This document shows positions 1 to 64,000 of a stretch of 64,000 nucleotides of DNA, one piece after another. The notes beneath the pieces were generated by a model. The model was given only the letters and a program-made list of their open reading frames with translations, did not search any database and was not told the origin of the DNA. Numbering within the stretch: position 1 is the first letter of the stretch; each line of letters begins with the position of its first letter. Source of the stretch: Bacteroidota bacterium (GTDB taxonomy: Bacteria; Bacteroidota; Rhodothermia; Rhodothermales; Bin80); NCBI GenBank assembly GCA_026708685.1, contig JAPOUL010000071.1:1-64000 (forward strand), in the 5' to 3' direction. Both the position numbers and the translations under genes were made by a program.

Positions 1-59
1 CGATCCGAGAAGGTGGACGGACCGTTGGGGCAGGTGTTGTTTCGAGTATTCTTGACTAA
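1..59 (+). CDS. tuf: elongation factor Tu, C-terminal end (5' truncated by window)
   Basis: The first bases translate in one frame as IREGGRTVGAGVVSSILD followed by a TAA stop, the hallmark C-terminus of EF-Tu. EF-Tu carries aminoacyl-tRNA to the ribosomal A site as a GTP complex. Only the last 18 codons are in the window. Its position 9 bp before rpsJ is the usual tuf-rpsJ junction at the head of the S10 operon. Confidence 0.95.
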   Translation, partial: IREGGRTVGAGVVSSILD

Positions 60-68
60 CGCTCTACG

Positions 69-377
69 ATGACCGGGCAGAAAATCCGTATTCGCCTCAA
101 GTCCTACGATCATACGCTGATCGACAAGAGTGCGGAGAAAATTATCAAGACCGTGAAAGCGACGGGTGCCATGGTCAGTGGGCCAATTCCACTGCCGACG
201 CAGAAATCCATATATACGGTCTTGCGCAGCCCCCATGTCAATAAGAAAAGTAGAGAGCAATTTGAAAGCCGTAGCCATAATCGATTGATTGACATTTTGT
301 CGACGAGTACGAAAACGGTGGATGCGTTACTTAAGTTGGAGCTCCCAAGTGGAGTTGATGTAGAGATTAAAGTATAA
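69..377 (+). CDS. rpsJ: 30S ribosomal protein S10
   Basis: The product has 102 residues, the normal S10 length. The GPIPLPT loop and the [11 protein letters not shown] and HNRLIDI blocks are diagnostic. S10 sits in the 30S head and, as NusE, also takes part in transcription antitermination. The ATG start lies 9 bp after the tuf stop with no clear Shine-Dalgarno sequence, as for most genes in this operon. It opens the S10 cluster. Confidence 0.97.
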
Positions 378-395
378 CGATACGGCATCAATACC

Positions 396-1034
396 ATGAG
401 CGGAATGATTGGCAAGAAAATTGGGATGACCAGCATTTTTGATGATGCTGGCAACAATGTTCCCTGCACCGTCCTTGAAGTAGGACCCAATCGAGTGGTG
501 CAAATCAAGCACAAGGAGGGTAAAGATGGGTATGATGCGGTTCAACTTGGGTATGGATTGCGCAAGCCGCGTCGGGTTACCAAAGCAATGACGGGGCATT
601 TTGATCGTGCGGATGTGCCTCCACAGAACGTCTTGAAAGAATTTGAATGGTTGGGTGAGATGCCTGATATTGGTCATGAGATTCGAGTAGAGAGTGTTTT
701 TGAAGAACAGGAAATGATTGACGTTTCGGGCACGAGCAAGGGGAAAGGATTTCAGGGAGTGGTTCGCCGACATGGTTTTCACGGTGTCAATGATCAAACC
801 CATGGTCAGCATGACCGTCAGCGTGCACCAGGTTCCATTGGAGCCTCCAGTGATCCGTCTCGTGTCATCAAGGGAATGCGCATGGCGGGACAAATGGGCA
901 ATGCGAGGGTCACTGTTAAAAATCTTGATGTGGTCCGTATTATTGCTGAACACAATCTCCTGTTGGTTCGTGGTGCTGTTCCTGGTCCCAATCAGGGAAT
1001 TGTTGAGTTGTTCAAACAAGGTGAACAAAGATGA
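396..1034 (+). CDS. rplC: 50S ribosomal protein L3
   Basis: The product has 212 residues. It begins GMIGKKIGMTSIFDD and carries the VSGTSKGKGFQGVVRRHGF segment of the long L3 finger that reaches the peptidyl-transferase centre, followed by PGSIGAS and KGMRMAGQMGN. L3 is an early 50S assembly protein. Its stop overlaps the rplD start within ATGATG, which suggests translational coupling. Confidence 0.97.
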   Translation: MSGMIGKKIGMTSIFDDAGNNVPCTVLEVGPNRVVQIKHKEGKDGYDAVQLGYGLRKPRRVTKAMTGHFDRADVPPQNVLKEFEWLGEMPDIGHEIRVESVFEEQEMIDVSGTSKGKGFQGVVRRHGFHGVNDQTHGQHDRQRAPGSIGASSDPSRVIKGMRMAGQMGNARVTVKNLDVVRIIAEHNLLLVRGAVPGPNQGIVELFKQGEQR

Positions 1035-1681
1035 TGGAATTGGAGGTATTGCAGTTGAACGGATCTCCGGCCGGTCGTACCGTCCAATTGGATGAAGCGA
1101 TTTTTGGTGTTACTCCCAATGATCATGTCCTTTGGCTGGATGTTCGACGGACACAGGCTGCCACTCGCCAAGGTACCCACAAAACGAAAGAACGTGGAGA
1201 GGTGAAAGGGTCCAACCGTAAACTCTATCGCCAGAAGGGTACTGGACTAGCACGCGTTGGCAATGCCGCGTCTCCTTTGCGTCGAGGAGGAGGTCGCACC
1301 TTCGGGCCTCGTCCCCACTCGTATGATGTGAGACTCAGCAAAAAAGTGAAGAGCAATGCCCGCCGATCAGCCCTGACCTATAAAGCACAGCATCAGGCGA
1401 TCCGAGTCATTGATGCCCTTGATTTTGAGCAACCAAGCACACAAAATCTTCGCACCATTTTAGGAGATCTTGAACTGGAAGGACAGCCAGTGTTGATTGT
1501 GACGGCTTCCCATCAGCCTAAAGTCTATCGCTCCAGCCAAAACCTTCATCGCGTCATCGTGCGTGAAGCACGCAATGTAAGTGCTGAAGATATCCTTCGT
1601 GCCCGTATTCTTGTTTGTGAAGAAGATGCACTTTCCATATGGAGTCATTTGTGGGCTTCTACACCGAAGGTTCAAGCCTAA
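1031..1681 (+). CDS. rplD: 50S ribosomal protein L4
   Basis: The product has 216 residues. The RQKGTGLARVG and SPLRRGGGRTFGPRPHSY blocks form the basic extended loop lining the peptide exit tunnel. The start is one of two adjacent ATGs (1031 or 1034) overlapping the rplC stop. In enterobacteria L4 represses its own operon, but no leader of that type can be recognised here. Confidence 0.96.
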   Translation: MMELEVLQLNGSPAGRTVQLDEAIFGVTPNDHVLWLDVRRTQAATRQGTHKTKERGEVKGSNRKLYRQKGTGLARVGNAASPLRRGGGRTFGPRPHSYDVRLSKKVKSNARRSALTYKAQHQAIRVIDALDFEQPSTQNLRTILGDLELEGQPVLIVTASHQPKVYRSSQNLHRVIVREARNVSAEDILRARILVCEEDALSIWSHLWASTPKVQA

Positions 1682-1687
1682 TTCTAC

Positions 1688-1987
1688 ATGAGTCGAAACA
1701 TTTTAATACGTCCACTGGTGTCCGAGAAACTGACCGCTCAGATGGAAGAGGGGCATTACGCGTTTATTGTGGATTCTCGTGCCAACAAAATTGAAATTAG
1801 GCATGAGATCAAGAAACGCTTTCCTGATGTTGACATCAAGGAGATCCGCACTATGAATGTGCGAGGCAAGCATCGTCGCCAGATGACGCGGCAGGGAGTG
1901 AGAATCGGGCGCAAGTCGGGATACAAGAAAGCCATTGTGACCCTGAAGCCTGAGAGTGAACGGATAGACTTCTACGAGGACATTTAA
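1688..1987 (+). CDS. rplW: 50S ribosomal protein L23
   Basis: The product has 99 residues and the typical opening ILIRPLVSEKLTAQMEEGHYAFIVDSRANKIEIRHEIKK in pieces. L23 lies at the tunnel exit and docks trigger factor and SRP. The gene starts 6 bp after rplD and is followed 3 bp later by rplB, in the standard order. Confidence 0.96.
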   Translation: MSRNILIRPLVSEKLTAQMEEGHYAFIVDSRANKIEIRHEIKKRFPDVDIKEIRTMNVRGKHRRQMTRQGVRIGRKSGYKKAIVTLKPESERIDFYEDI

Positions 1988-1990
1988 GCC

Positions 1991-2824
1991 ATGGCGATTC
2001 GCAATTTAAACCCTGTGACCCCTGGGCAACGTCAGCGATCGGTCTCTTTGTTTGACCAGATCACCGAGAAGACTCCAGAGAAAAGCCTGCTCCGCCCCGT
2101 GAAACGTCGCGGTGGACGCAACTCCACTGGACGCATCATGGTGCGTCATCAGGGAGGTCGGCACAAGCGTCGCTATCGGGTGATTGACTTTCGGCGGCGC
2201 AAGGATGGCGTTCCAGCACGCGTTGCAAGCATTCAATATGACCCGAATCGATCTGCAAGAATTGCACTACTGGTGTATGCAGATGGAGACAAGCGATATA
2301 TCCTTGCTCCTGACCAGATCGCCGTAGATCATCAGGTTCAGAATGGACCCGATGCTCCACCCGAAATCGGCAATTGTCTGCCGCTCGGTAAAATTCCTCT
2401 CGGAACGTTTGTTCATGCCATTGAGATGAAGCCCGGTAAAGGCGCTCAGTTGGCACGATCCGCAGGTACATTCGCTCAATTGACCGCCCGTGAAGGAAAG
2501 TATGTAACCCTCAAGCTCCCGAGCGGCGAGGTGCGCCGGATTCTTGCTGAATGCAGAGCAACCATTGGTACGACCAGCAATCCGGACCATATGAACATTG
2601 ACTTGGGAAAAGCTGGTCGGCGTCGTTGGATGGGGGTTCGCCCCAAAGTGAGAGGCGTAGCCATGAACCCTGTGGATCACCCCATGGGTGGTGGAGAGGG
2701 CAAGGCCAGTGGAGGACATCCTCGATCGCCATCGGGTGTCCCTGCCAAGGGATACAAGACTCGGAAACGCAATGCCGCGTCCAACAAGTATATCGTACGT
2801 CCAAGAGGCACCAAACGGAGATAA
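1991..2824 (+). CDS. rplB: 50S ribosomal protein L2
   Basis: The product has 277 residues, the full L2 length. The [17 protein letters not shown] block carries the conserved histidine near the peptidyl-transferase centre, and [17 protein letters not shown] is the RNA-binding N-terminal part. L2 is needed for subunit association. The ATG is 3 bp after the rplW stop. Confidence 0.97.
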
Positions 2825-2826
2825 TC

Positions 2827-3108
2827 ATGGCACGATCACTTAAGAAAGGTCCATTTGTCCATCACAAGCTCCAGCGCAAGGTGGATCGGCTGAATCAAAC
2901 GGACAAGAAAAAGGTGCTCAAGACATGGAGCCGTGCCTCCATGATTACCCCCGATTTTGTCGGGCATACCTTTGCAGTGCATAATGGGAGGCAGTTCATT
3001 CCCGTTTATGTGACGGAAAACATGGTTGGCCATCGTTTGGGTGAATTTTCTCCGACCCGAAATTTTCGTGGTCATCCAGGAACCAAGAAAGATCGACGAG
3101 CAAAATAA
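2827..3108 (+). CDS. rpsS: 30S ribosomal protein S19
   Basis: The product has 93 residues starting [15 protein letters not shown] and containing [23 protein letters not shown] and [12 protein letters not shown] in pieces. A longer in-frame extension to 2626 is open but lies inside rplB, so the ATG at 2827, right after the rplB stop, is chosen. S19 binds 16S rRNA in the head together with S13. Confidence 0.96.
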
Positions 3109-3114
3109 AGAATC

Positions 3115-3462
3115 ATGGAAGCACGGGCAGTTCGAAAATATATCCGAAGTTCTCCGCGTAAGATGAGACGCGTGGTCAATGTGGTTCGTGGGTTGCCGGT
3201 CACCGAAGCCCTCAATACGCTGCATTTCTTGCCTCAGCAGGCAACGCATCCCGTTGCTCATACGATCAAGTCGGCTATCCATAACTTGATGGATTTAAAT
3301 CCAACGGAGCGATTTGATGAAGAGGATCTCTGGATCAAGGAAATTAAGGTTGATGAAGGACCGATGCTGAAACGCCATAGGCCCGTTTCTCGAGGGCGTG
3401 CACATCCAATACGCAAGCGGATGAGTCACCTTACCGTCATTGTTCAAGCTCAACAAGCATAG
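3115..3462 (+). CDS. rplV: 50S ribosomal protein L22
   Basis: The product has 115 residues. The N-terminal globular part carries RKYIRSSPRKMRRVVNVVRG, and the tunnel-lining beta-hairpin is GPMLKRHRPVSRGRAHPIRKR. L22 narrows the exit tunnel and is a classical site of macrolide-resistance mutations. It sits between rpsS and rpsC as expected. Confidence 0.95.
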   Translation: MEARAVRKYIRSSPRKMRRVVNVVRGLPVTEALNTLHFLPQQATHPVAHTIKSAIHNLMDLNPTERFDEEDLWIKEIKVDEGPMLKRHRPVSRGRAHPIRKRMSHLTVIVQAQQA

Positions 3463-3474
3463 TACTGTAGAAGA

Positions 3475-4263
3475 ATGGGTCAGAAAACACATCCAATAGG
3501 TTTTCGTCTTGGAACCATCCGAGGCTGGGACTCCAATTGGTATGCCCGAAAAAAAGAAATTGCCGAAAAGCTTCTGGAAGACGAAGAGCTGCGTCGCTAT
3601 CTGACGGTTCGCCTCAAACGTGCTGGACTCAGTCGAGTCGTGATTGAGAGAACCCCCAAGCGAATCATCCTCACATTACATACCAGTCGACCTGGTGTGG
3701 TCATTGGACGTGGTGGACAGGAGGTGGAGAAGCTACGCGAAGAGCTCAAGCGGATCACGACCAAAGAGATCCAGATCAATATCAACGAGATCAAGCGACC
3801 CGAGCTGGATGCCAGTCTGGTCGCCCAGAATGTCGCTCAGCAGTTGGAAGGTCGCGTGGCATTTCGTCGTGCAATGAAACAGGCTCTGCAGGGTGCAATG
3901 CGGATGGGAGCACAGGGCATTCGCATTCGAGTCAGTGGCCGATTGGGCGGTGCTGAAATGGGCCGCGTAGAACAATACCTTGAAGGCCGGGTACCACTGC
4001 ACACGATCCGTGCTGACATTGATTATGCGGAGGCGACTGCATTTTCCATTTACGGGACGACGGGTGTCAAGGTATGGGTCTATCGTGGTGAAATTCTTGG
4101 GCGCCCAGACTTGAGTCCGAATGTGCAAGCCCAGCGGCAACAGTTACGCCAGATGCAGTCGGGCAGCCGCGGAAGTGAAAGTAGCAAAGCCCGTGACCGC
4201 CGTCGTGGTGGACGAAGACGCAGAGGCAATACACAGAGAGCAGGTCGCGGTTCCAAACAATAA
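3475..4263 (+). CDS. rpsC: 30S ribosomal protein S3
   Basis: The product has 262 residues. It opens [13 protein letters not shown], has a type II KH domain with the [14 protein letters not shown] loop, and a C-terminal domain with [21 protein letters not shown]. The last ~45 residues are a basic, low-complexity tail ([13 protein letters not shown]), longer than the E. coli C-terminus. S3 forms part of the mRNA entry tunnel and helicase site. Confidence 0.96.
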
Positions 4264-4297
4264 ACAGACTTCATAACGCGATAAACGATATCACATC

Positions 4298-4723
4298 ATG
4301 TTGATGCCCAAGCGGACTAAGTACCGCAAACAACAAAAAGGCAGGATTAAAGGCAATGCAACGCGCGGTACGCGTGTTGATTTTGGGGACTTTGGGATCA
4401 AGGCTCTTGAACCTGGACGTATCTCCAGTCGACAGATTGAAGCTGCACGAATTGCCATGACGCGTCGCATGAAGCGAATAGGGAAAGTGTATATCCGAAT
4501 CTTTCCCGACAAACCGATTACCAGTAAACCCGCTGAAGTTCGAATGGGGAAAGGAAAAGGTGCGATTGATCACTGGGCTGCTTCCATTCACCCGGGCCGC
4601 ATCCTGTTTGAAGTTGGCGGTGGTGTTCCCATGGATCTCGCCAAAGAGTCCATGCGACTCGCACAGCAAAAACTGCCCATCAAGACAAAATTTGTTGTGC
4701 GGCCAGACTATGTGGAGGAATAG
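4298..4723 (+). CDS. rplP: 50S ribosomal protein L16
   Basis: The product has 141 residues starting [16 protein letters not shown]. It contains [25 protein letters not shown] and the [11 protein letters not shown] block. L16 helps position A-site tRNA. An internal ATG at 4304 (MPKRT) is possible, but MLMPKRTK is the common family start. Confidence 0.95.
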
Positions 4724-4728
4724 ACGAT

Positions 4729-4923
4729 ATGAAAGCCCCTGAAGTGCGTGCCCTAAGTATAGAAGAAGTTCAAGAGCGTATCCGAGAGGAGCAGGAGCAG
4801 CTGTCTGAGCTGAAATTCAGACATGCCATTGCTCAGTTGGAAAATCCAATGATTCTCCGAGAAAAACGGCGGTTTCTTGCTCGCCTGAAAACCATTCATC
4901 TTCAAATGGTCGCCGACTCATGA
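4729..4923 (+). CDS. rpmC: 50S ribosomal protein L29
   Basis: The product has 64 residues forming two helices, with the L29 signature SELKFRHAIAQLENP and an FLARLKT C-terminus. It lies near the tunnel exit beside L23. Its TGA stop overlaps the rpsQ ATG by 4 bases. Confidence 0.93.
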   Translation: MKAPEVRALSIEEVQERIREEQEQLSELKFRHAIAQLENPMILREKRRFLARLKTIHLQMVADS

Positions 4924-5183
4924 GTGAATCAAGACAATCGACCCGCAAAGAACGGACTGGAATTGTGATCAGCAATAAGATGCAGAAAACCATTGTGGTA
5001 GGCATCCAACGGCAGGTTAGACATCCCATCTATGGGAAGTTTATCAAGAAAACGAGTCGCCTGTATGCACACGATGAGCTTGAGCAGGCCCATGAGGGGG
5101 ATACGGTTCGTGTTGCTGAAATACGGCCTGTGAGCAAGAAAAAGCGGTGGCGCTTGGTAGAGGTTACCGAGCGTGCTAAATAA
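4920..5183 (+). CDS. rpsQ: 30S ribosomal protein S17
   Basis: The product has 87 residues. The S17 core is GIVISNKMQKTIVVGIQR, with the conserved HPIYGKFIKKTSR and AHDE blocks. S17 is a primary 16S-binding assembly protein. The start overlaps the rpmC stop (ATGA). Confidence 0.95.
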   Translation: MSESRQSTRKERTGIVISNKMQKTIVVGIQRQVRHPIYGKFIKKTSRLYAHDELEQAHEGDTVRVAEIRPVSKKKRWRLVEVTERAK

Positions 5184-5193
5184 GGACTGAATC

Positions 5194-5562
5194 ATGATAC
5201 AGCAGGAATCCAGATTGACGGTTGCCGATAACAGCGGTGCGAAAGAAGTTCTGTGCATCCGTGTTCTAGGCGGAAGTGGACGACGCTATGCGCGGATTGG
5301 CGATCGGATTGTCGTGACGGTGAAGTCTGCCATCCCTGGAGGAAATGTAAAGAAGGGTGATGTGTCTCGTGCTGTTGTCGTCCGAACGCGCAAGGAACTG
5401 CGACGCACTGATGGATCCTATATCCGATTTGATGAAAATGCGGCTGTCCTCCTGAATGCTCAGGACGAGCCTCGTGGGACGCGTATTTTTGGCCCTGTTG
5501 CACGGGAGCTCCGTGAGAAACAGTACATGCGTATCGTATCCCTTGCACCTGAAGTCATTTAG
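5194..5562 (+). CDS. rplN: 50S ribosomal protein L14
   Basis: The product has 122 residues, the standard length. It begins [18 protein letters not shown] and contains [17 protein letters not shown] and [14 protein letters not shown]14 bridges to the 30S subunit and binds the silencing factor RsfS. Confidence 0.97.
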
Positions 5563-5578
5563 ATCATTGTATTCAGAT

Positions 5579-5959
5579 ATGTCTCAGTCTCGGCGTAAAA
5601 CAAAGAAAACTCATGTCAAGAAAGGTGACAGAGTGATGTTGACCAAGGCCATCACGGCCTGCAAAGGCAGTCCCGACCGCGAGCGGGGGTATGTCGGCAA
5701 AGTACTGCGGGTGTTTCCAGAGACGAACCGCGTGATTGTGGAAGGAGTGAATATTCGCATCCGTCATACCCGTCCCAATCAAGTGTATCCTCAAGGAGGT
5801 CGAGTCCAGCGTGAGAGTTCCATTCACATTTCCAATGTACTGCCCCTAGACAGCAACGGTGAAGGAACGCGAATTGGACGCAAACGCATTCAGGATGTGG
5901 AGACGGGTCGTGGACAATGGGTTCGTTACGCAAAAAACACTGGAGAAGAACTTGAATAA
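5579..5959 (+). CDS. rplX: 50S ribosomal protein L24
   Basis: The product has 126 residues, starting [20 protein letters not shown] at the ATG at 5579; an upstream in-frame extension lies inside rplN. The KOW-type VKKGDRV and [10 protein letters not shown] segments identify L24, an assembly initiator of 50S. It is a little longer than the E. coli protein at the C-terminus. The stop overlaps the rplE start (TAATG). Confidence 0.94.
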
Positions 5960-6522
5960 TGGCCAAGTCAACCTATGAACCGCGCCTGAAATCGCGGTAT
6001 CGTTCTGAAATTGTTGATCAGTTGATCAAGAAGTTTTCCTACAAAAATCGCATGCAGGTTCCGCGTTTGATCAAGATCACGGTTAACAAGGGTGTTGGTG
6101 ATGCAACGCAGAATCAGAAATTACTTGATGGTGCTGTGGATGAACTGCGCCGCATTACGGGTCAGCAGCCCACGATACGACGTGCACGCAAAAGCGTCTC
6201 CAACTTTAAGTTGCGAGAGGGAATGCCCATTGGTGCAAGCGTGACCTTACGAGGGAATCGGATGTGGGAGTTTTTGGATCGTCTCATCACATTGGCCTTG
6301 CCACGGGTTCGCGATTTTCGCGGTGTCCCCGACAAGAGTTTCGACGGTCGCGGAAATTATTCATTAGGGATCAAGGAGCAGATTATCTTCCCTGAGATTA
6401 ATGTAGATCAGATTGAGCGCATTTCCGGTTTAGGGCTGACGTTTGTCACCAGTGCATCTTCGGATGAAGAGGCCTTCTCTTTACTGCAAGAACTGGGAAT
6501 GCCGTTTGTTCGTAGACAGTAA
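5959..6522 (+). CDS. rplE: 50S ribosomal protein L5
   Basis: The product has 187 residues. Conserved blocks are [36 protein letters not shown] and the C-terminal [19 protein letters not shown] with QIIFPEI. L5 belongs to the central protuberance and binds 5S rRNA together with L18. Confidence 0.97.
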
Positions 6523-6554
6523 CCAACGCCTGATTCAGATTAACCATACCTTAG

Positions 6555-6824
6555 ATGGCTAAAAAAAGTGTCATTGCCCGTCAGAAAAAGCGTGAGCGTT
6601 TAGTTGCTCAGTATGCCGAACGTCGGGCTGAATTGAAAGCAGAGGGGAATTATGTTGCCTTGCAGGCACTTCCTCGCGACTCCAGTCCTTCCAGACTGAG
6701 GAATCGGTGTCAGCTCACTGGCCGTGGGCGTGGTTATATTCGGGTCTACGGTCTTTCACGAATTGCATTTCGGGACATGGCTCGTGCGGGCAAGATTCCT
6801 GGAATCCGAAAATCAAGTTGGTAA
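6555..6824 (+). CDS. rpsN: 30S ribosomal protein S14 (zinc-free long form)
   Basis: The product has 89 residues ending [38 protein letters not shown] in pieces. Only one cysteine is present, so the four-cysteine zinc knuckle of the short C+ type is absent. This is the long C- type. S14 sits in the 30S head. The spacing to rpsH is 1 bp. Confidence 0.95.
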
Positions 6825-6825
6825 A

Positions 6826-7227
6826 ATGGGAGTGATTACAGATCCAGTTGGAGACTATCTTGCCAGACTCCGTAATGCACAGATGGCAGGACATACGTAT
6901 ACCGATATTCCGGCATCTCGCATTAAGCGGGCCATCACCCAGATCCTCATGGATAAAGGGTATATCACTCGATTTCTCAATGTAGATGATCAGGGACAGG
7001 GGCGATTGCGAATTTATCTGAAGTATGATCGTCATGGCAATGGTGCGATCCGATCTCTGAAGCGCATCTCCAAGCCTGGACTACGAGTGTATGCCAGAGC
7101 GGATCAATTGCCGAGAGTACAAAATGGCCTTGGTGTTGCTATTTTGTCCACATCGCGAGGAGTCATGACCGATAAAGAAGCTACCCGAATCCATGTTGGC
7201 GGGGAAGTCCTTGCACACATATTTTAA
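6826..7227 (+). CDS. rpsH: 30S ribosomal protein S8
   Basis: The product has 133 residues, starting MGVITDPVGDYLARLRNAQ at 6826, 1 bp after the rpsN stop. A longer in-frame opening lies within rpsN and is rejected. The C-terminal STSRGVMTDKEA block is diagnostic. S8 is a primary 16S central-domain binder and the spc-operon repressor in E. coli. Confidence 0.96.
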   Translation: MGVITDPVGDYLARLRNAQMAGHTYTDIPASRIKRAITQILMDKGYITRFLNVDDQGQGRLRIYLKYDRHGNGAIRSLKRISKPGLRVYARADQLPRVQNGLGVAILSTSRGVMTDKEATRIHVGGEVLAHIF

Positions 7228-7228
7228 G

Positions 7229-7786
7229 ATGTCAAGAATAGGAAAACAGGCCATTGTGGTTCGCGAGGGAGTTCAAGTTGATGTTTCCTCTGGAAACCTT
7301 GTAACGATTACGGGTCCGAAAGGAACCTTGGAATTACAGGTATCTCCCGAGCTATCACTGTCTCACGGTGATGACCAATTGCAGGTGAGTCGTCCTACGG
7401 ATCAAAAGCGACACAAGGCGATGCATGGCTTGTACCGTTCATTGTTGGCCAACATGGTCATTGGTGTCAGTGATGGGTTCCAGAAGCAGCTGGAGATCAT
7501 TGGGGTCGGTACCCGTGCTGAGGTGAAAAATGGCGTTCTGGAGCTGTCTGTTGGATTTTCGCATCCCATTTATTTTGTCCCTCCTGAGGGCGTTCAACTC
7601 GTTGCTGAAGGCGGTGGTAGAGGACGCAATCCAGTGGTGACCATCTCGGGTATTGACAAGCAGGCAGTAGGTCAGGTTGCCGCAAAAATCCGTTCCATCC
7701 GTCCACCAGAGCCCTACAAAGGGAAGGGGATTCGCTATGTGAACGAATATGTTCGTAGAAAAGCTGGCAAAACAGCCTCAAAATAA
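7229..7786 (+). CDS. rplF: 50S ribosomal protein L6
   Basis: The product has 185 residues, starting MSRIGKQAIVV at the ATG at 7229, 1 bp after the rpsH stop. It contains VTGPKGTLE-like (ITGPKGTLE) and the C-terminal RPPEPYKGKGIRY block of the second L6 domain. L6 lies near the sarcin-ricin loop. Confidence 0.96.
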   Translation: MSRIGKQAIVVREGVQVDVSSGNLVTITGPKGTLELQVSPELSLSHGDDQLQVSRPTDQKRHKAMHGLYRSLLANMVIGVSDGFQKQLEIIGVGTRAEVKNGVLELSVGFSHPIYFVPPEGVQLVAEGGGRGRNPVVTISGIDKQAVGQVAAKIRSIRPPEPYKGKGIRYVNEYVRRKAGKTASK

Positions 7787-7798
7787 TTTGAAGCCCAT

Positions 7799-8164
7799 AT
7801 GAGCACTCGGAAGTTCAAATCTGCAAAATCTGTTCGTAGATTCCGCACCAAGCGTAGCATACGTCGCAAGGTTCAGGGAACTGCTGAACGTCCTCGATTG
7901 ACGGTATTTCGAAGCAATCGAAATATTTATGCACAATTGATTGACGATCGCGAGCAGCGGACTTTGGTTGCAGCTTCCACCTTGGATGAAGGCCATCAAT
8001 CTGATTCTCCTATCCAGGCTGGTGAGGTGGTAGGTGAGCGACTTGCCCAGCGTGCCGCTGAACATGGAATTTCGAAGGCCGTCTTTGACCGCAACGGTTA
8101 TCGGTATCATGGACGTGTCCGCTCGCTAGCAGAGGGTGCACGTAAAGGCGGTTTGCAGTTTTGA
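7799..8164 (+). CDS. rplR: 50S ribosomal protein L18
   Basis: The product has 121 residues. [20 protein letters not shown] and the C-terminal [26 protein letters not shown] are classical L18 blocks. L18 binds 5S rRNA with L5. Confidence 0.96.
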
Positions 8165-8183
8165 GGATAAAATACATTAGTGA

Positions 8184-8717
8184 ATGAAATCGACACAGAA
8201 TCAACAGAAGAATCGGAACGAATCTGCCGACCAGACCGAGTGGATAGATCGGCTTGTCAAGGTCAAGCGTGTGGCTAAGGTGGTCAAAGGTGGACGCAGG
8301 TTCTCGTTTAATGCCGTTGTCGTTGTTGGGGATGGACAAGGTCATGTTGGTGCAGGCCTTGGTAAAGCCAATGAAGTGTCTGATGCCATCAAGAAGGGTA
8401 CTGAAGATGCAAAAAAACGTTTAATTTCTGTACCTGTTACCAAGGATGGCACGATTCCCCATCAAGTCATTGGAAAAAAGGATGCCGGTCGAGTGCTTCT
8501 CAAGCCGGCTTCACCAGGAACTGGAGTCATTGCCGGTGGTGGTGTACGTGCAGTATTGGAATGCGTCGGAATTACCAATGTGTTGTCCAAGTCATTAGGG
8601 ACCAGTAATCCACACAATCAGGTTGCGGCCACTCTGAATGCACTCAAAAGTTTGGAAGATCCACTGGAAGTTGCCAAACGTAGAGGCATTCCGCTTCGCC
8701 GCGTATTTGAAGGATAG
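8184..8717 (+). CDS. rpsE: 30S ribosomal protein S5
   Basis: The product has 177 residues. The N-terminal double-stranded RNA-binding-like domain carries [23 protein letters not shown] and [13 protein letters not shown]. The C-terminal part has [20 protein letters not shown]5 is involved in decoding fidelity and mRNA unwinding at the entry tunnel. Confidence 0.97.
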
Positions 8718-8720
8718 GAC

Positions 8721-8933
8721 ATGACATCTCTTAAGATCACTCAATCACGAAGTCTGATTGGTTCATCGTCTCGCCAGCGCAAGACGATTCAGGCCTTGGG
8801 CCTTCGGAAAATTCATCACAGTGTTGTACGTAGTGACACTCCCGTTATTCGGGGGATGATTCGTGTTGTTTCCCATCTGGTTGAAGTGCAGGAGATCCCA
8901 TCTACTGAGCAGACCAAAGAATCAAGCGAATGA
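8721..8933 (+). CDS. rpmD: 50S ribosomal protein L30
   Basis: The product has 70 residues with the L30 core [27 protein letters not shown] and [20 protein letters not shown] in pieces. It follows rpsE by 3 bp, and its stop overlaps the rplO start by 4 bp. The C-terminus is extended by about 10 polar residues. Confidence 0.94.
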
Positions 8934-9403
8934 ATTTATCCACACTAAAACCTGCCAAAGGATCAACGCGTCCGAACAAGCGTCTTGGACGTGGAGTAGG
9001 GTCGGGAAAAGGAGGTCACAGCTCTACTCGCGGTAATAAGGGGCAAAAAAGCCGAACGGGAAATCATAGAATGCCCGCATGGTTTGAAGGGGGGCAGATG
9101 CCACTTCAGCGTCGTGTCCCCAAGTTTGGATTCAAGAATCCGAATCGCATTGCGTATAGCGTCTTCAATGTGGGGCAGCTTCATGCAATGGTAGAATCTG
9201 GCAGGATCAACGCAAGTGATCCCATTACGGTTGACTCCCTTGTTGAATCTGGATTGATTCGAAAGAATGCACGTGTCAAAATTCTTGGAGACGGCGATCT
9301 GGGTATTGCCCTGAATCTTCAAGTTCATGCTTTCAGCCGGTCTGCACAAGAGAAAATTAATGCAGCTGGTGGATCCATCCAGAAAGTACCAGCTCACTCA
9401 TAG
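8930..9403 (+). CDS. rplO: 50S ribosomal protein L15
   Basis: The product has 157 residues. The Gly/Lys/Arg-rich N-terminus ([25 protein letters not shown]) and [14 protein letters not shown] identify L15, a late 50S assembly protein. It immediately precedes secY, as in spc operons. Confidence 0.96.
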
Positions 9404-9419
9404 TATCAATCACCTTTGA

Positions 9420-10739
9420 ATGGCGGGATTTGCCGACAGTTTACGCAGTATCTGGAAAATTGAGGAGCTGCGAAAGCGTATTATTTACACGCTTGGTATT
9501 CTCATTGTCTATCGTGTAGGTGCCTATGTATCTTTGCCCGGCATTGATGCCGCAGCTCTGACCAACGCTTTTGCACAAGGAGATCCGAATAATCTTTTTG
9601 GCTTCTTTAATCTTTTTGTTGGAGGAGCCTTCCTGCAGGCTGGCGTATTTGCCCTTGGCATTATGCCGTATATCACCGCATCCATTATCATTCAGCTTCT
9701 GGGAGCTGCTGTTCCCTATTTCCAGAAGCTCCAGCGTGAAGGTGAAGAAGGACGACGGAAAATTACCCAGTTAACCCGTTATGGAACTGCTGGCATTACA
9801 ATGCTGCAGTCCATTGGATACAGCCTGTTTTTATGGGGGACAGTCCCGTCTGCTATCGTGATTTCGCAGGGATTTTTTACCATTTCTACGGTCATCGTTT
9901 TGACGGCTGGAACGATGTTTGTGATGTGGCTCGGAGAGCGCATTACCGAGAGTGGAATTGGCAATGGGATCTCTCTGATCATTACGGTAGGGATTATTGC
10001 ATTTCTGCCTCAGGCGTTGATCAATGAAATTCGCCAGTCAGCCAACTGGTTTCTGGTGATTTTCGAAATAGGAATTCTAGTGCTTGTCACTGCATTTGTC
10101 GTCTTGATGACCCAGGGTACGCGCAGGATTCCAGTGCAGTATGCCAAGCGAGTGGTTGGTCGGAAGGTGTATGGTGGGTCTACGCAGTACTTGCCTATTC
10201 GGGTGAATGCCGCGGGTGTAATGCCCATCATCTTTGCACAGTCCATTATGTTCGTTCCGGGAACGGTTGCACAGTTTGCTCCGAACAATCAGTTCATGCA
10301 GAGTTTTGGAGCACTGTTTCTTGATTTTACCAGTTGGGGGTATTCGATCATCTTCTTTTTTGTCTGTGTATTTTTCACCTACTTCTATACGGCAATTGCC
10401 GTGAATCCAAAGGAGATGGCAGACACCATGAAACGTCAGGGTGGATTTATTCCCGGCATTCGGCCTGGAAAACAGACCAGTGAATTTATTGACTCAATTC
10501 TGACTCGGGTCACCCTTCCTGGGTCGCTCTTCATTGGATTTGCTGCCATTTTACCTGCCTTTGCGGTACAGTTGGGTTTAACTGAAACACAGCAGTTTGC
10601 TCAGTTCTTTGGGGGAACCAGCCTCTTGATTATGGTAGGGGTGACGCTGGATACGCTCAAACAGGTTGAGAGTCATCTGTTGATGCGTCATTATGATGGG
10701 TTTATGAAGAGTGGTCGGATGCGAGGTAGAACTCGTTGA
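9420..10739 (+). CDS. secY: preprotein translocase subunit SecY
   Basis: The product has 439 residues with about ten hydrophobic helices. Conserved blocks include GIMPYITASIIIQLL, the LTRYGTAGI cytoplasmic loop, ITESGIGNGISLII, the INAAGVMPIIFA-like (VNAAGVMPIIFAQS) segment and NPKEMADTMKRQGGFIPGIRPG. SecY is the channel of the general secretion system, working with SecE and SecA, and feeds the lipoproteins and T9SS cargo encoded later in the window. It shares its last bases with the map start. Confidence 0.98.
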   Translation: MAGFADSLRSIWKIEELRKRIIYTLGILIVYRVGAYVSLPGIDAAALTNAFAQGDPNNLFGFFNLFVGGAFLQAGVFALGIMPYITASIIIQLLGAAVPYFQKLQREGEEGRRKITQLTRYGTAGITMLQSIGYSLFLWGTVPSAIVISQGFFTISTVIVLTAGTMFVMWLGERITESGIGNGISLIITVGIIAFLPQALINEIRQSANWFLVIFEIGILVLVTAFVVLMTQGTRRIPVQYAKRVVGRKVYGGSTQYLPIRVNAAGVMPIIFAQSIMFVPGTVAQFAPNNQFMQSFGALFLDFTSWGYSIIFFFVCVFFTYFYTAIAVNPKEMADTMKRQGGFIPGIRPGKQTSEFIDSILTRVTLPGSLFIGFAAILPAFAVQLGLTETQQFAQFFGGTSLLIMVGVTLDTLKQVESHLLMRHYDGFMKSGRMRGRTR

Positions 10740-11569
10740 TGGGAATGTTAAAAACGCCACATGAGATTGCTCTGCTCCGTGAGAGTGCGGAATTGGTGTC
10801 ACTAACACTGGCAGAAGTAGCTCGGCACATTGTTGCTGGGCAGACAACCAAGGAGCTTGATCGCATTGCTGAGGATTTTATTCGCAGTTATGATGCTGAG
10901 CCAGCATTCAAAGGTTACCGGATGGACAAGAATCATCCTGCATTTCCCTACACGCTGTGCACCTCCGTCAATGATGCAGTCGTTCATGGATTTCCTACGG
11001 ATGATCCTCTTCGTGAGGGCGATCTAGTATCCATTGACTGTGGCGTATTCGTGAATGGATATTATGGAGATAGTGCTTATACCTTTGGAGTTGGTGAGTT
11101 GACTGAGGAAAACATTCGGCTCTGCAGAACAACTTACGAGGCCTTACATATCGGAATTAATGCAGCATCATCCCATGGTACCGTTGGTGACATTGGCCAT
11201 GCCGTTCAGCACTATTGTGAAGCTCAGGGCATGGGCGTTGTGCGTGAATTAGTAGGACACGGAATTGGAACTCAGTTACATGAGTCACCGCAAGTCCCCA
11301 ATTTTGGCAAAGCTCGTAAAGGGCGCAGGCTCCGAACTGGTATGACGATGTGTATTGAGCCCATGATCAATTTGGGCACTGCCGACGTGATGATTGATAC
11401 CGAAGATGGCTGGACGGTTCGATCCGCTGATGGATCTTCATCTGCACATTATGAGCACATGATCTGTATCGGGTCTGCGGAGTCTGACATCCTTACGACC
11501 TTTGATTACATTGAACAAATCATTACTCCCCCCTATCAACAACAGATGAATACATTTGCCTATGGCTAA
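10739..11569 (+). CDS. map: methionine aminopeptidase, type I
   Basis: The product has 276 residues from the ATG at 10739, which overlaps the secY stop; a TTG one codon earlier and an ATG at 10745 are alternatives. All metal ligands are visible: two Asp in [19 protein letters not shown], His in [12 protein letters not shown], Glu in CIEPMI and Glu in HYEHMIC. The enzyme removes initiator methionine from nascent proteins. Its place between secY and infA is normal for this operon type. Confidence 0.96.
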
Positions 11570-11780
11570 ACAGAAACCGATTGAGTTGGATGGTGAAGTG
11601 ACGGATGCTTTACCGAACGCACAATTTAGAGTCCGTTTAGAGAATGGACATTCCATCTTGGGGCTTCTCGCTGGTAAGATGAGGATGTATCACATTAAGA
11701 TTCTTCCTGGCGATCGTGTCAAGGTTGAGATTTCGCCTTTTGATCTCTCAAAAGGGCGTATTGTCTATCGATATAAGTAG
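11562..11780 (+). CDS. infA: translation initiation factor IF-1
   Basis: The product has 72 residues, the exact family length, from the ATG at 11562 that lies within the last codons of map. The OB-fold carries [22 protein letters not shown] and [26 protein letters not shown] in pieces. IF-1 occupies the A site during initiation. Confidence 0.97.
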
Positions 11781-11858
11781 GTGGGAACCTTTTCACATCG
11801 TGAACGTATCAATGGGCTATATTTCACAGATTCTTGGGAAATTTTTATTTTTAGACAC

Positions 11859-11975
11859 ATGAAAGTGCGTGCAAGCATTAAGAAACGGAGTTCGGATGAT
11901 AAGATTGTTCGGCGTAAGGGTCGGCTCTATATCATCAACAAAAAGAACCCCAAGCACAAGCAACGGCAGGGTTAG
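11859..11975 (+). CDS. rpmJ: 50S ribosomal protein L36 (zinc-ligand-free)
   Basis: The product has 38 residues, [21 protein letters not shown] followed by [17 protein letters not shown]. Length, context and C-terminus are those of L36. The Cys/Cys/Cys/His zinc site of the classical form is missing: there is no cysteine at all. The gene sits between infA and rpsM as in Bacteroidota. An in-frame opening runs back to 11781, but only this ATG gives an L36 start. Confidence 0.95.
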
Positions 11976-11981
11976 GATTGT

Positions 11982-12362
11982 ATGCCTCGAATAGCTGGAG
12001 TTGACGTACCGTCAAACAAGCGCGGAGAGATTGCTCTCTCCTCCATTTATGGTGTGGGTCGTTCTCGTGCACAGGAAATTCTCAAACGAGTTGGGATAGA
12101 TCCTAACGCACGTCCAGACACATGGACGGAAGAGCAGACCAAAAAAGTTCGCCGTTTGATTGAAGATCATTATGTAGTTGAGGGTCAACTGCGATCGGAG
12201 GTGCAGATGAACGTGAAACGGTTGATGGATATTGGCTGTTATCGCGGGTTGCGTCATCGCAGGGGGTTGCCCGTACGGGGACAGAGAACACAAACCAATG
12301 CCAGAACCCGTAAAGGTCGCAAGAGGACGGTGGCTGGCAAAAAGAAAGCACCTCGCAAATAA
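11982..12362 (+). CDS. rpsM: 30S ribosomal protein S13
   Basis: The product has 126 residues. [30 protein letters not shown] (in pieces) and the C-terminal [24 protein letters not shown] block are diagnostic. S13 contacts P-site tRNA and bridges to the 50S subunit. Confidence 0.97.
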
Positions 12363-12377
12363 TTTTTAGACTGATCA

Positions 12378-12782
12378 ATGGCTAAAAAACAGGCTCGTAA
12401 GGGTACTGGACGCTCAGGCAAGAAAAAGGTCGTGGTAGAGTCCAATGGAATGGCGTTCATTCGAGCGACCTTCAATAATATTATTGTGACCATTACAGAT
12501 CAATACGGCAATTGTATTTCTTGGTCTTCTTCTGGCAAGGAGGGATTCAAGGGAAGTCGCAAGAGCACCCCGTATGCAGCTCAGGTCGCATCTACGACGG
12601 CTGCCACGGAGGCTGTAAACATGGGATTGAAACGCGTAGATGTATTTGTCAAGGGGCCTGGCTCAGGGCGAGAATCTGCCATTCGTGCCTTGAATACTTC
12701 TGGATTAGATATCACAACCATCCGAGATGTGACTCCGATCCCGCATAATGGCTGTCGTCCACCCAAGAGACGGCGTGTTTGA
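12378..12782 (+). CDS. rpsK: 30S ribosomal protein S11
   Basis: The product has 134 residues. [33 protein letters not shown] and the C-terminal [20 protein letters not shown] are S11 hallmarks. S11 lies on the 30S platform near the anti-Shine-Dalgarno helix. Confidence 0.97.
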
Positions 12783-12806
12783 TACTTGAACTTGACGATA
12801 ACGATC

Positions 12807-13409
12807 ATGGCCCGTTACAGAGGACCTAAACAGAAGATAGCCCGGCGGTTTAATGAGCCGCTTTTTGGCCCAAGCAAATCCTTGGAGCGCAAGCCCAATC
12901 CGCCTGGGCAGCATGGTCAGAAGCGCCGTCGGCGTGAGAGTGAGTATGCGGTTCAGTTAAAGGAAAAGCAAAAAGCCAAATACATTTATGGGGTTCTGGA
13001 GCGGCAGTTCAGAAATCTATTTGAAAAAGCAGCACGCAAGAAGGGTGTTACGGGTGAGAACCTGTTACGATTTCTTGAATCACGCCTAGATAATACTGTT
13101 TTCCGACTCGGGTTGGGAGCTACTCGACGGCAGGCGCGTCAGATGGTCAATCACGGACATATTCTGGTCAATGGTCATGTTGTTGACATTCCATCCTATC
13201 AGTTACGTCCTGGTGATATGATTGCTGTACGTCCTCGTAGCAGGAACAATCCAGTCTTTATCGAGAATGTGAAAAACAATCGGCGCGTTTTTTCATGGCT
13301 TGAAGTGGATCGGCGATCGTTGAGCGGAAAGTTTCTAGATTTTCCTGAGCGTTCTGATATCCCTGAAAATATTCGAGAGCAGTTGATTGTAGAACTCTAT
13401 TCCAAGTAG
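12807..13409 (+). CDS. rpsD: 30S ribosomal protein S4
   Basis: The product has 200 residues, starting MARYRGPKQKIARRF at 12807; a longer opening from 12786 adds only seven unrelated residues. The S4 RNA-binding domain shows RLDNTVFRLGLGATRRQARQMVNHGHILVNG in pieces. The N-terminal four-cysteine zinc site is absent. S4 nucleates 30S assembly. Confidence 0.96.
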   Translation: MARYRGPKQKIARRFNEPLFGPSKSLERKPNPPGQHGQKRRRRESEYAVQLKEKQKAKYIYGVLERQFRNLFEKAARKKGVTGENLLRFLESRLDNTVFRLGLGATRRQARQMVNHGHILVNGHVVDIPSYQLRPGDMIAVRPRSRNNPVFIENVKNNRRVFSWLEVDRRSLSGKFLDFPERSDIPENIREQLIVELYSK

Positions 13410-13441
13410 TCAACTGTACAATTTTGAACTCAATTGCTGAT

Positions 13442-14428
13442 ATGAGCAAACACGGAATTCAAATGCCAACGGGGGTTTTGGCTGAAGAGGTAACCCCCAC
13501 ATTTACACGGTTTGTGATTCAACCACTGGAGCGTGGATTTGGACAGACCATTGGAAACTCTCTTCGGCGGGTTTTACTTTCCTCTCTTGAAGGGACGGTG
13601 ATTACCTCGGTCAAGATTGATGGAGTCCAGCATGAATTCTCCACGATTGAAGGCGTTGCTGAAGATGTCTCTGATATCATCCTGAATCTCAAGGGTGTTC
13701 GGTTCAAGCCTATGGACTTTTCTAGCGGTGGTGTGAGTCTTAAGGTCAAGGGGCCTGGTACATGGACTGCCAAGGATATTCAGGGTGCGACCAACGACTA
13801 TGAGGTGCTCAATCCAGATCACCACATTGCTACGCTCTCTGAGGGAGTAGAGTTTGGGGTTGATCTACGCGTTCAGACGGGCCGCCGCTATGTTCCTGCC
13901 AGTGAAAATAAACTGGAAACTGATCAGATTGGAGTGATCGCACTAGATTCGGTCTTTACTCCCATCAAGAGCGTTCGGGTTACCGTCAAGCCGACCAGAG
14001 TGGGGCAGAGAGTTGACTATGAGCGACTTGAACTGGAGGTTGCCACAGACGGATCCATCATTCCGCAAAATGCCTTGAAGGAAGCGGCTCGTATCCTGAA
14101 TGATCATATTGATCCGTTTATGGAAATGGAGATGGTGCAGTCCTCTACAGATCAGACGGTTGAACAGGATTCTGACCAGCATCATCTTCTGGAGAGAATC
14201 AATCAATCCGTTGATACACTTGATCTATCTGTCCGAGCCAAGAACTGTCTCAAGGCAGCGAATATTAAAACGATTCGGGACTTGGTTATCCGTGATGAGC
14301 AGACCATGCTTAAGTTCCGCAATTTTGGAAGTAAATCGTTGGATGAGCTTCGTGTGGTTCTGGAGGCATCAGGCTTAAGTTTTGATATGGATATTTCGGA
14401 GATTGAAGGGGTAATATCTGAGTCTTAA
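13442..14428 (+). CDS. rpoA: RNA polymerase subunit alpha
   Basis: The product has 328 residues from the ATG at 13442. The N-terminal dimerisation domain carries [23 protein letters not shown], and the C-terminal helix-hairpin-helix domain carries [20 protein letters not shown] and [10 protein letters not shown]. The latter contacts UP elements and activators. It lies between rpsD and rplQ as usual. Confidence 0.97.
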
Positions 14429-14441
14429 TGGATTCACTGGA

Positions 14442-15713
14442 ATGAGACACGCCAAGAAGAGATACAAGTTAGGCCGTACTGCCGCACATCGCAAGGCTAC
14501 ATTAGCCTCGCTTTCGGTTGCTTTGATTCAGCACAAGAAAATCAAAACGACCATCACGAAGGCGAAGGCCCTCCGAATCTTTGTTGAGCCATTGATTACT
14601 CGGGCACGTACGGACACCAGTCACAATCGGCGAGAGGTGTTTCGTCATCTCCAGGACAAGGCGGCAGTTACCGAGTTGTTTAATGAGATTTCTCAGAAGG
14701 TTGGCGATCGTCCGGGTGGGTATACTCGTGTTGTACGCATGGGAAAACGCTACGGTGATGCGGCCGAGATGGCCGTGATTGAACTTGTAGATTACAATGA
14801 ATCTGTTCGTGAAGAGGGATCTACTCGCCGTCGCCGCACCCGTCGTAGTCGTCGCCGTCGTGGTTCTGCACCGGTGCCAGCAGCCACATCTACATCACAG
14901 ATAGATTCAACTCTTGACCTTGAACTGGATGAGGATCTACTTGAGAGTATTTCTGCGGATCAAGAGGAGAATCTTGATCAAGATTCTGAACTCAGTAATC
15001 CATCATCTGAAGATCCCATAGATCATTCTCCATCTGAAGTGCCTGATGATGAAAAAGACGTTGTAGATGCATCCAATGCTATTGATGAGCCAAATGAAGT
15101 AAAGGAGGGTGAACCCACTGGTGAAGATCTCAGTGATGATGAAGAGGTTGTGGAGGCTACTGATGACGTTGCTGCTGATGTGAGTGCGATTGAATCCGAT
15201 GATGAAGCTCCAAGTGATGAGGAAGAGATTGTAGATGCTACTGATGACGTAAAGGAGATTGAATCCGATGATGAAGCCCCGAATGATGAGGAAGAAGTTG
15301 AAGTGGTTACTGATGACGTTGCTGATGATGTAAAGGAGATTGAATCCGATGATGAAGCCCCGAATGATGAGGAAGAAGTTGAAGTGGTTACTGATGACGT
15401 TGCTGATGATGTAAAGGAGGAGAGTGAACCCGATGATGAAAATCCAAGTGAGGAAGTGCCTGAGGTTACAGATACCATTGAAGAAGGTGTGTCAAGTGAT
15501 CCATCTTTGGACGGAAATGTGACCGAAGAATCAGTAGAGACTGTAGCAGAAGTACCATCATCTTCTAAAGATGTTGATGAGTCGCAACCTGCTGAGAAGT
15601 CCGATGCAGACGAGATTACAGCTGATGAAACGACACCCCCTGCAGAGGAGGATTCTGGCGATACCTCTGAGTCCAATCTACCTGACAACGGGAAGGATCA
15701 ACCAACAAGTTAA
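14442..15713 (+). CDS. rplQ: 50S ribosomal protein L17 with very long acidic C-terminal extension
   Basis: Residues 1 to ~125 are a canonical L17 ([58 protein letters not shown]). A basic spacer of about 20 residues rich in Arg follows, then about 275 residues dominated by Asp, Glu, Ser and Val with no predicted globular pattern. The total of 423 residues compares with ~120-130 for ordinary L17; moderate tails are known in Bacteroidota, but this one is far longer. The tail holds an exact 27-residue tandem repeat. No stop or frameshift separates core and tail, so the tail should be translated at ribosomal-protein levels. Its role is unknown. L17 itself sits at the bottom of the 50S subunit near the tunnel exit. 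Confidence 0.93.
15249..15410 (+). repeat. 81-bp perfect tandem repeat within rplQ tail
   Basis: Two adjacent identical 81-bp units (15249-15329 and 15330-15410) encode the same 27-residue acidic block containing [17 protein letters not shown]. Degenerate versions of the unit lie on both sides. Because 81 is a multiple of three, gain or loss of units keeps frame and only changes tail length. Confidence 0.95.
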
Positions 15714-15738
15714 TTGTTGCTTGATATGAATTTTATTG

Positions 15739-15766
15739 AAACCGAGAAGATTGATTTCTTGGTTTT
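15739..15766 (+). terminator. probable terminator of the ribosomal superoperon
   Basis: A 10-bp stem (AAACCGAGAA pairing with TTCTTGGTTT, one G-U pair) with a short loop starts 26 bp after the rplQ stop and ends in TTTT. It is AT-rich and of moderate strength. Confidence 0.45.
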
Positions 15767-15769
15767 GTA

Positions 15770-16385
15770 GGATGTGCAGAAATTTCAATTCTTCTCATGT
15801 GCTTGAGAATGGTTGAACATTTTACCACCATGATCAGCTGGTCTTCGGATCACAGTTGGTTTTCCTTTTGCTTAGAATGTTCTTGTATCTATTGTTTTGA
15901 TGTATCAATTCTAAACATTGTCACGTAAGACAGTACCTGATACTCATCCATTGATCGAATGAACAGTAGTCGTTGATGTGTTCAGCAATTGCAAGAACAG
16001 GGAACCGGTACCCTCAAAGTTGGCCCCACACCTTCATTGATCAGCCCTCAAAAACCGCAGTATCATCTTAGAAGCCTTCTCCGTATTGTCATAGAACCCA
16101 GTGAAACTGCTACTGTAGTCCTTTGCCAATATGACCAAGAACATTTCTCACCCTTCAATTGAGTACAACAACTGTCGCCAGAGAAATCCACTCCGATGGA
16201 AGTGATAAATATCCAATGAGGGTAATTCAGCGTAGAATCAAACATAAAACGCCCTAAAAAGTACAAACATCATGTCCAGTATTGAATCGGCGTTGACATC
16301 CGATCTTCATACGCCAGATCAAAAAATACATGTTTGGTGGTCAAGGCTCATTCACTCAGGCGTTTTCCTTATACCAATGAACACT
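15770..16385. other. intergenic stretch without recognisable gene
   Basis: About 620 bp between rplQ and the ADP-ribosylglycohydrolase gene. The only notable open frame (reverse, 16063-16266) has no family features. No tRNA, repeat or clear structured RNA was seen. Promoters for the next gene must lie here but cannot be pinned down. Confidence 0.5.
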
Positions 16386-16388
16386 TAC

Positions 16389-16394
16389 AGGAGG
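16389..16394 (+). promoter_or_regulatory. strong Shine-Dalgarno sequence AGGAGG
   Basis: A perfect AGGAGG lies 7 bases before the ATG at 16402. Most other starts in this window lack any such motif, in line with Bacteroidota-type initiation, so this site stands out and supports the chosen start. Confidence 0.6.
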
Positions 16395-16401
16395 TAGTTA
16401 C

Positions 16402-17205
16402 ATGTCATATGGAGCTATCATTGGGGATGTTGTGGGTTCTATCTACGAATGGAACCGCATTAAAACCAAAGATTTTGATCTTTTCCAGGATCACTGCCAC
16501 TATACTGATGATTCGGTGTGTACCGCAGCCGTAGCAGATGTACTCCTCGGTAATTTGCCATCAGTAGCCAATGTGATGCGACAGTGGTGCAGACATCATC
16601 CAGACGGTGGATATGGTGGATACTTTGAACAGTGGATTCACAATGACTACATGGGGCCATATGGGAGCTTTGGCAATGGATCAGCCATGCGGATTTCTCC
16701 AGTGGCTTTCTTGAATTGTAGCCGCCCCCTTGAAAGAGTACTTGAAATTTCCGATTGGATTACCGAAATTTCTCATAACCACCCAGAGGGAATCAAGGGT
16801 GCGCGAGCTACGACACATGCTATTTGGCTTGCATTTCAGGGAAAAAAACCTACATCCATCCGTGAGACTATAGCGAGCGTATATCAATACGATCTCTCCA
16901 GATCTGTAGATGACATACGACCTACTTATGTGTTTAATGAAATCTGTCAAAAAACTGTTCCTGAAGCGATTACATGTGCACTTGAGTCAAACAGTTTTGA
17001 AGATGCTATTCGGAATGCAGTTTCACTTGGAGGAGATTCGGATACACTCGCTACTATTGCAGGATCTATTGCGGAAGCGTTGCATGGCATTCCAAATGAT
17101 CTGATTGAGAAAACAAAAGAATTTCTTCCTGATGATATCATTGAAGTGATTGAGAGGCTCTATCGCACGGCAGGCCCCTTCAAGGTCAATAGTGCATTCC
17201 ATTGA
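16402..17205 (+). CDS. ADP-ribosylglycohydrolase family protein
   Basis: The product has 267 residues. The N-terminal GAIIGDVVGSIYE, the metal-binding HYTDDSV, the GNGSAMRISPV block and the C-terminal GGDSDTLATIAGSIAEALHGIP are the ordered signatures of the DraG/ARH all-alpha dimagnesium fold. Such enzymes remove ADP-ribose from proteins, nucleic acids or small molecules. The target here is unknown; no DraT or NAD-transferase gene is nearby. The start is supported by an AGGAGG at 16389. It appears monocistronic. Confidence 0.9.
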   Translation: MSYGAIIGDVVGSIYEWNRIKTKDFDLFQDHCHYTDDSVCTAAVADVLLGNLPSVANVMRQWCRHHPDGGYGGYFEQWIHNDYMGPYGSFGNGSAMRISPVAFLNCSRPLERVLEISDWITEISHNHPEGIKGARATTHAIWLAFQGKKPTSIRETIASVYQYDLSRSVDDIRPTYVFNEICQKTVPEAITCALESNSFEDAIRNAVSLGGDSDTLATIAGSIAEALHGIPNDLIEKTKEFLPDDIIEVIERLYRTAGPFKVNSAFH

Positions 17206-17265
17206 TTGCATCAAGGTCAAGTGATTCAACTTCATTTTTTCAAACCATTACCTGATTTTTAGACA

Positions 17266-18147
17266 ATGGAAGATTCAGCAAAATACTCCATGCGCTCGTC
17301 TCGCCGACAGTTTTTTCAACGCCCTTTTGGTGGATTGCTCACATCACAATCTCAAGATCACCAATCTCTGAGATTTGGTCTAGTAACCTATCTCTGGGGC
17401 CGAGACTGGGATCTTCCCACGCTCATTCAACATTGTCAGGAAACGGGAGTTGGTGGGGTAGAGTTAAGGACCGAACATGCACATGGGGTAGAGATTCACC
17501 TTTCCCGAATGGAGCGGGTTGCCGTTCAGAGACAATTTTCAGATAGTGATGTAGTGCTTGTTGGTTTAGGTACAAACTGGTCATTTCATTATCAGGATGC
17601 CGCGCGACTTGCCCATGCGATCAGTCAAGCCAAAGCATCCATCATCCTTTCGCATGATGTAGGAGGAAGTGGAATCAAAGTGAAGCCGGATGCTCTTCCT
17701 GATGATATACCAGAGGAGCAAACGATTGCACAGATCGCCCGGTCACTTCGCACATTAGGGCAATTTGGTGAGGGGTATGGACAGGAAATTCGTTTGGAAG
17801 TTCACGGCTATCGTACAGATCAACTATCGGTGATCCGAAACATTATGGATGCTACGAATCATCAAAATGTACGAGTATGCTGGAATTGTAATGAAGCTGA
17901 TCTGAACGAACCTGGTCTGGCGAAGAACTTTGATTTAGTCCGTGCAGATTTTGGGGATACGGCACATATTCGTGAATTGGATAGTCATCCATATCCTTAC
18001 CGAGAACTGTTTGACTTATTTGTCACCTCAGATTACGCAGGCTGGATTTTATTGGAAGCACGAACGGAACCACCCGATAGAGTCGCTGCATTAAAGCATC
18101 AGCGTACTCTCTTTGATGCACTCCTTCAATTGACCATTGAAAAATAG
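17266..18147 (+). CDS. sugar phosphate isomerase/epimerase-like TIM-barrel protein
   Basis: The product has 293 residues. After a ~38-residue leader the chain shows a xylose-isomerase-like TIM barrel: FGLVTYLWGRDWDLPTLIQ, GVGGVELRTEHAHG, ILSHDVGGSG, EIRLEVHGY, VRVCWNCNEADL and a terminal GWILLEARTEPP with candidate Glu, His and Asp metal ligands. The leader contains SRRQFFQR, reminiscent of a twin-arginine export signal but without a convincing hydrophobic stretch. Relatives act on sugars or inositols; the substrate is not determinable. The gene ends tail-to-tail with tmRNA and probably shares its terminator. Confidence 0.75.
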   Translation: MEDSAKYSMRSSRRQFFQRPFGGLLTSQSQDHQSLRFGLVTYLWGRDWDLPTLIQHCQETGVGGVELRTEHAHGVEIHLSRMERVAVQRQFSDSDVVLVGLGTNWSFHYQDAARLAHAISQAKASIILSHDVGGSGIKVKPDALPDDIPEEQTIAQIARSLRTLGQFGEGYGQEIRLEVHGYRTDQLSVIRNIMDATNHQNVRVCWNCNEADLNEPGLAKNFDLVRADFGDTAHIRELDSHPYPYRELFDLFVTSDYAGWILLEARTEPPDRVAALKHQRTLFDALLQLTIEK

Positions 18148-18164
18148 GGTCATAAATCAGAAAC

Positions 18165-18196
18165 AAAAAAAAACGCCCGCATATGCGAGCGTTTTG
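18165..18196. terminator. bidirectional terminator between isomerase gene and tmRNA
   Basis: An 11-bp near-palindromic stem (AACGCCCGCAT / ATGCGAGCGTT, one wobble pair) is flanked on the reverse-strand side by a run of Ts, seen as As at 18165-18173. It is ideally placed to end tmRNA transcription on the reverse strand. The forward side has only four Ts. Confidence 0.8.
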
Positions 18197-18197
18197 A

Positions 18198-18565
18198 GGT
18201 GGAGATGCCGGGAATTGAACCCGGGTCCGAAAGGATGAACACACAAGCGTCTACATGTGTAGGTCACATCTTATGTCTCGCCGAACCCTTGGCATGTGAC
18301 CCAAACCGGGTGTTGGCAAAGGCTGGTTGATATCCTATATGGCATTCAGCCGGTATCCCATACAGGGCGCTCACAAAAGTCGATGCCTTCTATTGTGCCA
18401 GTGAGCAGGGCATGTATAGAAGACAGATAGCGGGTTTATGCCGCCATCGCGTACGAATAGTCGTTCGCAGTTACAGGTTTTCTGACGTGATTTACGAGCC
18501 CAAGTCAGATTGGCTCGACACGCAACTTGTTGCACGATGCAATTCGTCGAGACCTGATCATCCCC
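18198..18565 (-). ncRNA. ssrA: transfer-messenger RNA (tmRNA)
   Basis: The reverse strand starts GGGGATGATCAGGTCTCGACG, the conserved 5' tRNA-like half, and ends with the T-arm and acceptor GGACCCGGGTTCAATTCCCGGCATCTCCA in pieces. An internal reading frame at 18468 to 18436 encodes ANDYSYAMAA and then TAA: the proteolysis tag, ending in the typical AA. The final CCA seems not to be fully encoded (CC then T), so the tail would be added after transcription. With SmpB it rescues stalled ribosomes. Ends are set by comparison of the acceptor stem halves. Confidence 0.96.
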
Positions 18566-18663
18566 ATGTTTATTAATACGGTGCAGTAACCGTAAAGTTA
18601 CATTTGACAGGTTATACACATCCAAGTCCATTGATACGTAAGGTGTCATTCATGAACATCGAG

Positions 18664-19125
18664 TCATTCTGGGCGAACTGTGATCATAGTATGTGATTCA
18701 AAAGCCCGATCAAGATCCCTGATGATACCACGGCGGATACCTCGTTGAAGAAAAGGAATTTTACTTCGTGAACCGGTAATGAAGACTCGATATGGATGAA
18801 TCAGAAGGCGAGCATGCTTCGGGCTGATAGGGACGACTTCTACATAGACAGTGACTTTGTACAGGAGCCAGTTTCTGATTGTGCGCTCTGCGGTTGTAAT
18901 GGTATTCGATGATGGAGAATCCACAATTTCCCACCCAGATTCAATCAACGTCTTCTCAATCAGTTCAATAGGAATGTGCCCATCAAAGGGATGTTGATAG
19001 TCCTTGTATAGGGGATGTAATGACGGAGAACAACTAGTGGATGTAAACGCCAGTAACAGAATGCCAAACAGAACTGTGGGGAGTGAAGCTCTATTATGCT
19101 GGGACACCAGAATTTTTGAATACAC
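18664..19125 (-). CDS. predicted lipoprotein of unknown function
   Basis: The product has 153 residues from a GTG at 19125. A hydrophobic stretch (VLFGILLLAFTSTSC) ends in a lipobox-like sequence with cysteine, so the mature protein is probably an envelope lipoprotein of ~120 residues. The rest (LHPLYKDYQHPF, IESGWEIVDSP, YVEVVPISPKHARLLIHPYRVF) matches no family I can name. The start overlaps the end of the upstream hydrolase gene by 32 bp, suggesting co-transcription. Confidence 0.7.
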   Translation of the reverse strand: MYSKILVSQHNRASLPTVLFGILLLAFTSTSCSPSLHPLYKDYQHPFDGHIPIELIEKTLIESGWEIVDSPSSNTITTAERTIRNWLLYKVTVYVEVVPISPKHARLLIHPYRVFITGSRSKIPFLQRGIRRGIIRDLDRAFESHTMITVRPE

Positions 19126-20086
19126 AATTGAGAAAGTTGATCATCAATTCGTTAAATACGTTCGGATATTCCATCATCGGAGCATGACCACACTCGTCAA
19201 TAAAATGTAACTGAGCGTTCGGAAGCAGTTTTTGAAATTCATGACCAACATAAGGTGGAGTAATTTGATCGTATGTTCCCCAGATCAAATAAGTAGGTAG
19301 ATCAAGATCTTGGAGTTCGTCAACAATCAGGTCATTCATGGAACTACGAGCAGTCCATACGATACGGAGTGCATGAAATCTGTTTGCAGTGATTTTGAAA
19401 ATTCGATCAATCAAACCATCATTGACCATGGCAGGGTTATAGAATGATTTTTCGGCCTGCTGTCTAATAAAATTTCGGTCGCGACGACGAAACGTTGAGG
19501 TACCAATCTCGGTCTCATAGATTCCTGATGAACCAGACAGCAATAGAGCAACCACCGACATGGGATGATCAGATACGTATCTCACCGCAATTTGTCCACC
19601 AAGAGAATTACCAACTAACACGATTTGATCAAGATTCAGATAATGTGCAAATGAATGTACATAATTGGCAATTCCTTGAACATTGGCATCTCTTTGGGGC
19701 ATACTGTCAATCGGTATGCGTGGGACAAGTGCACGATATCCATGGTCGACGATGGATGATGCAGCATCATACCAACCCTCTGGATTACCTAAAAGTCCAT
19801 GTAAAAAGATGATTGGAGTGGCACGAATACTCTCGCCAGAATCAACATACTTGAATTCTTTAGACTCAATCAGATGAAGATTCTCAGGAACAGGTTTATT
19901 GTGATCGTAAATGATATGTACCGTTTGTATCCATACAATATAAGATTTTTGACTCAAATGAACGGAATCTGATGAAGGAACCAAAATGAGTGGTATCACG
20001 TAAAAGTATTTTTGTGCTGGTAACAGCTTTTCTATCACCTTAATAATTGATTTCTCATGCCCTGTGGCAAAAAACGGAAGCGTCAC
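19094..20086 (-). CDS. alpha/beta hydrolase family protein
   Basis: The core shows a complete triad: nucleophile Ser in VGNSLGGQIAVRY, Asp in GTYDQITPP and His in ECGHAPMMEYP, after an oxyanion block IIFLHGLLGNPEGW. Substrate unknown; esterase or lipase-like roles are plausible. The start is unsure. The longest frame begins at a GTG at 20086, which would overlap the small divergent basic gene at 20057-20149. Internal GTG or TTG codons before the core (for example near 20038) fit better, making the N-terminal ~20-75 residues doubtful. It lies upstream of the lipoprotein gene in the same orientation. Confidence 0.8.
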   Translation of the reverse strand: MTLPFFATGHEKSIIKVIEKLLPAQKYFYVIPLILVPSSDSVHLSQKSYIVWIQTVHIIYDHNKPVPENLHLIESKEFKYVDSGESIRATPIIFLHGLLGNPEGWYDAASSIVDHGYRALVPRIPIDSMPQRDANVQGIANYVHSFAHYLNLDQIVLVGNSLGGQIAVRYVSDHPMSVVALLLSGSSGIYETEIGTSTFRRRDRNFIRQQAEKSFYNPAMVNDGLIDRIFKITANRFHALRIVWTARSSMNDLIVDELQDLDLPTYLIWGTYDQITPPYVGHEFQKLLPNAQLHFIDECGHAPMMEYPNVFNELMINFLNCVFKNSGVPA

Positions 20087-20149
20087 AAAATTTCAACTCA
20101 CAAGCGTAAGAAGAGATTACGCAAAAATCGTCATAAGAAACGAAACTGA
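20057..20149 (+). CDS. AURKAIP1/COX24-domain small basic protein (ribosome-associated)
   Basis: The 30-residue frame begins MPCGKKRKRHKISTHKRKKR and ends RKNRHKKRN. This is the tiny Lys/Arg-rich protein annotated in Bacteroidota as AURKAIP1/COX24 domain-containing, related to mitochondrial ribosomal mS38. It is too short for usual gene finders. It overlaps, on the opposite strand, the longest version of the hydrolase gene. From family knowledge it is likely a small ribosomal-subunit component; nothing in the sequence shows that directly. Confidence 0.85.
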   Translation: MPCGKKRKRHKISTHKRKKRLRKNRHKKRN

Positions 20150-20236
20150 TTGTTTTGCATTCAGTTTTGGTGTATTTTTACTCTATCATGATCAGCAGTT
20201 GTGTTCTGATCATCATTATTCATTGATTCAAAATAA

Positions 20237-20563
20237 ATGGCCAAGAACAGCGACTTAGGAGATATCACCCGTGCCTTAGGATGGGGACTCCTCATGGGAG
20301 GTGGAGTTGGATTTGCATTGGGACTCCTTCTTGCTCCCGAAGAAGGAAGTCAGATGCGTCGTCGAGTCAAGTTTCATCTTGAGGAGTTAGCTAAACAAGT
20401 AGGAAACCTAGCTGAAAATCTAAAAACTTCCTCTGAACAGGAAGGAGCAAAGTCTGACGCGGAAGCCATTGTTGCTGATGCACACAAGCGGGCTCAGGAG
20501 ATCAATTCACAGATGGAAGAGATTATGGATTCCAAGTCTACTCCGTCTTCAGAATCTGAGTAG
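20237..20563 (+). CDS. YtxH domain-containing protein
   Basis: The product has 108 residues. A single glycine-rich membrane segment (LGWGLLMGGGVGFALGLLLAPEEGSQMR) followed by an amphipathic coiled-coil-like tail (ELAKQVGNLAENLK) is the YtxH/GvpP-like pattern. Such proteins are small envelope or stress-linked membrane proteins of unclear function. It lies just upstream of yaaA. Confidence 0.8.
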   Translation: MAKNSDLGDITRALGWGLLMGGGVGFALGLLLAPEEGSQMRRRVKFHLEELAKQVGNLAENLKTSSEQEGAKSDAEAIVADAHKRAQEINSQMEEIMDSKSTPSSESE

Positions 20564-20595
20564 GGGGCGAAACCATCGACGACCGTTTTGCAGTA

Positions 20596-21369
20596 TTGGT
20601 TGGATCGGCAACTTACATGGCGAGCGGAGGAAATCCGTTTGCCCCAGATGTATTTGACTACCGATCCAGAACGACATTTAACTATTTCCATCAGTTGATT
20701 CCCAATCGCCGGGAAATTCTCGACAAACTTCTTGATATAATCCGGGGTGATAAAACCGAGATTCTTCATGAGATTTTTGGAGATGGAGATGTTGAAGAAT
20801 GTGCGGACATCACGACTTCTGTTTATAATGCCCCACTCATGGCTGCCCGTAAGCGTTTTGCTCCTGATCCTTTTTACAGTGCAGTAGATTTTGATGGACT
20901 CCCCACTGGGGCACAGCGTCGGCTTTTGGAGAACAGTGTCATCCTGAGTGGCCTTTTTGGTTTATTGCGTCCAGACGATCTCATTCCAGAACATACCTTG
21001 AGCATGGCAGCTACTGTTCCCGATGTTGGACTCCTCACAACGTATTGGAGACCACTTATAAGTCCATTTCTCAATAAGACTGTAAGGAATAAATTTGTAT
21101 GGGACTTACTTCCAGAGCCCTACAGAGTTGCATGGGATGATAATGACTCTCATGCTGGTCGTGCTACGGTATGTTTTTATAATCCAGATGGCAAGCCGGT
21201 GAGTGATGATACGGTATATCGAGGTCAACTGATGAATTTTATTGTTCGTGGTCCTGCGACAGAACCAGAAGCATTAGAGACCTGGAAGCCTTCTTCAGGC
21301 TTCAAATTATCTCGTCGTAAGTCAGAACTGGATGGCAAGATCAAGTCTATTGCCTTTATCCGCCGCTGA
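20596..21369 (+). CDS. yaaA: YaaA family (UPF0246/DUF328) peroxide-stress protein
   Basis: The product has 257 residues. The conserved LSGLFGLLRPDDLIPEHTLSM and YWRPLISPFLN blocks and the GQLMNFIVRG region identify the family, closest in style to the actinobacterial-type YaaA. YaaA limits intracellular free iron and DNA damage under peroxide in E. coli. An in-frame TGA at 20557 forces a start at or after 20560; TTG at 20596 gives MVGSATYMASGGNPF, matching the family's N-terminal strand and glycines. ATG at 20617 would cut that strand. Confidence 0.8.
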   Translation: MVGSATYMASGGNPFAPDVFDYRSRTTFNYFHQLIPNRREILDKLLDIIRGDKTEILHEIFGDGDVEECADITTSVYNAPLMAARKRFAPDPFYSAVDFDGLPTGAQRRLLENSVILSGLFGLLRPDDLIPEHTLSMAATVPDVGLLTTYWRPLISPFLNKTVRNKFVWDLLPEPYRVAWDDNDSHAGRATVCFYNPDGKPVSDDTVYRGQLMNFIVRGPATEPEALETWKPSSGFKLSRRKSELDGKIKSIAFIRR

Positions 21370-21378
21370 GGCGGTCTA

Positions 21379-22125
21379 ATGTTTGAGTTTCACGCTCTGT
21401 GGCTACTTTTATTTCTCGCAGGTGTGATTGCTGGGGTGGTCAATGTGATGGCTGGTGGTGGGTCTAGCATTACATTGCCTTTGCTGATTCTTCTTGGCTT
21501 GGATGCAGGGGTTGCCAACGGAACCAATCGTGTGGCGATACTTGTTCAGAACATATCGGCAGTTCTTACCTTTTCACACGAGAAAAAGACTCGGCTCCGC
21601 ACGAGTTTTACCTTGGCATTGTGGACTATACCAGGAGCCATTACGGGAGCTCTGGTTGCTACAAGAATTGATGACGCTGTATTTGAAAAAATACTTGGTG
21701 GTCTATTAATTTTGATCGTATTGAGTATGCTCATTCCACGGAACAGTAATCCAGAAGAGCAAGGTGAGAGACAATCTTTATGGACAGGGCCATCTCTATT
21801 AGCGATTGGGTTTTATGGTGGATTTATTCAGGTCGGGGTAGGTTTTTTGCTCATGGCTGTATTGGTCCATCTCATGAGGTTAGACTTGCTGACCACAACG
21901 GTTCATAAAATCACGATTGTACTTATCTATATGATACCAGCATTATTTCTTTATGCAGTCATGGGGAAGATAGATTGGGCGTTGGGGTTCGTGCTGGCCA
22001 CTGGGAATGCAATAGGAGCATACATTGCTGCAAAAATGGCAATCCAACGCGGTGAAAAGATCATCAAAATTGTCTTGATGATTGCAGTCCTGATGATGGC
22101 ATTGAGAATCTTAGGAATCATATAG
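21379..22125 (+). CDS. TauE/SafE family sulfite exporter-like membrane protein
   Basis: The product has 248 residues with about eight hydrophobic helices. LLFLAGVIAGVVNVMAGGGSSITLPLLILLGLDAGVANGTNR (in pieces) is the first TauE/SafE half-repeat, and GFYGGFIQVGVGFLLMAVLVHLM the second. The family exports sulfite, sulfoacetate or other organic anions across the inner membrane. The substrate here is unknown. It begins 10 bp after yaaA and may share its transcript. Confidence 0.88.
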   Translation: MFEFHALWLLLFLAGVIAGVVNVMAGGGSSITLPLLILLGLDAGVANGTNRVAILVQNISAVLTFSHEKKTRLRTSFTLALWTIPGAITGALVATRIDDAVFEKILGGLLILIVLSMLIPRNSNPEEQGERQSLWTGPSLLAIGFYGGFIQVGVGFLLMAVLVHLMRLDLLTTTVHKITIVLIYMIPALFLYAVMGKIDWALGFVLATGNAIGAYIAAKMAIQRGEKIIKIVLMIAVLMMALRILGII

Positions 22126-22556
22126 CAGTGATGAAAACCTGAGACACTGAACTCAGTGCATGTCCAGAAGAATGTTTGCCTTTGGATTCTTCTTCAAATC
22201 AACCGATGTAATTAACAGATATGAATCGTAGAGGTTTGATGGACAGTCATTTGTGGGTTATTTTCAATGAGGTGCAATGAATAGCTGATTTGAATGTAAT
22301 AGACCTAATGATTACAAGTTAGAGAGATGCTTGCTACTCAGGCATGAATACGGCAGAATAGAATCCACGATAAAAGGAGCGTATTCTTCAATGTTGATCT
22401 TCCATCTATCTTTGATCCCGATGAAAAGATGAACATGGACAGATGTCATCGCATGAACATTGAGACGATTGATCCCAAACCATACACATTCATTGACTCA
22501 ACATCTATAAAATCCAATGGTTGAAATGAATAGGTGCACATGACTATTTTTGATCA
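22126..22556. other. intergenic stretch, nothing recognised
   Basis: About 430 bp, AT-rich, with no open frame of note, tRNA or clear terminator. It separates the TauE gene from the ABC ATPase gene. Confidence 0.5.
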
Positions 22557-23195
22557 ATGACCACATTATCTGTAAGTGGCGGAGGCCATCAGTATGGATA
22601 CAGAAAGATATTCCATGAAGTTGAACTGGAACTTACTTCAGGAGATGTCTTAGCCATTACAGGTGCAAATGGTTCTGGTAAGTCAACATTACTCAAGATC
22701 TTAGCGGGGGTACTTCAACCGTCATATGGCAGTGTCAAATTGACGATCTCACAGAAAACAATCCCGCGAGATCAGTATCCGTTGTATGTTGGACTGGTCG
22801 CACCTTATGTGAATTTATATGAGGATCTCACCCTAACTGAAAATCTAGAATTTATCGCAAAGGTCAGATCTGTGAAAATAGATGACGATAGAATTCAATC
22901 CATTGTATCGAGAATAGGGTTAGAGTCCGATATGGATTCATTTGTTAGAACCTACTCCACAGGAATGCACCAGCGTGCGAGGCTAGTAGCTGCTTTATAT
23001 CATGAGCCCAAGGTTATTCTAATGGATGAACCGACCTTGGGCTTGGACAGGGAGGGGAGGGATATAGTGAGGGGAATTGTTAATCAAATGCAAACATCTG
23101 GTCATGTGACAGTGATTGCTTCAAATCTTGAAGATGATATTGACTTAGCTCATCAATCCATTTGTATTGAGGATTTTGGACCAAATTCAATATGA
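22557..23195 (+). CDS. ABC transporter ATP-binding protein (CcmA-like)
   Basis: The product has 212 residues. Walker A is GANGSGKST, the signature motif is the variant YSTGMHQRARL, and Walker B is VILMDEPTLGLD. The small size and the NLYEDLTLTENLEF segment resemble heme-exporter type (CcmA) ATPases common in Bacteroidota. No permease gene is next to it, so the partner must be elsewhere. Role in cytochrome maturation is inference only. Confidence 0.8.
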   Translation: MTTLSVSGGGHQYGYRKIFHEVELELTSGDVLAITGANGSGKSTLLKILAGVLQPSYGSVKLTISQKTIPRDQYPLYVGLVAPYVNLYEDLTLTENLEFIAKVRSVKIDDDRIQSIVSRIGLESDMDSFVRTYSTGMHQRARLVAALYHEPKVILMDEPTLGLDREGRDIVRGIVNQMQTSGHVTVIASNLEDDIDLAHQSICIEDFGPNSI

Positions 23196-23252
23196 TATAT
23201 AGCGTATTCAGTGAATAATTCGTATACTTATTGAAATCAAACATCTGAATCT

Positions 23253-23516
23253 ATGATACCTCGCAATCGCAAGGGTATGATCATCAAAAACACGAATAAG
23301 AAGACGATTTCCGTCAAGCTTGATGGGAGGAAGTTAGACATTCAACCGGGAGAGCAGGTTTCAGTCACCGCTGATGAGGTGATGGACAATGCTTTACGGG
23401 ATCTGCTTCAAGTCCGAGATTTAGCCATTGTGCGTCCATTGACGGACGATGAGAACAAGGAGGTCCAGAAGAAATTTGGATCCAAGGCTCGAAAATCTAA
23501 GCCCAAGAAGCGCTGA
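23253..23516 (+). CDS. conserved-looking small protein, unknown function
   Basis: The product has 87 residues. It has an N-terminal part with KNTNKKTISVKLDGRKLDIQPGEQVSVTADEV, which reads like a small beta-barrel, and a Lys-rich C-terminal tail (KKFGSKARKSKPKKR). No family recognised. Its TGA overlaps the ATG of the glycosyltransferase gene (ATGA), so the two are likely translated together. It is real on the basis of codon use and coupling. Confidence 0.65.
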   Translation: MIPRNRKGMIIKNTNKKTISVKLDGRKLDIQPGEQVSVTADEVMDNALRDLLQVRDLAIVRPLTDDENKEVQKKFGSKARKSKPKKR

Positions 23517-24634
23517 TGAAGGTACTGGCTTTAGAGCCATGGTATGGGGGATCTCACAGGAATTTTGTAGATGGACTCATTCGCAGTAGTCGCCATGAGT
23601 ATCATCTCATTACCATGTCTGCCAGATTTTGGAAGTGGAGGCTTCAGGGTGGAGCACAGACACTTGCACGAAAATCCAGACAGGCAATCAAAAATGGATT
23701 TAAGCCGGATATTATTCTGGCTTCAAGCATGGTCAACGTTCCAGCTTTTCTTGCGTTGGTCCGTAGGGAAATAGGAGATATACCAGTTGTCTATTATCTT
23801 CACGAAAATCAGTTAACCTATCCGCTAGCTTCAGAGGTTAAGCGTGATCTTTCCTATTCATACATCAACTATCTTTCGTGCCTTGCTTCGGATCAAGTGG
23901 TGTTTAATTCTGAATATCACTATAAGGAGTTTATTCATGCACTTCCTAGTTTGCTACGAGTTTTCCCAGATTATACCCATCTTCATACGGTATCGGAGAT
24001 ACGGGCAAAAAGCAGGGTGATCCACCTTGGGATGGATCTACAGTCTCATGCCCAGTATGCCCAGACCGAACTGGGAAAAGATTCTCCACCAGTTGTTTTA
24101 TGGAATCAGCGGTGGGAGTATGATAAAAATCCAGAGGCGTTTTTCAGATTGATGAATCGTCTTGACGATTCGGGGTGTAGATTTCGTCTAATTCTTGCGG
24201 GAAAACGATTTGAGGAGCAACCGTCAGAGTTTGATATAGCTTTTGAGCGCTATGCTGAAAGGATTCTTCATTATGGCTATGCTGAAAACTTTGAAGAGTA
24301 CAGCAAGTTATTGCATCGTGCAGATATTGTGGTTTCCACGGCCATTCATGAATTTTTTGGAATTGCTATGCTAGAGGCTATTTACTGTGGCTGTCACCCT
24401 CTTTTACCCAACCGTCTGAGTTACCCAGAATTGATTCCGTCTAATTTGCATCGCCCACTTTTGCATGCTCCGGTTCTGTATGAAAATGAAGAGGAGCTCT
24501 TTTCCATATTAAAGGCTATGCTCATGGAAGAAGAGCGTCCATTGCCTCCTGATACGCTTCGTGGGATTGTTGATCGCCTTGACTGGGGTGTTCATATAGA
24601 ACAGTACGATGCATTACTTGACTCACTCACCTAG
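23516..24634 (+). CDS. GTDC1/QTMAN-like glycosyltransferase (DUF3524)
   Basis: The product has 372 residues. The N-terminal domain begins ILALEPWYGGSHRNFVDG-like (VLALEPWYGGSHRNFVDGL) and includes FWKWRLQGGA, YYLHENQLTYP and NSEYHYKEF. The C-terminal GT-B half has VVLWNQRWEYDKNPEAFF and STAIHEFFGIAMLEAIYCGCHPLLPNRLSYPE. These are the marks of the DUF3524/GT4-like family that includes vertebrate GTDC1, reported as the tRNA-queuosine mannosyltransferase. A bacterial member may glycosylate queuosine in tRNA-Asp, but this is inference; no queuosine genes are in the window. Confidence 0.82.
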   Translation: MKVLALEPWYGGSHRNFVDGLIRSSRHEYHLITMSARFWKWRLQGGAQTLARKSRQAIKNGFKPDIILASSMVNVPAFLALVRREIGDIPVVYYLHENQLTYPLASEVKRDLSYSYINYLSCLASDQVVFNSEYHYKEFIHALPSLLRVFPDYTHLHTVSEIRAKSRVIHLGMDLQSHAQYAQTELGKDSPPVVLWNQRWEYDKNPEAFFRLMNRLDDSGCRFRLILAGKRFEEQPSEFDIAFERYAERILHYGYAENFEEYSKLLHRADIVVSTAIHEFFGIAMLEAIYCGCHPLLPNRLSYPELIPSNLHRPLLHAPVLYENEEELFSILKAMLMEEERPLPPDTLRGIVDRLDWGVHIEQYDALLDSLT

Positions 24635-24761
24635 TCATAGGTATTGGCTGTAAGGTCAGTAGCGGTTGATTCAATTCTACTGATTCCCCGAATCTGTCAA
24701 TATCATTGGAATCATTAGGTGACACTGTGGGAATCACCGCAGTTTTGAGTTCAAATCATGC

Positions 24762-26150
24762 AAGAGTGAAAATAAGCGTCAAATAAAGAAATAAGCGTTG
24801 AGCATCTCTCAGAGCAGATTTTCATGCAATTGAGTGTCATAAATGCCCCAGAGTGAAAATAACCAGCAAATAAAGAAAATAAACGATGGTGATCTCCGAA
24901 TATCCCTGCCTTCAAGGGCGGACAACATGAATCTGAACAGGTGGATCACTTTTGGGATTTTCCAGCGATTAAGAGTAAAAATACCCCAAAGTAAAAATAA
25001 GCGTCAAATAAAGAAATAAGCGTTGAATGCCTCTCAGGGCATTTTTTCAGACAGTTGAGTGTCCCAAAAGCCCAAGAGTGAAAATAACCAGCAAATAAAG
25101 AAAATAAGCAATGGCAATCTCTGAATATCCATGCATTCAAGGGTGGCCAAGATGAATCTGAACAGGTAAATCATATTGGGAATTTGTAGCAATGAAGAGA
25201 AAAACACCCCAAAGTGAAAATAACCAGCAAATAAAGAAATAAGCGTTGAATGCCTTTCAGGGCATTTTTTCAGCTAGTTGAGTGTCCCAAAAGCCCAAGA
25301 GTGAAAATAACCAACAAATAAAGAAAATAAGCGATGGTGACCTCCCGACATCCCTGCCTTCAAGAGTGGTCAATATGAATCTGAACAGGTAGATCATGTT
25401 GGGAATTTCCAGTAATGAAGTGAAAAACACCCCAAAGTGAAAATAACCAGCAAATAAAGAAATAAGCGTTGAATGCCTTTCAGGGCATTTTTTCAGCTAG
25501 TTGAGTGTCCCAAAAGCCCAAGAGTGAAAATAACCAACAAATAAAGAAAATAAGCGATGGTGACCTCCCGACATCCCTGCCTTCAAGAGTGGTCAATATG
25601 AATCTGAACAGGTAGATCATGTTGGGAATTTCCAGTAATGAAGTGAAAAACACCCCAAAGTGAAAATAACCAGCAAATAAAGAAATAAGCGTTGAATGCC
25701 TCTCAGGGCATTTTTTCAGCTAGTTGAGTGTCCCAAAAGCCCCAGAGTGAAAATAACCAGCAAATAAAGAAAATAAGCGATGGTGACCTCCCGACATCCC
25801 TGCCTTCAAGGGTGCCAACATGAATCTGAACAGATGGATCATATTGGGAATTTGCAACAATGAAGAGAAAAACACCCCAAAGTGAAAATAAGCGTCAAAT
25901 AAGGAAATTAGCGTTTAACGTCTCTCAGGGCAGATTTTCAGGCAATGGAGTATCGAAAAAGCCCAAGAGTGAAAATAACCAGCAAATAAAGAAAATAAGC
26001 GATAGCGATCTCCGAACGTCCCTTCTTTCAAGAGCGGTCAACATGAATCTGAACACAGGTGGATCACTTCTGGGATTTTCCAGTGATTAAGAGTAGCAAC
26101 ACCCCAAAGTGAAAATAAGTGTCAAATAAGGAAATAAGCGATGAGTGGTC
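24762..26150. repeat. tandem array of a ~223-bp non-coding repeat
   Basis: Six full units and a partial one begin with GTGAAAATAA-type boxes at 24766, 24991, 25214, 25437, 25660, 25882 and 26109 (periods 225, 223, 223, 223, 222, 227). Every unit contains a second related box ~87 bp later (24853, 25078, 25301, 25524, 25747, 25969), so the unit is an ancient doublet. Units at 25214 and 25437 look identical. The four central units carry AATGCC-TTTCAG/CTCAG-GGCATT plus T4, a terminator-like hairpin. The period is not a multiple of three and stops occur in all frames, so it is not a long coding repeat. No spacers of CRISPR type exist. Confidence 0.95.
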
Positions 26151-26344
26151 TACGGTAGCCATAATCTGAATTCTCCAATCGTTGAATGCATCAAATCCAA
26201 AGAGAATGGGACATCAATCTAAATCTTCGTATTACTGAGTGACACTAAATAACATCTTCTAATGAGGCAAATATACACTCAATCCCCGTTAACTCTGAAA
26301 AGAAGAAAAATTTCACAACCCAAAACGAATTCTGACACTTTGTT

Positions 26345-26426
26345 GAGAGGCTTTTGAAAACCCCTACATTTTGGTAGAAATATAGATCTATTGCGTCTGA
26401 GATCCAAATAGGTTTTACAAGAAGCT
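26345..26426. repeat. degenerate copy of small inverted-repeat element
   Basis: The ends (GAGAGGCTTTTGAAAACCCC and AATAGGTTTTACAAGAAGCT) and the internal TTTTGGTAGAAATATAGATC resemble the adjacent better-preserved copy. The right end overlaps the left end of that copy. Confidence 0.5.
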
Positions 26427-26519
26427 TTTGCAAAACCTCAGAGTTTTCGTAGAAATATTACTCTGAAGCACCTGTGACGTATTTTTTTAGAGTTGACTGA
26501 GAGGTTTTGCAAAAGGCTC
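26421..26519. mobile_element. MITE-like small inverted-repeat element
   Basis: This ~99-bp element has inverted termini (GAAGCTTTTGCAAAACCTC and GAGGTTTTGCAAAAGGCTC) and a right-hand inner part with TGACGTATTTTTTTAGAGTTGAC. It aligns along its length with the element at 54705-54802. No coding capacity. It is probably a non-autonomous mobile or repetitive element. Confidence 0.7.
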
Positions 26520-26557
26520 ACAAGGATCTCTTAATTATATTCATTTCAGTAGTAGCT

Positions 26558-28029
26558 CTATTTAGATACTGATGCAAAAGCCCAATGTGGAAAATATCGC
26601 ATGTATTTTCGGCTGGCGTTAGGATCTACGATTACAATTTGTTCTGCCGCCAAGGCTTCTGCTAAAAATCGAGATGCTTTCGCTGTTTGTGTATGATCCA
26701 TTCCAAATCGTTTGCGAACGCTAGAGTTGTTGATACTTTGTCCATCAGTATATCTCAAGCAAGCATGAAGGTAGATTGCTTGAATACGCTCGAAAGAATT
26801 CATTTCGGAGAGCGGTTTTCTTGCGTAAAGAGTGATGCGAGTACTGTTGTCGAGTACTTCAATTTTGGGAGCTGGTAAATGACGCTTTTCAATTTCAGAA
26901 ACAATATTATCCCAGCCGCTACCGAGTTCTTCGCAAATTCCAATTCTGCGAAGAAGTGAGGATAAAGAATCATTTCGTGATTTAGGTGAAGAGTTAATGA
27001 ACATCTTGGCTTCCACAAGAGGTGCCCCTATATTGGTAATTTCGATCCGATTCTCAAAAATTTCAATGATAGGTCCAGATCCACGTATAGTAAAATCCTG
27101 ATGAATCAGTGCATTTGCAACAATTTCACGAATTGCAATGAGTGGAAACCGAGGCTCCTCTTTTCTAATTCCGCCATTGAAAGTCTCGTCCGTAGCAGAT
27201 AAAGATTGGATACGACTTAGAATATTTGAAAAGTCAGCGGCATAACCTACAGATACTTCTTCTTGGCGGCTATTGCTTTTATATGGACCCAAGTACTTAG
27301 CAATCCTAACAGATTTACGACCTAATGGCCCAGCATCTGTAAGATTTCGGGCAAATGTAATCAATCCTAAGTTGAGGATATTCCATCGTTTGTCATCTCT
27401 CTGATCAATAAATTTCTCATGTTTCAACACACTTAAGATAGCTGATGCATTTGGGGGAATGGGTGTTTTAGACAGATCAAAGTATGACTGATAATCTAAT
27501 AGATTTAAGACATCTTCACTTTGTAAGCCTTCAAGTCCAATACTTGTTTCAAGGAACTAGTATCCGATAACTTCCAGAGCTGCTTTTCACTTTCAGGATA
27601 ATTTCTAAGATGAGTAGTGTGAGAACCTATACGAATGTATGCATCGTTATTGAATCTAATTGGTCGATCAAATGCACTGGGAATAATGAGAACTACGATA
27701 GGGTGGACATCTAACTCTACTTTATGGAAAGTAAAATCTATTTTTGGTTCTAAATTGCGTTGAAGCCAGAAACGAAGATCTTGATTTTGTACTCTTTGAG
27801 TTTCGGGGTTAAACTTGGTACCGATGATCTGATGTGTGTCGTCATGGATTCCCCAAATAATATAACCATTGGTTCTATTTAAGAGTGAAGCAGCATTAGC
27901 AAGTGCTGAGGTATTTTGTCCAATGATCTTAGGATCGGCATCATTTGACTTGAATTCAAGCCATTCTGTTTCGATTGGGTGGACGAGTAACTGCCTTACA
28001 AGATCTTCAAGATTGATTTGTACAGTCAT
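26558..28029 (-). pseudogene. frameshifted AlbA_2/Schlafen-type ATP-binding regulator
   Basis: Two reverse-strand frames form one gene. The 5' part (28029 to 27505) has the AlbA_2 domain: LEDLVRQLL, TEWLEFKSNDADP, ANAASLLNRTNGYIIWGIHDD and FNNDAYIRIGS. Around 27505-27545 the frame shifts by one base. The other frame then continues GLEGLQSEDVLNLLDYQSYFDL, LNLGLITFARNL, REIVANALIHQDFTIRG (HATPase-like) and a winged-helix end to 26558. Such proteins are transcriptional regulators or defence-linked ATPases. Each half is otherwise intact, so the break is recent or a sequencing error. Confidence 0.8.
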
Positions 28030-28440
28030 TTTGTCAACAACAAAAATATCATAATGAGAATGATTTGATCAAAGATAAGGTTTAGGGTATAAATTTGCAG
28101 AAAATGATATACTCGTCTTTCATTTGATGATTTTGCCAGATACGGGAGTAACTTGAGGGAAAAAATTCCCGGGACATGTTTGATGCAACATAATCAACAT
28201 GGATGTATGAGTTCTGAGACAGTAATGTACTCATGTCATGTCCATTTGGCTTAACACTAAAACGGCAGTTGATAAAATTGTTTGGAATAACTGGCTTGCA
28301 AAGATCAAAATTGTATTAATTCAACTAACTTGAGCAATAGTTTCGGGTATAATGAACTAAATGCTTGATTTGGGATGGATGGCCAAGAACAATTTTATAA
28401 GTATACTGGTTATTCATCATACACAGTTTTCATTATATTT
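28030..28440. other. intergenic stretch, nothing recognised
   Basis: About 410 bp, AT-rich, between the divergent broken regulator and the MazG-like gene. It must contain promoters for both directions, but none can be singled out. Confidence 0.45.
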
Positions 28441-28460
28441 TGATCATTTCAATCATTTTC

Positions 28461-28904
28461 ATGTCAACCAATCACTATAAACGGGTCAAAGCATTTATGG
28501 AAAATGCTGGCCAGCCAACCCCCACAAAGGTCACTACTCCCGATGATGATACGCGGGTTCTCCGTGCTCGTCTGATTCTTGAAGAAGCACTGGAAACAGT
28601 TCATGCCTTGGGCATTTCTGTTCAACTGAACAAGGAAGATGTGACCATTGATGCGTGTGAATTTTCTTCCAATAAGCCTGTTGATGTGGAAGGGGTTGCA
28701 GATGGTTGTGCAGATATTTCTGTAGTTACCATAGGAACTCTGATTGCATTTGGGATTGATGACGAAAAATTGCTTGAAGAGGTAGATCAAGCCAATCTAC
28801 GGAAGTTTGGACCAGGAGGCTATGCCCGAGAGGATGGCAAATGGATGAAACCCCCTGATTGGACTCCGCCAGATATTGCAGGTGTACTGAAATCTCAATC
28901 ATGA
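28461..28904 (+). CDS. MazG/PRA-PH-like nucleotide pyrophosphohydrolase
   Basis: The product has 147 residues from the ATG at 28461; an upstream TTG at 28440 is less likely. The all-alpha NTP-PPase pattern shows RLILEEALETVHAL (EExxE metal helix) and EGVADGCADISVVTIGTLIAFGID (ExxD helix). Such enzymes hydrolyse non-canonical or excess nucleoside triphosphates; phage-type relatives exist. The exact substrate is unknown. It stands alone before the GWxTD gene. Confidence 0.85.
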   Translation: MSTNHYKRVKAFMENAGQPTPTKVTTPDDDTRVLRARLILEEALETVHALGISVQLNKEDVTIDACEFSSNKPVDVEGVADGCADISVVTIGTLIAFGIDDEKLLEEVDQANLRKFGPGGYAREDGKWMKPPDWTPPDIAGVLKSQS

Positions 28905-29020
28905 ATCTGATTTCTATGGTGAAGTGGATATCATTCATTGACTCATCCATCAAAACCTTTCATAGCAATCACCGATTTTACACATCGTGCGAAGATTAAT
29001 TTGAATCCGCAGAGCTTCAG

Positions 29021-30436
29021 ATGGATCACATTTTACGTTCGCTGATTGTATTGATTCAGTTATGTGGGCTACTCGTATCAGTTCCACAGCAATCAAACGC
29101 CCAGATCAAAATCAGTCACGCTTCTTTTGCTCACGATGATCATGAGTCGCTGGTAGATCTGTATTTTTCAGTTGAAGCGGATGCATTGACTTTTGTGTTG
29201 TCCGACTCTACGTATTCAGCAGTTGTGCCATTACAAATGAAGATGCTGACTTCGCATAAGTCAAAGGAAACGGTTCTCAGTGATATATCCCAAGACTCTG
29301 AACTGTACTTCACTGTTCGCGATACATCCGCAATTCAAAAAGATCAGGTGTTTCTGCAAAAACGATCTCTACAGGCTGCTCCTGGTGAATATGAAATGCA
29401 TGCGGATCTAATGATGCAAGATCTGAAACCAGTTCATATCATGAAAACCCTCAGAATTCCAAATTTTAACCAGTTTGAAGGGGTGGCTATTTCGGATGTT
29501 ATTTTAGCATCAAGTATTGTCGATTCCACTGATCATGATGCACCATTCAACAAAAATGGACTGTCGATCTTCCCAAAGGTTGATCAACTTTTTGATGAAC
29601 AGATCAATCAACTGTTCTATTATCTGGAAATGTATTCTGTGACTGACACCACCTCCAAGACCGGCAACTATACTTGGCATGCGTATATTCGAGATGCCAA
29701 TACACCAGATCCCATTGAAGATATACAGATTCATTTTGGTCGTGTAGAACCTCCTCTTGATTTCATTGCAGGTTCATTTGACTTACATAATCTATCATCA
29801 GGCAGCTATGCTTTTTATATTGAGGTGATAGATGAAACGAATGTGATGATTGCAGATCAATCGCACAAATTTTTTCGCTACAATCCATTGATTGTTTTAC
29901 CATCAGAGAATTCAGAGACAGAGGGTACGATTTATGAAGAAAGCATTTACGCTTTCATGCCTTCCGATCAAATAGATCATGAACTTAATCTGATTCAACA
30001 GATTACAACCCATCAAGAATTGAATCGGATAAAACAGGCCAAGAGTGAAGAACAACGCAGACGACTCTTAAAGGAACTCTGGGATGTTCGTGATTCAACA
30101 CCTCAAACGCAGATCAATGAATTCCGAGAGGATTACATTGCGTTAGTGGAGTATGCAAATGAGCATTTCTCGTTTCAGAGAATTGAAGGATGGCAATCAG
30201 ATCGTGGAAGAATTCTGTTGAAGTATGGCAGACCAACGGAAAAAGAAAGATATCCGTACGAAAGGGGGCATCATCCCTACGAGATCTGGAGATATAACAG
30301 GATTCCAGACGAAGGTGAATCCGAATTTATTTTTGCAGATACAAGCGGGTTTGGAGAATTCAAACTCCTGCATTCATCTGTGAATGGTGAACGCAAACTT
30401 CATGACTGGTATCAACGAATTTCAGAACAATACTGA
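29021..30436 (+). CDS. GWxTD domain-containing secreted protein
   Basis: The product has 471 residues. An N-terminal signal peptide (LIVLIQLCGLLVSVPQQSNAQ) is followed by beta-rich domains and a C-terminal GWxTD-type domain with a GWQSDRGRILLKYGRPTEKE variant (Ser in place of Thr) and PYEIWRY. The family is found in Bacteroidota and Acidobacteriota and its function is not established. It ends 10 bp before asnS and may share its transcript. Confidence 0.85.
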   Translation: MDHILRSLIVLIQLCGLLVSVPQQSNAQIKISHASFAHDDHESLVDLYFSVEADALTFVLSDSTYSAVVPLQMKMLTSHKSKETVLSDISQDSELYFTVRDTSAIQKDQVFLQKRSLQAAPGEYEMHADLMMQDLKPVHIMKTLRIPNFNQFEGVAISDVILASSIVDSTDHDAPFNKNGLSIFPKVDQLFDEQINQLFYYLEMYSVTDTTSKTGNYTWHAYIRDANTPDPIEDIQIHFGRVEPPLDFIAGSFDLHNLSSGSYAFYIEVIDETNVMIADQSHKFFRYNPLIVLPSENSETEGTIYEESIYAFMPSDQIDHELNLIQQITTHQELNRIKQAKSEEQRRRLLKELWDVRDSTPQTQINEFREDYIALVEYANEHFSFQRIEGWQSDRGRILLKYGRPTEKERYPYERGHHPYEIWRYNRIPDEGESEFIFADTSGFGEFKLLHSSVNGERKLHDWYQRISEQY

Positions 30437-30446
30437 TATACGCTCA

Positions 30447-31937
30447 ATGACAATTGATTCTCTTGTTCAGCACATTGGGGAGACTGTAACCCTGAAAGGT
30501 TGGCTACATCAAAAACGAGGATCCAAGGGGCTCTTCTTTATGGTTCTCCGAGACGGAACCGGCATGGTACAGTGTGTCGTTAATCAGGGAAAAGTAGATG
30601 CTACATCATGGGACAACGCATCAAGTACAACACAAGAATCTTCACTGATCGTCACGGGCGAAATCCTTAAAGATGAACGTCAGATCGGAGGCATAGAAAT
30701 ACAAGCTTCCCAAATAGAAGTGTTCCAAATTGTAAAAGACTATCCAATTACCCCCAAATCACATGGTATAGACTTTTTGATGGATCATCGCCATCTATGG
30801 TTGAGAAGTCGGCGTCCATGGGCAATCATGAGAGTCCGTAACCGTATCATCATGAGTATCCACAATTTTTTCCAAGAGCGTGGTTTCTTACAGATGGATG
30901 CTCCACTACTGACAAAGAATGCCGTTGAAGGCACGAGCACACTTTTTGAAATTGATTACTTTGGAAGTTCAGCCTATTTGACACAAAGTGGACAACTGCA
31001 TGGCGAAGTAATGGCCATGGCGTTCAACAAGATCTATACGTTCGGCCCTGTCTTTCGTGCTGAAAAATCTAAAACCCGTAGACATCTTACCGAATTTTGG
31101 ATGATAGAACCCGAAATGGCGTTTTATGACTTGGATATGAATATGACGTTAGCCGAGGATTTTCTCATCCGAATTGCATCCGATGCCATTGAAGATTGCC
31201 ATGAAGAGCTTGATCTACTTGGACGAGATCTGGATTGGCTTCGTAGAGTACAGCCACCATTCCCGCGGATCACCTATACCGATGCGGTTGAACTTCTTCA
31301 TAGTGATCAGACTCAGGTAATGGTGCAAAAACACATAGAACAACTTCAGCAGGAAAGATCGGATCTTGAACAGGAACGCACTGCTAATCGGCAGAATTAT
31401 GGACAACTGAAGGAGTGGAAAAAGCGTCGCATTGATGCACGCGAGATTGAAATCAACATCCGAATGGATCAAATTGACGAAGAACTGAGAAATCTTCCGC
31501 AGTGGGGGAAGTCAGCAGAGCAGTTTGAATGGGGTGGAGATTTTGGAGGGAGCGATGAAACATTACTGACATGGCATTTTGATCGGCCAATCATTGTTCA
31601 TCGATACCCAGAATCAGTCAAGGCTTTTTATATGAAAAGAGATCCAGAAGACGATCGGTTGGCTTTGGGTATGGATATTCTGGCTCCCGAAGGTTTTGGG
31701 GAAATCATTGGCGGTGGACAGCGTGCGGATGATCTTACATTTTTAGAGGAGCAGGTTCAGAGACATCGTCTTCCACAAGATGCCTTTGAGTGGTATTTTG
31801 ATCTTCGCCGCTACGGAACGGTTCCACATAGTGGGTTTGGACTGGGGCTTGAACGTACGGTTGCATGGATTTGTGGACTAGAACATATCCGAGAAGCGAT
31901 TCCGTTTCCCCGAATGCTTGGAAGACTTTCTCCATAG
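30447..31937 (+). CDS. asnS: asparaginyl-tRNA synthetase
   Basis: The product has 496 residues from the ATG at 30447. The OB-fold anticodon-binding domain (VTLKGWLHQKRGSKGLFFMVLRDGTG) is followed by class II motifs: FLQMDAPLL, FGPVFRAEKSKTRRHLTEFWMIEPEMAF (motif 2) and GFGLGLERTVAWICG (motif 3). Between motif 2 and motif 3 lies a charged, coiled-coil-like insertion (VQKHIEQLQQERSDLEQERTANRQ) of some 60-70 residues. It charges tRNA-Asn with asparagine. A nitroreductase gene follows 2 bp after the stop. Confidence 0.95.
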   Translation: MTIDSLVQHIGETVTLKGWLHQKRGSKGLFFMVLRDGTGMVQCVVNQGKVDATSWDNASSTTQESSLIVTGEILKDERQIGGIEIQASQIEVFQIVKDYPITPKSHGIDFLMDHRHLWLRSRRPWAIMRVRNRIIMSIHNFFQERGFLQMDAPLLTKNAVEGTSTLFEIDYFGSSAYLTQSGQLHGEVMAMAFNKIYTFGPVFRAEKSKTRRHLTEFWMIEPEMAFYDLDMNMTLAEDFLIRIASDAIEDCHEELDLLGRDLDWLRRVQPPFPRITYTDAVELLHSDQTQVMVQKHIEQLQQERSDLEQERTANRQNYGQLKEWKKRRIDAREIEINIRMDQIDEELRNLPQWGKSAEQFEWGGDFGGSDETLLTWHFDRPIIVHRYPESVKAFYMKRDPEDDRLALGMDILAPEGFGEIIGGGQRADDLTFLEEQVQRHRLPQDAFEWYFDLRRYGTVPHSGFGLGLERTVAWICGLEHIREAIPFPRMLGRLSP

Positions 31938-31939
31938 AG

Positions 31940-32608
31940 ATGACACATCGTTTATCAAAGCATCCCTTACAGTTTACAGAGCACTCCGAGAAAGAGATGC
32001 TAACCCGGGCACAGGGATTTTACAGGTTGATGCAGAATCGTCGATCGGTACGGTCGTTCAGTTCTCAACCTGTTCCCCGTCAATTGATTCAACAAGCGAT
32101 TCTTACGGCTGGAACGGCACCAAGTGGTGCACATCGACAGCCATGGCATTTTGTAGCTGTCAGCAATGCAGACATTCAGTCGCAGATCCGAATTGCGGCC
32201 GAAAAAGAGGAGCGTGAAAGTTATGAAAGACGAATGTCCAAGCAATGGCTTGACGCACTGTCCCCGATTGGTACGGACTGGAAGAAACCATTTCTCGAAA
32301 CCGCCCCCTGGCTGGTGGCATGTTTTGCCAAGAATATCGGTGACGACGGTGCCAAGAATTATTATGTACAAGAAAGTTGCGGCATTGCATGTGGATTCTT
32401 CATTGCGGCGATTCATCATTTAGGTTTAGTGACGTTGACGCACACCCCTAGTCCCATGCGATTTTTATCTGAGATTTTAGAGAGACCTTCCAATGAGAGA
32501 CCCTACATTCTTTTTCCAGTGGGGTATCCTGCAGAGGATGCAACCGTTCCAGATTTAAAACGAAAAAACCCAGATCAGCTCGTGACCTGGGTTGAAAAGA
32601 GTTTGTGA
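31940..32608 (+). CDS. nitroreductase family FMN enzyme (iodotyrosine-deiodinase-like)
   Basis: The product has 222 residues from the ATG at 31940, 2 bp after asnS. RRSVRSFSSQPVP, TAGTAPSGAHRQPWHFVAV and GTDWKKPFLETAPWLV match the nitroreductase subgroup that includes iodotyrosine deiodinase. The FMN-binding Arg cluster is present. Reductive dehalogenase or nitroreductase activity is possible; the physiological substrate is unknown. Confidence 0.85.
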   Translation: MTHRLSKHPLQFTEHSEKEMLTRAQGFYRLMQNRRSVRSFSSQPVPRQLIQQAILTAGTAPSGAHRQPWHFVAVSNADIQSQIRIAAEKEERESYERRMSKQWLDALSPIGTDWKKPFLETAPWLVACFAKNIGDDGAKNYYVQESCGIACGFFIAAIHHLGLVTLTHTPSPMRFLSEILERPSNERPYILFPVGYPAEDATVPDLKRKNPDQLVTWVEKSL

Positions 32609-32658
32609 GAAGAATCAAGAGACCTCACGGATGATGAAGTCTCAAACAGCAGTCCTTA

Positions 32659-34851
32659 TCAATGAATAAAGAGGATTTCGCTATAATTTGGTAGTGGCCA
32701 CTTCGCGTGTGGGATAAGTCCTTCAAGTGTATCTACAGTGTCACGGACTTTCAGCATGGCAGGAACGACCGAGTCTTTTCTGAACTGGACATTCTCCTCC
32801 AAATCTTCTGCATGGGTACCAAGTAGCTTAGATAGGTCATCCGTTGCGTCAATTAATTCATTGAGATGCGACTGAACGACAGTAGCAGTCCGCACAGATG
32901 GAGTTGTAGCTGAAACACTCATACCGATGGACCTAAATTGAGATGCAATCTGAGTCAGCGAATTCAGATAGTCAAAAGCGGCAGGCATAATCTGTGTTCG
33001 AACGAGATTTTCCAGGGTCTCTGCTTCAATGTCAATGGCCATCTCATACTGCTCAAGTGCAATTTCTTTACGGGCTTTGAGTTCAGCAGCGGTAAGAATA
33101 CCAAAGGATGAAAAGAGATCAGTATTCTTGGTGGAATCAAAGCCTACGAGAGCATCAGCGGTCGTACGGAGATTCAGTAATCCTCGTTTTTTAGCTTCTC
33201 TATGCCATGTCTCAGAGTAGTTATCACCCTCAAACAAAATGGTTTCAAATTCTTTGGCGTCGGCTTTAAGGATGTCCAAAACGGTATTTTTGAAAACATC
33301 TGGGTCGCTTTTATCTTTATCTCGAAGTGCATCTCTCAGCTTGTTAGCAAAGTCCCGAAGAGATTCAGCAACAGCAGCATTCAAGACAACATTTGGAAAA
33401 GCAAGAGATTGATTTGACCCTGCTGCACGGAATTCAAACTTGTTACCAGTAAATGCAAATGGAGACGTACGGTTACGGTCGCCAGCATGTTTGGGAACCA
33501 ATGGCAACATGCTCACCCCAAGGAACAGATCTGTATCTTTTTCTGAGCTCAGTTCTTCGCCGTTGATCAGTTTCTGGTAGAGACCGGAGAGTTGGGATCC
33601 CAGGAAAACACTTAGAATGGCAGGTGGAGCTTCATTAGCACCAAGTCGATGGTCATTGCCAGCAGAACTCACGGAAATGCGCAGGAGATCTTGATGGCGA
33701 TAGACAGAGCGAATCACTGCAGTACAGAAAATCAAGAAGGTAAGATTTTCATGAGGTGTAGATCCTGGATCAAGTAGGTTTTCACCGGAATCGGTTGAGA
33801 TAGACCAGTTGATATGCTTGCCAGATCCGTTCAGGTTGGCGAATGGCTTCTCATGCAAGAGAGCAACAAGCCCATGTTTACGTGCAATTCGCTTGATCGT
33901 AATCATAATCAATTGCTGATGATCTGATGCGATTCCACTGGTTTCAAACACGGGAGCTAGTTCATACTGGCTGGGAGCAACTTCGTTATGCCGAGTCTTT
34001 ACTGGAATTCCAAGCCGATAAAGTTCTTTTTCGATATCCAGCATGCAGGCAAGCTGTCGGCTTGGGATTTCTCCGAAGTAGTGATCATCAAGTTGCTGTC
34101 CCTTCGGAGGAGCTGCCCCCAGAAGTGTTCGTCCAGTATTGTACAGGTCAGGGCGGCGGTAATAATACTCTTCATCAATCAGGAAATACTCCTGTTCAGC
34201 ACCAACGGTTGTCTGAACTCGGTCCACATTTTCTCCAAGCATCCGAAGGACACGACGGGCTTGACGGTCGAGGGCATCAATAGAGCGAAGCAGGGGAGTT
34301 TTATGGTCAAGTGCCTCACCAGTCCATGAAACAAAACATGTTGGGATCGCAAGGAAACTTCCGTTTTCATTTTCGACGAGGAATGCGGGTGATGATGGAT
34401 CCCAGACCGTATATCCTCGAGCTTCATGAGTTGCACGTAGTCCACCATTGGGGAAGCTGGATGCATCAGGCTCTCCCTGAATTAAATCAGAGCCTCGTAG
34501 GGTCGTAATCGCTTTGCCAACATTGGTAGGGTTGATGAAGCTATCATGTTTTCCAGCAGTTCCACCGGTGAGAGGCTGGAACCAATGGACAAAGTGAGTC
34601 GCACCGCGCTCTAAAGCCCACTCCTTCATCGTAAGTGCCACGATTTCAGCGTGCTGGGTATCAATGGGTGCACTTTTGGTAATGCAATTGATCATACCCT
34701 GTAAGACAGCTTTTGGCAGTCGCTTGCGCATCTCATCAATGCTAAACGTATTGACACCAAAATCCTCCTCCATATCGGGAGGGGTGATCGACTCAATATG
34801 ATTCAAGCGATACTTTGTAGCCGCAGTAAGATTGTGAGGTTGATTGCTCAT
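32659..34851 (-). CDS. glnN: glutamine synthetase type III
   Basis: The product has 730 residues from the ATG at 34851 (MSNQPHNLTAATKYRLNHIES). The frame stays open upstream to 35007, but that part is AT-rich and unlike the family. Blocks include WFQPLTGGTAGKHDSF, VGAEQEYFLID, GIPVKTRHNEVAPSQYELAP, NLNGSGKHINWSIS and GDRNRTSPFAFTGNKFEFRA. GSIII makes glutamine from glutamate and ammonia with ATP and is the common form in Bacteroidota. It is convergent with the nitroreductase gene. Confidence 0.95.
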   Translation of the reverse strand: MSNQPHNLTAATKYRLNHIESITPPDMEEDFGVNTFSIDEMRKRLPKAVLQGMINCITKSAPIDTQHAEIVALTMKEWALERGATHFVHWFQPLTGGTAGKHDSFINPTNVGKAITTLRGSDLIQGEPDASSFPNGGLRATHEARGYTVWDPSSPAFLVENENGSFLAIPTCFVSWTGEALDHKTPLLRSIDALDRQARRVLRMLGENVDRVQTTVGAEQEYFLIDEEYYYRRPDLYNTGRTLLGAAPPKGQQLDDHYFGEIPSRQLACMLDIEKELYRLGIPVKTRHNEVAPSQYELAPVFETSGIASDHQQLIMITIKRIARKHGLVALLHEKPFANLNGSGKHINWSISTDSGENLLDPGSTPHENLTFLIFCTAVIRSVYRHQDLLRISVSSAGNDHRLGANEAPPAILSVFLGSQLSGLYQKLINGEELSSEKDTDLFLGVSMLPLVPKHAGDRNRTSPFAFTGNKFEFRAAGSNQSLAFPNVVLNAAVAESLRDFANKLRDALRDKDKSDPDVFKNTVLDILKADAKEFETILFEGDNYSETWHREAKKRGLLNLRTTADALVGFDSTKNTDLFSSFGILTAAELKARKEIALEQYEMAIDIEAETLENLVRTQIMPAAFDYLNSLTQIASQFRSIGMSVSATTPSVRTATVVQSHLNELIDATDDLSKLLGTHAEDLEENVQFRKDSVVPAMLKVRDTVDTLEGLIPHAKWPLPNYSEILFIH

Positions 34852-35019
34852 AAGAAAAGAAAAGGATTCGTAAGTGAATATAAAGTGAATGAACAGCGTT
34901 GAACCATGCACAAAAGAAAAAGTTCGGGAATTTACTAAAAACCTTGATTTTTTTACAGGAAAAATTGAAAATCTCTTGAGAAGATAGTAGGTTTTCAAGA
35001 AAAACATGAAATTTCCCCA

Positions 35020-35535
35020 CAGTTATTTGATCAGGTCAACAATCGGTATCTCAAGCTCTCTCCCGAATTCCACAGAATTGAGGTTGTGGGAAAGGATTCA
35101 AAAAATGTATTTGACATTAATCTGCAAGGATATTATGGTAAGGCCTTCATTCTACACTTGTCCAACACCGCCAACGACTTGGAAATCTTTGCAGTAGATG
35201 AACATGGACCGGTGAATCTTGCAACGACGGTTGCGGTGTGGACAATTCCAAGATTCCTACGGAGTTTACTTTGCATGGCAATGATCCAATCCATTCAATC
35301 TATCCACGCGGATCCAGTTTGATCTTCCAGAGTCTGCACTGGTTCAGCTGCAATTGATTGACCTGTTAGACGGCAATTAATGACTTTACCAGCCAAGGAT
35401 TTTAAGGCGGGTGCCAATCTCGGAGTATTGAACTCAATGCTACGAATTTGGCCAGTGGAACCTATCTGTACAGAATCATCGCTACTGGTACAAAGAGCCA
35501 TTATGTAAAGACTGGATGGATGATGCTGCTCAAGT
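35020..35535 (+). pseudogene. relic of a secreted protein with T9SS sorting domain
   Basis: One frame from 35020 reads QLFDQVNNRYLKLSPEFHRI, then DINLQGYYGKAFILHLSNTAN. After frameshifts a second frame gives NPFNLSTRIQFDLPESALVQ and LQLIDLLDGN before a stop, and a third RSIELNATNLASGTYLYRII, ATGTKSHYVKTGWMMLLK. The last two are the two halves of a T9SS type A C-terminal sorting domain. At least two frameshifts and an internal stop make this a decayed gene; the 5' part is missing. Confidence 0.75.
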
Positions 35536-35561
35536 ACGAATACAATAGTAGTCACAATAAA

Positions 35562-35599
35562 AGAACGCCCCCTGATACGTTGGGATCAGGAGGCGTTCT
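35562..35599. terminator. strong hairpin, probable terminator
   Basis: A ~15-bp stem (AGAACGCC-CCTGAT pairing with ATCAGG-GGCGTTCT, one internal mismatch) follows the T9SS relic. The U-rich side is towards the reverse strand (CTTTTATTG), although the hairpin sits just after a forward relic. It is probably the surviving terminator of that gene. Confidence 0.6.
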
Positions 35600-35969
35600 G
35601 GTGGTCTACCTCAGAGAGTTTTAAGTGAATGGAAGTTTACTCCAGCAACAAATAAAGAATGACTTATGGTATTGAGATCTATTTGTTTAAAATGTGAAAA
35701 ATTCATCAATGTAGGGTGATGGATGAAGGTTTCATCACTAGGGTTCACGCTAAAACTGGATGAATTTGCCATTAATTCCAAGGAATCCACCAATCATGTC
35801 TGGCATTATTGAGACTAAAACGCGGAGGTTATACAAATCCATTAGATATGGAAATATATTAGGATGGGTAGATTAATGAGCTAATTAGGATTCATTGAGT
35901 ATGGAGTATTGATCATGCAATGAAGTTCTTCAAAAAATGAATTGACTCGTAATCCGCAGACATATCTGG

Positions 35970-37832
35970 TTACTCTCTTACATACTGGAGTATTCCGTGA
36001 GTGGTCACTCTGCCAGACAATCGATAAACGTATGTGCCAGGGCTGAGGCCTTGTGCGTATACTGTGGCGGTATAATTCCCTGCCTGATGATGGTGATTTG
36101 CTAACGTACGGACATGTTGGCCCAAAGTGTTAAATAGGTCAAGTTCAAAATGCCCAGATGTTGCAATATAATAATCTATGATGGTTGAAGATGTAAAAGG
36201 GTTCGGGTAGTTGCCCATCAGAGCTGTTTCACCAGTGTCAGGGGTGTATTCACGATTGGTGGGAGATCTCAAACGAAATTGAAACCAGTTGATACTTGGA
36301 ACGCCACCGCCTATGGTTAATTTCATGACTTGTGTCCCTTCGTCCAATTGTATGCCATCATCTAAATTGATGCGGGCCGTTCGAAAGGTGTTGGTTGGGG
36401 TGGGATGCTCAATCAAGCCAGTTTTATCAACGTCATCAAATTCTAACGAGAATGAGACACTCCGAGCCTGACTTGCCATTCTCACCTGTACATCATAGAT
36501 TCCAGCTTGGTCAACATGGACGGTATAGTTAACCCACTCCCGTCGAGATGTATTCCCAATGTGATAGCCAGTGCCATCAGTCGTAGGGTATATGTCAACG
36601 CCTTCATCCAATCGTATACCATTGCCGTCATTGGTGGATGAGAGGTCTCGGTATGCGACTCGTGGCCCACCCAAGTCGAAATACTCGGCTTCAATTCTCC
36701 GTTCAATGGGGTGGGGGCTCATAAGATAGGGAGCTTGTCTACAAGTAGCACCTACATTAAATGGAGTAACTGGCGAATCAAACGACCAGCCGCCATCATC
36801 AATCACCTTCGCACGCACATTATAACATCCTTCAGACAGGTTATCGACGGTGACCGTCCATTGCTCAACTCCTCTGACAATTCTGTCAACGAGACCATCT
36901 CCCTGATAAAACTCTACTCTTTGGACGCGACCATCTGGATCGGATGAGGTTCCAGTGAAGGTAGCATTGCCGCCGACTTGAATATTGGTTGGGAATTCAT
37001 AGGTAATGGAAGGCACACCAACATATTGATAGACTCTGACATAATCAATCAGCATTTTTTCAGAGGAAAGATTTGGATCTATACCTTGCTGTCCCCCCCA
37101 AGTCCCTCCAATGGCAACATTAAGAATGAGATGAAAATGTGTGTCAAAGGGCCAGGCAGTCCAATTTCCTACCCCTTTGTTGTAGGTCCAAAAAGTGTTA
37201 CCGTCAACCGAAAATTTCATACGGGTAGGGGTCCACTCGACGGCATATACATGAAGTGCATCGGTTGCATCAGCAACTTCAATGGATCCACCGCGCTGAG
37301 TGTTTTGCAGGTGATTGAATGCGTCGGTATGTATGGTGGCATGTATCCGCCCTGGGGTATGACCAAGATGTTCCATGATATCAATCTCGCCAGTATCAGG
37401 CCAGCCACGATTACCGTAGAAACTATTGGTGGGAAGCATCCAAATCGCGGGCCATGTGCCTCTGGCTTTGGGGACTTGGGCACGAACTTCAATTCGTCCG
37501 TAGGCCCAATCTCCTTTTCCCTTGGAAACCAGTCGGGCAGAGGTGTAATTACGCCCACCCCATGATTCTTTTCGGGCCTCAATGATGAGATGATCACCGT
37601 CTACTCTTGCATTTTCAGATCGGGCATCTGTGTAATATTGTTCTTCCTGATTACCCCAGCCATTTCCTCCAACATCATAGGACCACAAGTCAGGATTAGG
37701 AATTCCAGTATAATCAAACTCGTCGCTCCAGACTAATTCCCATTGTGACTGTGCTGAAAGAATATTCGGGATTAACAGAGCAATGAGCAGGATAATTATG
37801 GAGAAGGAAGGTCGGATCACGTAGGAAAGCAT
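35970..37832 (-). CDS. secreted GH16 endo-beta-glucanase/laminarinase-like enzyme with CBM6 and T9SS tail
   Basis: The product has 620 residues. Signal peptide at 1-27; GH16 domain at ~30-275 with catalytic GEIDIMEHLG (nucleophile Glu149, acid/base Glu154); Ig/PKD-like domain at ~278-365; CBM6-like domain at ~378-525 (RRIEAEYFDLGG, VSFSLEFDDVDKTG, TVMKL-like); T9SS type A sorting domain at ~540-620 (NYPNPFTSSTIIDYYIATSG, LGQHVRTLA, GLSPGTYVYRL). GH16 enzymes of this style cleave beta-1,3-glucans such as algal laminarin, which fits a marine life style. Export would be by Sec and then T9SS. Confidence 0.92.
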   Translation of the reverse strand: MLSYVIRPSFSIIILLIALLIPNILSAQSQWELVWSDEFDYTGIPNPDLWSYDVGGNGWGNQEEQYYTDARSENARVDGDHLIIEARKESWGGRNYTSARLVSKGKGDWAYGRIEVRAQVPKARGTWPAIWMLPTNSFYGNRGWPDTGEIDIMEHLGHTPGRIHATIHTDAFNHLQNTQRGGSIEVADATDALHVYAVEWTPTRMKFSVDGNTFWTYNKGVGNWTAWPFDTHFHLILNVAIGGTWGGQQGIDPNLSSEKMLIDYVRVYQYVGVPSITYEFPTNIQVGGNATFTGTSSDPDGRVQRVEFYQGDGLVDRIVRGVEQWTVTVDNLSEGCYNVRAKVIDDGGWSFDSPVTPFNVGATCRQAPYLMSPHPIERRIEAEYFDLGGPRVAYRDLSSTNDGNGIRLDEGVDIYPTTDGTGYHIGNTSRREWVNYTVHVDQAGIYDVQVRMASQARSVSFSLEFDDVDKTGLIEHPTPTNTFRTARINLDDGIQLDEGTQVMKLTIGGGVPSINWFQFRLRSPTNREYTPDTGETALMGNYPNPFTSSTIIDYYIATSGHFELDLFNTLGQHVRTLANHHHQAGNYTATVYAQGLSPGTYVYRLSGRVTTHGILQYVRE

Positions 37833-38162
37833 ATCTTTTAAAAGTTGAAAGATAGATTTGATTATAGGATGAAGGAGACGAAAAGAGGCAACGAGAGTGA
37901 ATCAACAACGCACTTGCTATCCAGATCAGTTAGGATGGATATTCATTAAATATACAACGAAATGGATTATTGACATCATCGCCGGTCAACGTAAACTAAG
38001 AATTGCTGTCAGCATCAATGAACATTCAGCCCAAAAAGTACACCATGTAAACATGTGACCTGTTTGGTTTTCCATATCATTCACATGGAACCACATTTGA
38101 AAGCAATCGTTTACTGATTTTAGTTGAATTAATCCGTTCACTCTTGCGATCAATTAGGACAT
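37833..38162. other. intergenic, divergent promoters expected
   Basis: 330 bp between the divergently oriented GH16 gene and the coiled-coil gene. No further gene, repeat or RNA seen. Confidence 0.45.
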
Positions 38163-38865
38163 ATGCCTGACCGGATTCCAATTACTGAAATTATCATTGC
38201 ACTTGTTATTGCCATTGTGCCGGCTCTCGTTGCCATAGGAATTTGGATAGGATCGGTCAACAAGGATCGGTCTGGCTTCAGGGAATTTATGAAAGATTTC
38301 AAGGATCAAAGCTCAAGGCAACTGCAGATGATGCATGAAAATCAGCTGCGGATTGAGAAGAATCAGCTATTGATTGAGAAGAATCAGCAAGAGATCCGAG
38401 AAATTCGGAAAGAAATCCGAGAAGAATCAGCAAGAGATCCGAGAAATTCGGAAAGAGATCCGAGAAAATCAGCAATTGATCCGCGATAATCAGGAAAAAA
38501 TTCAAGAACTCAAAGACAGTAATTCTCGAATTTATTACCGTCTATTTTCAGAAATTGAATCTAAGCGTAGTCCTATTCATCTAACTGACAAGGGTAAAAA
38601 TATTTCCGAACAGTTGGATGCAGTTGCTTGGGTTGAAAGAGTCGCCAGTATGGTACATGACCAGGTCAAAGGCAAAGATGCGTATCAAATTCAATCGTTT
38701 AGTTTTGACTACATGAGTGATAAGAATCAATATACCGATGAAGAACATAGGTTAATTCGTCATGTTGCTTTTGAAAATGGTCTCTACGAAGACGAAGTAC
38801 ACCGAGTGCTCGCATTGGAACTTAGAGACAAACTGATCAGCACCATGTCAGAATCTGAATCCTGA
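38163..38865 (+). pseudogene. membrane-anchored coiled-coil protein, frame broken by 43-bp duplication
   Basis: The frame from 38163 gives an N-terminal membrane helix (IIIALVIAIVPALVAIGIWIG) and a Glu/Lys/Arg/Gln-rich coiled coil, then runs off frame after a 43-bp tandem duplication at 38381-38466 and stops at 38489. The continuation is in the next frame to 38865 (LIRDNQEKIQELKDSNSRIY, LTDKGKNISEQLDAVAWVER, EDEVHRVLALELRDKLI). Removing one 43-bp copy restores a single frame of ~220 codons. So it is either a fresh pseudogene or a length-switchable gene. Function unknown. Confidence 0.8.
38381..38466 (+). repeat. 43-bp tandem duplication
   Basis: Two adjacent copies, 38381-38423 and 38424-38466, differ at a single base. 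43 is not a multiple of three, so the copy number sets the downstream reading frame. Shorter related repeats (ATTGAGAAGAATCAGC twice) lie just before. Confidence 0.95.
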
Positions 38866-39415
38866 CATTGAATTTTAGGTGTGGATCACAGATTTTTTAT
38901 GGACTATCGTTCTTGGTATTAATCCCACATAGGTCTGGATCAGACCTCCTGTCAGTTCTTGAGTGTGACAGTATTATATCTTGTTGACAAGTATTCCCAT
39001 GATGTGTAATCACACAGTTTAGGTTCGTGAACAGCGCCAAAGATCAACAAAATTCTCAACGCATTTTTTTCTATCTTGATTGCGAGTATTATTGTCCAGT
39101 ACGACATAAATACTATCTGGACAACATTACAACGGGGGAAGCAAAATTAATGCTACCTTCAACTAAATCAGAGTGGGGGTTTTGAATATGATTTGCAGTC
39201 ATTTTTAGAGCGATTTTGGACTTATTTTACCCCAAACGAATCAGAGTTAAAAGCCCCCTCATAGAAATAACGCTACTCATCATTTCTTGAAAAAAAAGAA
39301 ATCTCAAAGTATGCCCACTTGTGGTTACGATCTACCCAATACAGATGAAAAGTAGAGGTGATGGTACACCAAATAGGGTCATTATGGAATATGGAGATCA
39401 ATTTGACTAGCCTAT
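38866..39415. other. intergenic stretch, no secure gene
   Basis: About 550 bp after the coiled-coil gene and downstream of the reverse-strand defence operon. A 52-codon forward frame (GTG 39027 to 39185) has no recognisable features. A short inverted repeat GTCCAG/CTGGAC lies near 39095-39122. No terminator with a clear T run was found for the operon. Confidence 0.4.
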
Positions 39416-42400
39416 TTAGTTGATTTCTGGCTCAATCGCCACCCAACACATGAGCTTGATATCATCTAATATAATCTCAGGGAGGGGAGGAGGAATTTGG
39501 CTGGGTTCTAATCCGGTGGAAAGGATATACTGAACAAGGTCATTAGAAAGGGTTGTTCTGGGTACAGCCACATCATCTACAGACTGATTAAATATTTTTC
39601 GTAGTTCAGTTTGTTCGCGTCGAGGCCAAGGCGATTCTAAAATGTCAAGTGCTAGTTGCCGTTGCTTTTTATCCCTTTCTAAGGGAGGATGCTGTCGTAT
39701 TAATTCGGCAATGTCACGATTGATCCGATCCACATTGGGTTGTAGATTTTTGGGGTCCGTTTCAACCGTCCATTGTTTCAAAATGTGGGACTGTGCAACT
39801 TCCCAGAAGTCATAGACCCGCTCATGAAGTTGATCTGGATACCAAGTTTCTGTGTTTTCATCACATTCAATTAAGCGAAGGCATGTTCCGAGTTCATTAA
39901 TGAACTGATTCTCATCGGGGGTGGGTTTCCAGTCAGAGTTGGCAGGGATGAAGAGCAGGTATGTGCGCTCAAGATTGGTTTCATGCCCAACGACGGCACA
40001 GAAAAACACCCCCCGTTGGTTTCCTTTTTTCATTCCTGAACCCGTTTTCCATGGAATTTTTTCAATGTCTGTTCCTAGCTCATCATAGGCTTTACGGAGA
40101 GTCTGTCGATATTCCTCACCAGTTTGGGTAGCCGATACGGTTCCACCCCGTTCAAACAGAGATGGATCTTCTTGGATTAACTTCTCGATTTCTTGGCGAG
40201 TTTCGGTGAAGACTTGATCTCCGTGAGCACTTTTTTCCAAAGGTCCGACAACACCAACACTTGCAGCTGCCATGGCGAGTTTATTCAGAATCCGTGATTC
40301 TAGATTGAGCAGTTCATTAAGCCGATCAACAGGAAAAATGGTTCTTAAAAAGACTCTTGGATGAAGGCTGTTGATTCTGTCGATTCGACCATGCCGTTGT
40401 ACGAGTCGCATAGGATTCCAAGGAACATCATAATTGATGATATGTCTGCACTGCTGGAGGTTGACTCCCTCTGCGAGAATATCGGTTGTGATGAGAATAT
40501 CATAAAGGTCATCATCGGCATGGGGGGGAGCTTGCATGGAGACAGGTGCAAAGCCCAGAGTAGCCTTTTCTTTTGAAACATCAGAAAACTCCTTAGATCC
40601 ACTGACGGCAACAAGTCGATTGCAGTAGGGGCGTAGTTCATGACGGTTTGTAAGTTCGGATTTTAGAAACTCCCAGATCCATTCAACGGTATCGGAAAAG
40701 GAAGAGAAGATCAACACTTTTCGTCTCTGGCATTCATCAATGGAGTCAGATGCCTCATTTTCGGCTTGTTGTGCAATTGTGCAGAGTTCGTCCGAGAGGG
40801 ATTTGAGTTTGGCATCTTTCTCTCTGGTGATCGACTGAGCTGAAACCAGTAGATTCTGCAATGTATCACGATCGCGAGTAACATCATCTTTCAGACGATG
40901 GATTTCAAAGTCTGTGGCATCATACATAAGATCAGAATTGTTATCCCCAGAATTATCAAACATCTCATTAAAGAGCACTTCATCATCTCCAGAAATTTCC
41001 TGTAGAAACATCGTTGTTATCACTTTCCCTTTTTCGAGTGCATTCAAAAAATGGTTATGTTGATCCACCATTTTTTGAATCGTTTTCATAAATGCACCGC
41101 TTGAAGATTCAAATCGTTTGAGAAGCCCAGATCTCAAAAGGCCAGTCATTGCATCAATACGATGATTTTCATCCGAATCAAGGAGTTCTTTACGGTAGGA
41201 GTCGGGCCTATACCGTGCAAACAGAATACCTTTTTTGCCTTCAGAATCCAATGCCTGCTCCAGTTGGTCAAAAAATCCAGGCAATTGATCTTCCAACGCA
41301 TAACGAACGGTCATGGGAATCGGCTTGGGGAATTCAATTGTGCGAGATGTACCATCGGGTCTCTTGATGGTATCACCAGAGTAGTGTTTCTTTACAAACT
41401 GGCGCGTTCTTTTGACGGTGGTAGCATCGATGATTGGATAGAGGACATCGGGGCTTAGATTGGTGGGATCTGTATGCATGGCTTGAATGAAGCGTTGCCG
41501 GATGGAGAGGATTCCCCGATCGGCAAGATGGGCATCCTGTCGCACAAAAAAGTGGATAAGATGATATAGATCCCAGAGTGAATTGTTAACAGGTGTGGCA
41601 GTCAGTAGAAGTAGATCACGTTTTTTTCCAAAAAGTAGATGACGAAGAGCCGCTGCCCGGCTTGGAGCACCAGGGTTACGATAATTATGAGCCTCGTCTA
41701 CAATGATGAGTTGGTATTCGTTGAGAGGACGTTGGAGATGATCTCCTGTAGCATTAGGGCGTTGTTTAGAGTCACGCAGTTGCTTATCCTGTGCCAATTG
41801 TTCAAAGGAAACACATTCAATGCCATATAAGTGATATTCAATCAAGAATTGTTTCCATGTACTATCTCTTAGGGCAGCTGGGCAAATCAGCAGTACTCTC
41901 TGGCGGCGATCGATATAGAGTTGCAGAATTTCACCGGCAATAAATGTTTTGCCCAGTCCAACCTCATCAGCAACAATCACCCCACCTCTTTCACGTATCA
42001 GCCGAATGGCTCTTGCCACTCCATGTTTTTGAAAAGTGGTTAGAGGAAGATTATCGCTGTCTACTCTCTCCTCTTGTAATTCTTCACCATAGAGTTGCCA
42101 TAGGGCTCGGAGGAAGACCAACCATGGTTTTGGAACATGAAAAATGACTTCATAGATCTCGGCTAAGTTATAGTCCTCGGCTTCATCCCATAGGTCATCA
42201 AACCATTGTTGGGATTGTTGTACGGTACCATGATCGTAGCATCCTAAGTTCAATTCAAGATTGTGGGTGAGCCCCGCATGTGTCAGGTTGGAGGAACCTG
42301 CGATGATTCCTCCATCTTCTTCAGAGGAGTGGATATAGGCTTTAGCATGAAGAAATGCTTTGGTATATCTTCGTACTTCCATATTGCCACTTTTGAGTGC

Positions 42401-42784
42401 GGATGTGAGTGCTTCTAATGCATCGCGACTCGTGCGGTTGAAAGGAAGTTGGTCGCGGTCATATTCAAGATGGAGGATTTGATACTTCCAAGCTTGATGA
42501 ATGCGTTTTCGCTCATGATCTTCCTTAGGGGTGTTCAATGGTTTTGGATCTGGGATCGGAAGTCCACTCGGGTCTGCACCAAGCAACAAACGGACACATG
42601 AAATATTTTTGAGATGATCAGCGATATGCTTAAAACCAGCGGGACTAAAAAAGGCCGTTGCAATCCGTAGTTGATCGGGGGTTTGATTTGGCGATTCACG
42701 AGCTTGGATCGTGAGGGTTTTGGCCAATGCATGGGCGAGTGTATTCCCACTTCGATTATCAATGAAGGTAGGTTTCTGGTTCAT
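39416..42784 (-). CDS. PLD-like nuclease fused to SNF2/RapA-type helicase
   Basis: The product has 1122 residues. Residues ~1-210 form a phospholipase D-like nuclease domain with the HxK core FLHAKAYIHS (His146, Lys148) and GSSNLTHAGL. A SNF2-family motor follows: ADEVGLGKT (Walker A, ~273-280), DEAH at 363-366, LLLTATPVNN, a long charged insertion, and helicase C motifs ILITTDILAEGVNLQQ and QRHGRIDRI. The C-terminal ~250 residues are unassigned. Such fusions occur in phage-defence loci, where the motor translocates DNA and the nuclease cuts. Its ATG overlaps the PIN-like gene stop by 4 bp (ATGA), tying it to the upstream ImmA/PIN and methyltransferase genes. It resembles DISARM DrmD/DrmC functions in one chain, but is not a clear member. 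Confidence 0.9.
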   Translation of the reverse strand: MNQKPTFIDNRSGNTLAHALAKTLTIQARESPNQTPDQLRIATAFFSPAGFKHIADHLKNISCVRLLLGADPSGLPIPDPKPLNTPKEDHERKRIHQAWKYQILHLEYDRDQLPFNRTSRDALEALTSALKSGNMEVRRYTKAFLHAKAYIHSSEEDGGIIAGSSNLTHAGLTHNLELNLGCYDHGTVQQSQQWFDDLWDEAEDYNLAEIYEVIFHVPKPWLVFLRALWQLYGEELQEERVDSDNLPLTTFQKHGVARAIRLIRERGGVIVADEVGLGKTFIAGEILQLYIDRRQRVLLICPAALRDSTWKQFLIEYHLYGIECVSFEQLAQDKQLRDSKQRPNATGDHLQRPLNEYQLIIVDEAHNYRNPGAPSRAAALRHLLFGKKRDLLLLTATPVNNSLWDLYHLIHFFVRQDAHLADRGILSIRQRFIQAMHTDPTNLSPDVLYPIIDATTVKRTRQFVKKHYSGDTIKRPDGTSRTIEFPKPIPMTVRYALEDQLPGFFDQLEQALDSEGKKGILFARYRPDSYRKELLDSDENHRIDAMTGLLRSGLLKRFESSSGAFMKTIQKMVDQHNHFLNALEKGKVITTMFLQEISGDDEVLFNEMFDNSGDNNSDLMYDATDFEIHRLKDDVTRDRDTLQNLLVSAQSITREKDAKLKSLSDELCTIAQQAENEASDSIDECQRRKVLIFSSFSDTVEWIWEFLKSELTNRHELRPYCNRLVAVSGSKEFSDVSKEKATLGFAPVSMQAPPHADDDLYDILITTDILAEGVNLQQCRHIINYDVPWNPMRLVQRHGRIDRINSLHPRVFLRTIFPVDRLNELLNLESRILNKLAMAAASVGVVGPLEKSAHGDQVFTETRQEIEKLIQEDPSLFERGGTVSATQTGEEYRQTLRKAYDELGTDIEKIPWKTGSGMKKGNQRGVFFCAVVGHETNLERTYLLFIPANSDWKPTPDENQFINELGTCLRLIECDENTETWYPDQLHERVYDFWEVAQSHILKQWTVETDPKNLQPNVDRINRDIAELIRQHPPLERDKKQRQLALDILESPWPRREQTELRKIFNQSVDDVAVPRTTLSNDLVQYILSTGLEPSQIPPPLPEIILDDIKLMCWVAIEPEIN

Positions 42785-43272
42785 GATCCAAGGTCTAAAA
42801 TAAATCGGGGAGATTCCGTGCGAAGCATTTCAAAAGGGTTGATACATTCTACATCTAATTCTTTGCAGATGGCTGGAATCTTAATTCTTCCTTTACGTGA
42901 TCTGATTACTTCGTGAGTAACAACCTTGGATTGATAAGACATTGCGTGGGCAATGATACGGAAATCGGCAGACATCATAAATTCCGCAATCGCATGGGGC
43001 TTATAGTTTTGTCCAGATAATAAATCAGAGACATGATTCACATGTAAGTTCAAGTCTTTGGGAGGTTCAATAATGAGAGTATCTCTATGTTCTTTGAACC
43101 AAATAAAAAGTGCATCTTCTTTTTGACTCAGTTCATCATAGACAGCATCAATACTGAACACTATTCCCGATTGATTAGCATGAATTAACCAGTCCCAATA
43201 ACCAGGATGGAATTCAAAACCGTAATGAAATTTGTAAGCGTCAATAAATACGTTAGTGTCCAAGAGATACAT
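42781..43272 (-). CDS. DUF4411 family PIN-like protein
   Basis: The product has 163 residues. MYLLDTNVFIDAYK has the first PIN-type acidic residue. SIDAVYDELSQKED, SADFRIIAHAMSYQSKVVTHE and the C-terminal KIPAICKELDVECINPFEM complete the DUF4411 pattern. PIN-like folds are usually metal-dependent RNases, and DUF4411 genes are commonly paired with HTH-ImmA/IrrE genes like the one 8 bp upstream. So it is the likely toxin-type or effector partner. Its stop overlaps the helicase start. Confidence 0.85.
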   Translation of the reverse strand: MYLLDTNVFIDAYKFHYGFEFHPGYWDWLIHANQSGIVFSIDAVYDELSQKEDALFIWFKEHRDTLIIEPPKDLNLHVNHVSDLLSGQNYKPHAIAEFMMSADFRIIAHAMSYQSKVVTHEVIRSRKGRIKIPAICKELDVECINPFEMLRTESPRFILDLGS

Positions 43273-43280
43273 AAATTTGA

Positions 43281-44429
43281 TTACTCTTCATAAAGGGTTT
43301 TTGCAAACGATTCCAAAGTAGATATCTTTTGAATTCCAAGATAATACAATGCATCAGTAAACACGGTCTTACCACTAAGAGCACTGTCAACGAGTGCTTC
43401 GCCGAATCTGGCACCCACTCGAGTTTTCAGGGTTGCGTAAAAATTACCGCCACCTCTACTTCGTTTTGGAGTGTATTGCTTTAATTCGGAGCGGTATTGC
43501 TCGCTGAAGACGGTCTGGTCAATCATATCCAAATCATACAGGCGACGCAGGATGACAATGGTGCTTACTTTATATTGCTTTGAGAGGCGTTGAATTTCAA
43601 AAGATAAATCTATGTCGTCACGAAAATGATCATTTAATAATAAGGCAGGAACTAGAAGTTCGGCAGCTACTTGATTGCACCATTTTTCTATGACATGTGT
43701 GGGTGGTGAATGAAGAGATGAATTAGAGAGGGATGATTCTCCAAGCCATACATGTGCTAGTTCATGAGCAAGTGTAAAGATCTGTGCAGCCTTTGAGTCT
43801 GAACCATTGATAAAAACCAGAGGTGCTATATCATCAGCTAGAGTGAATCCACGAAATTCGTGGGGATCAAGTTTTCGATGTGAATTGTTACGTACCACTC
43901 CACTGATCATAACAAGGATGCCTAAGTCATCGGCCTTCTCAGTAAAGTAACGAAGTGCATAAGACCAATTCGGTAATTGTTCGCGTGATTGTACAGAAAA
44001 GTCTAAGGCTGTTCTTATGTCCTTTGCTACGTCATGAATATCGCTATTTACTGTGACGGAACCAACAAAACGTAGAGATTTCGCACCCTCGGATATGGCA
44101 AATGTCTGATACCAGTCTTGACGTTGCTGACACATATAAATTGTGTCTAATAGGTTAGCACTTGGAGTCACTATTTTTTGATTCCTCATTGTACGAAGGT
44201 CTTGAATTGGTAATTCCTCTTCATAAGGTTTTGACAAAAATAGTGCACCCAGAGGAACAGTCGTAAACTTAGCAAACTTCTCCAACTGCTTGATGGTAGG
44301 TTGTTTTGTGCCACTTACCCATTCGTCAAACATTGGGAATCGTTGACGAAGCTTCTGAGGGTCAACATCTCCACGATTGCATGCCCATTCATATAATTCT
44401 GGTTTGACGGTCATCCTATAAGTCATCAT
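43281..44429 (-). CDS. HTH-ImmA/IrrE family metallopeptidase (copy 1)
   Basis: The product has 382 residues. The N-terminal ~65 residues form a helix-turn-helix region (FDEWVSGTKQPTIKQLEKFAKFT). The middle has FTLAHELAHVWLGE with an intact HExxH zinc site (~222-226), followed by WCNQVAAELLVPALLL. ImmA/IrrE proteins cleave repressors or act as antitoxin-like regulators. Two start ATGs are adjacent (44429 and 44426). The 5' end overlaps the decayed PIN-like frame by 14 bp, and the intact PIN-like gene follows 8 bp downstream. Confidence 0.9.
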   Translation of the reverse strand: MMTYRMTVKPELYEWACNRGDVDPQKLRQRFPMFDEWVSGTKQPTIKQLEKFAKFTTVPLGALFLSKPYEEELPIQDLRTMRNQKIVTPSANLLDTIYMCQQRQDWYQTFAISEGAKSLRFVGSVTVNSDIHDVAKDIRTALDFSVQSREQLPNWSYALRYFTEKADDLGILVMISGVVRNNSHRKLDPHEFRGFTLADDIAPLVFINGSDSKAAQIFTLAHELAHVWLGESSLSNSSLHSPPTHVIEKWCNQVAAELLVPALLLNDHFRDDIDLSFEIQRLSKQYKVSTIVILRRLYDLDMIDQTVFSEQYRSELKQYTPKRSRGGGNFYATLKTRVGARFGEALVDSALSGKTVFTDALYYLGIQKISTLESFAKTLYEE

Positions 44430-44730
44430 TCTTCCTCAATTTATGAAGATGATGAAGAATACGGGAAATCCATGATTCACAGTCATAATCTTTCGGATAT
44501 ACCTTAGAGATATAGGCCAATTGGTATTGACTAAGGTCACAAGAAGATGGAATAATACTCCTAAGTCTATAGGTTACATTATGGCTACATACTTGATCAT
44601 GTAGTTGTAGAATGCTAAGACGATTTTCATTGCAGTATAAGTTTAGCCAACCCCAGAGGTTCCGATGAAAACAAATAGGGTAATGGAGGTGAATTGTATT
44701 GATGGCGATTTTTGTTTTCATCAAGTACAT
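44416..44730 (-). CDS. diverged or decayed DUF4411 PIN-like paralogue
   Basis: The product has 104 residues. MYLMKTKIAINTIHLHYPICFHRNLWGWL aligns in pieces with the start of the intact DUF4411 protein (MYLLDTNVFIDAYKFHYGFEFH). However, the acidic residues of LLDTNVFID are gone and the chain is shorter with an unrelated-looking end. The frame remains open and its ATG shares a base with the stop of ImmA copy 2 (TGATG), so it may still be translated. Probably an inactivated duplicate; a truncated regulatory remnant is the alternative. Confidence 0.55.
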   Translation of the reverse strand: MYLMKTKIAINTIHLHYPICFHRNLWGWLNLYCNENRLSILQLHDQVCSHNVTYRLRSIIPSSCDLSQYQLAYISKVYPKDYDCESWISRILHHLHKLRKNDDL

Positions 44731-45884
44731 CAGTCAACTCTCATATTAAAACTTTTTGCAAACGACTTTAACGTAGATGTTTTGCGAATGCCCAGATAAT
44801 GAAACGTATCTGTAAAGGATGTATCCCCAGAAAAGGTGCTGGCTACTAGAGCGGAGCCAAATTGATGACTAACTCGATTTTTGAGTGCAGAATTAAAACT
44901 TGATCTACTACATCCATATGGTTTTGGATAAGATCTTTGCATCTCAATACGATAGTACTCCATGAATTCGTCAGGTTGCAATATTTCAAGATCTTTAAGT
45001 CGTTGCAGGATAACAATCGTACTAACTTTGTAGTGCCGTGTTAGTATCCGAAGATTCTCATCAATAGAAAAGTTCTTTTGAAAGTTTTCTATCATTGACT
45101 TTTTCGGAAACAGAAGTTCAGCTACTACCTGATGACACCATTGTTCGGTATGATGATCAGGAAATGAATCCATAGAAGCTTTGGACAGTACTGATTGTCC
45201 AAGCCAGATATGTGCTAATTCATGAGACAGAGTGAAAATCTGTTCTGCAATTGAGCCAACCCCATTGATAAAGATTAAAGGGGCTATTGGATCTGCTAAT
45301 GAAAACCCTCGAAACTCTTCAACCTTGAGTTTTCGATGCGTATTATTACCAACAATGCTACTTATCATAACCAACATACCAATAGATTCGGCTTGGTTAG
45401 AAAGGTATTGAAGACCACAGGACCAATCGGGTAGTTTATTTCGATCTGTTTCATTGAAGTGTAGCACAGATCTCATATCATCAGCAACAGATTGAACATC
45501 ACTATTGATAGTAGCAGAACCAACAAATGGAAGAGGCTGTTCTCTCTCTTCTAACGAGAAAGAACGGTACCAATCTTGTCTTTGTAAACAAAGATAAATT
45601 GTGTCTAATAAATTTGAAGTAGGTTGTTGTACATCCTGATTATCCATCGTGCGTAGATCACGAATTGGCATTTCCTCCACGGGTGGCTCTTTGAGGAAAA
45701 GAGTCCAAATTGGCACATGTGTAAATTTCGCAAAGTGTTCCAATTGTTTATGTGTTGGTTTGGAAAAACCTTTTTCCCATTCGGTGTATTTTGGAAATCG
45801 TTTTTCCAATTTATCTGGATCAACTTGGCCACGTTTGCATGCCCATTGAAACAATTCAGGTCTTATGGTAACACGATTAATCAT
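44730..45884 (-). CDS. HTH-ImmA/IrrE family metallopeptidase (copy 2)
   Basis: The product has 384 residues, paralogous to its two neighbours along its whole length (RPELFQWACKRGQVDPDKLEKRFP, LLDTIYLCLQRQDWY). The zinc motif FTLSHELAHIWLGQ is intact (HELAH at ~221-225). The gene is followed by the decayed PIN-like frame just as copy 1 is followed by the intact one, which indicates duplication of an ImmA-PIN pair. Confidence 0.9.
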   Translation of the reverse strand: MINRVTIRPELFQWACKRGQVDPDKLEKRFPKYTEWEKGFSKPTHKQLEHFAKFTHVPIWTLFLKEPPVEEMPIRDLRTMDNQDVQQPTSNLLDTIYLCLQRQDWYRSFSLEEREQPLPFVGSATINSDVQSVADDMRSVLHFNETDRNKLPDWSCGLQYLSNQAESIGMLVMISSIVGNNTHRKLKVEEFRGFSLADPIAPLIFINGVGSIAEQIFTLSHELAHIWLGQSVLSKASMDSFPDHHTEQWCHQVVAELLFPKKSMIENFQKNFSIDENLRILTRHYKVSTIVILQRLKDLEILQPDEFMEYYRIEMQRSYPKPYGCSRSSFNSALKNRVSHQFGSALVASTFSGDTSFTDTFHYLGIRKTSTLKSFAKSFNMRVD

Positions 45885-46011
45885 GGTTTTACAACAGAAA
45901 AGTCAGATTGAACAAGGAAGTTAATCTCATCAAACCCTAAAGGTTCAAAGATTGAAATCAAATCTTGATATATCAAATTTATTCTAAGCGAGAACATAAG
46001 ATCAGGTATTA

Positions 46012-47166
46012 TCAGTAATTTTGATCCTCAAAAAGGGTATCCCCAAAAGCTTCTAAAGTAGATATTTTATTGATTCCAAGATAGTATAATGCATCCATAA
46101 ATTTGGTTTGTCCGCTAAGGGTACTGTCAACTAGTGCTTCGCCGAATCGTGGACTGACGCGGGATCGGAGTGTCGAGTAGAAATTGGGTCCATGTTCTCC
46201 ATGTTTTGGATTAGAGCGACTCAGTTCAGATTTAAAGAATTCTTCATAAACCTGAGACGATAATACTTCATGATCATAAAGTTGTTGAAAGATAACAAGT
46301 GGGCTGACTTTGTACTGAATTGATAGTCTCTTTACCTCATCAAATAGATCAGTATTGATTTGAAAATTTTCTAGCAAAAACTCAGCAGGTACAAGGATCT
46401 CAAGAGCGACCTGGTAACACCATTTTGCGACGGGATGTAAAGGGGTAGTATCAAGTGAAGCATTAGACAAGCCTGATTCGCCTAACCAAAGCCGGGCCAG
46501 ACCAATCAAAAATATGAATATCTGGGAAGATTTAGAATCAGCACTATTGATGAATATTACAGGTGCCATAGGATCAGCAAGGGTATAACCATGAAACTCT
46601 CGCGGATCAAGTTTTCGATGTAAGTTGTTACGAACAATACTACTGATCATCACAAGGATTCCTATTTCATCTGCCTGATCAGATAAGTAATCAAGTACTT
46701 GGGTCCAGTTGGCTAACTCTTGACGTGACCCTAAACCAAAGTCCATTAGATTTCGTATCTCATCGGCTACATCTTCAATGTTACTATCTATTGTAGTGGA
46801 TCCTACGAAAGGGAGTGGTTCAAAACCTTCAGACAGTGCAAATGTGTGATACCAATCTTGACGTTGTCCACACATATAGAGTGTGTCCAACAAGTTAGCA
46901 CTTGGTTTTGAGGTGTCAGAATCCTTTAATGTTCTAAGATCCTGAATGGGTAATTCTTCAACTAGAGGTTTTGACATAAATAATGCACCAAAAGGAACAT
47001 GGGTAAACTTTGCAAAATTCTCCAGTTGCCTGAATGTGGGGCACTGTTGACCGCTTACCCAGTCATCATACTTTGGAAAGCGATTACGGAGTTTAATTGG
47101 GTCAACAGGAGCACGATTACAAGCCCAATGGTACAATTCAGGCTTAATACTCATCCTTTGAGTCAT
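46012..47166 (-). CDS. HTH-ImmA/IrrE paralogue (copy 3) with destroyed zinc motif
   Basis: The product has 384 residues from the ATG at 47166, which overlaps the methyltransferase stop as ATGA; an upstream ATG at 47181 adds five residues. It matches the other copies throughout (KPELYHWACNRAPVDPIKLRNRFP, GFEPLPFVGSTTIDSN). But where they have TLAHELAHVWLG it reads IFLIGLARLWLG, so both zinc histidines and the catalytic glutamate are lost. The frame is otherwise intact. It is likely a non-catalytic regulator or a pseudo-enzyme. Confidence 0.88.
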   Translation of the reverse strand: MTQRMSIKPELYHWACNRAPVDPIKLRNRFPKYDDWVSGQQCPTFRQLENFAKFTHVPFGALFMSKPLVEELPIQDLRTLKDSDTSKPSANLLDTLYMCGQRQDWYHTFALSEGFEPLPFVGSTTIDSNIEDVADEIRNLMDFGLGSRQELANWTQVLDYLSDQADEIGILVMISSIVRNNLHRKLDPREFHGYTLADPMAPVIFINSADSKSSQIFIFLIGLARLWLGESGLSNASLDTTPLHPVAKWCYQVALEILVPAEFLLENFQINTDLFDEVKRLSIQYKVSPLVIFQQLYDHEVLSSQVYEEFFKSELSRSNPKHGEHGPNFYSTLRSRVSPRFGEALVDSTLSGQTKFMDALYYLGINKISTLEAFGDTLFEDQNY

Positions 47167-50100
47167 AGTCTTTGGGTCCATTTCTGATAATGTGCCAGTA
47201 CACCAGAAAGCCGTGCTTCATAGTCCCAGTTCTCATGAAATGTCTCAAAGATGTGGACAAGTTGGGGTTCACTGAGTTCATACAAGTGAGCAACAACGGC
47301 ATCCAATTCATAGATAAGATCTTCCTTTTCTGTATCATTTATAGGTCCGCAATCTACTCCAACTTTCTTGGCCCACTCAGCAAATCGATCGTCTGGGCAG
47401 GCCAATCGTCCAGCAATCTGAACGGTACGCTTCCAAAGGAGGCATTCACGGGTAGGGCGGGGAATTGGGAAAGGATTGATTACAAAAAAATTGACATGTG
47501 TCTCTACAAATCGTCTAGCATACCAGTCAAGTGGAATAGAGGAGAGAACTCCAAGAAGATAAGATTGATCTTTTTCATCACCATGTGGAAAGAGAAAATA
47601 GGGAGCAGCATTAGTCAAAAATACATTCGCGGGAATTAGGCAAGCAATAACTGTGCGATGATTTGTTCTTCCAGTTACATCTCTGAAAGCAATACGTTGT
47701 TTGAGGCAAGGAAGAGTATGGCTACTCCGAATAAAGTTAATTTCAAATTCCGAATGAGCACTACGGGGATTGTTTCTTGAATTCCATCGTTTATTTTGGA
47801 GATATGTTAAAACAAGATCTGGATTTGCCCATGCATAGTAGACTTCAGTATCTGGGGTCCATAGATCAAATGATTCTCCCTTGAAGATAGGCCAGTATCC
47901 ATCGGGACACTCCAAGTTGTCTACATCCATTAATGGTTTTTGGGTAGTTGCATTTAATTCCATATTGGGGCGTGCCCTCCACAGCCCATCAACCTTTAAA
48001 TCTAAACGGGGAGATTTTCTTAACTGTGCAAAAACTTCAACCGAATCTGGAGTGGGTAATAGGGGCAAGGAAGCTGAACTGTTCCAGTCATTTATTTCTT
48101 GAAATGAAAAAGTTGAAGGTGAATTGGATGTATAATTTTTCCAATCAGATAATGATTTAAATGGACCACTTAATTGGATAGAATTACCCTCTGGTTTACC
48201 ATGCTTTGCACACAAGAGTACAATGTTATATTGCTGATGAATATTGTCAAAGATCCATTCCGCACGATTGGTCAGAGTAGTGACATTAACGCTGACAGCC
48301 TCTGACAACATTGTTTTTCTAAAATCAGATAAACCCTTTCCAGAGACTGCACTTCGAGGCAGGACCACGCCTAAATAGCCCACATATGAATTCGATAACC
48401 GCCAGAATCGCCAGCAAAATGCCTTGTAGAGATCAGGATTTCCAGAACTAATTCCGGGGTAATTACCATTAACAATAGCTGTTCGAAGCTGGTATGATTG
48501 TGCAACTTCACGCGTATAAATTTTCTCAAGATTTGGATGTTCTTTTTTAAGACGCTTGATTTCAGGTACCTGAACGCTCTGTTTTTTCCCACGTAATCCT
48601 GGAAAATGTCTTGCCCAGAAAGCATCTTTCTCAACTTGTATTTTTTCCCAAGGCGGGTTTCCAAGAATCACATCAAATCCAGATCTGTCCCGAAGAAACA
48701 CCTCTGGGAAAGATATCGGAAAATGAACTGCCGAAAGAGGCACCAGTGCATTTCTTGATGTCTCAAGTGCCTCAGATATTTTTGGATCGTCCAAATTCAA
48801 TGATTCAGAAAGTTCTTCCCATTCATCAAGAACTTTAGTGATGGCTGGATCCTTTGTAATTGGGGCGGCTGTCAGTAGATCACATAGAATTCGTGCATCA
48901 TGGAGTGCTTCACGAACATCATTTTCAGCCTCTCTCGCTTTTTGAATATCCGCCAGAGATGAATCATTACTGTTGGCAAGGCGGCGCAGAGGCTTTTGAG
49001 CTTTCCCCAAGATCTTTTCTGTATCAATCGGAAAGATGGACACAGATCGCTCTTCAAATGCCTCTCTCATTTCTTTGATTGTCCCCAAGCCTACTAATGC
49101 ATTACCAAGGATGAGCGTTCGGTCAAGAAAGGATAAAGGCAATCCAGGGACGAAGGTATGAATCCAAACAGCAAGCCGAGCAAGTTGAACGGCAAGAGGG
49201 TTAATATCCACGCCATAAATACATCGTCGTGCAACAAGGCGGCGAAGGAGTTGGCTGTCTTCAATTAGGTCAGAACCTCCAATCTCTTTTAGCCTTTCCA
49301 TGGCAACTGTCCGTAAGTCCTCCAACTCATTCATTACTCTGGAAAGTCGTCTATTAGCCAGATAATTGGTCATCTGTTGTTCCATCAGATCAATCGCACT
49401 GATCAAAAAATGTCCAGAGCCCATGGCAATATCAGCAACCCGAAAATTAAAGAATGCTTCACCTGCATCCGTGTCATCCATTGCATCCAGTCGGTCAAAA
49501 TGATCTTTCAAGGCAGGCTTTAAGGATCCATCAAGAAGATGATCTACTGCAAATGATTTTGTGTAGTAGCTGCCAGATGACTTTCGTGCACCAGATCGGT
49601 TATGCAGATAAACATCTCCTGCCTTGATGGCAGGTTTCTGACCTTCTTTTGCAGGAACATAGACAGCGTTCTTTCTAATCGTTTTCAATACAAGATCGGT
49701 TTCAGCCCTTGCAAGACAAGATTCAAGAAGTCCCTCGTAGATCGTTCCAAATTCACGAACCCCCAATGATCTAAAGTCAACAGGACCGAGCCGTCGCTCA
49801 GCCGTTTGGGTCACCAGTAAGTGCCTGAGTGCAGTTTCAAAGCATTCGTTGGAAAGTGTGACCTTCGCGAGTTCAGCTCCTACATGTGAAATTGCATCAT
49901 CACTGGAAAATAAGGCACCACCATAAGCAGGAACACCCCATTCGGTATTTCCATGAGAAACAGCTTCAAATAAATGTACAGTTTCCTGCCAATGAGTGGA
50001 TCCATCAGCAATTTTAATCTCATTTGTAACGGCATCCGCTAGTTCTCGGGCCTTATCCTTTAACGATCGTTTACGGTAGGATTCATTATGCGAGTAGGGA

Positions 50101-51212
50101 AGAAGGTCACGATCCTCGGCGTACGCAATAAATAAGAGGCGGAACAGTACAGTAAGAGCCATTTCATAGGTCACCGCCAGTTGATCAGTGTCCAATTCTT
50201 TGATGCCTCGGGCATGTGCTATTCCATCTGCCAATATAGGTACAACATGCTCATAAATACGCTCTCGGAGGCTTTTGGCAAGATCACCAGCATACCGAGT
50301 TGAGCCTTCCAACAACTCATAAAGGCTCCCTCCAGAAGAGAGTGCCTCTGCGGAATAAAGAAGCCACAGGTAATGTAAATGATCATCTTTCAATAGCCAT
50401 GGCTGACATTCGATATAGGTTTCAGTACGTCCTCTGCGACCAACACCCACATTAATATCGGTGGTGTAGAGTCGTATCCTATTTCCTTGCGTGAAGATGA
50501 TCCATTTGAGATCCTCTTTGTCTGCATTTCTAAATGCATAGGTGACTGGAGAAAGCTGATTGAACCGAGGTTCTTTATCTTCAACAGATTCATCCTCATG
50601 TAGCATCACAGCAAGAGCCTGTCTACGGTCATTACTCCGTAAAACACTCGTCAGGTTATCCAGTGGTTCAACAGAAAAGCCGAGTGCATTGAGTAAATCA
50701 TGTCCTTGTTTACCCAAAATGGGTGTTGCCTTTTGGGCAGCTTGTTTCAGATCTGTGCGTTGTGGTACGCCATGCTCCAATTCGTGGAGTGCTAACAATC
50801 CTTCATTACGGAGTCCAGGGAGCTGTGTATGAAAGGATGGTAAGGTCTGAGAGAGTAAAGAAAGAGCGGCATGCCGATCAGGCTGATCTAGTAACTTCCG
50901 ACATAAACGCTCTAGTTGCCCTAAGTCTATATCCCGATAGATGGGTGGCTTCTCACCCGTTGGTCCACATAAACAGGCCTGACTGGGAGTTAAAATGACT
51001 AAGAGTACAGGACAGCCTCGATTTCCCTTCCGGGCATTCCAAATCTTTCGGATCTCTCCATCGCTTGGTAGATGTGCGGCATGAGCGACTACAATTTCCA
51101 TAGCAAGCGTACCCTTACCAAGGAACAGCCCCACAGGATGGAGTGCAGAACTTTCCTCTGGTAACCATTTACGAGGATGTAAATCAGAAAGAAAATCAGA
51201 ACTTTGATTCAT
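47163..51212 (-). CDS. large Eco57I-like adenine DNA methyltransferase (type IIG/BREX-PglX-like)
   Basis: The product has 1349 residues from the ATG at 51212; a TTG five codons earlier is possible. The N-terminal ~500 residues include segments with no catalytic motif I can place. The methylase core follows with SGSYYTKSFAVDHLL, ADIAMGSGHFLISAIDL (AdoMet motif I), CIYGVDINPLAVQLARLAVWIH and FDVILGNPPWEKI (NPPW catalytic motif). The C-terminal part is a likely target-recognition region. It would methylate adenine at N6 to mark self DNA. It is the first gene of the operon ending in the PLD/helicase fusion, which could provide cleavage of unmarked DNA. Confidence 0.9.
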   Translation of the reverse strand: MNQSSDFLSDLHPRKWLPEESSALHPVGLFLGKGTLAMEIVVAHAAHLPSDGEIRKIWNARKGNRGCPVLLVILTPSQACLCGPTGEKPPIYRDIDLGQLERLCRKLLDQPDRHAALSLLSQTLPSFHTQLPGLRNEGLLALHELEHGVPQRTDLKQAAQKATPILGKQGHDLLNALGFSVEPLDNLTSVLRSNDRRQALAVMLHEDESVEDKEPRFNQLSPVTYAFRNADKEDLKWIIFTQGNRIRLYTTDINVGVGRRGRTETYIECQPWLLKDDHLHYLWLLYSAEALSSGGSLYELLEGSTRYAGDLAKSLRERIYEHVVPILADGIAHARGIKELDTDQLAVTYEMALTVLFRLLFIAYAEDRDLLPYSHNESYRKRSLKDKARELADAVTNEIKIADGSTHWQETVHLFEAVSHGNTEWGVPAYGGALFSSDDAISHVGAELAKVTLSNECFETALRHLLVTQTAERRLGPVDFRSLGVREFGTIYEGLLESCLARAETDLVLKTIRKNAVYVPAKEGQKPAIKAGDVYLHNRSGARKSSGSYYTKSFAVDHLLDGSLKPALKDHFDRLDAMDDTDAGEAFFNFRVADIAMGSGHFLISAIDLMEQQMTNYLANRRLSRVMNELEDLRTVAMERLKEIGGSDLIEDSQLLRRLVARRCIYGVDINPLAVQLARLAVWIHTFVPGLPLSFLDRTLILGNALVGLGTIKEMREAFEERSVSIFPIDTEKILGKAQKPLRRLANSNDSSLADIQKAREAENDVREALHDARILCDLLTAAPITKDPAITKVLDEWEELSESLNLDDPKISEALETSRNALVPLSAVHFPISFPEVFLRDRSGFDVILGNPPWEKIQVEKDAFWARHFPGLRGKKQSVQVPEIKRLKKEHPNLEKIYTREVAQSYQLRTAIVNGNYPGISSGNPDLYKAFCWRFWRLSNSYVGYLGVVLPRSAVSGKGLSDFRKTMLSEAVSVNVTTLTNRAEWIFDNIHQQYNIVLLCAKHGKPEGNSIQLSGPFKSLSDWKNYTSNSPSTFSFQEINDWNSSASLPLLPTPDSVEVFAQLRKSPRLDLKVDGLWRARPNMELNATTQKPLMDVDNLECPDGYWPIFKGESFDLWTPDTEVYYAWANPDLVLTYLQNKRWNSRNNPRSAHSEFEINFIRSSHTLPCLKQRIAFRDVTGRTNHRTVIACLIPANVFLTNAAPYFLFPHGDEKDQSYLLGVLSSIPLDWYARRFVETHVNFFVINPFPIPRPTRECLLWKRTVQIAGRLACPDDRFAEWAKKVGVDCGPINDTEKEDLIYELDAVVAHLYELSEPQLVHIFETFHENWDYEARLSGVLAHYQKWTQRL

Positions 51213-51317
51213 AACAGATAAAGCCAATCATTATTTGACTGAATTTAAGGAATTTTAGATTATTTGAATGACTGTATCACAATAAAATTATTTCTAACAT
51301 AATGGTTGAGAGGGCAA

Positions 51318-51410
51318 ATGAAATTATTTCATGTTATTAAAACATTCATTTTTATTGGCACATGGTGTTATATGTTGTTATTAGGCTTTTCATTGGATTT
51401 CTTAAATTGA
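51318..51410 (+). CDS. possible 30-residue hydrophobic peptide
   Basis: ATG at 51318, preceded by GAGAGG, opens a 30-codon frame MKLFHVIKTFIFIGTWCYML then LLGFSLDFLN: a single predicted membrane helix. It lies divergently just upstream of the defence operon. No family is recognised, and a frame this short can arise by chance in AT-rich DNA. Confidence 0.2.
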   Translation: MKLFHVIKTFIFIGTWCYMLLLGFSLDFLN

Positions 51411-51515
51411 ATGAGTGATGCATATCGTTTTGTTGATCAACACTCCTGGAGATTGAATGGCAATGTTTCTAATTGGATATAGATACTGAGATAATCAAAG
51501 ATACATCAACTCATC

Positions 51516-51611
51516 GTAGGCTTTTGCACTAACGATTGATTATAAAAAATGCATCTCTGGTGCTATGGTGTAAAGATTTATAGTAAAACTTGGAGGCTTT
51601 GCAAACGGCCC
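51516..51611. mobile_element. MITE-like small inverted-repeat element
   Basis: A ~96-bp copy with ends GTAGGCTTTTGCACTAACG and GGAGGCTTTGCAAACGGCCC. Its interior (CTGGTGCTATGGTG, AAAGATTTATAG) follows the layout of the 54705 copy. It stands upstream of the spondin-like gene, whose other side carries the 54705 copy. Confidence 0.55.
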
Positions 51612-51726
51612 ACCGGCATATTCATAGTGACAAGATGATCTACTCAATGAGACGGGTATACAAACATGAATCCATTCTGAGTGTATCAGTCTCAAATATC
51701 ACCAATCATCCTATAGTGATTCTATC

Positions 51727-54636
51727 ATGCAGATACGATATTATTCTCTTTCATTGTGTTCATTCGTACTAGGTACTTTTTTATTGGTACAGATGGTTTC
51801 GGCTCAAAGCAAGGCCGAATATGAGTTGACATTTGATGCAACATGGTCTGCCCAAACCCATCCTGATCGTTTTCCCACGGGGCGTAATCCACACTTTACC
51901 AGTTTGATCGGCGGAACTCACAATGAATCAGTGACGTTCTGGGAGGTAGGTAGTACTGCAACATCCGGCATAGAAAGCATGGCAGAAACAGGAAGCACCG
52001 GTGGAGTCAGACGTGAAGTCGAAAGTGCTATAGCTGCAAACCATGCGAAAAATGTTCTCAGCGGGCCCTCCGTTACCCCCTCTCCAAATAGTGTAACCAT
52101 GACCTTTAGTATTGACTCACGCTGGAGTATGGTAACCCTTACATCTATGTTGGCTCCCAGCCCTGACTGGTTTATTGGTGTGTCAGGTTTGGATTTACTG
52201 GATGAGGATGGAGAATGGCTTTCCAAAAGAGAAGTGGAATTATTTGCTTATGATGCGGGCTCCGAGGATGGCAATGAATATAGTTTAAGTAATCCCGATA
52301 CACAACCCAAAGAAAATATCCGTCGCATTGAGGAGGCACCTTTTGTCGTGAACGGAGAGACACGATCTGTTGGTACTTTCGTATTTGAACTAAAAAGTAC
52401 GAAATCAATAGAGGTGTCTAGTTCAAAACTAACAATGATGGAAGGGCAGAGCGAAGAGATCAATGTAAAACTTTCATCTGCACCCTCTGGAAGTGTGAAT
52501 GTTAGTCTTTCATCTTCGCATCCTGATCAAATCACTATCGATCCAAGAGCAATTACTTTCACATCTACAAATTATAGTGATAATGTGAAGGTGACCATTA
52601 CTTCACTCATGGACGATGATTCCGATGATCTCACTGGTGCATCAATCACATTAACCGCAAGTGGAGGCGGCTATGATGATGTGTCACATCAAGTGATTGT
52701 GAATGTTGATGACATTACATTAACCGATCCGACGATTGAGATCAATCCAGATCAGGTATCAATTGATGAGGGCGAGACAGAATCATTTGCAGTTACACTG
52801 TCAGAAAGACCTACCTCTGATGTTACAATAACAATTTCAGAGTTTGAGAATTCTGATTTAACTCGTAGCCCTGAATCCCTCACCTTTACCTCCTCAAACT
52901 TTGATCAAAGCCAGACGGTAGAAATCGCTCTCTCCGAAGATGATGATGCAGAGAGTGACTTGGGAACACTCACATTGACCGCCAATGGAGGCGGATATGA
53001 TAGTGAATCCACAGAACTTCGTGTTACTGGAGTTGAGGATGATTTACCCGATGCAATGCTCATTGTAGACCAGACTACCCTCAATGTCCCTCCTGGTGGA
53101 TTTCGCATATTTACGGTAACTCTGTCTGAGCGGCCAACTGGAAATGTGACCGTGATGATCCCTAAATTCACAACCCCAGGACTTACAGCCAACCGTGAGA
53201 CCATCATGTTCACGCCTGCCCGATTCCAAAATTCTGAAAACGTTATTATTCGTGCATCGGATAATGCTTCAGAAAGTGAGCCAGAAACAATTACGCTCAC
53301 AGCAGATGATGGCGGATTTGATAATGCGTCAGCCTCCATTCGTGTTTCGATCAAACAAAAATCCATACCTACGATCTCATTAGTCGTCACCCCAAATCCT
53401 GTAACGGAAGGAGAAACTGCTGATATCGAATTAAGATTATCTGAACAGGTGGATGATAATATTATCATTCCACTTTTGATCACAGATGAAACTTCTGAAC
53501 CAGAGGATTATGACGTATCAACGGAACTTCTTGTATACATAGGAATGACTTCCTCCACTGTTGTCTTACACGCCAAAGAAGATGATGATCAAGAGAATGA
53601 AACCCTAACCGTCAGCTTGGGCGATTTACCCGAATCGATTGCTGATGCGGTCAAGCCTGATTCCGTGCAGATTACCATAAAGGATAACGATGTTGGCCTT
53701 CCCACCGCTCTTTTCATTCATAATGCTCATGGTGATAGCGTAGATGTATATATGGATAATGTCAGATTGATTGAAGGATTCTCATTTCAGCAAACCCACT
53801 TGAAGAACTTGACATCTGCGGAAATTAATCTTGATATTGTTCAATCTGGGTCTGAAAACAATGAAAATCCATTGCACACATACACATTTTCTCCACAATC
53901 TGGTGTAGCATATCAGTTGATTGTTCAAAGATCAAACGATAATAAATTGTCTCTGATTGACCTTAACAGAGATGAACCAGTGGATTCTGAGAATAAGGTG
54001 AATATTCGCACTTTCCATGGAGCACCTGAGATCGGTAGGGTGACTCTTCATGTACTTGATGCTGAAAACTCATCTCCAATTGACAGTCTGATTGATATGA
54101 GTTATGGAGGCTTGAGTAGATACATTTCGCTGGATCGAAAATCGGTCAATATTGCAATTTATGAGAGTTCCACAGGTCGAGAAATTGAAGTCTATAACAT
54201 GGACCTGTCACAGTCTATGGAAGAATCAAGAGGACTCTTTCTTTTGTCTGGTAAAGGTAAATCTAGTACTGAAGGATTTTCTCCATTTGGAGTTTGGAGT
54301 AGTGGAATTAAAATCGTGCCTTCAGTTGTTACCAATGTGGAAGATCATCCGATCTTGGATGTGGAAGGAGTGTCTGTTGACCATTATCCCAACCCCTTCG
54401 TCCATAATGCAAATCTGTGGTTTGATCTCCCCGAAACTGCTGATATAGAAATTCAGGTGGTTGATATTTTGGGGCGAACGACTTTTTCTGCACGGATGGC
54501 TAACCATAGCGGCTCAAATCAACATCATGAAATTGATACATCGGGTTGGACTGCTGGTGTGTATCTGTATCGTGTCATTATCACATCTGAAACAACACGT
54601 ACCGTTTCAACAGGAAAAATGACAAAATTGCGGTGA
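51727..54636 (+). CDS. secreted spondin/Calx-beta-like repeat protein with T9SS tail
   Basis: The product has 969 residues. Signal peptide at 1-26. Residues ~30-215 match a spondin N-terminal domain (YELTFDATWSAQTHPDRFP, FTSLIGGTHNESVTFWEVGS, SPDWFIGVSGLDLLDEDGEW). Then come three ~100-residue repeats (LTMMEGQSEEINVKLSSAPSG, VSIDEGETESFAVTLSERPTS, LNVPPGGFRIFTVTLSERPTG), one Calx-beta-like domain, a DUF4397-like beta region (LFIHNAHGDSVDVYMDNVRL), and a T9SS type A tail (DHYPNPFVHNANLWFDLPET). It is a large surface or secreted adhesin-like protein. The acidic Asp-rich loops suggest calcium binding. Confidence 0.85.
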   Translation: MQIRYYSLSLCSFVLGTFLLVQMVSAQSKAEYELTFDATWSAQTHPDRFPTGRNPHFTSLIGGTHNESVTFWEVGSTATSGIESMAETGSTGGVRREVESAIAANHAKNVLSGPSVTPSPNSVTMTFSIDSRWSMVTLTSMLAPSPDWFIGVSGLDLLDEDGEWLSKREVELFAYDAGSEDGNEYSLSNPDTQPKENIRRIEEAPFVVNGETRSVGTFVFELKSTKSIEVSSSKLTMMEGQSEEINVKLSSAPSGSVNVSLSSSHPDQITIDPRAITFTSTNYSDNVKVTITSLMDDDSDDLTGASITLTASGGGYDDVSHQVIVNVDDITLTDPTIEINPDQVSIDEGETESFAVTLSERPTSDVTITISEFENSDLTRSPESLTFTSSNFDQSQTVEIALSEDDDAESDLGTLTLTANGGGYDSESTELRVTGVEDDLPDAMLIVDQTTLNVPPGGFRIFTVTLSERPTGNVTVMIPKFTTPGLTANRETIMFTPARFQNSENVIIRASDNASESEPETITLTADDGGFDNASASIRVSIKQKSIPTISLVVTPNPVTEGETADIELRLSEQVDDNIIIPLLITDETSEPEDYDVSTELLVYIGMTSSTVVLHAKEDDDQENETLTVSLGDLPESIADAVKPDSVQITIKDNDVGLPTALFIHNAHGDSVDVYMDNVRLIEGFSFQQTHLKNLTSAEINLDIVQSGSENNENPLHTYTFSPQSGVAYQLIVQRSNDNKLSLIDLNRDEPVDSENKVNIRTFHGAPEIGRVTLHVLDAENSSPIDSLIDMSYGGLSRYISLDRKSVNIAIYESSTGREIEVYNMDLSQSMEESRGLFLLSGKGKSSTEGFSPFGVWSSGIKIVPSVVTNVEDHPILDVEGVSVDHYPNPFVHNANLWFDLPETADIEIQVVDILGRTTFSARMANHSGSNQHHEIDTSGWTAGVYLYRVIITSETTRTVSTGKMTKLR

Positions 54637-54704
54637 TATTCTACTTTGATCCCATGTGTCATCTTACAAACTTGGAGTGTAATAGGTATTTCCAGCACAC
54701 AGAT

Positions 54705-54802
54705 GAGCCGTTTGCGAAACCTCCGCATTTCAGCAGTAATACTGCCCTGGAGCAATCCTGACGAATTTATTAGAATTGACAAGTAGGTTTTGCAAACGGC
54801 TC
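54705..54802. mobile_element. MITE-like small inverted-repeat element, best-preserved copy
   Basis: 98 bp bounded by GAGCCGTTTGCGAAACCTCC and GTAGGTTTTGCAAACGGCTC, inverted repeats of ~20 bp with two mismatches. Interior has CTGGAGCAATCCTGACGAAT and TTAGAATTGAC, shared with the 26421 copy. No open frame and no obvious target duplication. Confidence 0.7.
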
Positions 54803-55134
54803 TGCATATAAGATTTAGTTTGATTCTGAACTACCTTAGAGAAGTTCACTCCGGCCGTTGGTGGGTAGATGCCTCTTTATCTCAATGATGCAAGGAGAAT
54901 GGATGATGGAAGGAGAAAATCTACCAGTAAGACTTGTTGGGTATGAAAAGGATGAATTGGTACCAATATTTGTACCTGAAGGTTGAACCAATAAGGTGAT
55001 GAAAACTGAGTATAGGAGTACCTTGCCTTGAGATCAATCGTGCACAGAAGGCAATAATTAGATCTTATTGGTAAGGCTTAGGAAAATTGCTGGGGTATGG
55101 GATTCGACTCCGAACGGATGTAATTTAAAGATCA

Positions 55135-55142
55135 AAAATTTG
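55135..55142. other. left 8-bp target-site duplication of the transposon
   Basis: AAAATTTG immediately precedes the left terminal inverted repeat; the same 8 bases follow the right end at 58465-58472. Eight bases is the duplication length known for the IS1595 family. Confidence 0.9.
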
Positions 55143-55170
55143 GGGAATTATATACTTAATTGTACTAAAA
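55143..55170 (+). repeat. left terminal inverted repeat (28 bp)
   Basis: Exact reverse complement of 58437-58464. It contains TAATTGTACTA, related to the palindromic boxes just upstream of the transposase gene. Confidence 0.93.
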
Positions 55171-55196
55171 TAATTGGATTTTCGGAACTTTCTTAG

Positions 55197-55239
55197 TACA
55201 ATTATTGTATAAGATGGTACATTAAACAATTATTGTACC
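55197..55239 (+). promoter_or_regulatory. palindromic operator-like boxes before the transposase gene
   Basis: The 11-bp palindrome ACAATTATTGT occurs twice, at 55198-55208 and 55226-55236, 28 bp apart. The second lies within a wider inverted repeat (GGTACA at 55216 and TGTACC ending 55239) that abuts the ATG at 55240. The first overlaps TTGTATAAG, a possible -10 region. This layout suggests autoregulation of the transposase-RM operon. Confidence 0.5.
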
Positions 55240-56172
55240 ATGAGTCATTATCTTAGTATTCACGAGTTCTACCAACGGTTCCCAGATGAGAACGCTGCAC
55301 GTGATTACATTGCCCAGCAACGCTGGGGTAACAAGCCGTGCTGTCCAAGATGTGGCAGTGAGAAAGTGTGGAAGATCAGTGGGGGCATGCACTACAAATG
55401 TGGCGATTGTCCAAAAGGGAAAGAGCGGTTTTCTGTTCGCACTGGAACCATTATGGAGCACTCACGGGTTCCATTACAGAAATGGTTGTTAGCCATTAAC
55501 TTGATGATTAGTGCTCGCAAGGGCTTTTCAAGCATTCAGTTTGCCAAGCATCTGGGAGTAACCCAGAAGACTGCGTGGCACATGGAGCATCGGATTCGCA
55601 AGGCTTGTGAATCCAATGAGGAACTTCCTTTGAAGGGAGATATTGAAATCGATGAAACCTATATCGGCGGGAAAGAATCCAACAAACACGCATCTAAGAA
55701 ACTCAATCAAGGACGTGGAGCCGTTGGCAAAGCAGCTGTGGTTGGATTGCAACAGAGGCAGGGCAAAGTGGTTGCTATGCACGTAGAAAAGGCAAATAGA
55801 GCTACCATTTATCCAATCATTGAGAAGCATGTTGAAAAAGGATCATCTGTTTTCACCGACGATCACAAAATCTATGACAGTTTGCATGGGGCATTTGATC
55901 ATGAATCTGTCAAGCATTCAGCTGGTGAATATGTAAAGGGCAAAGCCTCCACCAATAGCATAGAAAGTTTCTGGGCGTTGATCAAGCGTGGTTACTATGG
56001 AACGCATCATTGGTGGAGTTACAAACATCTTCACCGTTACGTTGCTGAATACGTTTACCGTCATAATACTCGTCATCTCAGTGGTATCCATGCTATTGGA
56101 GCATTGATCAGCAACAGTGAAGGTAAATCCTTATCTTATACAGAACTCATCCATCCTACACATGATTCGTAA
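55240..56172 (+). CDS. IS1595 family transposase (ISXO2-like)
   Basis: The product has 310 residues. An N-terminal zinc ribbon (CCPRCGSEKVW and YKCGDC, residues ~28-55) is followed by a helix-turn-helix (SSIQFAKHLGVTQKTAWHMEHRIR). The DDE core shows IEIDETYIGGKE, SVFTDDHKIYD and ASTNSIESFWALIKRGYYGTHHW. These are the ISXO2/IS1595 signatures, and length is normal. The stop lies 11 bp inside the methyltransferase frame, so transposase and modification enzyme are probably translationally coupled. Confidence 0.95.
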   Translation: MSHYLSIHEFYQRFPDENAARDYIAQQRWGNKPCCPRCGSEKVWKISGGMHYKCGDCPKGKERFSVRTGTIMEHSRVPLQKWLLAINLMISARKGFSSIQFAKHLGVTQKTAWHMEHRIRKACESNEELPLKGDIEIDETYIGGKESNKHASKKLNQGRGAVGKAAVVGLQQRQGKVVAMHVEKANRATIYPIIEKHVEKGSSVFTDDHKIYDSLHGAFDHESVKHSAGEYVKGKASTNSIESFWALIKRGYYGTHHWWSYKHLHRYVAEYVYRHNTRHLSGIHAIGALISNSEGKSLSYTELIHPTHDS

Positions 56173-57301
56173 TTCTCCATCCATTCCTAAGTACACAGGC
56201 AAGGAATGGGAAATCAAACCACTTGATGCCCTCTCTTTTGACGATGTGCTTAAGAAAGTGGTGGGTACTGTAACACAAACTCCCACACACCCAGCCACAG
56301 AGATCCCTGCATGTCTGGTTAATTCTATTCAGTGTGGGGACTCTGAATTCGTACTCAAGCAGTTGCCCAACAATTCTGTTGATCTTGTTGTTACATCTCC
56401 ACCCTACTACCAACAACGATCCTACAACAATGGACAAACCATCGGAGATGAGGTGTCCGTAGAAAAATACACGGATTCTCTGATGGATGTTTTCCGAGAG
56501 GTTGTCAGGGTCGTGAAACCATCAGGTAACATTGTCTACAACTTGGGGGATAAATATGTAAATAAGTCCCTACTGCTTGTTCCATTCAGGTTCGCAATCA
56601 AGGCAACCACCCAAGAAAGTGTCATTTTGGTGAACAACATTACATGGGCAAAGAGCAACCCTACTCCCCGCCAGTTTGACCGCAGACTCGTTAGTAGTAC
56701 AGAGCCGTTCTTTCATTTTGCGAAGGGGAGCGATTACTACTATGATCGTGATGTGTTTTTCGAAAACAAGGACAGGGAACGGCTCCACAAGGCATCCCCT
56801 AAAATAGGTCAGGGATACAGACAGAAGATTGACGGATCAGACCTTTCCGCCGAAGAAAAGAGGGATGCCCACCAGAGCCTCGATAAAGTCATCAAGGAGG
56901 CACAGTCTGGGCAAATACAGAGTTTTCGCATGAAGATACGGGGGGTTCATGCCGAAGCGTTCGGAGGTGAGCAGGGTGGGCGGAACTCACAGATACGGGA
57001 CAGGGGATTTACGATTATACGGCTTTATGGACGTGCGATGAAAAAAGATGTGATGCACTGCGCTGTGGAATCTGTGCCCAACATAAGACACACGGCCATG
57101 TACCCCGAAACCATAATTCGGGAGTTGGTCAAAATGTTAGCACCTGACAATGGGATTGTGCTGGATCCATATATGGGGAGTGGCACCACCGCTCTTGCGG
57201 CCATGAGGGAGGGGCGGAGATTTGTCGGTATCGATATTGAACCGTCCTACTGCGAACTGGCAAACAACAGAATTTCTAATTACATCAACCGAAATGCTTA
57301 A
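56162..57301 (+). CDS. beta-class DNA methyltransferase (N4-cytosine or N6-adenine)
   Basis: The product has 379 residues from the ATG at 56162; an upstream GTG at 56117 is inside the transposase gene. Catalytic motif TSPPYYQQRSY (residues 78-88) precedes the AdoMet motif DPYMGSGTT (~335-343) and FVGIDIEPSYC: the beta-class order typical of type II modification enzymes. An SPPY motif is more common for N4-cytosine enzymes. The ~220 residues between hold the target-recognition region. It protects host sites from the endonuclease encoded next, whose start overlaps its end by 8 bp. Confidence 0.93.
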   Translation: MIRNSPSIPKYTGKEWEIKPLDALSFDDVLKKVVGTVTQTPTHPATEIPACLVNSIQCGDSEFVLKQLPNNSVDLVVTSPPYYQQRSYNNGQTIGDEVSVEKYTDSLMDVFREVVRVVKPSGNIVYNLGDKYVNKSLLLVPFRFAIKATTQESVILVNNITWAKSNPTPRQFDRRLVSSTEPFFHFAKGSDYYYDRDVFFENKDRERLHKASPKIGQGYRQKIDGSDLSAEEKRDAHQSLDKVIKEAQSGQIQSFRMKIRGVHAEAFGGEQGGRNSQIRDRGFTIIRLYGRAMKKDVMHCAVESVPNIRHTAMYPETIIRELVKMLAPDNGIVLDPYMGSGTTALAAMREGRRFVGIDIEPSYCELANNRISNYINRNA

Positions 57302-58379
57302 AAAACTTTTAGATCGCGCAACCACCATGGATGCAGATGACATAGAAGTTCGGCAAGAACACAAACACCTGCTGGACATCATTGTGGATAACGCATGCAG
57401 TGGGCGACAGAAGGCTGTACTTGCGGTCACCTTAACCCTATTACTCAAGAAGCACATCTCCCCTGAACAAGACATCAGGTATCACATGGATAGGATGGAG
57501 GGGGGATTTTCAGGGAGGGGATTGGATCATAGAGAAGTCACTCCCTTTCTAAAAAAAGAAGACTTTCCATATATGGCTTCGGGTTCAGGATGGTTGACGC
57601 GATCACTTGAACAGGCAGTGCCATACACTCTCGAGTATACGGGTGCTATAAAGCCCCCCGAACTGAAAACGGCTTTCCTCACTTTGGTGAACGATTTACC
57701 CGATACGGATGTGGTGCCGTATATTTTATACGTGCTTCGGAAGTTATTCGATTGGCGTATGGTGAATGCATCCATCACTTTGGCGAAGCCAACAAACCGT
57801 AGTATTATGGAAATCATTCACATGGTTGAAGAACACTGGAACGCACATCAACCAGGAGTTGCCAAAATACCCGTAATTGCTATATGGGCTGCGTACAAGT
57901 GTCTGCTCTCTGAGGTGTGCAGATTCCGAGACTGCTCGTTGGATGAAATCAGGTCACACACATCTGCCGACAAAGACAGGTGGATGGGAGACGTTCAGAT
58001 CATCGGCATTGACGGCAATCCTGTGGAAGCTGTCGAAATCAAGCACAACATCAATCTGAGTGTATCTTTGGTGGCGGGCTTCAAGAATAAGATTGCTGGC
58101 TCTGGACTTAGTCGATTCTATATCCTAAGTACGCGTGAGGATGTCCCTGCGGAAGATCTTGCGGAGATCACCGAGATTTTAATCGAAATACGATCACAGT
58201 ATGGTTGCCAGGTGATCATCAATGGGGTGAGTTCAACATTGAAGTACTATCTGAGGCTCATCAAAAGCCCTGATCAGTTTATCCGCGAATACGCAACAGC
58301 CATTGAGTCGGACAAAGAGATACCATATCCACTCAAGATTAAGTGGAATGAACTAAACTCATACGAGGCGGATGAATGA
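57294..58379 (+). CDS. type II restriction endonuclease, SacI-family-like
   Basis: The product has 361 residues from the ATG at 57294; the frame is open back to 57222 inside the methyltransferase gene. The block GLDHREVTPFLKKEDFPYM with SGWLTRSLEQAVPYTLEYTG (~77-116) recalls the SacI restriction enzyme family. A PD-(D/E)xK-like site is visible at GDVQIIG (Asp233) and EAVEIKH (Glu248, Lys250). If the family is right, the target could be GAGCTC-like, but specificity cannot be read from sequence. Position directly after a methyltransferase supports the role. Confidence 0.75.
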   Translation: MLKKLLDRATTMDADDIEVRQEHKHLLDIIVDNACSGRQKAVLAVTLTLLLKKHISPEQDIRYHMDRMEGGFSGRGLDHREVTPFLKKEDFPYMASGSGWLTRSLEQAVPYTLEYTGAIKPPELKTAFLTLVNDLPDTDVVPYILYVLRKLFDWRMVNASITLAKPTNRSIMEIIHMVEEHWNAHQPGVAKIPVIAIWAAYKCLLSEVCRFRDCSLDEIRSHTSADKDRWMGDVQIIGIDGNPVEAVEIKHNINLSVSLVAGFKNKIAGSGLSRFYILSTREDVPAEDLAEITEILIEIRSQYGCQVIINGVSSTLKYYLRLIKSPDQFIREYATAIESDKEIPYPLKIKWNELNSYEADE

Positions 58380-58436
58380 AATGAGCCATAAGATTCTCAC
58401 GATGAGTGATCCAACATTCCTTCAAAAACCCAACAT

Positions 58437-58464
58437 TTTTAGTACAATTAAGTATATAATTCCC
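58437..58464 (-). repeat. right terminal inverted repeat (28 bp)
   Basis: Exact reverse complement of 55143-55170, 57 bp after the endonuclease stop. Confidence 0.93.
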
Positions 58465-58472
58465 AAAATTTG
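58465..58472. other. right 8-bp target-site duplication
   Basis: AAAATTTG, identical to 55135-55142. Removing the element and one copy would restore an uninterrupted intergenic sequence. Confidence 0.9.
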
Positions 58473-58715
58473 GATGATTTTCAAATCCATCTGAATGTTT
58501 CTGTAAGCCGTCTTAGTGATCACGTTGAATAATGACATGAGAGTTTCATAAAATCCTCCAGCAATTGGAGCTGGTAGATCGTCTTAATATAGAATAGACG
58601 AACGCTGATACTGTTTTTAGAGTTGAACTGATCTGTGATTCCAAAGGCATTCAAGATTCATAATCTGGTGTCTGAACTGCTTCATCATGATGTAGCATTC
58701 CATTGCTGATCCCCC

Positions 58716-59363
58716 ATGCTATTAAGTCCTGCAATTCAAGATTACCTGAAGGTCATTTTTACCATTCAGGAAGAACATTCGCTGGTGACAACCAACGATA
58801 TCGCCCGTGCATTGAATGTTTCGGCAGCGTCCGTCACAGGGATGATCAAACGCTTGGATCAAATGCAACTGGTCATTCATGAGTCCTATAAAGGAGTCAA
58901 ACTGACCACATCTGGTGAAAAAATAGCACTCGAAATTATTCGTCATCACCGCCTGCTGGAAACCTACCTCCGCGAAATCATGGGCTACCCCTGGGAAACC
59001 CTCCATGAAGAAGCCGAACATCTGGAGCATCATATTTCCGAAGAGTTTGAAGAGCGTATGGATGCATTGCTCGGACATCCGACTCATGATCCCCACGGAC
59101 ATCCGATTCCAACAACCGATCTAAAAATTGAACGTGCAGCCACGATCCCACTTTCAAAAGCTCCAGACAATCAGACGCTTACCATTTATCATCTTTCGGA
59201 TACAGATTCATCCATCTTGCACTTGGCGGAATCGATTGGACTCATGCCTGGATGTGAGGTGCAGATTTTAGAACGAAGTCAGGATGGGATGACTGTTCGA
59301 GTCCAGAATCAGGATGAATTTATTCACCATGAAGTTGCCAGCAGCATTTATGTCATCTCCTAA
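58716..59363 (+). CDS. DtxR/MntR family metal-dependent transcriptional regulator
   Basis: The product has 215 residues. Winged-helix N-terminus (IQDYLKVIFTIQEEH, TTNDIARALNVSAASVTGMIKRL), metal-binding dimerisation domain (HHRLLETYLREIMGYPWETLHEEAEHLEH) and a C-terminal FeoA/SH3-like domain (LHLAESIGLMPGCEVQILERSQDGMTVRV). It senses iron or manganese and represses uptake genes. No transporter is adjacent. Its last 4 bases overlap the end of the convergent arginase gene. Confidence 0.92.
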   Translation: MLLSPAIQDYLKVIFTIQEEHSLVTTNDIARALNVSAASVTGMIKRLDQMQLVIHESYKGVKLTTSGEKIALEIIRHHRLLETYLREIMGYPWETLHEEAEHLEHHISEEFEERMDALLGHPTHDPHGHPIPTTDLKIERAATIPLSKAPDNQTLTIYHLSDTDSSILHLAESIGLMPGCEVQILERSQDGMTVRVQNQDEFIHHEVASSIYVIS

Positions 59364-60253
59364 AGAATTGTTTTTCCCAGAAGCGATTCAATCAGCCCAA
59401 CAGCCAGTTCTGCAGTCCTGTTACGCACATCAACGATTGGATTGATTTCTACGATTTCAGCCGATGAAAGGCGACCATCTTCGGCGATCAGTTCCATCAG
59501 TAGATGAGCCTCGCGAGGCTGTAGACCGCCTTCAACAGGTGTACCAACCCCAGGAGCAAAATAAGGATCAATACTGTCTACATCAAAACTGACATGTATG
59601 TCCTGATGATGTCGTAGGTGTGTCAGGGCAGATTTGGCCACATCGGCAATTCCTCGTTCATCAATGTCTCGCATCGTATAAATTTCCATGTTGGATTCCT
59701 GTAGTACACGACGCTCCTCCACATCTAGATCACGGAGTGCAATGATGACAACATCCTGTGAATGGAGTTTCACTCCGGGGCGACCTACATCAATTAATGC
59801 ATCAGGACCATGCCCACGCAGAATGGCCAGAGGCATGCCATGGATATTTCCACTGGGCGAAGATTCTGGAGTATTGCAGTCGCCGTGAGCATCAATCCAT
59901 AAGACCCCTTTTGATCGATCATGGGTGGCTCCACCGATACTTCCGATGGAGATAGAATGGTCACCACCCATGATCAAGGGAAACCTGTCATGTGCAAGAG
60001 AATGACGCACATCGTCATACAACAAAGCACATGTATCCCGAATCGGAGTTACATAATCATCATGGGGGGGGAGGGAATCGCGATGAGCCGTGGGGATATT
60101 GCCACAATCCTTGACGCGATGTCCTAAACGTCTGAGACGATCTGCCAATCCCGCATATCGCAGTGCACTGGGCCCCACATCAACCCCACGCAGGCTCTGA
60201 CCGAGATCCAGTGGAACCCCGATGATGCGAATATCTAAAAGTTGCTGATTCAT
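59360..60253 (-). CDS. rocF: arginase
   Basis: The product has 297 residues from the ATG at 60253 (MNQQLLDIRIIGVPLDLGQS); a longer opening to 60310 is not family-like. Manganese ligands are seen in MGGDHSISIGSI, WIDAHGDCNTPESSPSGNIHGMPL (in pieces) and VSFDVDSIDPYFAPGVGTPVEGG. The PLDLGQSLRGVDVGPSALRYAGL start is that of arginases rather than agmatinases. It converts arginine to ornithine and urea. Confidence 0.93.
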   Translation of the reverse strand: MNQQLLDIRIIGVPLDLGQSLRGVDVGPSALRYAGLADRLRRLGHRVKDCGNIPTAHRDSLPPHDDYVTPIRDTCALLYDDVRHSLAHDRFPLIMGGDHSISIGSIGGATHDRSKGVLWIDAHGDCNTPESSPSGNIHGMPLAILRGHGPDALIDVGRPGVKLHSQDVVIIALRDLDVEERRVLQESNMEIYTMRDIDERGIADVAKSALTHLRHHQDIHVSFDVDSIDPYFAPGVGTPVEGGLQPREAHLLMELIAEDGRLSSAEIVEINPIVDVRNRTAELAVGLIESLLGKTIL

Positions 60254-60351
60254 GACGGTTGAAAATATATGACACTTACCCCGAAAGTATTTTGTATTTT
60301 TGGATTCCAATGGGCATCCATCATGTTTGCCATGTTTTATTTGATTACTGA

Positions 60352-62154
60352 ATGCAATCCCTCACACGGCTAAACCATTATTTTATACGCTATTGGCGGC
60401 TCTACGTACCAGGATTACTGTTTACGATGATCTCAGCAGTCTTTGCGATAGCAGTACCCGTCGTTGTTCGCCAAGCCATTGACAGCCTACCCAAGTTTGA
60501 GAGAATTTACAGGCAATTTGAAGCCACCGCCATTGAGCACCCGCTCTACTGGGATTTCTTCTGGACCATTCTCATCTTTGGACTGGTCATCATTGCACTC
60601 AGTCTCTCCAACGGTTTTTTTACGTTTTTGATGAGACAAACCGTAGTGGTTGCTTCGCGTCATATTGAATTCGATATTCGGAATACTCTCTATGAACACC
60701 TTCAGAAACTCTCCAACAGTTTTTATCATCACACCAAAACGGGAGATGTCATCACCCGAGCTACCAGTGACATTGAACAGGTACGGCGCTATATCGGTCC
60801 TGCCATCATGTACATTACCCGAGCACTGGTGATCGTCATTGCGGCCATCACAGCCATGCTGGTGATCTCTCCAACCCTGACCATGTATGCCCTGATGCCT
60901 TTGTCCCTTTTGGCGGTTTCGATCTTTGTGGTTGCACAACTGGTTCATAAACGAAGTGAAGCACTGCAGCGTCAGTATGCCCAGCTGACAAGCCGGGTTC
61001 AGGAAACGCTTTCTGGAATTCGCCTCGTCAAGGCGTATGCCAGAGAAACTACCGAAACGCAGGCGTTTGAGCAAGAAAGCAGATTGTACAAGATAAAAAT
61101 GCTTGGACTCGCACGGGTGGAAGCCGCATGGAGACCCGTCTTTTTGGTGGTCGTTGGACTTTCCGAAATCATGGTGGTGTGGATAGGGGGACAGTTGGTC
61201 GCTGATGGCATCATTACCATTGGCAATGTAGCGGAATATATTATATACGTTGCCCTGATGACATGGCCTGTCGCCGCGTTTGGGTTGGTGATTTCAATGA
61301 TGCAACGTGCAAGTGCATCAGCGGAAAGAATTTATGAAGTGCTGGATCAAGATCCAGATATTTCGGACACCTCCCTTACAGATCCATTGATCCAAACAAT
61401 AGACGGATGCGTGACATTTGACCGAGTATCCTTTCGGTATCAGGATGGATTACCCTACGCCCTTGAAGATATATCGTTTCAGGTCCCCGCGGGCCAAAGC
61501 CTCGCCATCGTGGGGCGAACTGGTTCTGGAAAAACGACACTCATTGATTTAATCTGCCGATTATATGAACCAACCCATGGGCACATCTCCATTGATGATC
61601 AAGATCTCCAAAAACTCCCCCTGGCAACTCTGAGAGACAGCATCGGCTATGTTCCACAGGATGTTTTTCTGTTTAGTGATACGATTGGCAATAATATTGC
61701 TTTTGGAACAGTGGATGCAACCGAGGATGAGATTCTACAGTCATCGCTTGAGGCAGAGCTCCATGAAACCATCGTGGAATTTGCGGATGGACTTGATAGC
61801 GAAGTCGGAGAAAGGGGTGTCTCCCTCTCGGGAGGTCAGGCACAACGCACGACCATTGCACGGGCACTGATTCGTAATCCGAGAATCTTAATACTTGATG
61901 ACGCATTAAGCAGTGTGGATACTAAAACCGAGAATCGAATTCTGGAACACTTACGAAGAAGACATGGACATCATACCATGTTTCTGATTAGCCATCGAAT
62001 TTCAAGTATACGAGGAGCCGATCAGATTATTGTTCTTGAACAGGGGAGAATTGCTGAGCGGGGAACGCACGAATCGTTGATGGAGTCCGAAGGACTTTAT
62101 GCACAAATGTATCAGCGTCAATTACTTGAAGAGCGACTAGAAGCTATACAATAA
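60352..62154 (+). CDS. ABC exporter, fused permease and ATPase (MsbA/LmrA-like)
   Basis: The product has 600 residues. Six membrane helices in ~1-330, including the YEHLQKLSNSFYHHTKTGDVITRATSDIE coupling region, then an ATPase with VGRTGSGKTT (Walker A), VSLSGGQAQRTTIARALIRNP (signature) and ILILDDALSSVD (Walker B, with Asp in place of the catalytic Glu). The loss of the glutamate suggests a degenerate site, as in heterodimeric exporters. The partner is probably the second exporter starting at 63095. Confidence 0.92.
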   Translation: MQSLTRLNHYFIRYWRLYVPGLLFTMISAVFAIAVPVVVRQAIDSLPKFERIYRQFEATAIEHPLYWDFFWTILIFGLVIIALSLSNGFFTFLMRQTVVVASRHIEFDIRNTLYEHLQKLSNSFYHHTKTGDVITRATSDIEQVRRYIGPAIMYITRALVIVIAAITAMLVISPTLTMYALMPLSLLAVSIFVVAQLVHKRSEALQRQYAQLTSRVQETLSGIRLVKAYARETTETQAFEQESRLYKIKMLGLARVEAAWRPVFLVVVGLSEIMVVWIGGQLVADGIITIGNVAEYIIYVALMTWPVAAFGLVISMMQRASASAERIYEVLDQDPDISDTSLTDPLIQTIDGCVTFDRVSFRYQDGLPYALEDISFQVPAGQSLAIVGRTGSGKTTLIDLICRLYEPTHGHISIDDQDLQKLPLATLRDSIGYVPQDVFLFSDTIGNNIAFGTVDATEDEILQSSLEAELHETIVEFADGLDSEVGERGVSLSGGQAQRTTIARALIRNPRILILDDALSSVDTKTENRILEHLRRRHGHHTMFLISHRISSIRGADQIIVLEQGRIAERGTHESLMESEGLYAQMYQRQLLEERLEAIQ

Positions 62155-62155
62155 G

Positions 62156-63082
62156 ATGATGGAATTTATACCACTGGGAACGTCTTCCGCATCCATTGTT
62201 CAGGATCGTGGACTGTCTTCGTATGTCCTAAAATGCAATGGAGATGTCTTTCTGTTTGATTGTGGGGATGGAACACAGTTTCGCCTCCGCAAGGCCAAGA
62301 TTCGACTCAATCGCATTCAGGCGGTTTTTATTTCCCACTTGCATGGTGATCACTATCTGGGTCTCTTTGGAATCTTGGTTTCCATGTCCCTCGCACGCCG
62401 AACTCGTCCCCTCATTATGATCGCTCCAGAGCAACTTCAGCATAAAATCCATACGGTATTAGGCATCCATGGTGAGGTTGTAGATTTTCCAGTAGAGTAT
62501 GTCAGTTTGGAGGACAGTTTTGAATTCGGTGAAGTGTATTCTGACCATCACATTCAAGTCACGGCACATGCACTGGATCATGGCATATTCTGTGTTGGAT
62601 ATCGCGTGGAAAAGCAGGATCAACATAGAGTTAATGGAACACTGGCACATCGTTTAGGGATCACGAAACCCGAAGAGTTCCAAAGACTCTCTAAAGGTGA
62701 GACGATTCAATTGCCGGATGGCCAAGAGATCTCTCCCGATCAGGTCATCAACCAGGAAAAAACCATCTTTGCCTATGTTTCTGATACCCGTCCATGCCAA
62801 GCAGCCGTAGACTTGGCTAAAAATGCCGATCTGATGGTGCATGAAGCGACCTTCAGCCACACTGATGAAAAGCGTGCCATAGCAACGAAGCACGCCAGTG
62901 CACTGGATGCGGCAAAGGTGGCTCAGTCGGCTGGTGCAAAGAAATTATTACTGACACACTTCAGTGCAAGATATCCCGATGTGACGGTTCTTGAGAACGA
63001 GGCCTGTACCATCTTTCCACATTCAGAGATTGCCGAAGAATTTCGAGTCTACCGAATTGACCCAGATTTTGAAGGAAGATAG
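62156..63082 (+). CDS. rnz: ribonuclease Z
   Basis: The product has 308 residues and starts 1 bp after the ABC exporter stop. Metallo-beta-lactamase motif FISHLHGDHYLGLFG (HxHxDH), then ALDHGIFCVGYRVE, YVSDTRPC, LMVHEATFSH and LLLTHFSARY. It trims the 3' trailer of precursor tRNAs, an activity of note because the tmRNA here also lacks a fully encoded CCA. It sits between the two exporter genes. Confidence 0.94.
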   Translation: MMEFIPLGTSSASIVQDRGLSSYVLKCNGDVFLFDCGDGTQFRLRKAKIRLNRIQAVFISHLHGDHYLGLFGILVSMSLARRTRPLIMIAPEQLQHKIHTVLGIHGEVVDFPVEYVSLEDSFEFGEVYSDHHIQVTAHALDHGIFCVGYRVEKQDQHRVNGTLAHRLGITKPEEFQRLSKGETIQLPDGQEISPDQVINQEKTIFAYVSDTRPCQAAVDLAKNADLMVHEATFSHTDEKRAIATKHASALDAAKVAQSAGAKKLLLTHFSARYPDVTVLENEACTIFPHSEIAEEFRVYRIDPDFEGR

Positions 63083-63094
63083 ATCGCTCCCTGT

Positions 63095-64000
63095 ATGCGT
63101 ACGGAAAAAGGTCTGGACGGACAATTATTGAAGCGCATTGTGGGCTATCTGATGCCCTATAAGCATTGGGTCATCCTTGCTTTTTGTTTAGTACTGGTAG
63201 TTTCCTTTTTGGGGCCTCTACGACCATGGCTGATTAGCATTGCGATTGATCAGCATATTGTGACTGGCGAACTAGATGGATTGTACCTATTGATCTATGC
63301 ATTGTTAGGAGCTATTGTACTGGAGGGAGTTCTTGGGTATGCCAATGCATATTTTACGCAGTGGATCGGCCAACAGGCGATTTATGATGTTCGGGTTCGC
63401 GTGTTTCGTCATGTACAGAAGCAGTCACTTTCCTTTTTTGACAAAACCCCAATCGGTCGGTTGATCACCCGTACCACATCGGATGTGGAGGCACTGGCGG
63501 ATGTATTATCTGCTGGAATTGTCGTGATCATGGGTGATATGTTTAAACTACTATTCATTGCGGCATTTATGTTCAGCCTCAACTGGGTGCTTGCCATCGT
63601 AACTCTCGGGGTGATGCCATTTATGGTACTGGTGACTATGTGGTTCAAGCGCAATGTACGCGGCCAATACCGTGAGACGCGCAAACAGGTGGCACGTCTG
63701 AATTCGTTCATGCAGGAGCATGTGACTGGGATGTTGATTGTCCAACTCTTTGGACGCGAAAAAGTAGAGATGAAACGGTTTGAACACATTAATGATGAAC
63801 ACCAGACAGCCCAGCTCAAAACGGTCTTTTATCACTCCATCTTTTGGCCAGCTGTGGATATCATTGCGTCAACTGCCATTGGATTTATTTTATGGACCGG
63901 TGGGGTAAGTGCCATCGGTGGAGCTCTCACCGTTGGAGTTCTGATTGCATTTATTCAGTACTGTCGGCAGTTCTTTGAGCCGATTCGTAACCTGTCGGAA
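63095..64000 (+). CDS. ABC exporter, permease part (3' end beyond window)
   Basis: ATG at 63095 opens a frame with no stop to the window edge, 302 codons so far: RTEKGLDGQLLKRIVGYLMPYK, PLRPWLISIAIDQHI, QSLSFFDKTPIGRLITRTTSDVEAL and AFIQYCRQFFEPIRNLSE. This is the membrane domain of a type I ABC exporter; the ATPase half lies outside. It is 12 bp after rnz and is the likely heterodimer partner of the exporter at 60352. Confidence 0.92.
   Translation, partial: MRTEKGLDGQLLKRIVGYLMPYKHWVILAFCLVLVVSFLGPLRPWLISIAIDQHIVTGELDGLYLLIYALLGAIVLEGVLGYANAYFTQWIGQQAIYDVRVRVFRHVQKQSLSFFDKTPIGRLITRTTSDVEALADVLSAGIVVIMGDMFKLLFIAAFMFSLNWVLAIVTLGVMPFMVLVTMWFKRNVRGQYRETRKQVARLNSFMQEHVTGMLIVQLFGREKVEMKRFEHINDEHQTAQLKTVFYHSIFWPAVDIIASTAIGFILWTGGVSAIGGALTVGVLIAFIQYCRQFFEPIRNLSE

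What the first reader, a model, noticed from the sequence alone, without database searches (positions are those of the whole stretch)
55143..58464. A self-mobile restriction-modification transposon: transposase, methyltransferase and endonuclease in one overlapping operon
Seen directly: 28-bp perfect terminal inverted repeats, an exact 8-bp target duplication (AAAATTTG), an intact ISXO2/IS1595-like transposase, a beta-class methyltransferase and a PD-(D/E)xK-like endonuclease, with gene ends overlapping by 11 and 8 bp. Family knowledge: type II restriction-modification systems act as addiction modules. Inference: the RM pair stabilises the transposon after insertion, and coupling its translation to transposase may time methylation against restriction in a new host. 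RM genes are often near mobile elements, but rarely inside a minimal IS with all three frames coupled.
Basis: partly seen in the sequence, partly recalled or inferred. Interest (0 to 1): 0.85.

Follow-up and report, generated by a model that had tools for sequence, protein, structure and literature searches.

The report
Transposon carrying a swappable restriction-modification system
A small bacterial jumping gene carries its own DNA-methylating and predicted DNA-cutting pair. It belongs to a widespread group of IS1595-family elements that carry different such pairs on the same carrier, so bacteria may gain and exchange DNA-recognition systems through a simple transposon.

Summary
The exact trio was not found elsewhere, but the arrangement is not a one-off. 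About 30 IS1595 elements in at least six phyla carry a DNA methyltransferase directly behind tnp, usually followed by a restriction nuclease or nuclease domain; about 20 keep terminal repeats and 8-bp duplications, and a second one lies in this genome. A congener holds the same carrier (88% DNA identity through the left end, tnp and about 65 bp of M) with an unrelated M+R pair; a second such swap occurs in Flavobacteriaceae. M begins with a short carrier-derived leader. Related leaders are fused to unrelated cargo or stand alone as small ORFs. Best reading: a modular IS1595 'transporter IS' whose restriction-modification cassette is exchanged between carriers. Mobility is well supported. Restriction activity, post-segregational killing and timing by translational coupling are inferences. 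ISfinder, REBASE and the founding IS1595 paper could not be consulted.

The parts
55135..55142 (.). left copy of the 8-bp target-site duplication AAAATTTG
55143..55170 (+). left terminal inverted repeat, 28 bp perfect (partial match to 40 bp)
55197..55237 (.). two near-identical palindromic sites (TACAATTATTGTA and ACAATTATTGTA) between TIR and tnp start; operator-like, function inferred
   Evidence: the 12-mer occurs only twice in the window
55240..56172 (+). IS1595-family transposase, 310 aa, intact zinc ribbon and DDE-type catalytic domain
56162..57301 (+). beta-class N6/N4 DNA methyltransferase M (TSPPY before DPYMGSG), 379 aa; start overlaps the tnp stop by 11 bp
56162..56287 (+). carrier-derived N-terminal leader of M (about 42 codons; IKPLDALSFDDVLKKVV matches the chassis leader motif); first 65 bp shared with the congener element carrying a different M
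57294..58379 (+). predicted PD-(D/E)xK restriction endonuclease R, 361 aa; D233...E248-x-K250; start overlaps the M stop by 8 bp
58437..58464 (-). right terminal inverted repeat, 28 bp perfect
58465..58472 (.). right copy of the 8-bp target-site duplication AAAATTTG

Best explanation
The element is a simple IS1595-family transposon ('transporter IS') that carries one exchangeable restriction-modification cassette. The transposase acts on the 28-bp ends and makes 8-bp duplications (shown by anatomy). The cargo gene next to tnp starts on or near the tnp stop and begins with a short leader that belongs to the carrier (shown by comparison). Behind that point the cassette has been replaced repeatedly, giving carriers of nearly the same sequence with unrelated methyltransferases and nucleases (shown). 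In this copy the pair is a beta-class, probably N4-cytosine, methyltransferase and a nuclease of an uncharacterised PD-(D/E)xK-like family found beside or fused to methyltransferases in other organisms (predicted). The pair most likely persists because it restricts foreign DNA and/or kills cells that lose it, which helps a low-copy transposon stay in a lineage (inferred, not tested). Cassette exchange most likely happens by recombination between co-resident elements through shared tnp/leader DNA and the right end (inferred).
For: Termini, duplication and three intact ORFs. Family assignments. Congener element L056: 88% DNA identity over bp 1-1084, then none until the right TIR, with a different M+R pair and TSD CTTAAAAA. 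Flavobacteriaceae pair L175/L180: 90% identity over bp 1-1161 and 92% over the last 167 bp, but an N6/N4 M in one and a C5 M with NgoFVII-like R in the other. Second RM element in the same genome (L023, M-HNH fusion, matching ends, TSD ATTTCTAT). RM cargo of at least seven make-ups inside IS1595 termini, with R partners recognised as MvaI/BcnI, NgoFVII, GmrSD or PADLOC type II REases. Methyltransferase-like ORFs: 16 of 77 inside elements against 1 of 608 in the flanks, Fisher p=2e-15. Tnp tree of 105 rows: cargo classes need 27 changes where 8 would be the least. R relatives lie next to or fused to methyltransferases in 6 of 7 places, including a C5 M-R fusion on a Staphylococcus epidermidis plasmid. 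The closest M+R pair, outside any IS1595 carrier, lacks the leader.
Against: No activity is shown for any of the three proteins. R has no hit in any family library or in the PDB, and its single-sequence model is useless (pLDDT 37). The element is single-copy and its empty site could not be shown because the surrounding intergenic DNA is not conserved in congeners. Selection for the RM genes is not clear-cut: some elements have a broken tnp with intact RM ORFs (L056, L069, L075), others an intact tnp with broken M (L071, L073, L082).
Confidence: 0.75

Rival explanations
1. Ordinary passenger carriage: an IS1595 element captured an RM operon by chance. The RM genes neither stabilise the element nor are specifically exchanged, and the gene overlaps are just compact packing.
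For: IS1595 elements with passenger genes are an established notion (transporter IS). Many relatives carry non-RM cargo (P63C, RhuM, PAPS reductase) or none. Overlaps of 4-11 bp are common in operons. Several RM cargos are decayed.
Against: RM cargo recurs with very different RM types in at least six phyla and is strongly enriched inside versus outside elements. Near-identical carriers with different RM pairs argue for repeated exchange.
Confidence: 0.3
2. Addiction-driven transposon with timed expression: translational coupling to Tnp makes M before R in a new host, and loss of the element kills the cell.
For: M precedes R co-directionally in every two-gene RM element seen. Type II RM systems act as selfish addiction modules, and an R-negative mutation cut the recovery of IS-linked integrations of an RM plasmid in E. 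[quoted passage not shown]
Against: No expression, killing or coupling data. No unbiased baseline for M-R order was made. One-polypeptide M-HNH, M-Mrr and type IIG-like cargos need no such timing.
Confidence: 0.35
3. Domesticated or dead element: a chromosomal RM system that merely sits in an old IS and no longer moves.
For: Single copy in the genome. The 79%-identical relative L056 has five stops in tnp, and other relatives of the same lineage in the genus are decayed.
Against: In the window tnp, both 28-bp ends and the 8-bp duplication are all perfect, which points to recent activity.
Confidence: 0.15

Closest known systems
IS1595 family / 'transporter IS' (tIS) carrying passenger genes (Siguier, Gagnevin and Chandler 2009, cited in PMC3129680 and PMC7986276)
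   Same: Transposase family, GGG-starting inverted repeats, 8-bp duplication, passenger gene inside a minimal IS.
   Different: Here the passengers are complete RM systems of many types, exchanged on the same carrier, with an in-frame carrier leader. The 2009 paper and ISfinder could not be read, so an already listed RM passenger cannot be excluded.
RM systems flanked by IS copies / IS-linked movement of RM (PMC3031569 and works cited there: PluTI, Rhizobium VF39SM)
   Same: RM genes moved by insertion sequences, with a suggested benefit of RM for the joint unit.
   Different: Those are composite or cointegrate structures between IS copies. Here the RM is inside one IS, in line with tnp.
Tn7-like transposons with defence cargo (PMC8649781)
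   Same: Transposons that carry diverse interchangeable defence genes, RM the most common.
   Different: Tn7-like elements use a multi-protein transposition machinery and carry variable cargo sets. This element has one transposase and room for one or two genes.
'IS1 - site-specific DNA methyltransferase' syntenic couples (PMC9208149)
   Same: Large-scale statistical association of a related IS family with DNA methyltransferase genes (37.2% of IS1 couples in that analysis).
   Different: Reported as gene neighbourhood only, for IS1; no element boundaries, nuclease partner, cassette swap or leader in the passages read.
Casposons with methyltransferase or restriction genes (PMC4046053)
   Same: Mobile elements with inverted repeats that carry DNA methyltransferases or a putative REase.
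   Different: Cas1-based integration and PolB; unrelated machinery.

Membership tests
IS1595 family insertion sequence | DDE transposase of the IS1595/ISXO2 type with zinc ribbon | tested here: met
   PF12762 6.4e-41, PF12760 2.7e-12, NF033547 198 bits against a cut-off of 75
IS1595 family insertion sequence | terminal inverted repeats starting GGG and an 8-bp target duplication | tested here: met
   28/28 bp and AAAATTTG; same in many relatives
IS1595 family insertion sequence | demonstrated or inferable transposition | tested here: inconclusive
   duplication and intact ends imply it; single copy and no empty site found
Transporter IS (IS with passenger genes) | non-transposition genes between the inverted repeats of a single IS | tested here: met
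   M and R lie wholly inside
Type II restriction-modification system | DNA methyltransferase with catalytic motifs | tested here: met
   N6_N4_Mtase 4e-43, TSPPY and DPYMGSG motifs in beta-class order
Type II restriction-modification system | cognate restriction endonuclease | tested here: inconclusive
   GD-x14-ExK conserved and relatives adjacent or fused to methyltransferases in 6 of 7 places, but no family, PDB or usable fold match
Type II restriction-modification system | M and R act on the same sequence | not testable with these tools
   needs methylome and cleavage data
Addiction module | loss of the gene pair kills or inhibits the cell | not testable with these tools
   inference from the type II RM literature only
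Composite transposon | cargo flanked by two IS copies | tested here: not met
   only one tnp and one pair of ends

The most novel reading that the evidence does not exclude
These IS1595 elements form a class of modular carriers. A small carrier-encoded peptide, translated from the tnp stop codon and either free or fused in frame to the cargo, is a functional part, for example a transposase-binding or regulatory tag. Around it, whole restriction-modification systems of unrelated specificity are exchanged, so one simple transposon lineage repeatedly changes the methylation and restriction type it delivers to hosts.
Probability: 0.35. Interest if true: 0.85.

Novelty: new variant of a known kind. 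Interest (0 to 1): 0.64.

Why it matters
How RM systems spread and change specificity between distant bacteria is an old question. They are often near mobile elements but rarely seen as the sole cargo of a minimal, self-sufficient IS. These elements give natural carrier pairs that differ only in the RM cassette, so the idea that RM helps a mobile element persist can be tested directly. The shared leader on unrelated cargo proteins is an unexplained conserved feature that could reveal a link between transposase and cargo. The nuclease in this window also points to an REase-like family absent from the libraries searched here.

Tried and rejected
Composite transposon or RM merely next to an IS: rejected, as one pair of ends encloses all three genes. 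Assembly artefact: rejected in practice by the many independent same-layout elements. The same M+R trio in other genomes: not found; the nearest M+R pair (G010, 49%/42%) is not in an IS1595 carrier. Structure of R: the single-sequence model was useless (pLDDT 37), so no fold search was run; a six-sequence profile against the PDB gave only a chance beta-propeller hit (E 0.29). Structure of M with eight sequences: the core is confident only in part; residues 26-35 of the leader form a lone low-confidence helix, so nothing is built on it. R in viral contigs: nothing. Empty site: intergenic DNA not conserved. Structured RNAs: no Rfam hit. Promoter and terminator scan at chance level. 'RM outlives tnp' as evidence of selection: rejected as one-sided, since decay goes both ways. 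Plasmid-borne IS1595 relatives: the five inspected carried no RM cargo.

Full report
OBSERVATION. The element at 55143-58464 is as described. Both ends read GGGAATTATATACTTAATTGTACTAAAA inward (28/28), and AAAATTTG flanks both sides. The three ORFs are intact and co-directional: Tnp 55240-56172, M 56162-57301, R 57294-58379, with overlaps of 11 and 8 bp. In the rest of the genome the end sequence occurs only once more, as a 25/28 solo copy, so this is a single-copy insertion.

GENES. Tnp is a clear IS1595-family transposase with the catalytic and zinc-ribbon positions conserved. M is a beta-class amino-methyltransferase (motif IV TSPPY before motif I DPYMGSG). SPPY in a beta-class enzyme suggests N4-cytosine (inference). 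R matches no family in Pfam, NCBIfam or PADLOC and no PDB chain. Its relatives share G-D-x14-E-x-K, the usual spacing of a PD-(D/E)xK active site. They lie beside or fused to DNA methyltransferases in six of seven places, including one polypeptide with a C5 methyltransferase on a Staphylococcus epidermidis plasmid. R is therefore most likely a restriction endonuclease of an uncharacterised family, but this is a prediction.

NOT A ONE-OFF. The same genome holds a second IS1595 element, 41% identical in Tnp, whose next gene is a methyltransferase-HNH fusion starting on the tnp stop codon. Its ends match over the 24 bp compared and it has the TSD ATTTCTAT. Reading about 40 relatives in this order and 80 loci from other genomes gave about 30 elements with a DNA methyltransferase directly behind tnp. 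About 20 of these have recognisable ends and 8-bp duplications. The hosts are Rhodothermota, Chloroflexota, Pseudomonadota, Verrucomicrobiota, Bacteroidota and Binatota.

CARGO TYPES. RM cargos are: N6/N4 M with separate R (R recognised as MvaI/BcnI family in four, PADLOC type II REase in one); C5 M with NgoFVII-like R, with DUF4928 (a PADLOC type II REase) or with unrecognised R; EcoRI-type M with GmrSD-like nuclease; M-HNH fusions; M-Mrr fusions; type IIG-like HSDR_N + N6_Mtase + Methylase_S; and an Eco57I-like M with a weak Tsp45I-like R. In every two-gene RM element seen, M comes first. Within elements that have ends and duplication, 16 of 77 long non-tnp ORFs carry methyltransferase motifs, against 1 of 608 in the flanking DNA of the same loci (Fisher p=2e-15). 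The query alignment was built from RM-bearing elements, so the fraction of all IS1595 elements with RM is not estimated; the inside-versus-flank contrast is not affected by that.

CASSETTE EXCHANGE. The nearest relative, in a congener (L056), shares 88% DNA identity with this element from bp 1 to bp 1084: left end, tnp and about 65 bp of M. After that there is no similarity until the right end. Its M carries DPPYNIG (probably N6-adenine), its R is unrelated and its TSD is CTTAAAAA. A second natural pair, L175 and L180 in Flavobacteriaceae, shares 90% over bp 1-1161 and 92% over the last 167 bp but carries an N6/N4 M with a second ORF in one and a C5 M with NgoFVII-like R in the other. L108/L119 and L134/L137 are further pairs with different cargo. 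On a tree of 105 transposases the cargo classes need 27 changes where 8 would suffice, although cargo is still clustered compared with shuffled labels.

THE LEADER. The first residues of M are not part of the methyltransferase. The nearest M outside an IS1595 carrier aligns only from residue 56. The window leader (IKPLDALSFDDVLKKVV) resembles a motif, E-P-I-D-A-x-F-D-[DE]-V-x-x-[AS]-h-[VL], at the start of unrelated cargo proteins in other elements. A profile built only from leaders of P63C-type cargo finds RhuM-type cargo, an unnamed cargo type and methyltransferase cargo (L105 5e-7, L148 8.5e-5, window 0.0026, L106 0.012) ahead of about 1000 control N-termini (best true control 0.22). Codon positions 1, 2 and 3 in 20 leaders have entropies 0.80, 0.57 and 1.67, so the peptide rather than the DNA is conserved. 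In some elements the leader is a free-standing short ORF on the tnp stop (L113, L121). A second leader type stands alone in L140, L146 and L158, and is fused to a C5 M (L147), an N6/N4 M (L155) and the L138 cargo; a profile from the three free-standing forms ranks exactly those three first. The leader thus looks like a small accessory ORF of the IS to which cargo becomes fused. Its role is unknown. A transposase-related or regulatory function is my guess; a mere scar of recombination is disfavoured by the protein-level conservation.

HOW IT LIKELY WORKS. Shown by anatomy: a complete IS1595 unit with two cargo genes. Shown by comparison: recurrent RM cargo, replacement of RM cassettes on a conserved carrier, and a carrier-derived leader on M. 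Inferred: Tnp moves the whole unit; M and R are a cognate pair; the pair persists through defence and/or killing after loss; exchange proceeds by recombination in shared tnp/leader DNA and the right end. The benefit of RM to IS-linked insertion has an experimental precedent in E. coli (PMC3031569). Translational coupling as a timer is possible but unsupported beyond gene order and overlap. Two palindromic sites just before tnp (55197-55237) could be operators.

COMPARISON AND NOVELTY. The carrier is an IS1595-family element of the 'transporter IS' kind, whose existence is established (PMC3129680, PMC7986276). It is not a composite transposon. Tn7-like transposons also mobilise RM systems (PMC8649781), and a large-scale survey reported an IS1 - DNA methyltransferase association (PMC9208149). 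No paper found in the open library describes RM cassettes in IS1595 elements, their exchange or the leader. The key 2009 paper, ISfinder and REBASE could not be consulted. I therefore call it a new variant of a known kind.

LIMITS. No experiment is available. Most relatives are from metagenome assemblies. The empty site could not be shown. Passenger calls rest on profile hits and motifs. Leader significance was measured against control N-termini from the same loci, not against all proteins.

Noticed in passing
L023 (own genome, contig C10: 3989-6560): Second IS1595 RM transposon in the same genome: Tnp plus methyltransferase-HNH fusion, matching ends, TSD ATTTCTAT.
   Followed up: yes
L102-L119, L122, L125, L127, L136, L141 (Alphaproteobacteria; not every number in the range): A related clade of IS1595 elements carries P63C, RhuM or an unnamed cargo protein, all with the same N-terminal leader EPIDAxFDDVV and an 8-bp overlap with tnp.
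   Followed up: partly
L113, L121, L140, L146, L158: Short ORFs of 42-57 aa on the tnp stop codon that resemble the leaders fused to cargo elsewhere; probably a small accessory gene of these ISs.
   Followed up: partly
L025 3240-5357 (Staphylococcus epidermidis plasmid p1): One protein annotated as cytosine methyltransferase is a fusion of a C5 methyltransferase with a homologue of the window's R, between two IS257 copies.
   Followed up: partly
L139: IS1595 element with a PAPS-reductase-family protein as cargo.
   Followed up: no
L144, L151, L168, L169, L171, L174, L176, L178: One gammaproteobacterial assembly holds many copies of a 1.45-kb IS1595 element with a conserved 100-113 aa ORF behind tnp and different TSDs; clearly active recently.
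   Followed up: no
own genome, contig C15: 2990-3017: Solo end sequence (25/28) of the window's element without tnp, M or R nearby; a relic of a former copy.
   Followed up: yes
window 55197-55237: Two near-identical palindromic sites (ACAATTATTGTA core) just before the tnp start, related to the AATTGTAC part of the terminal repeat; possible autoregulation.
   Followed up: partly
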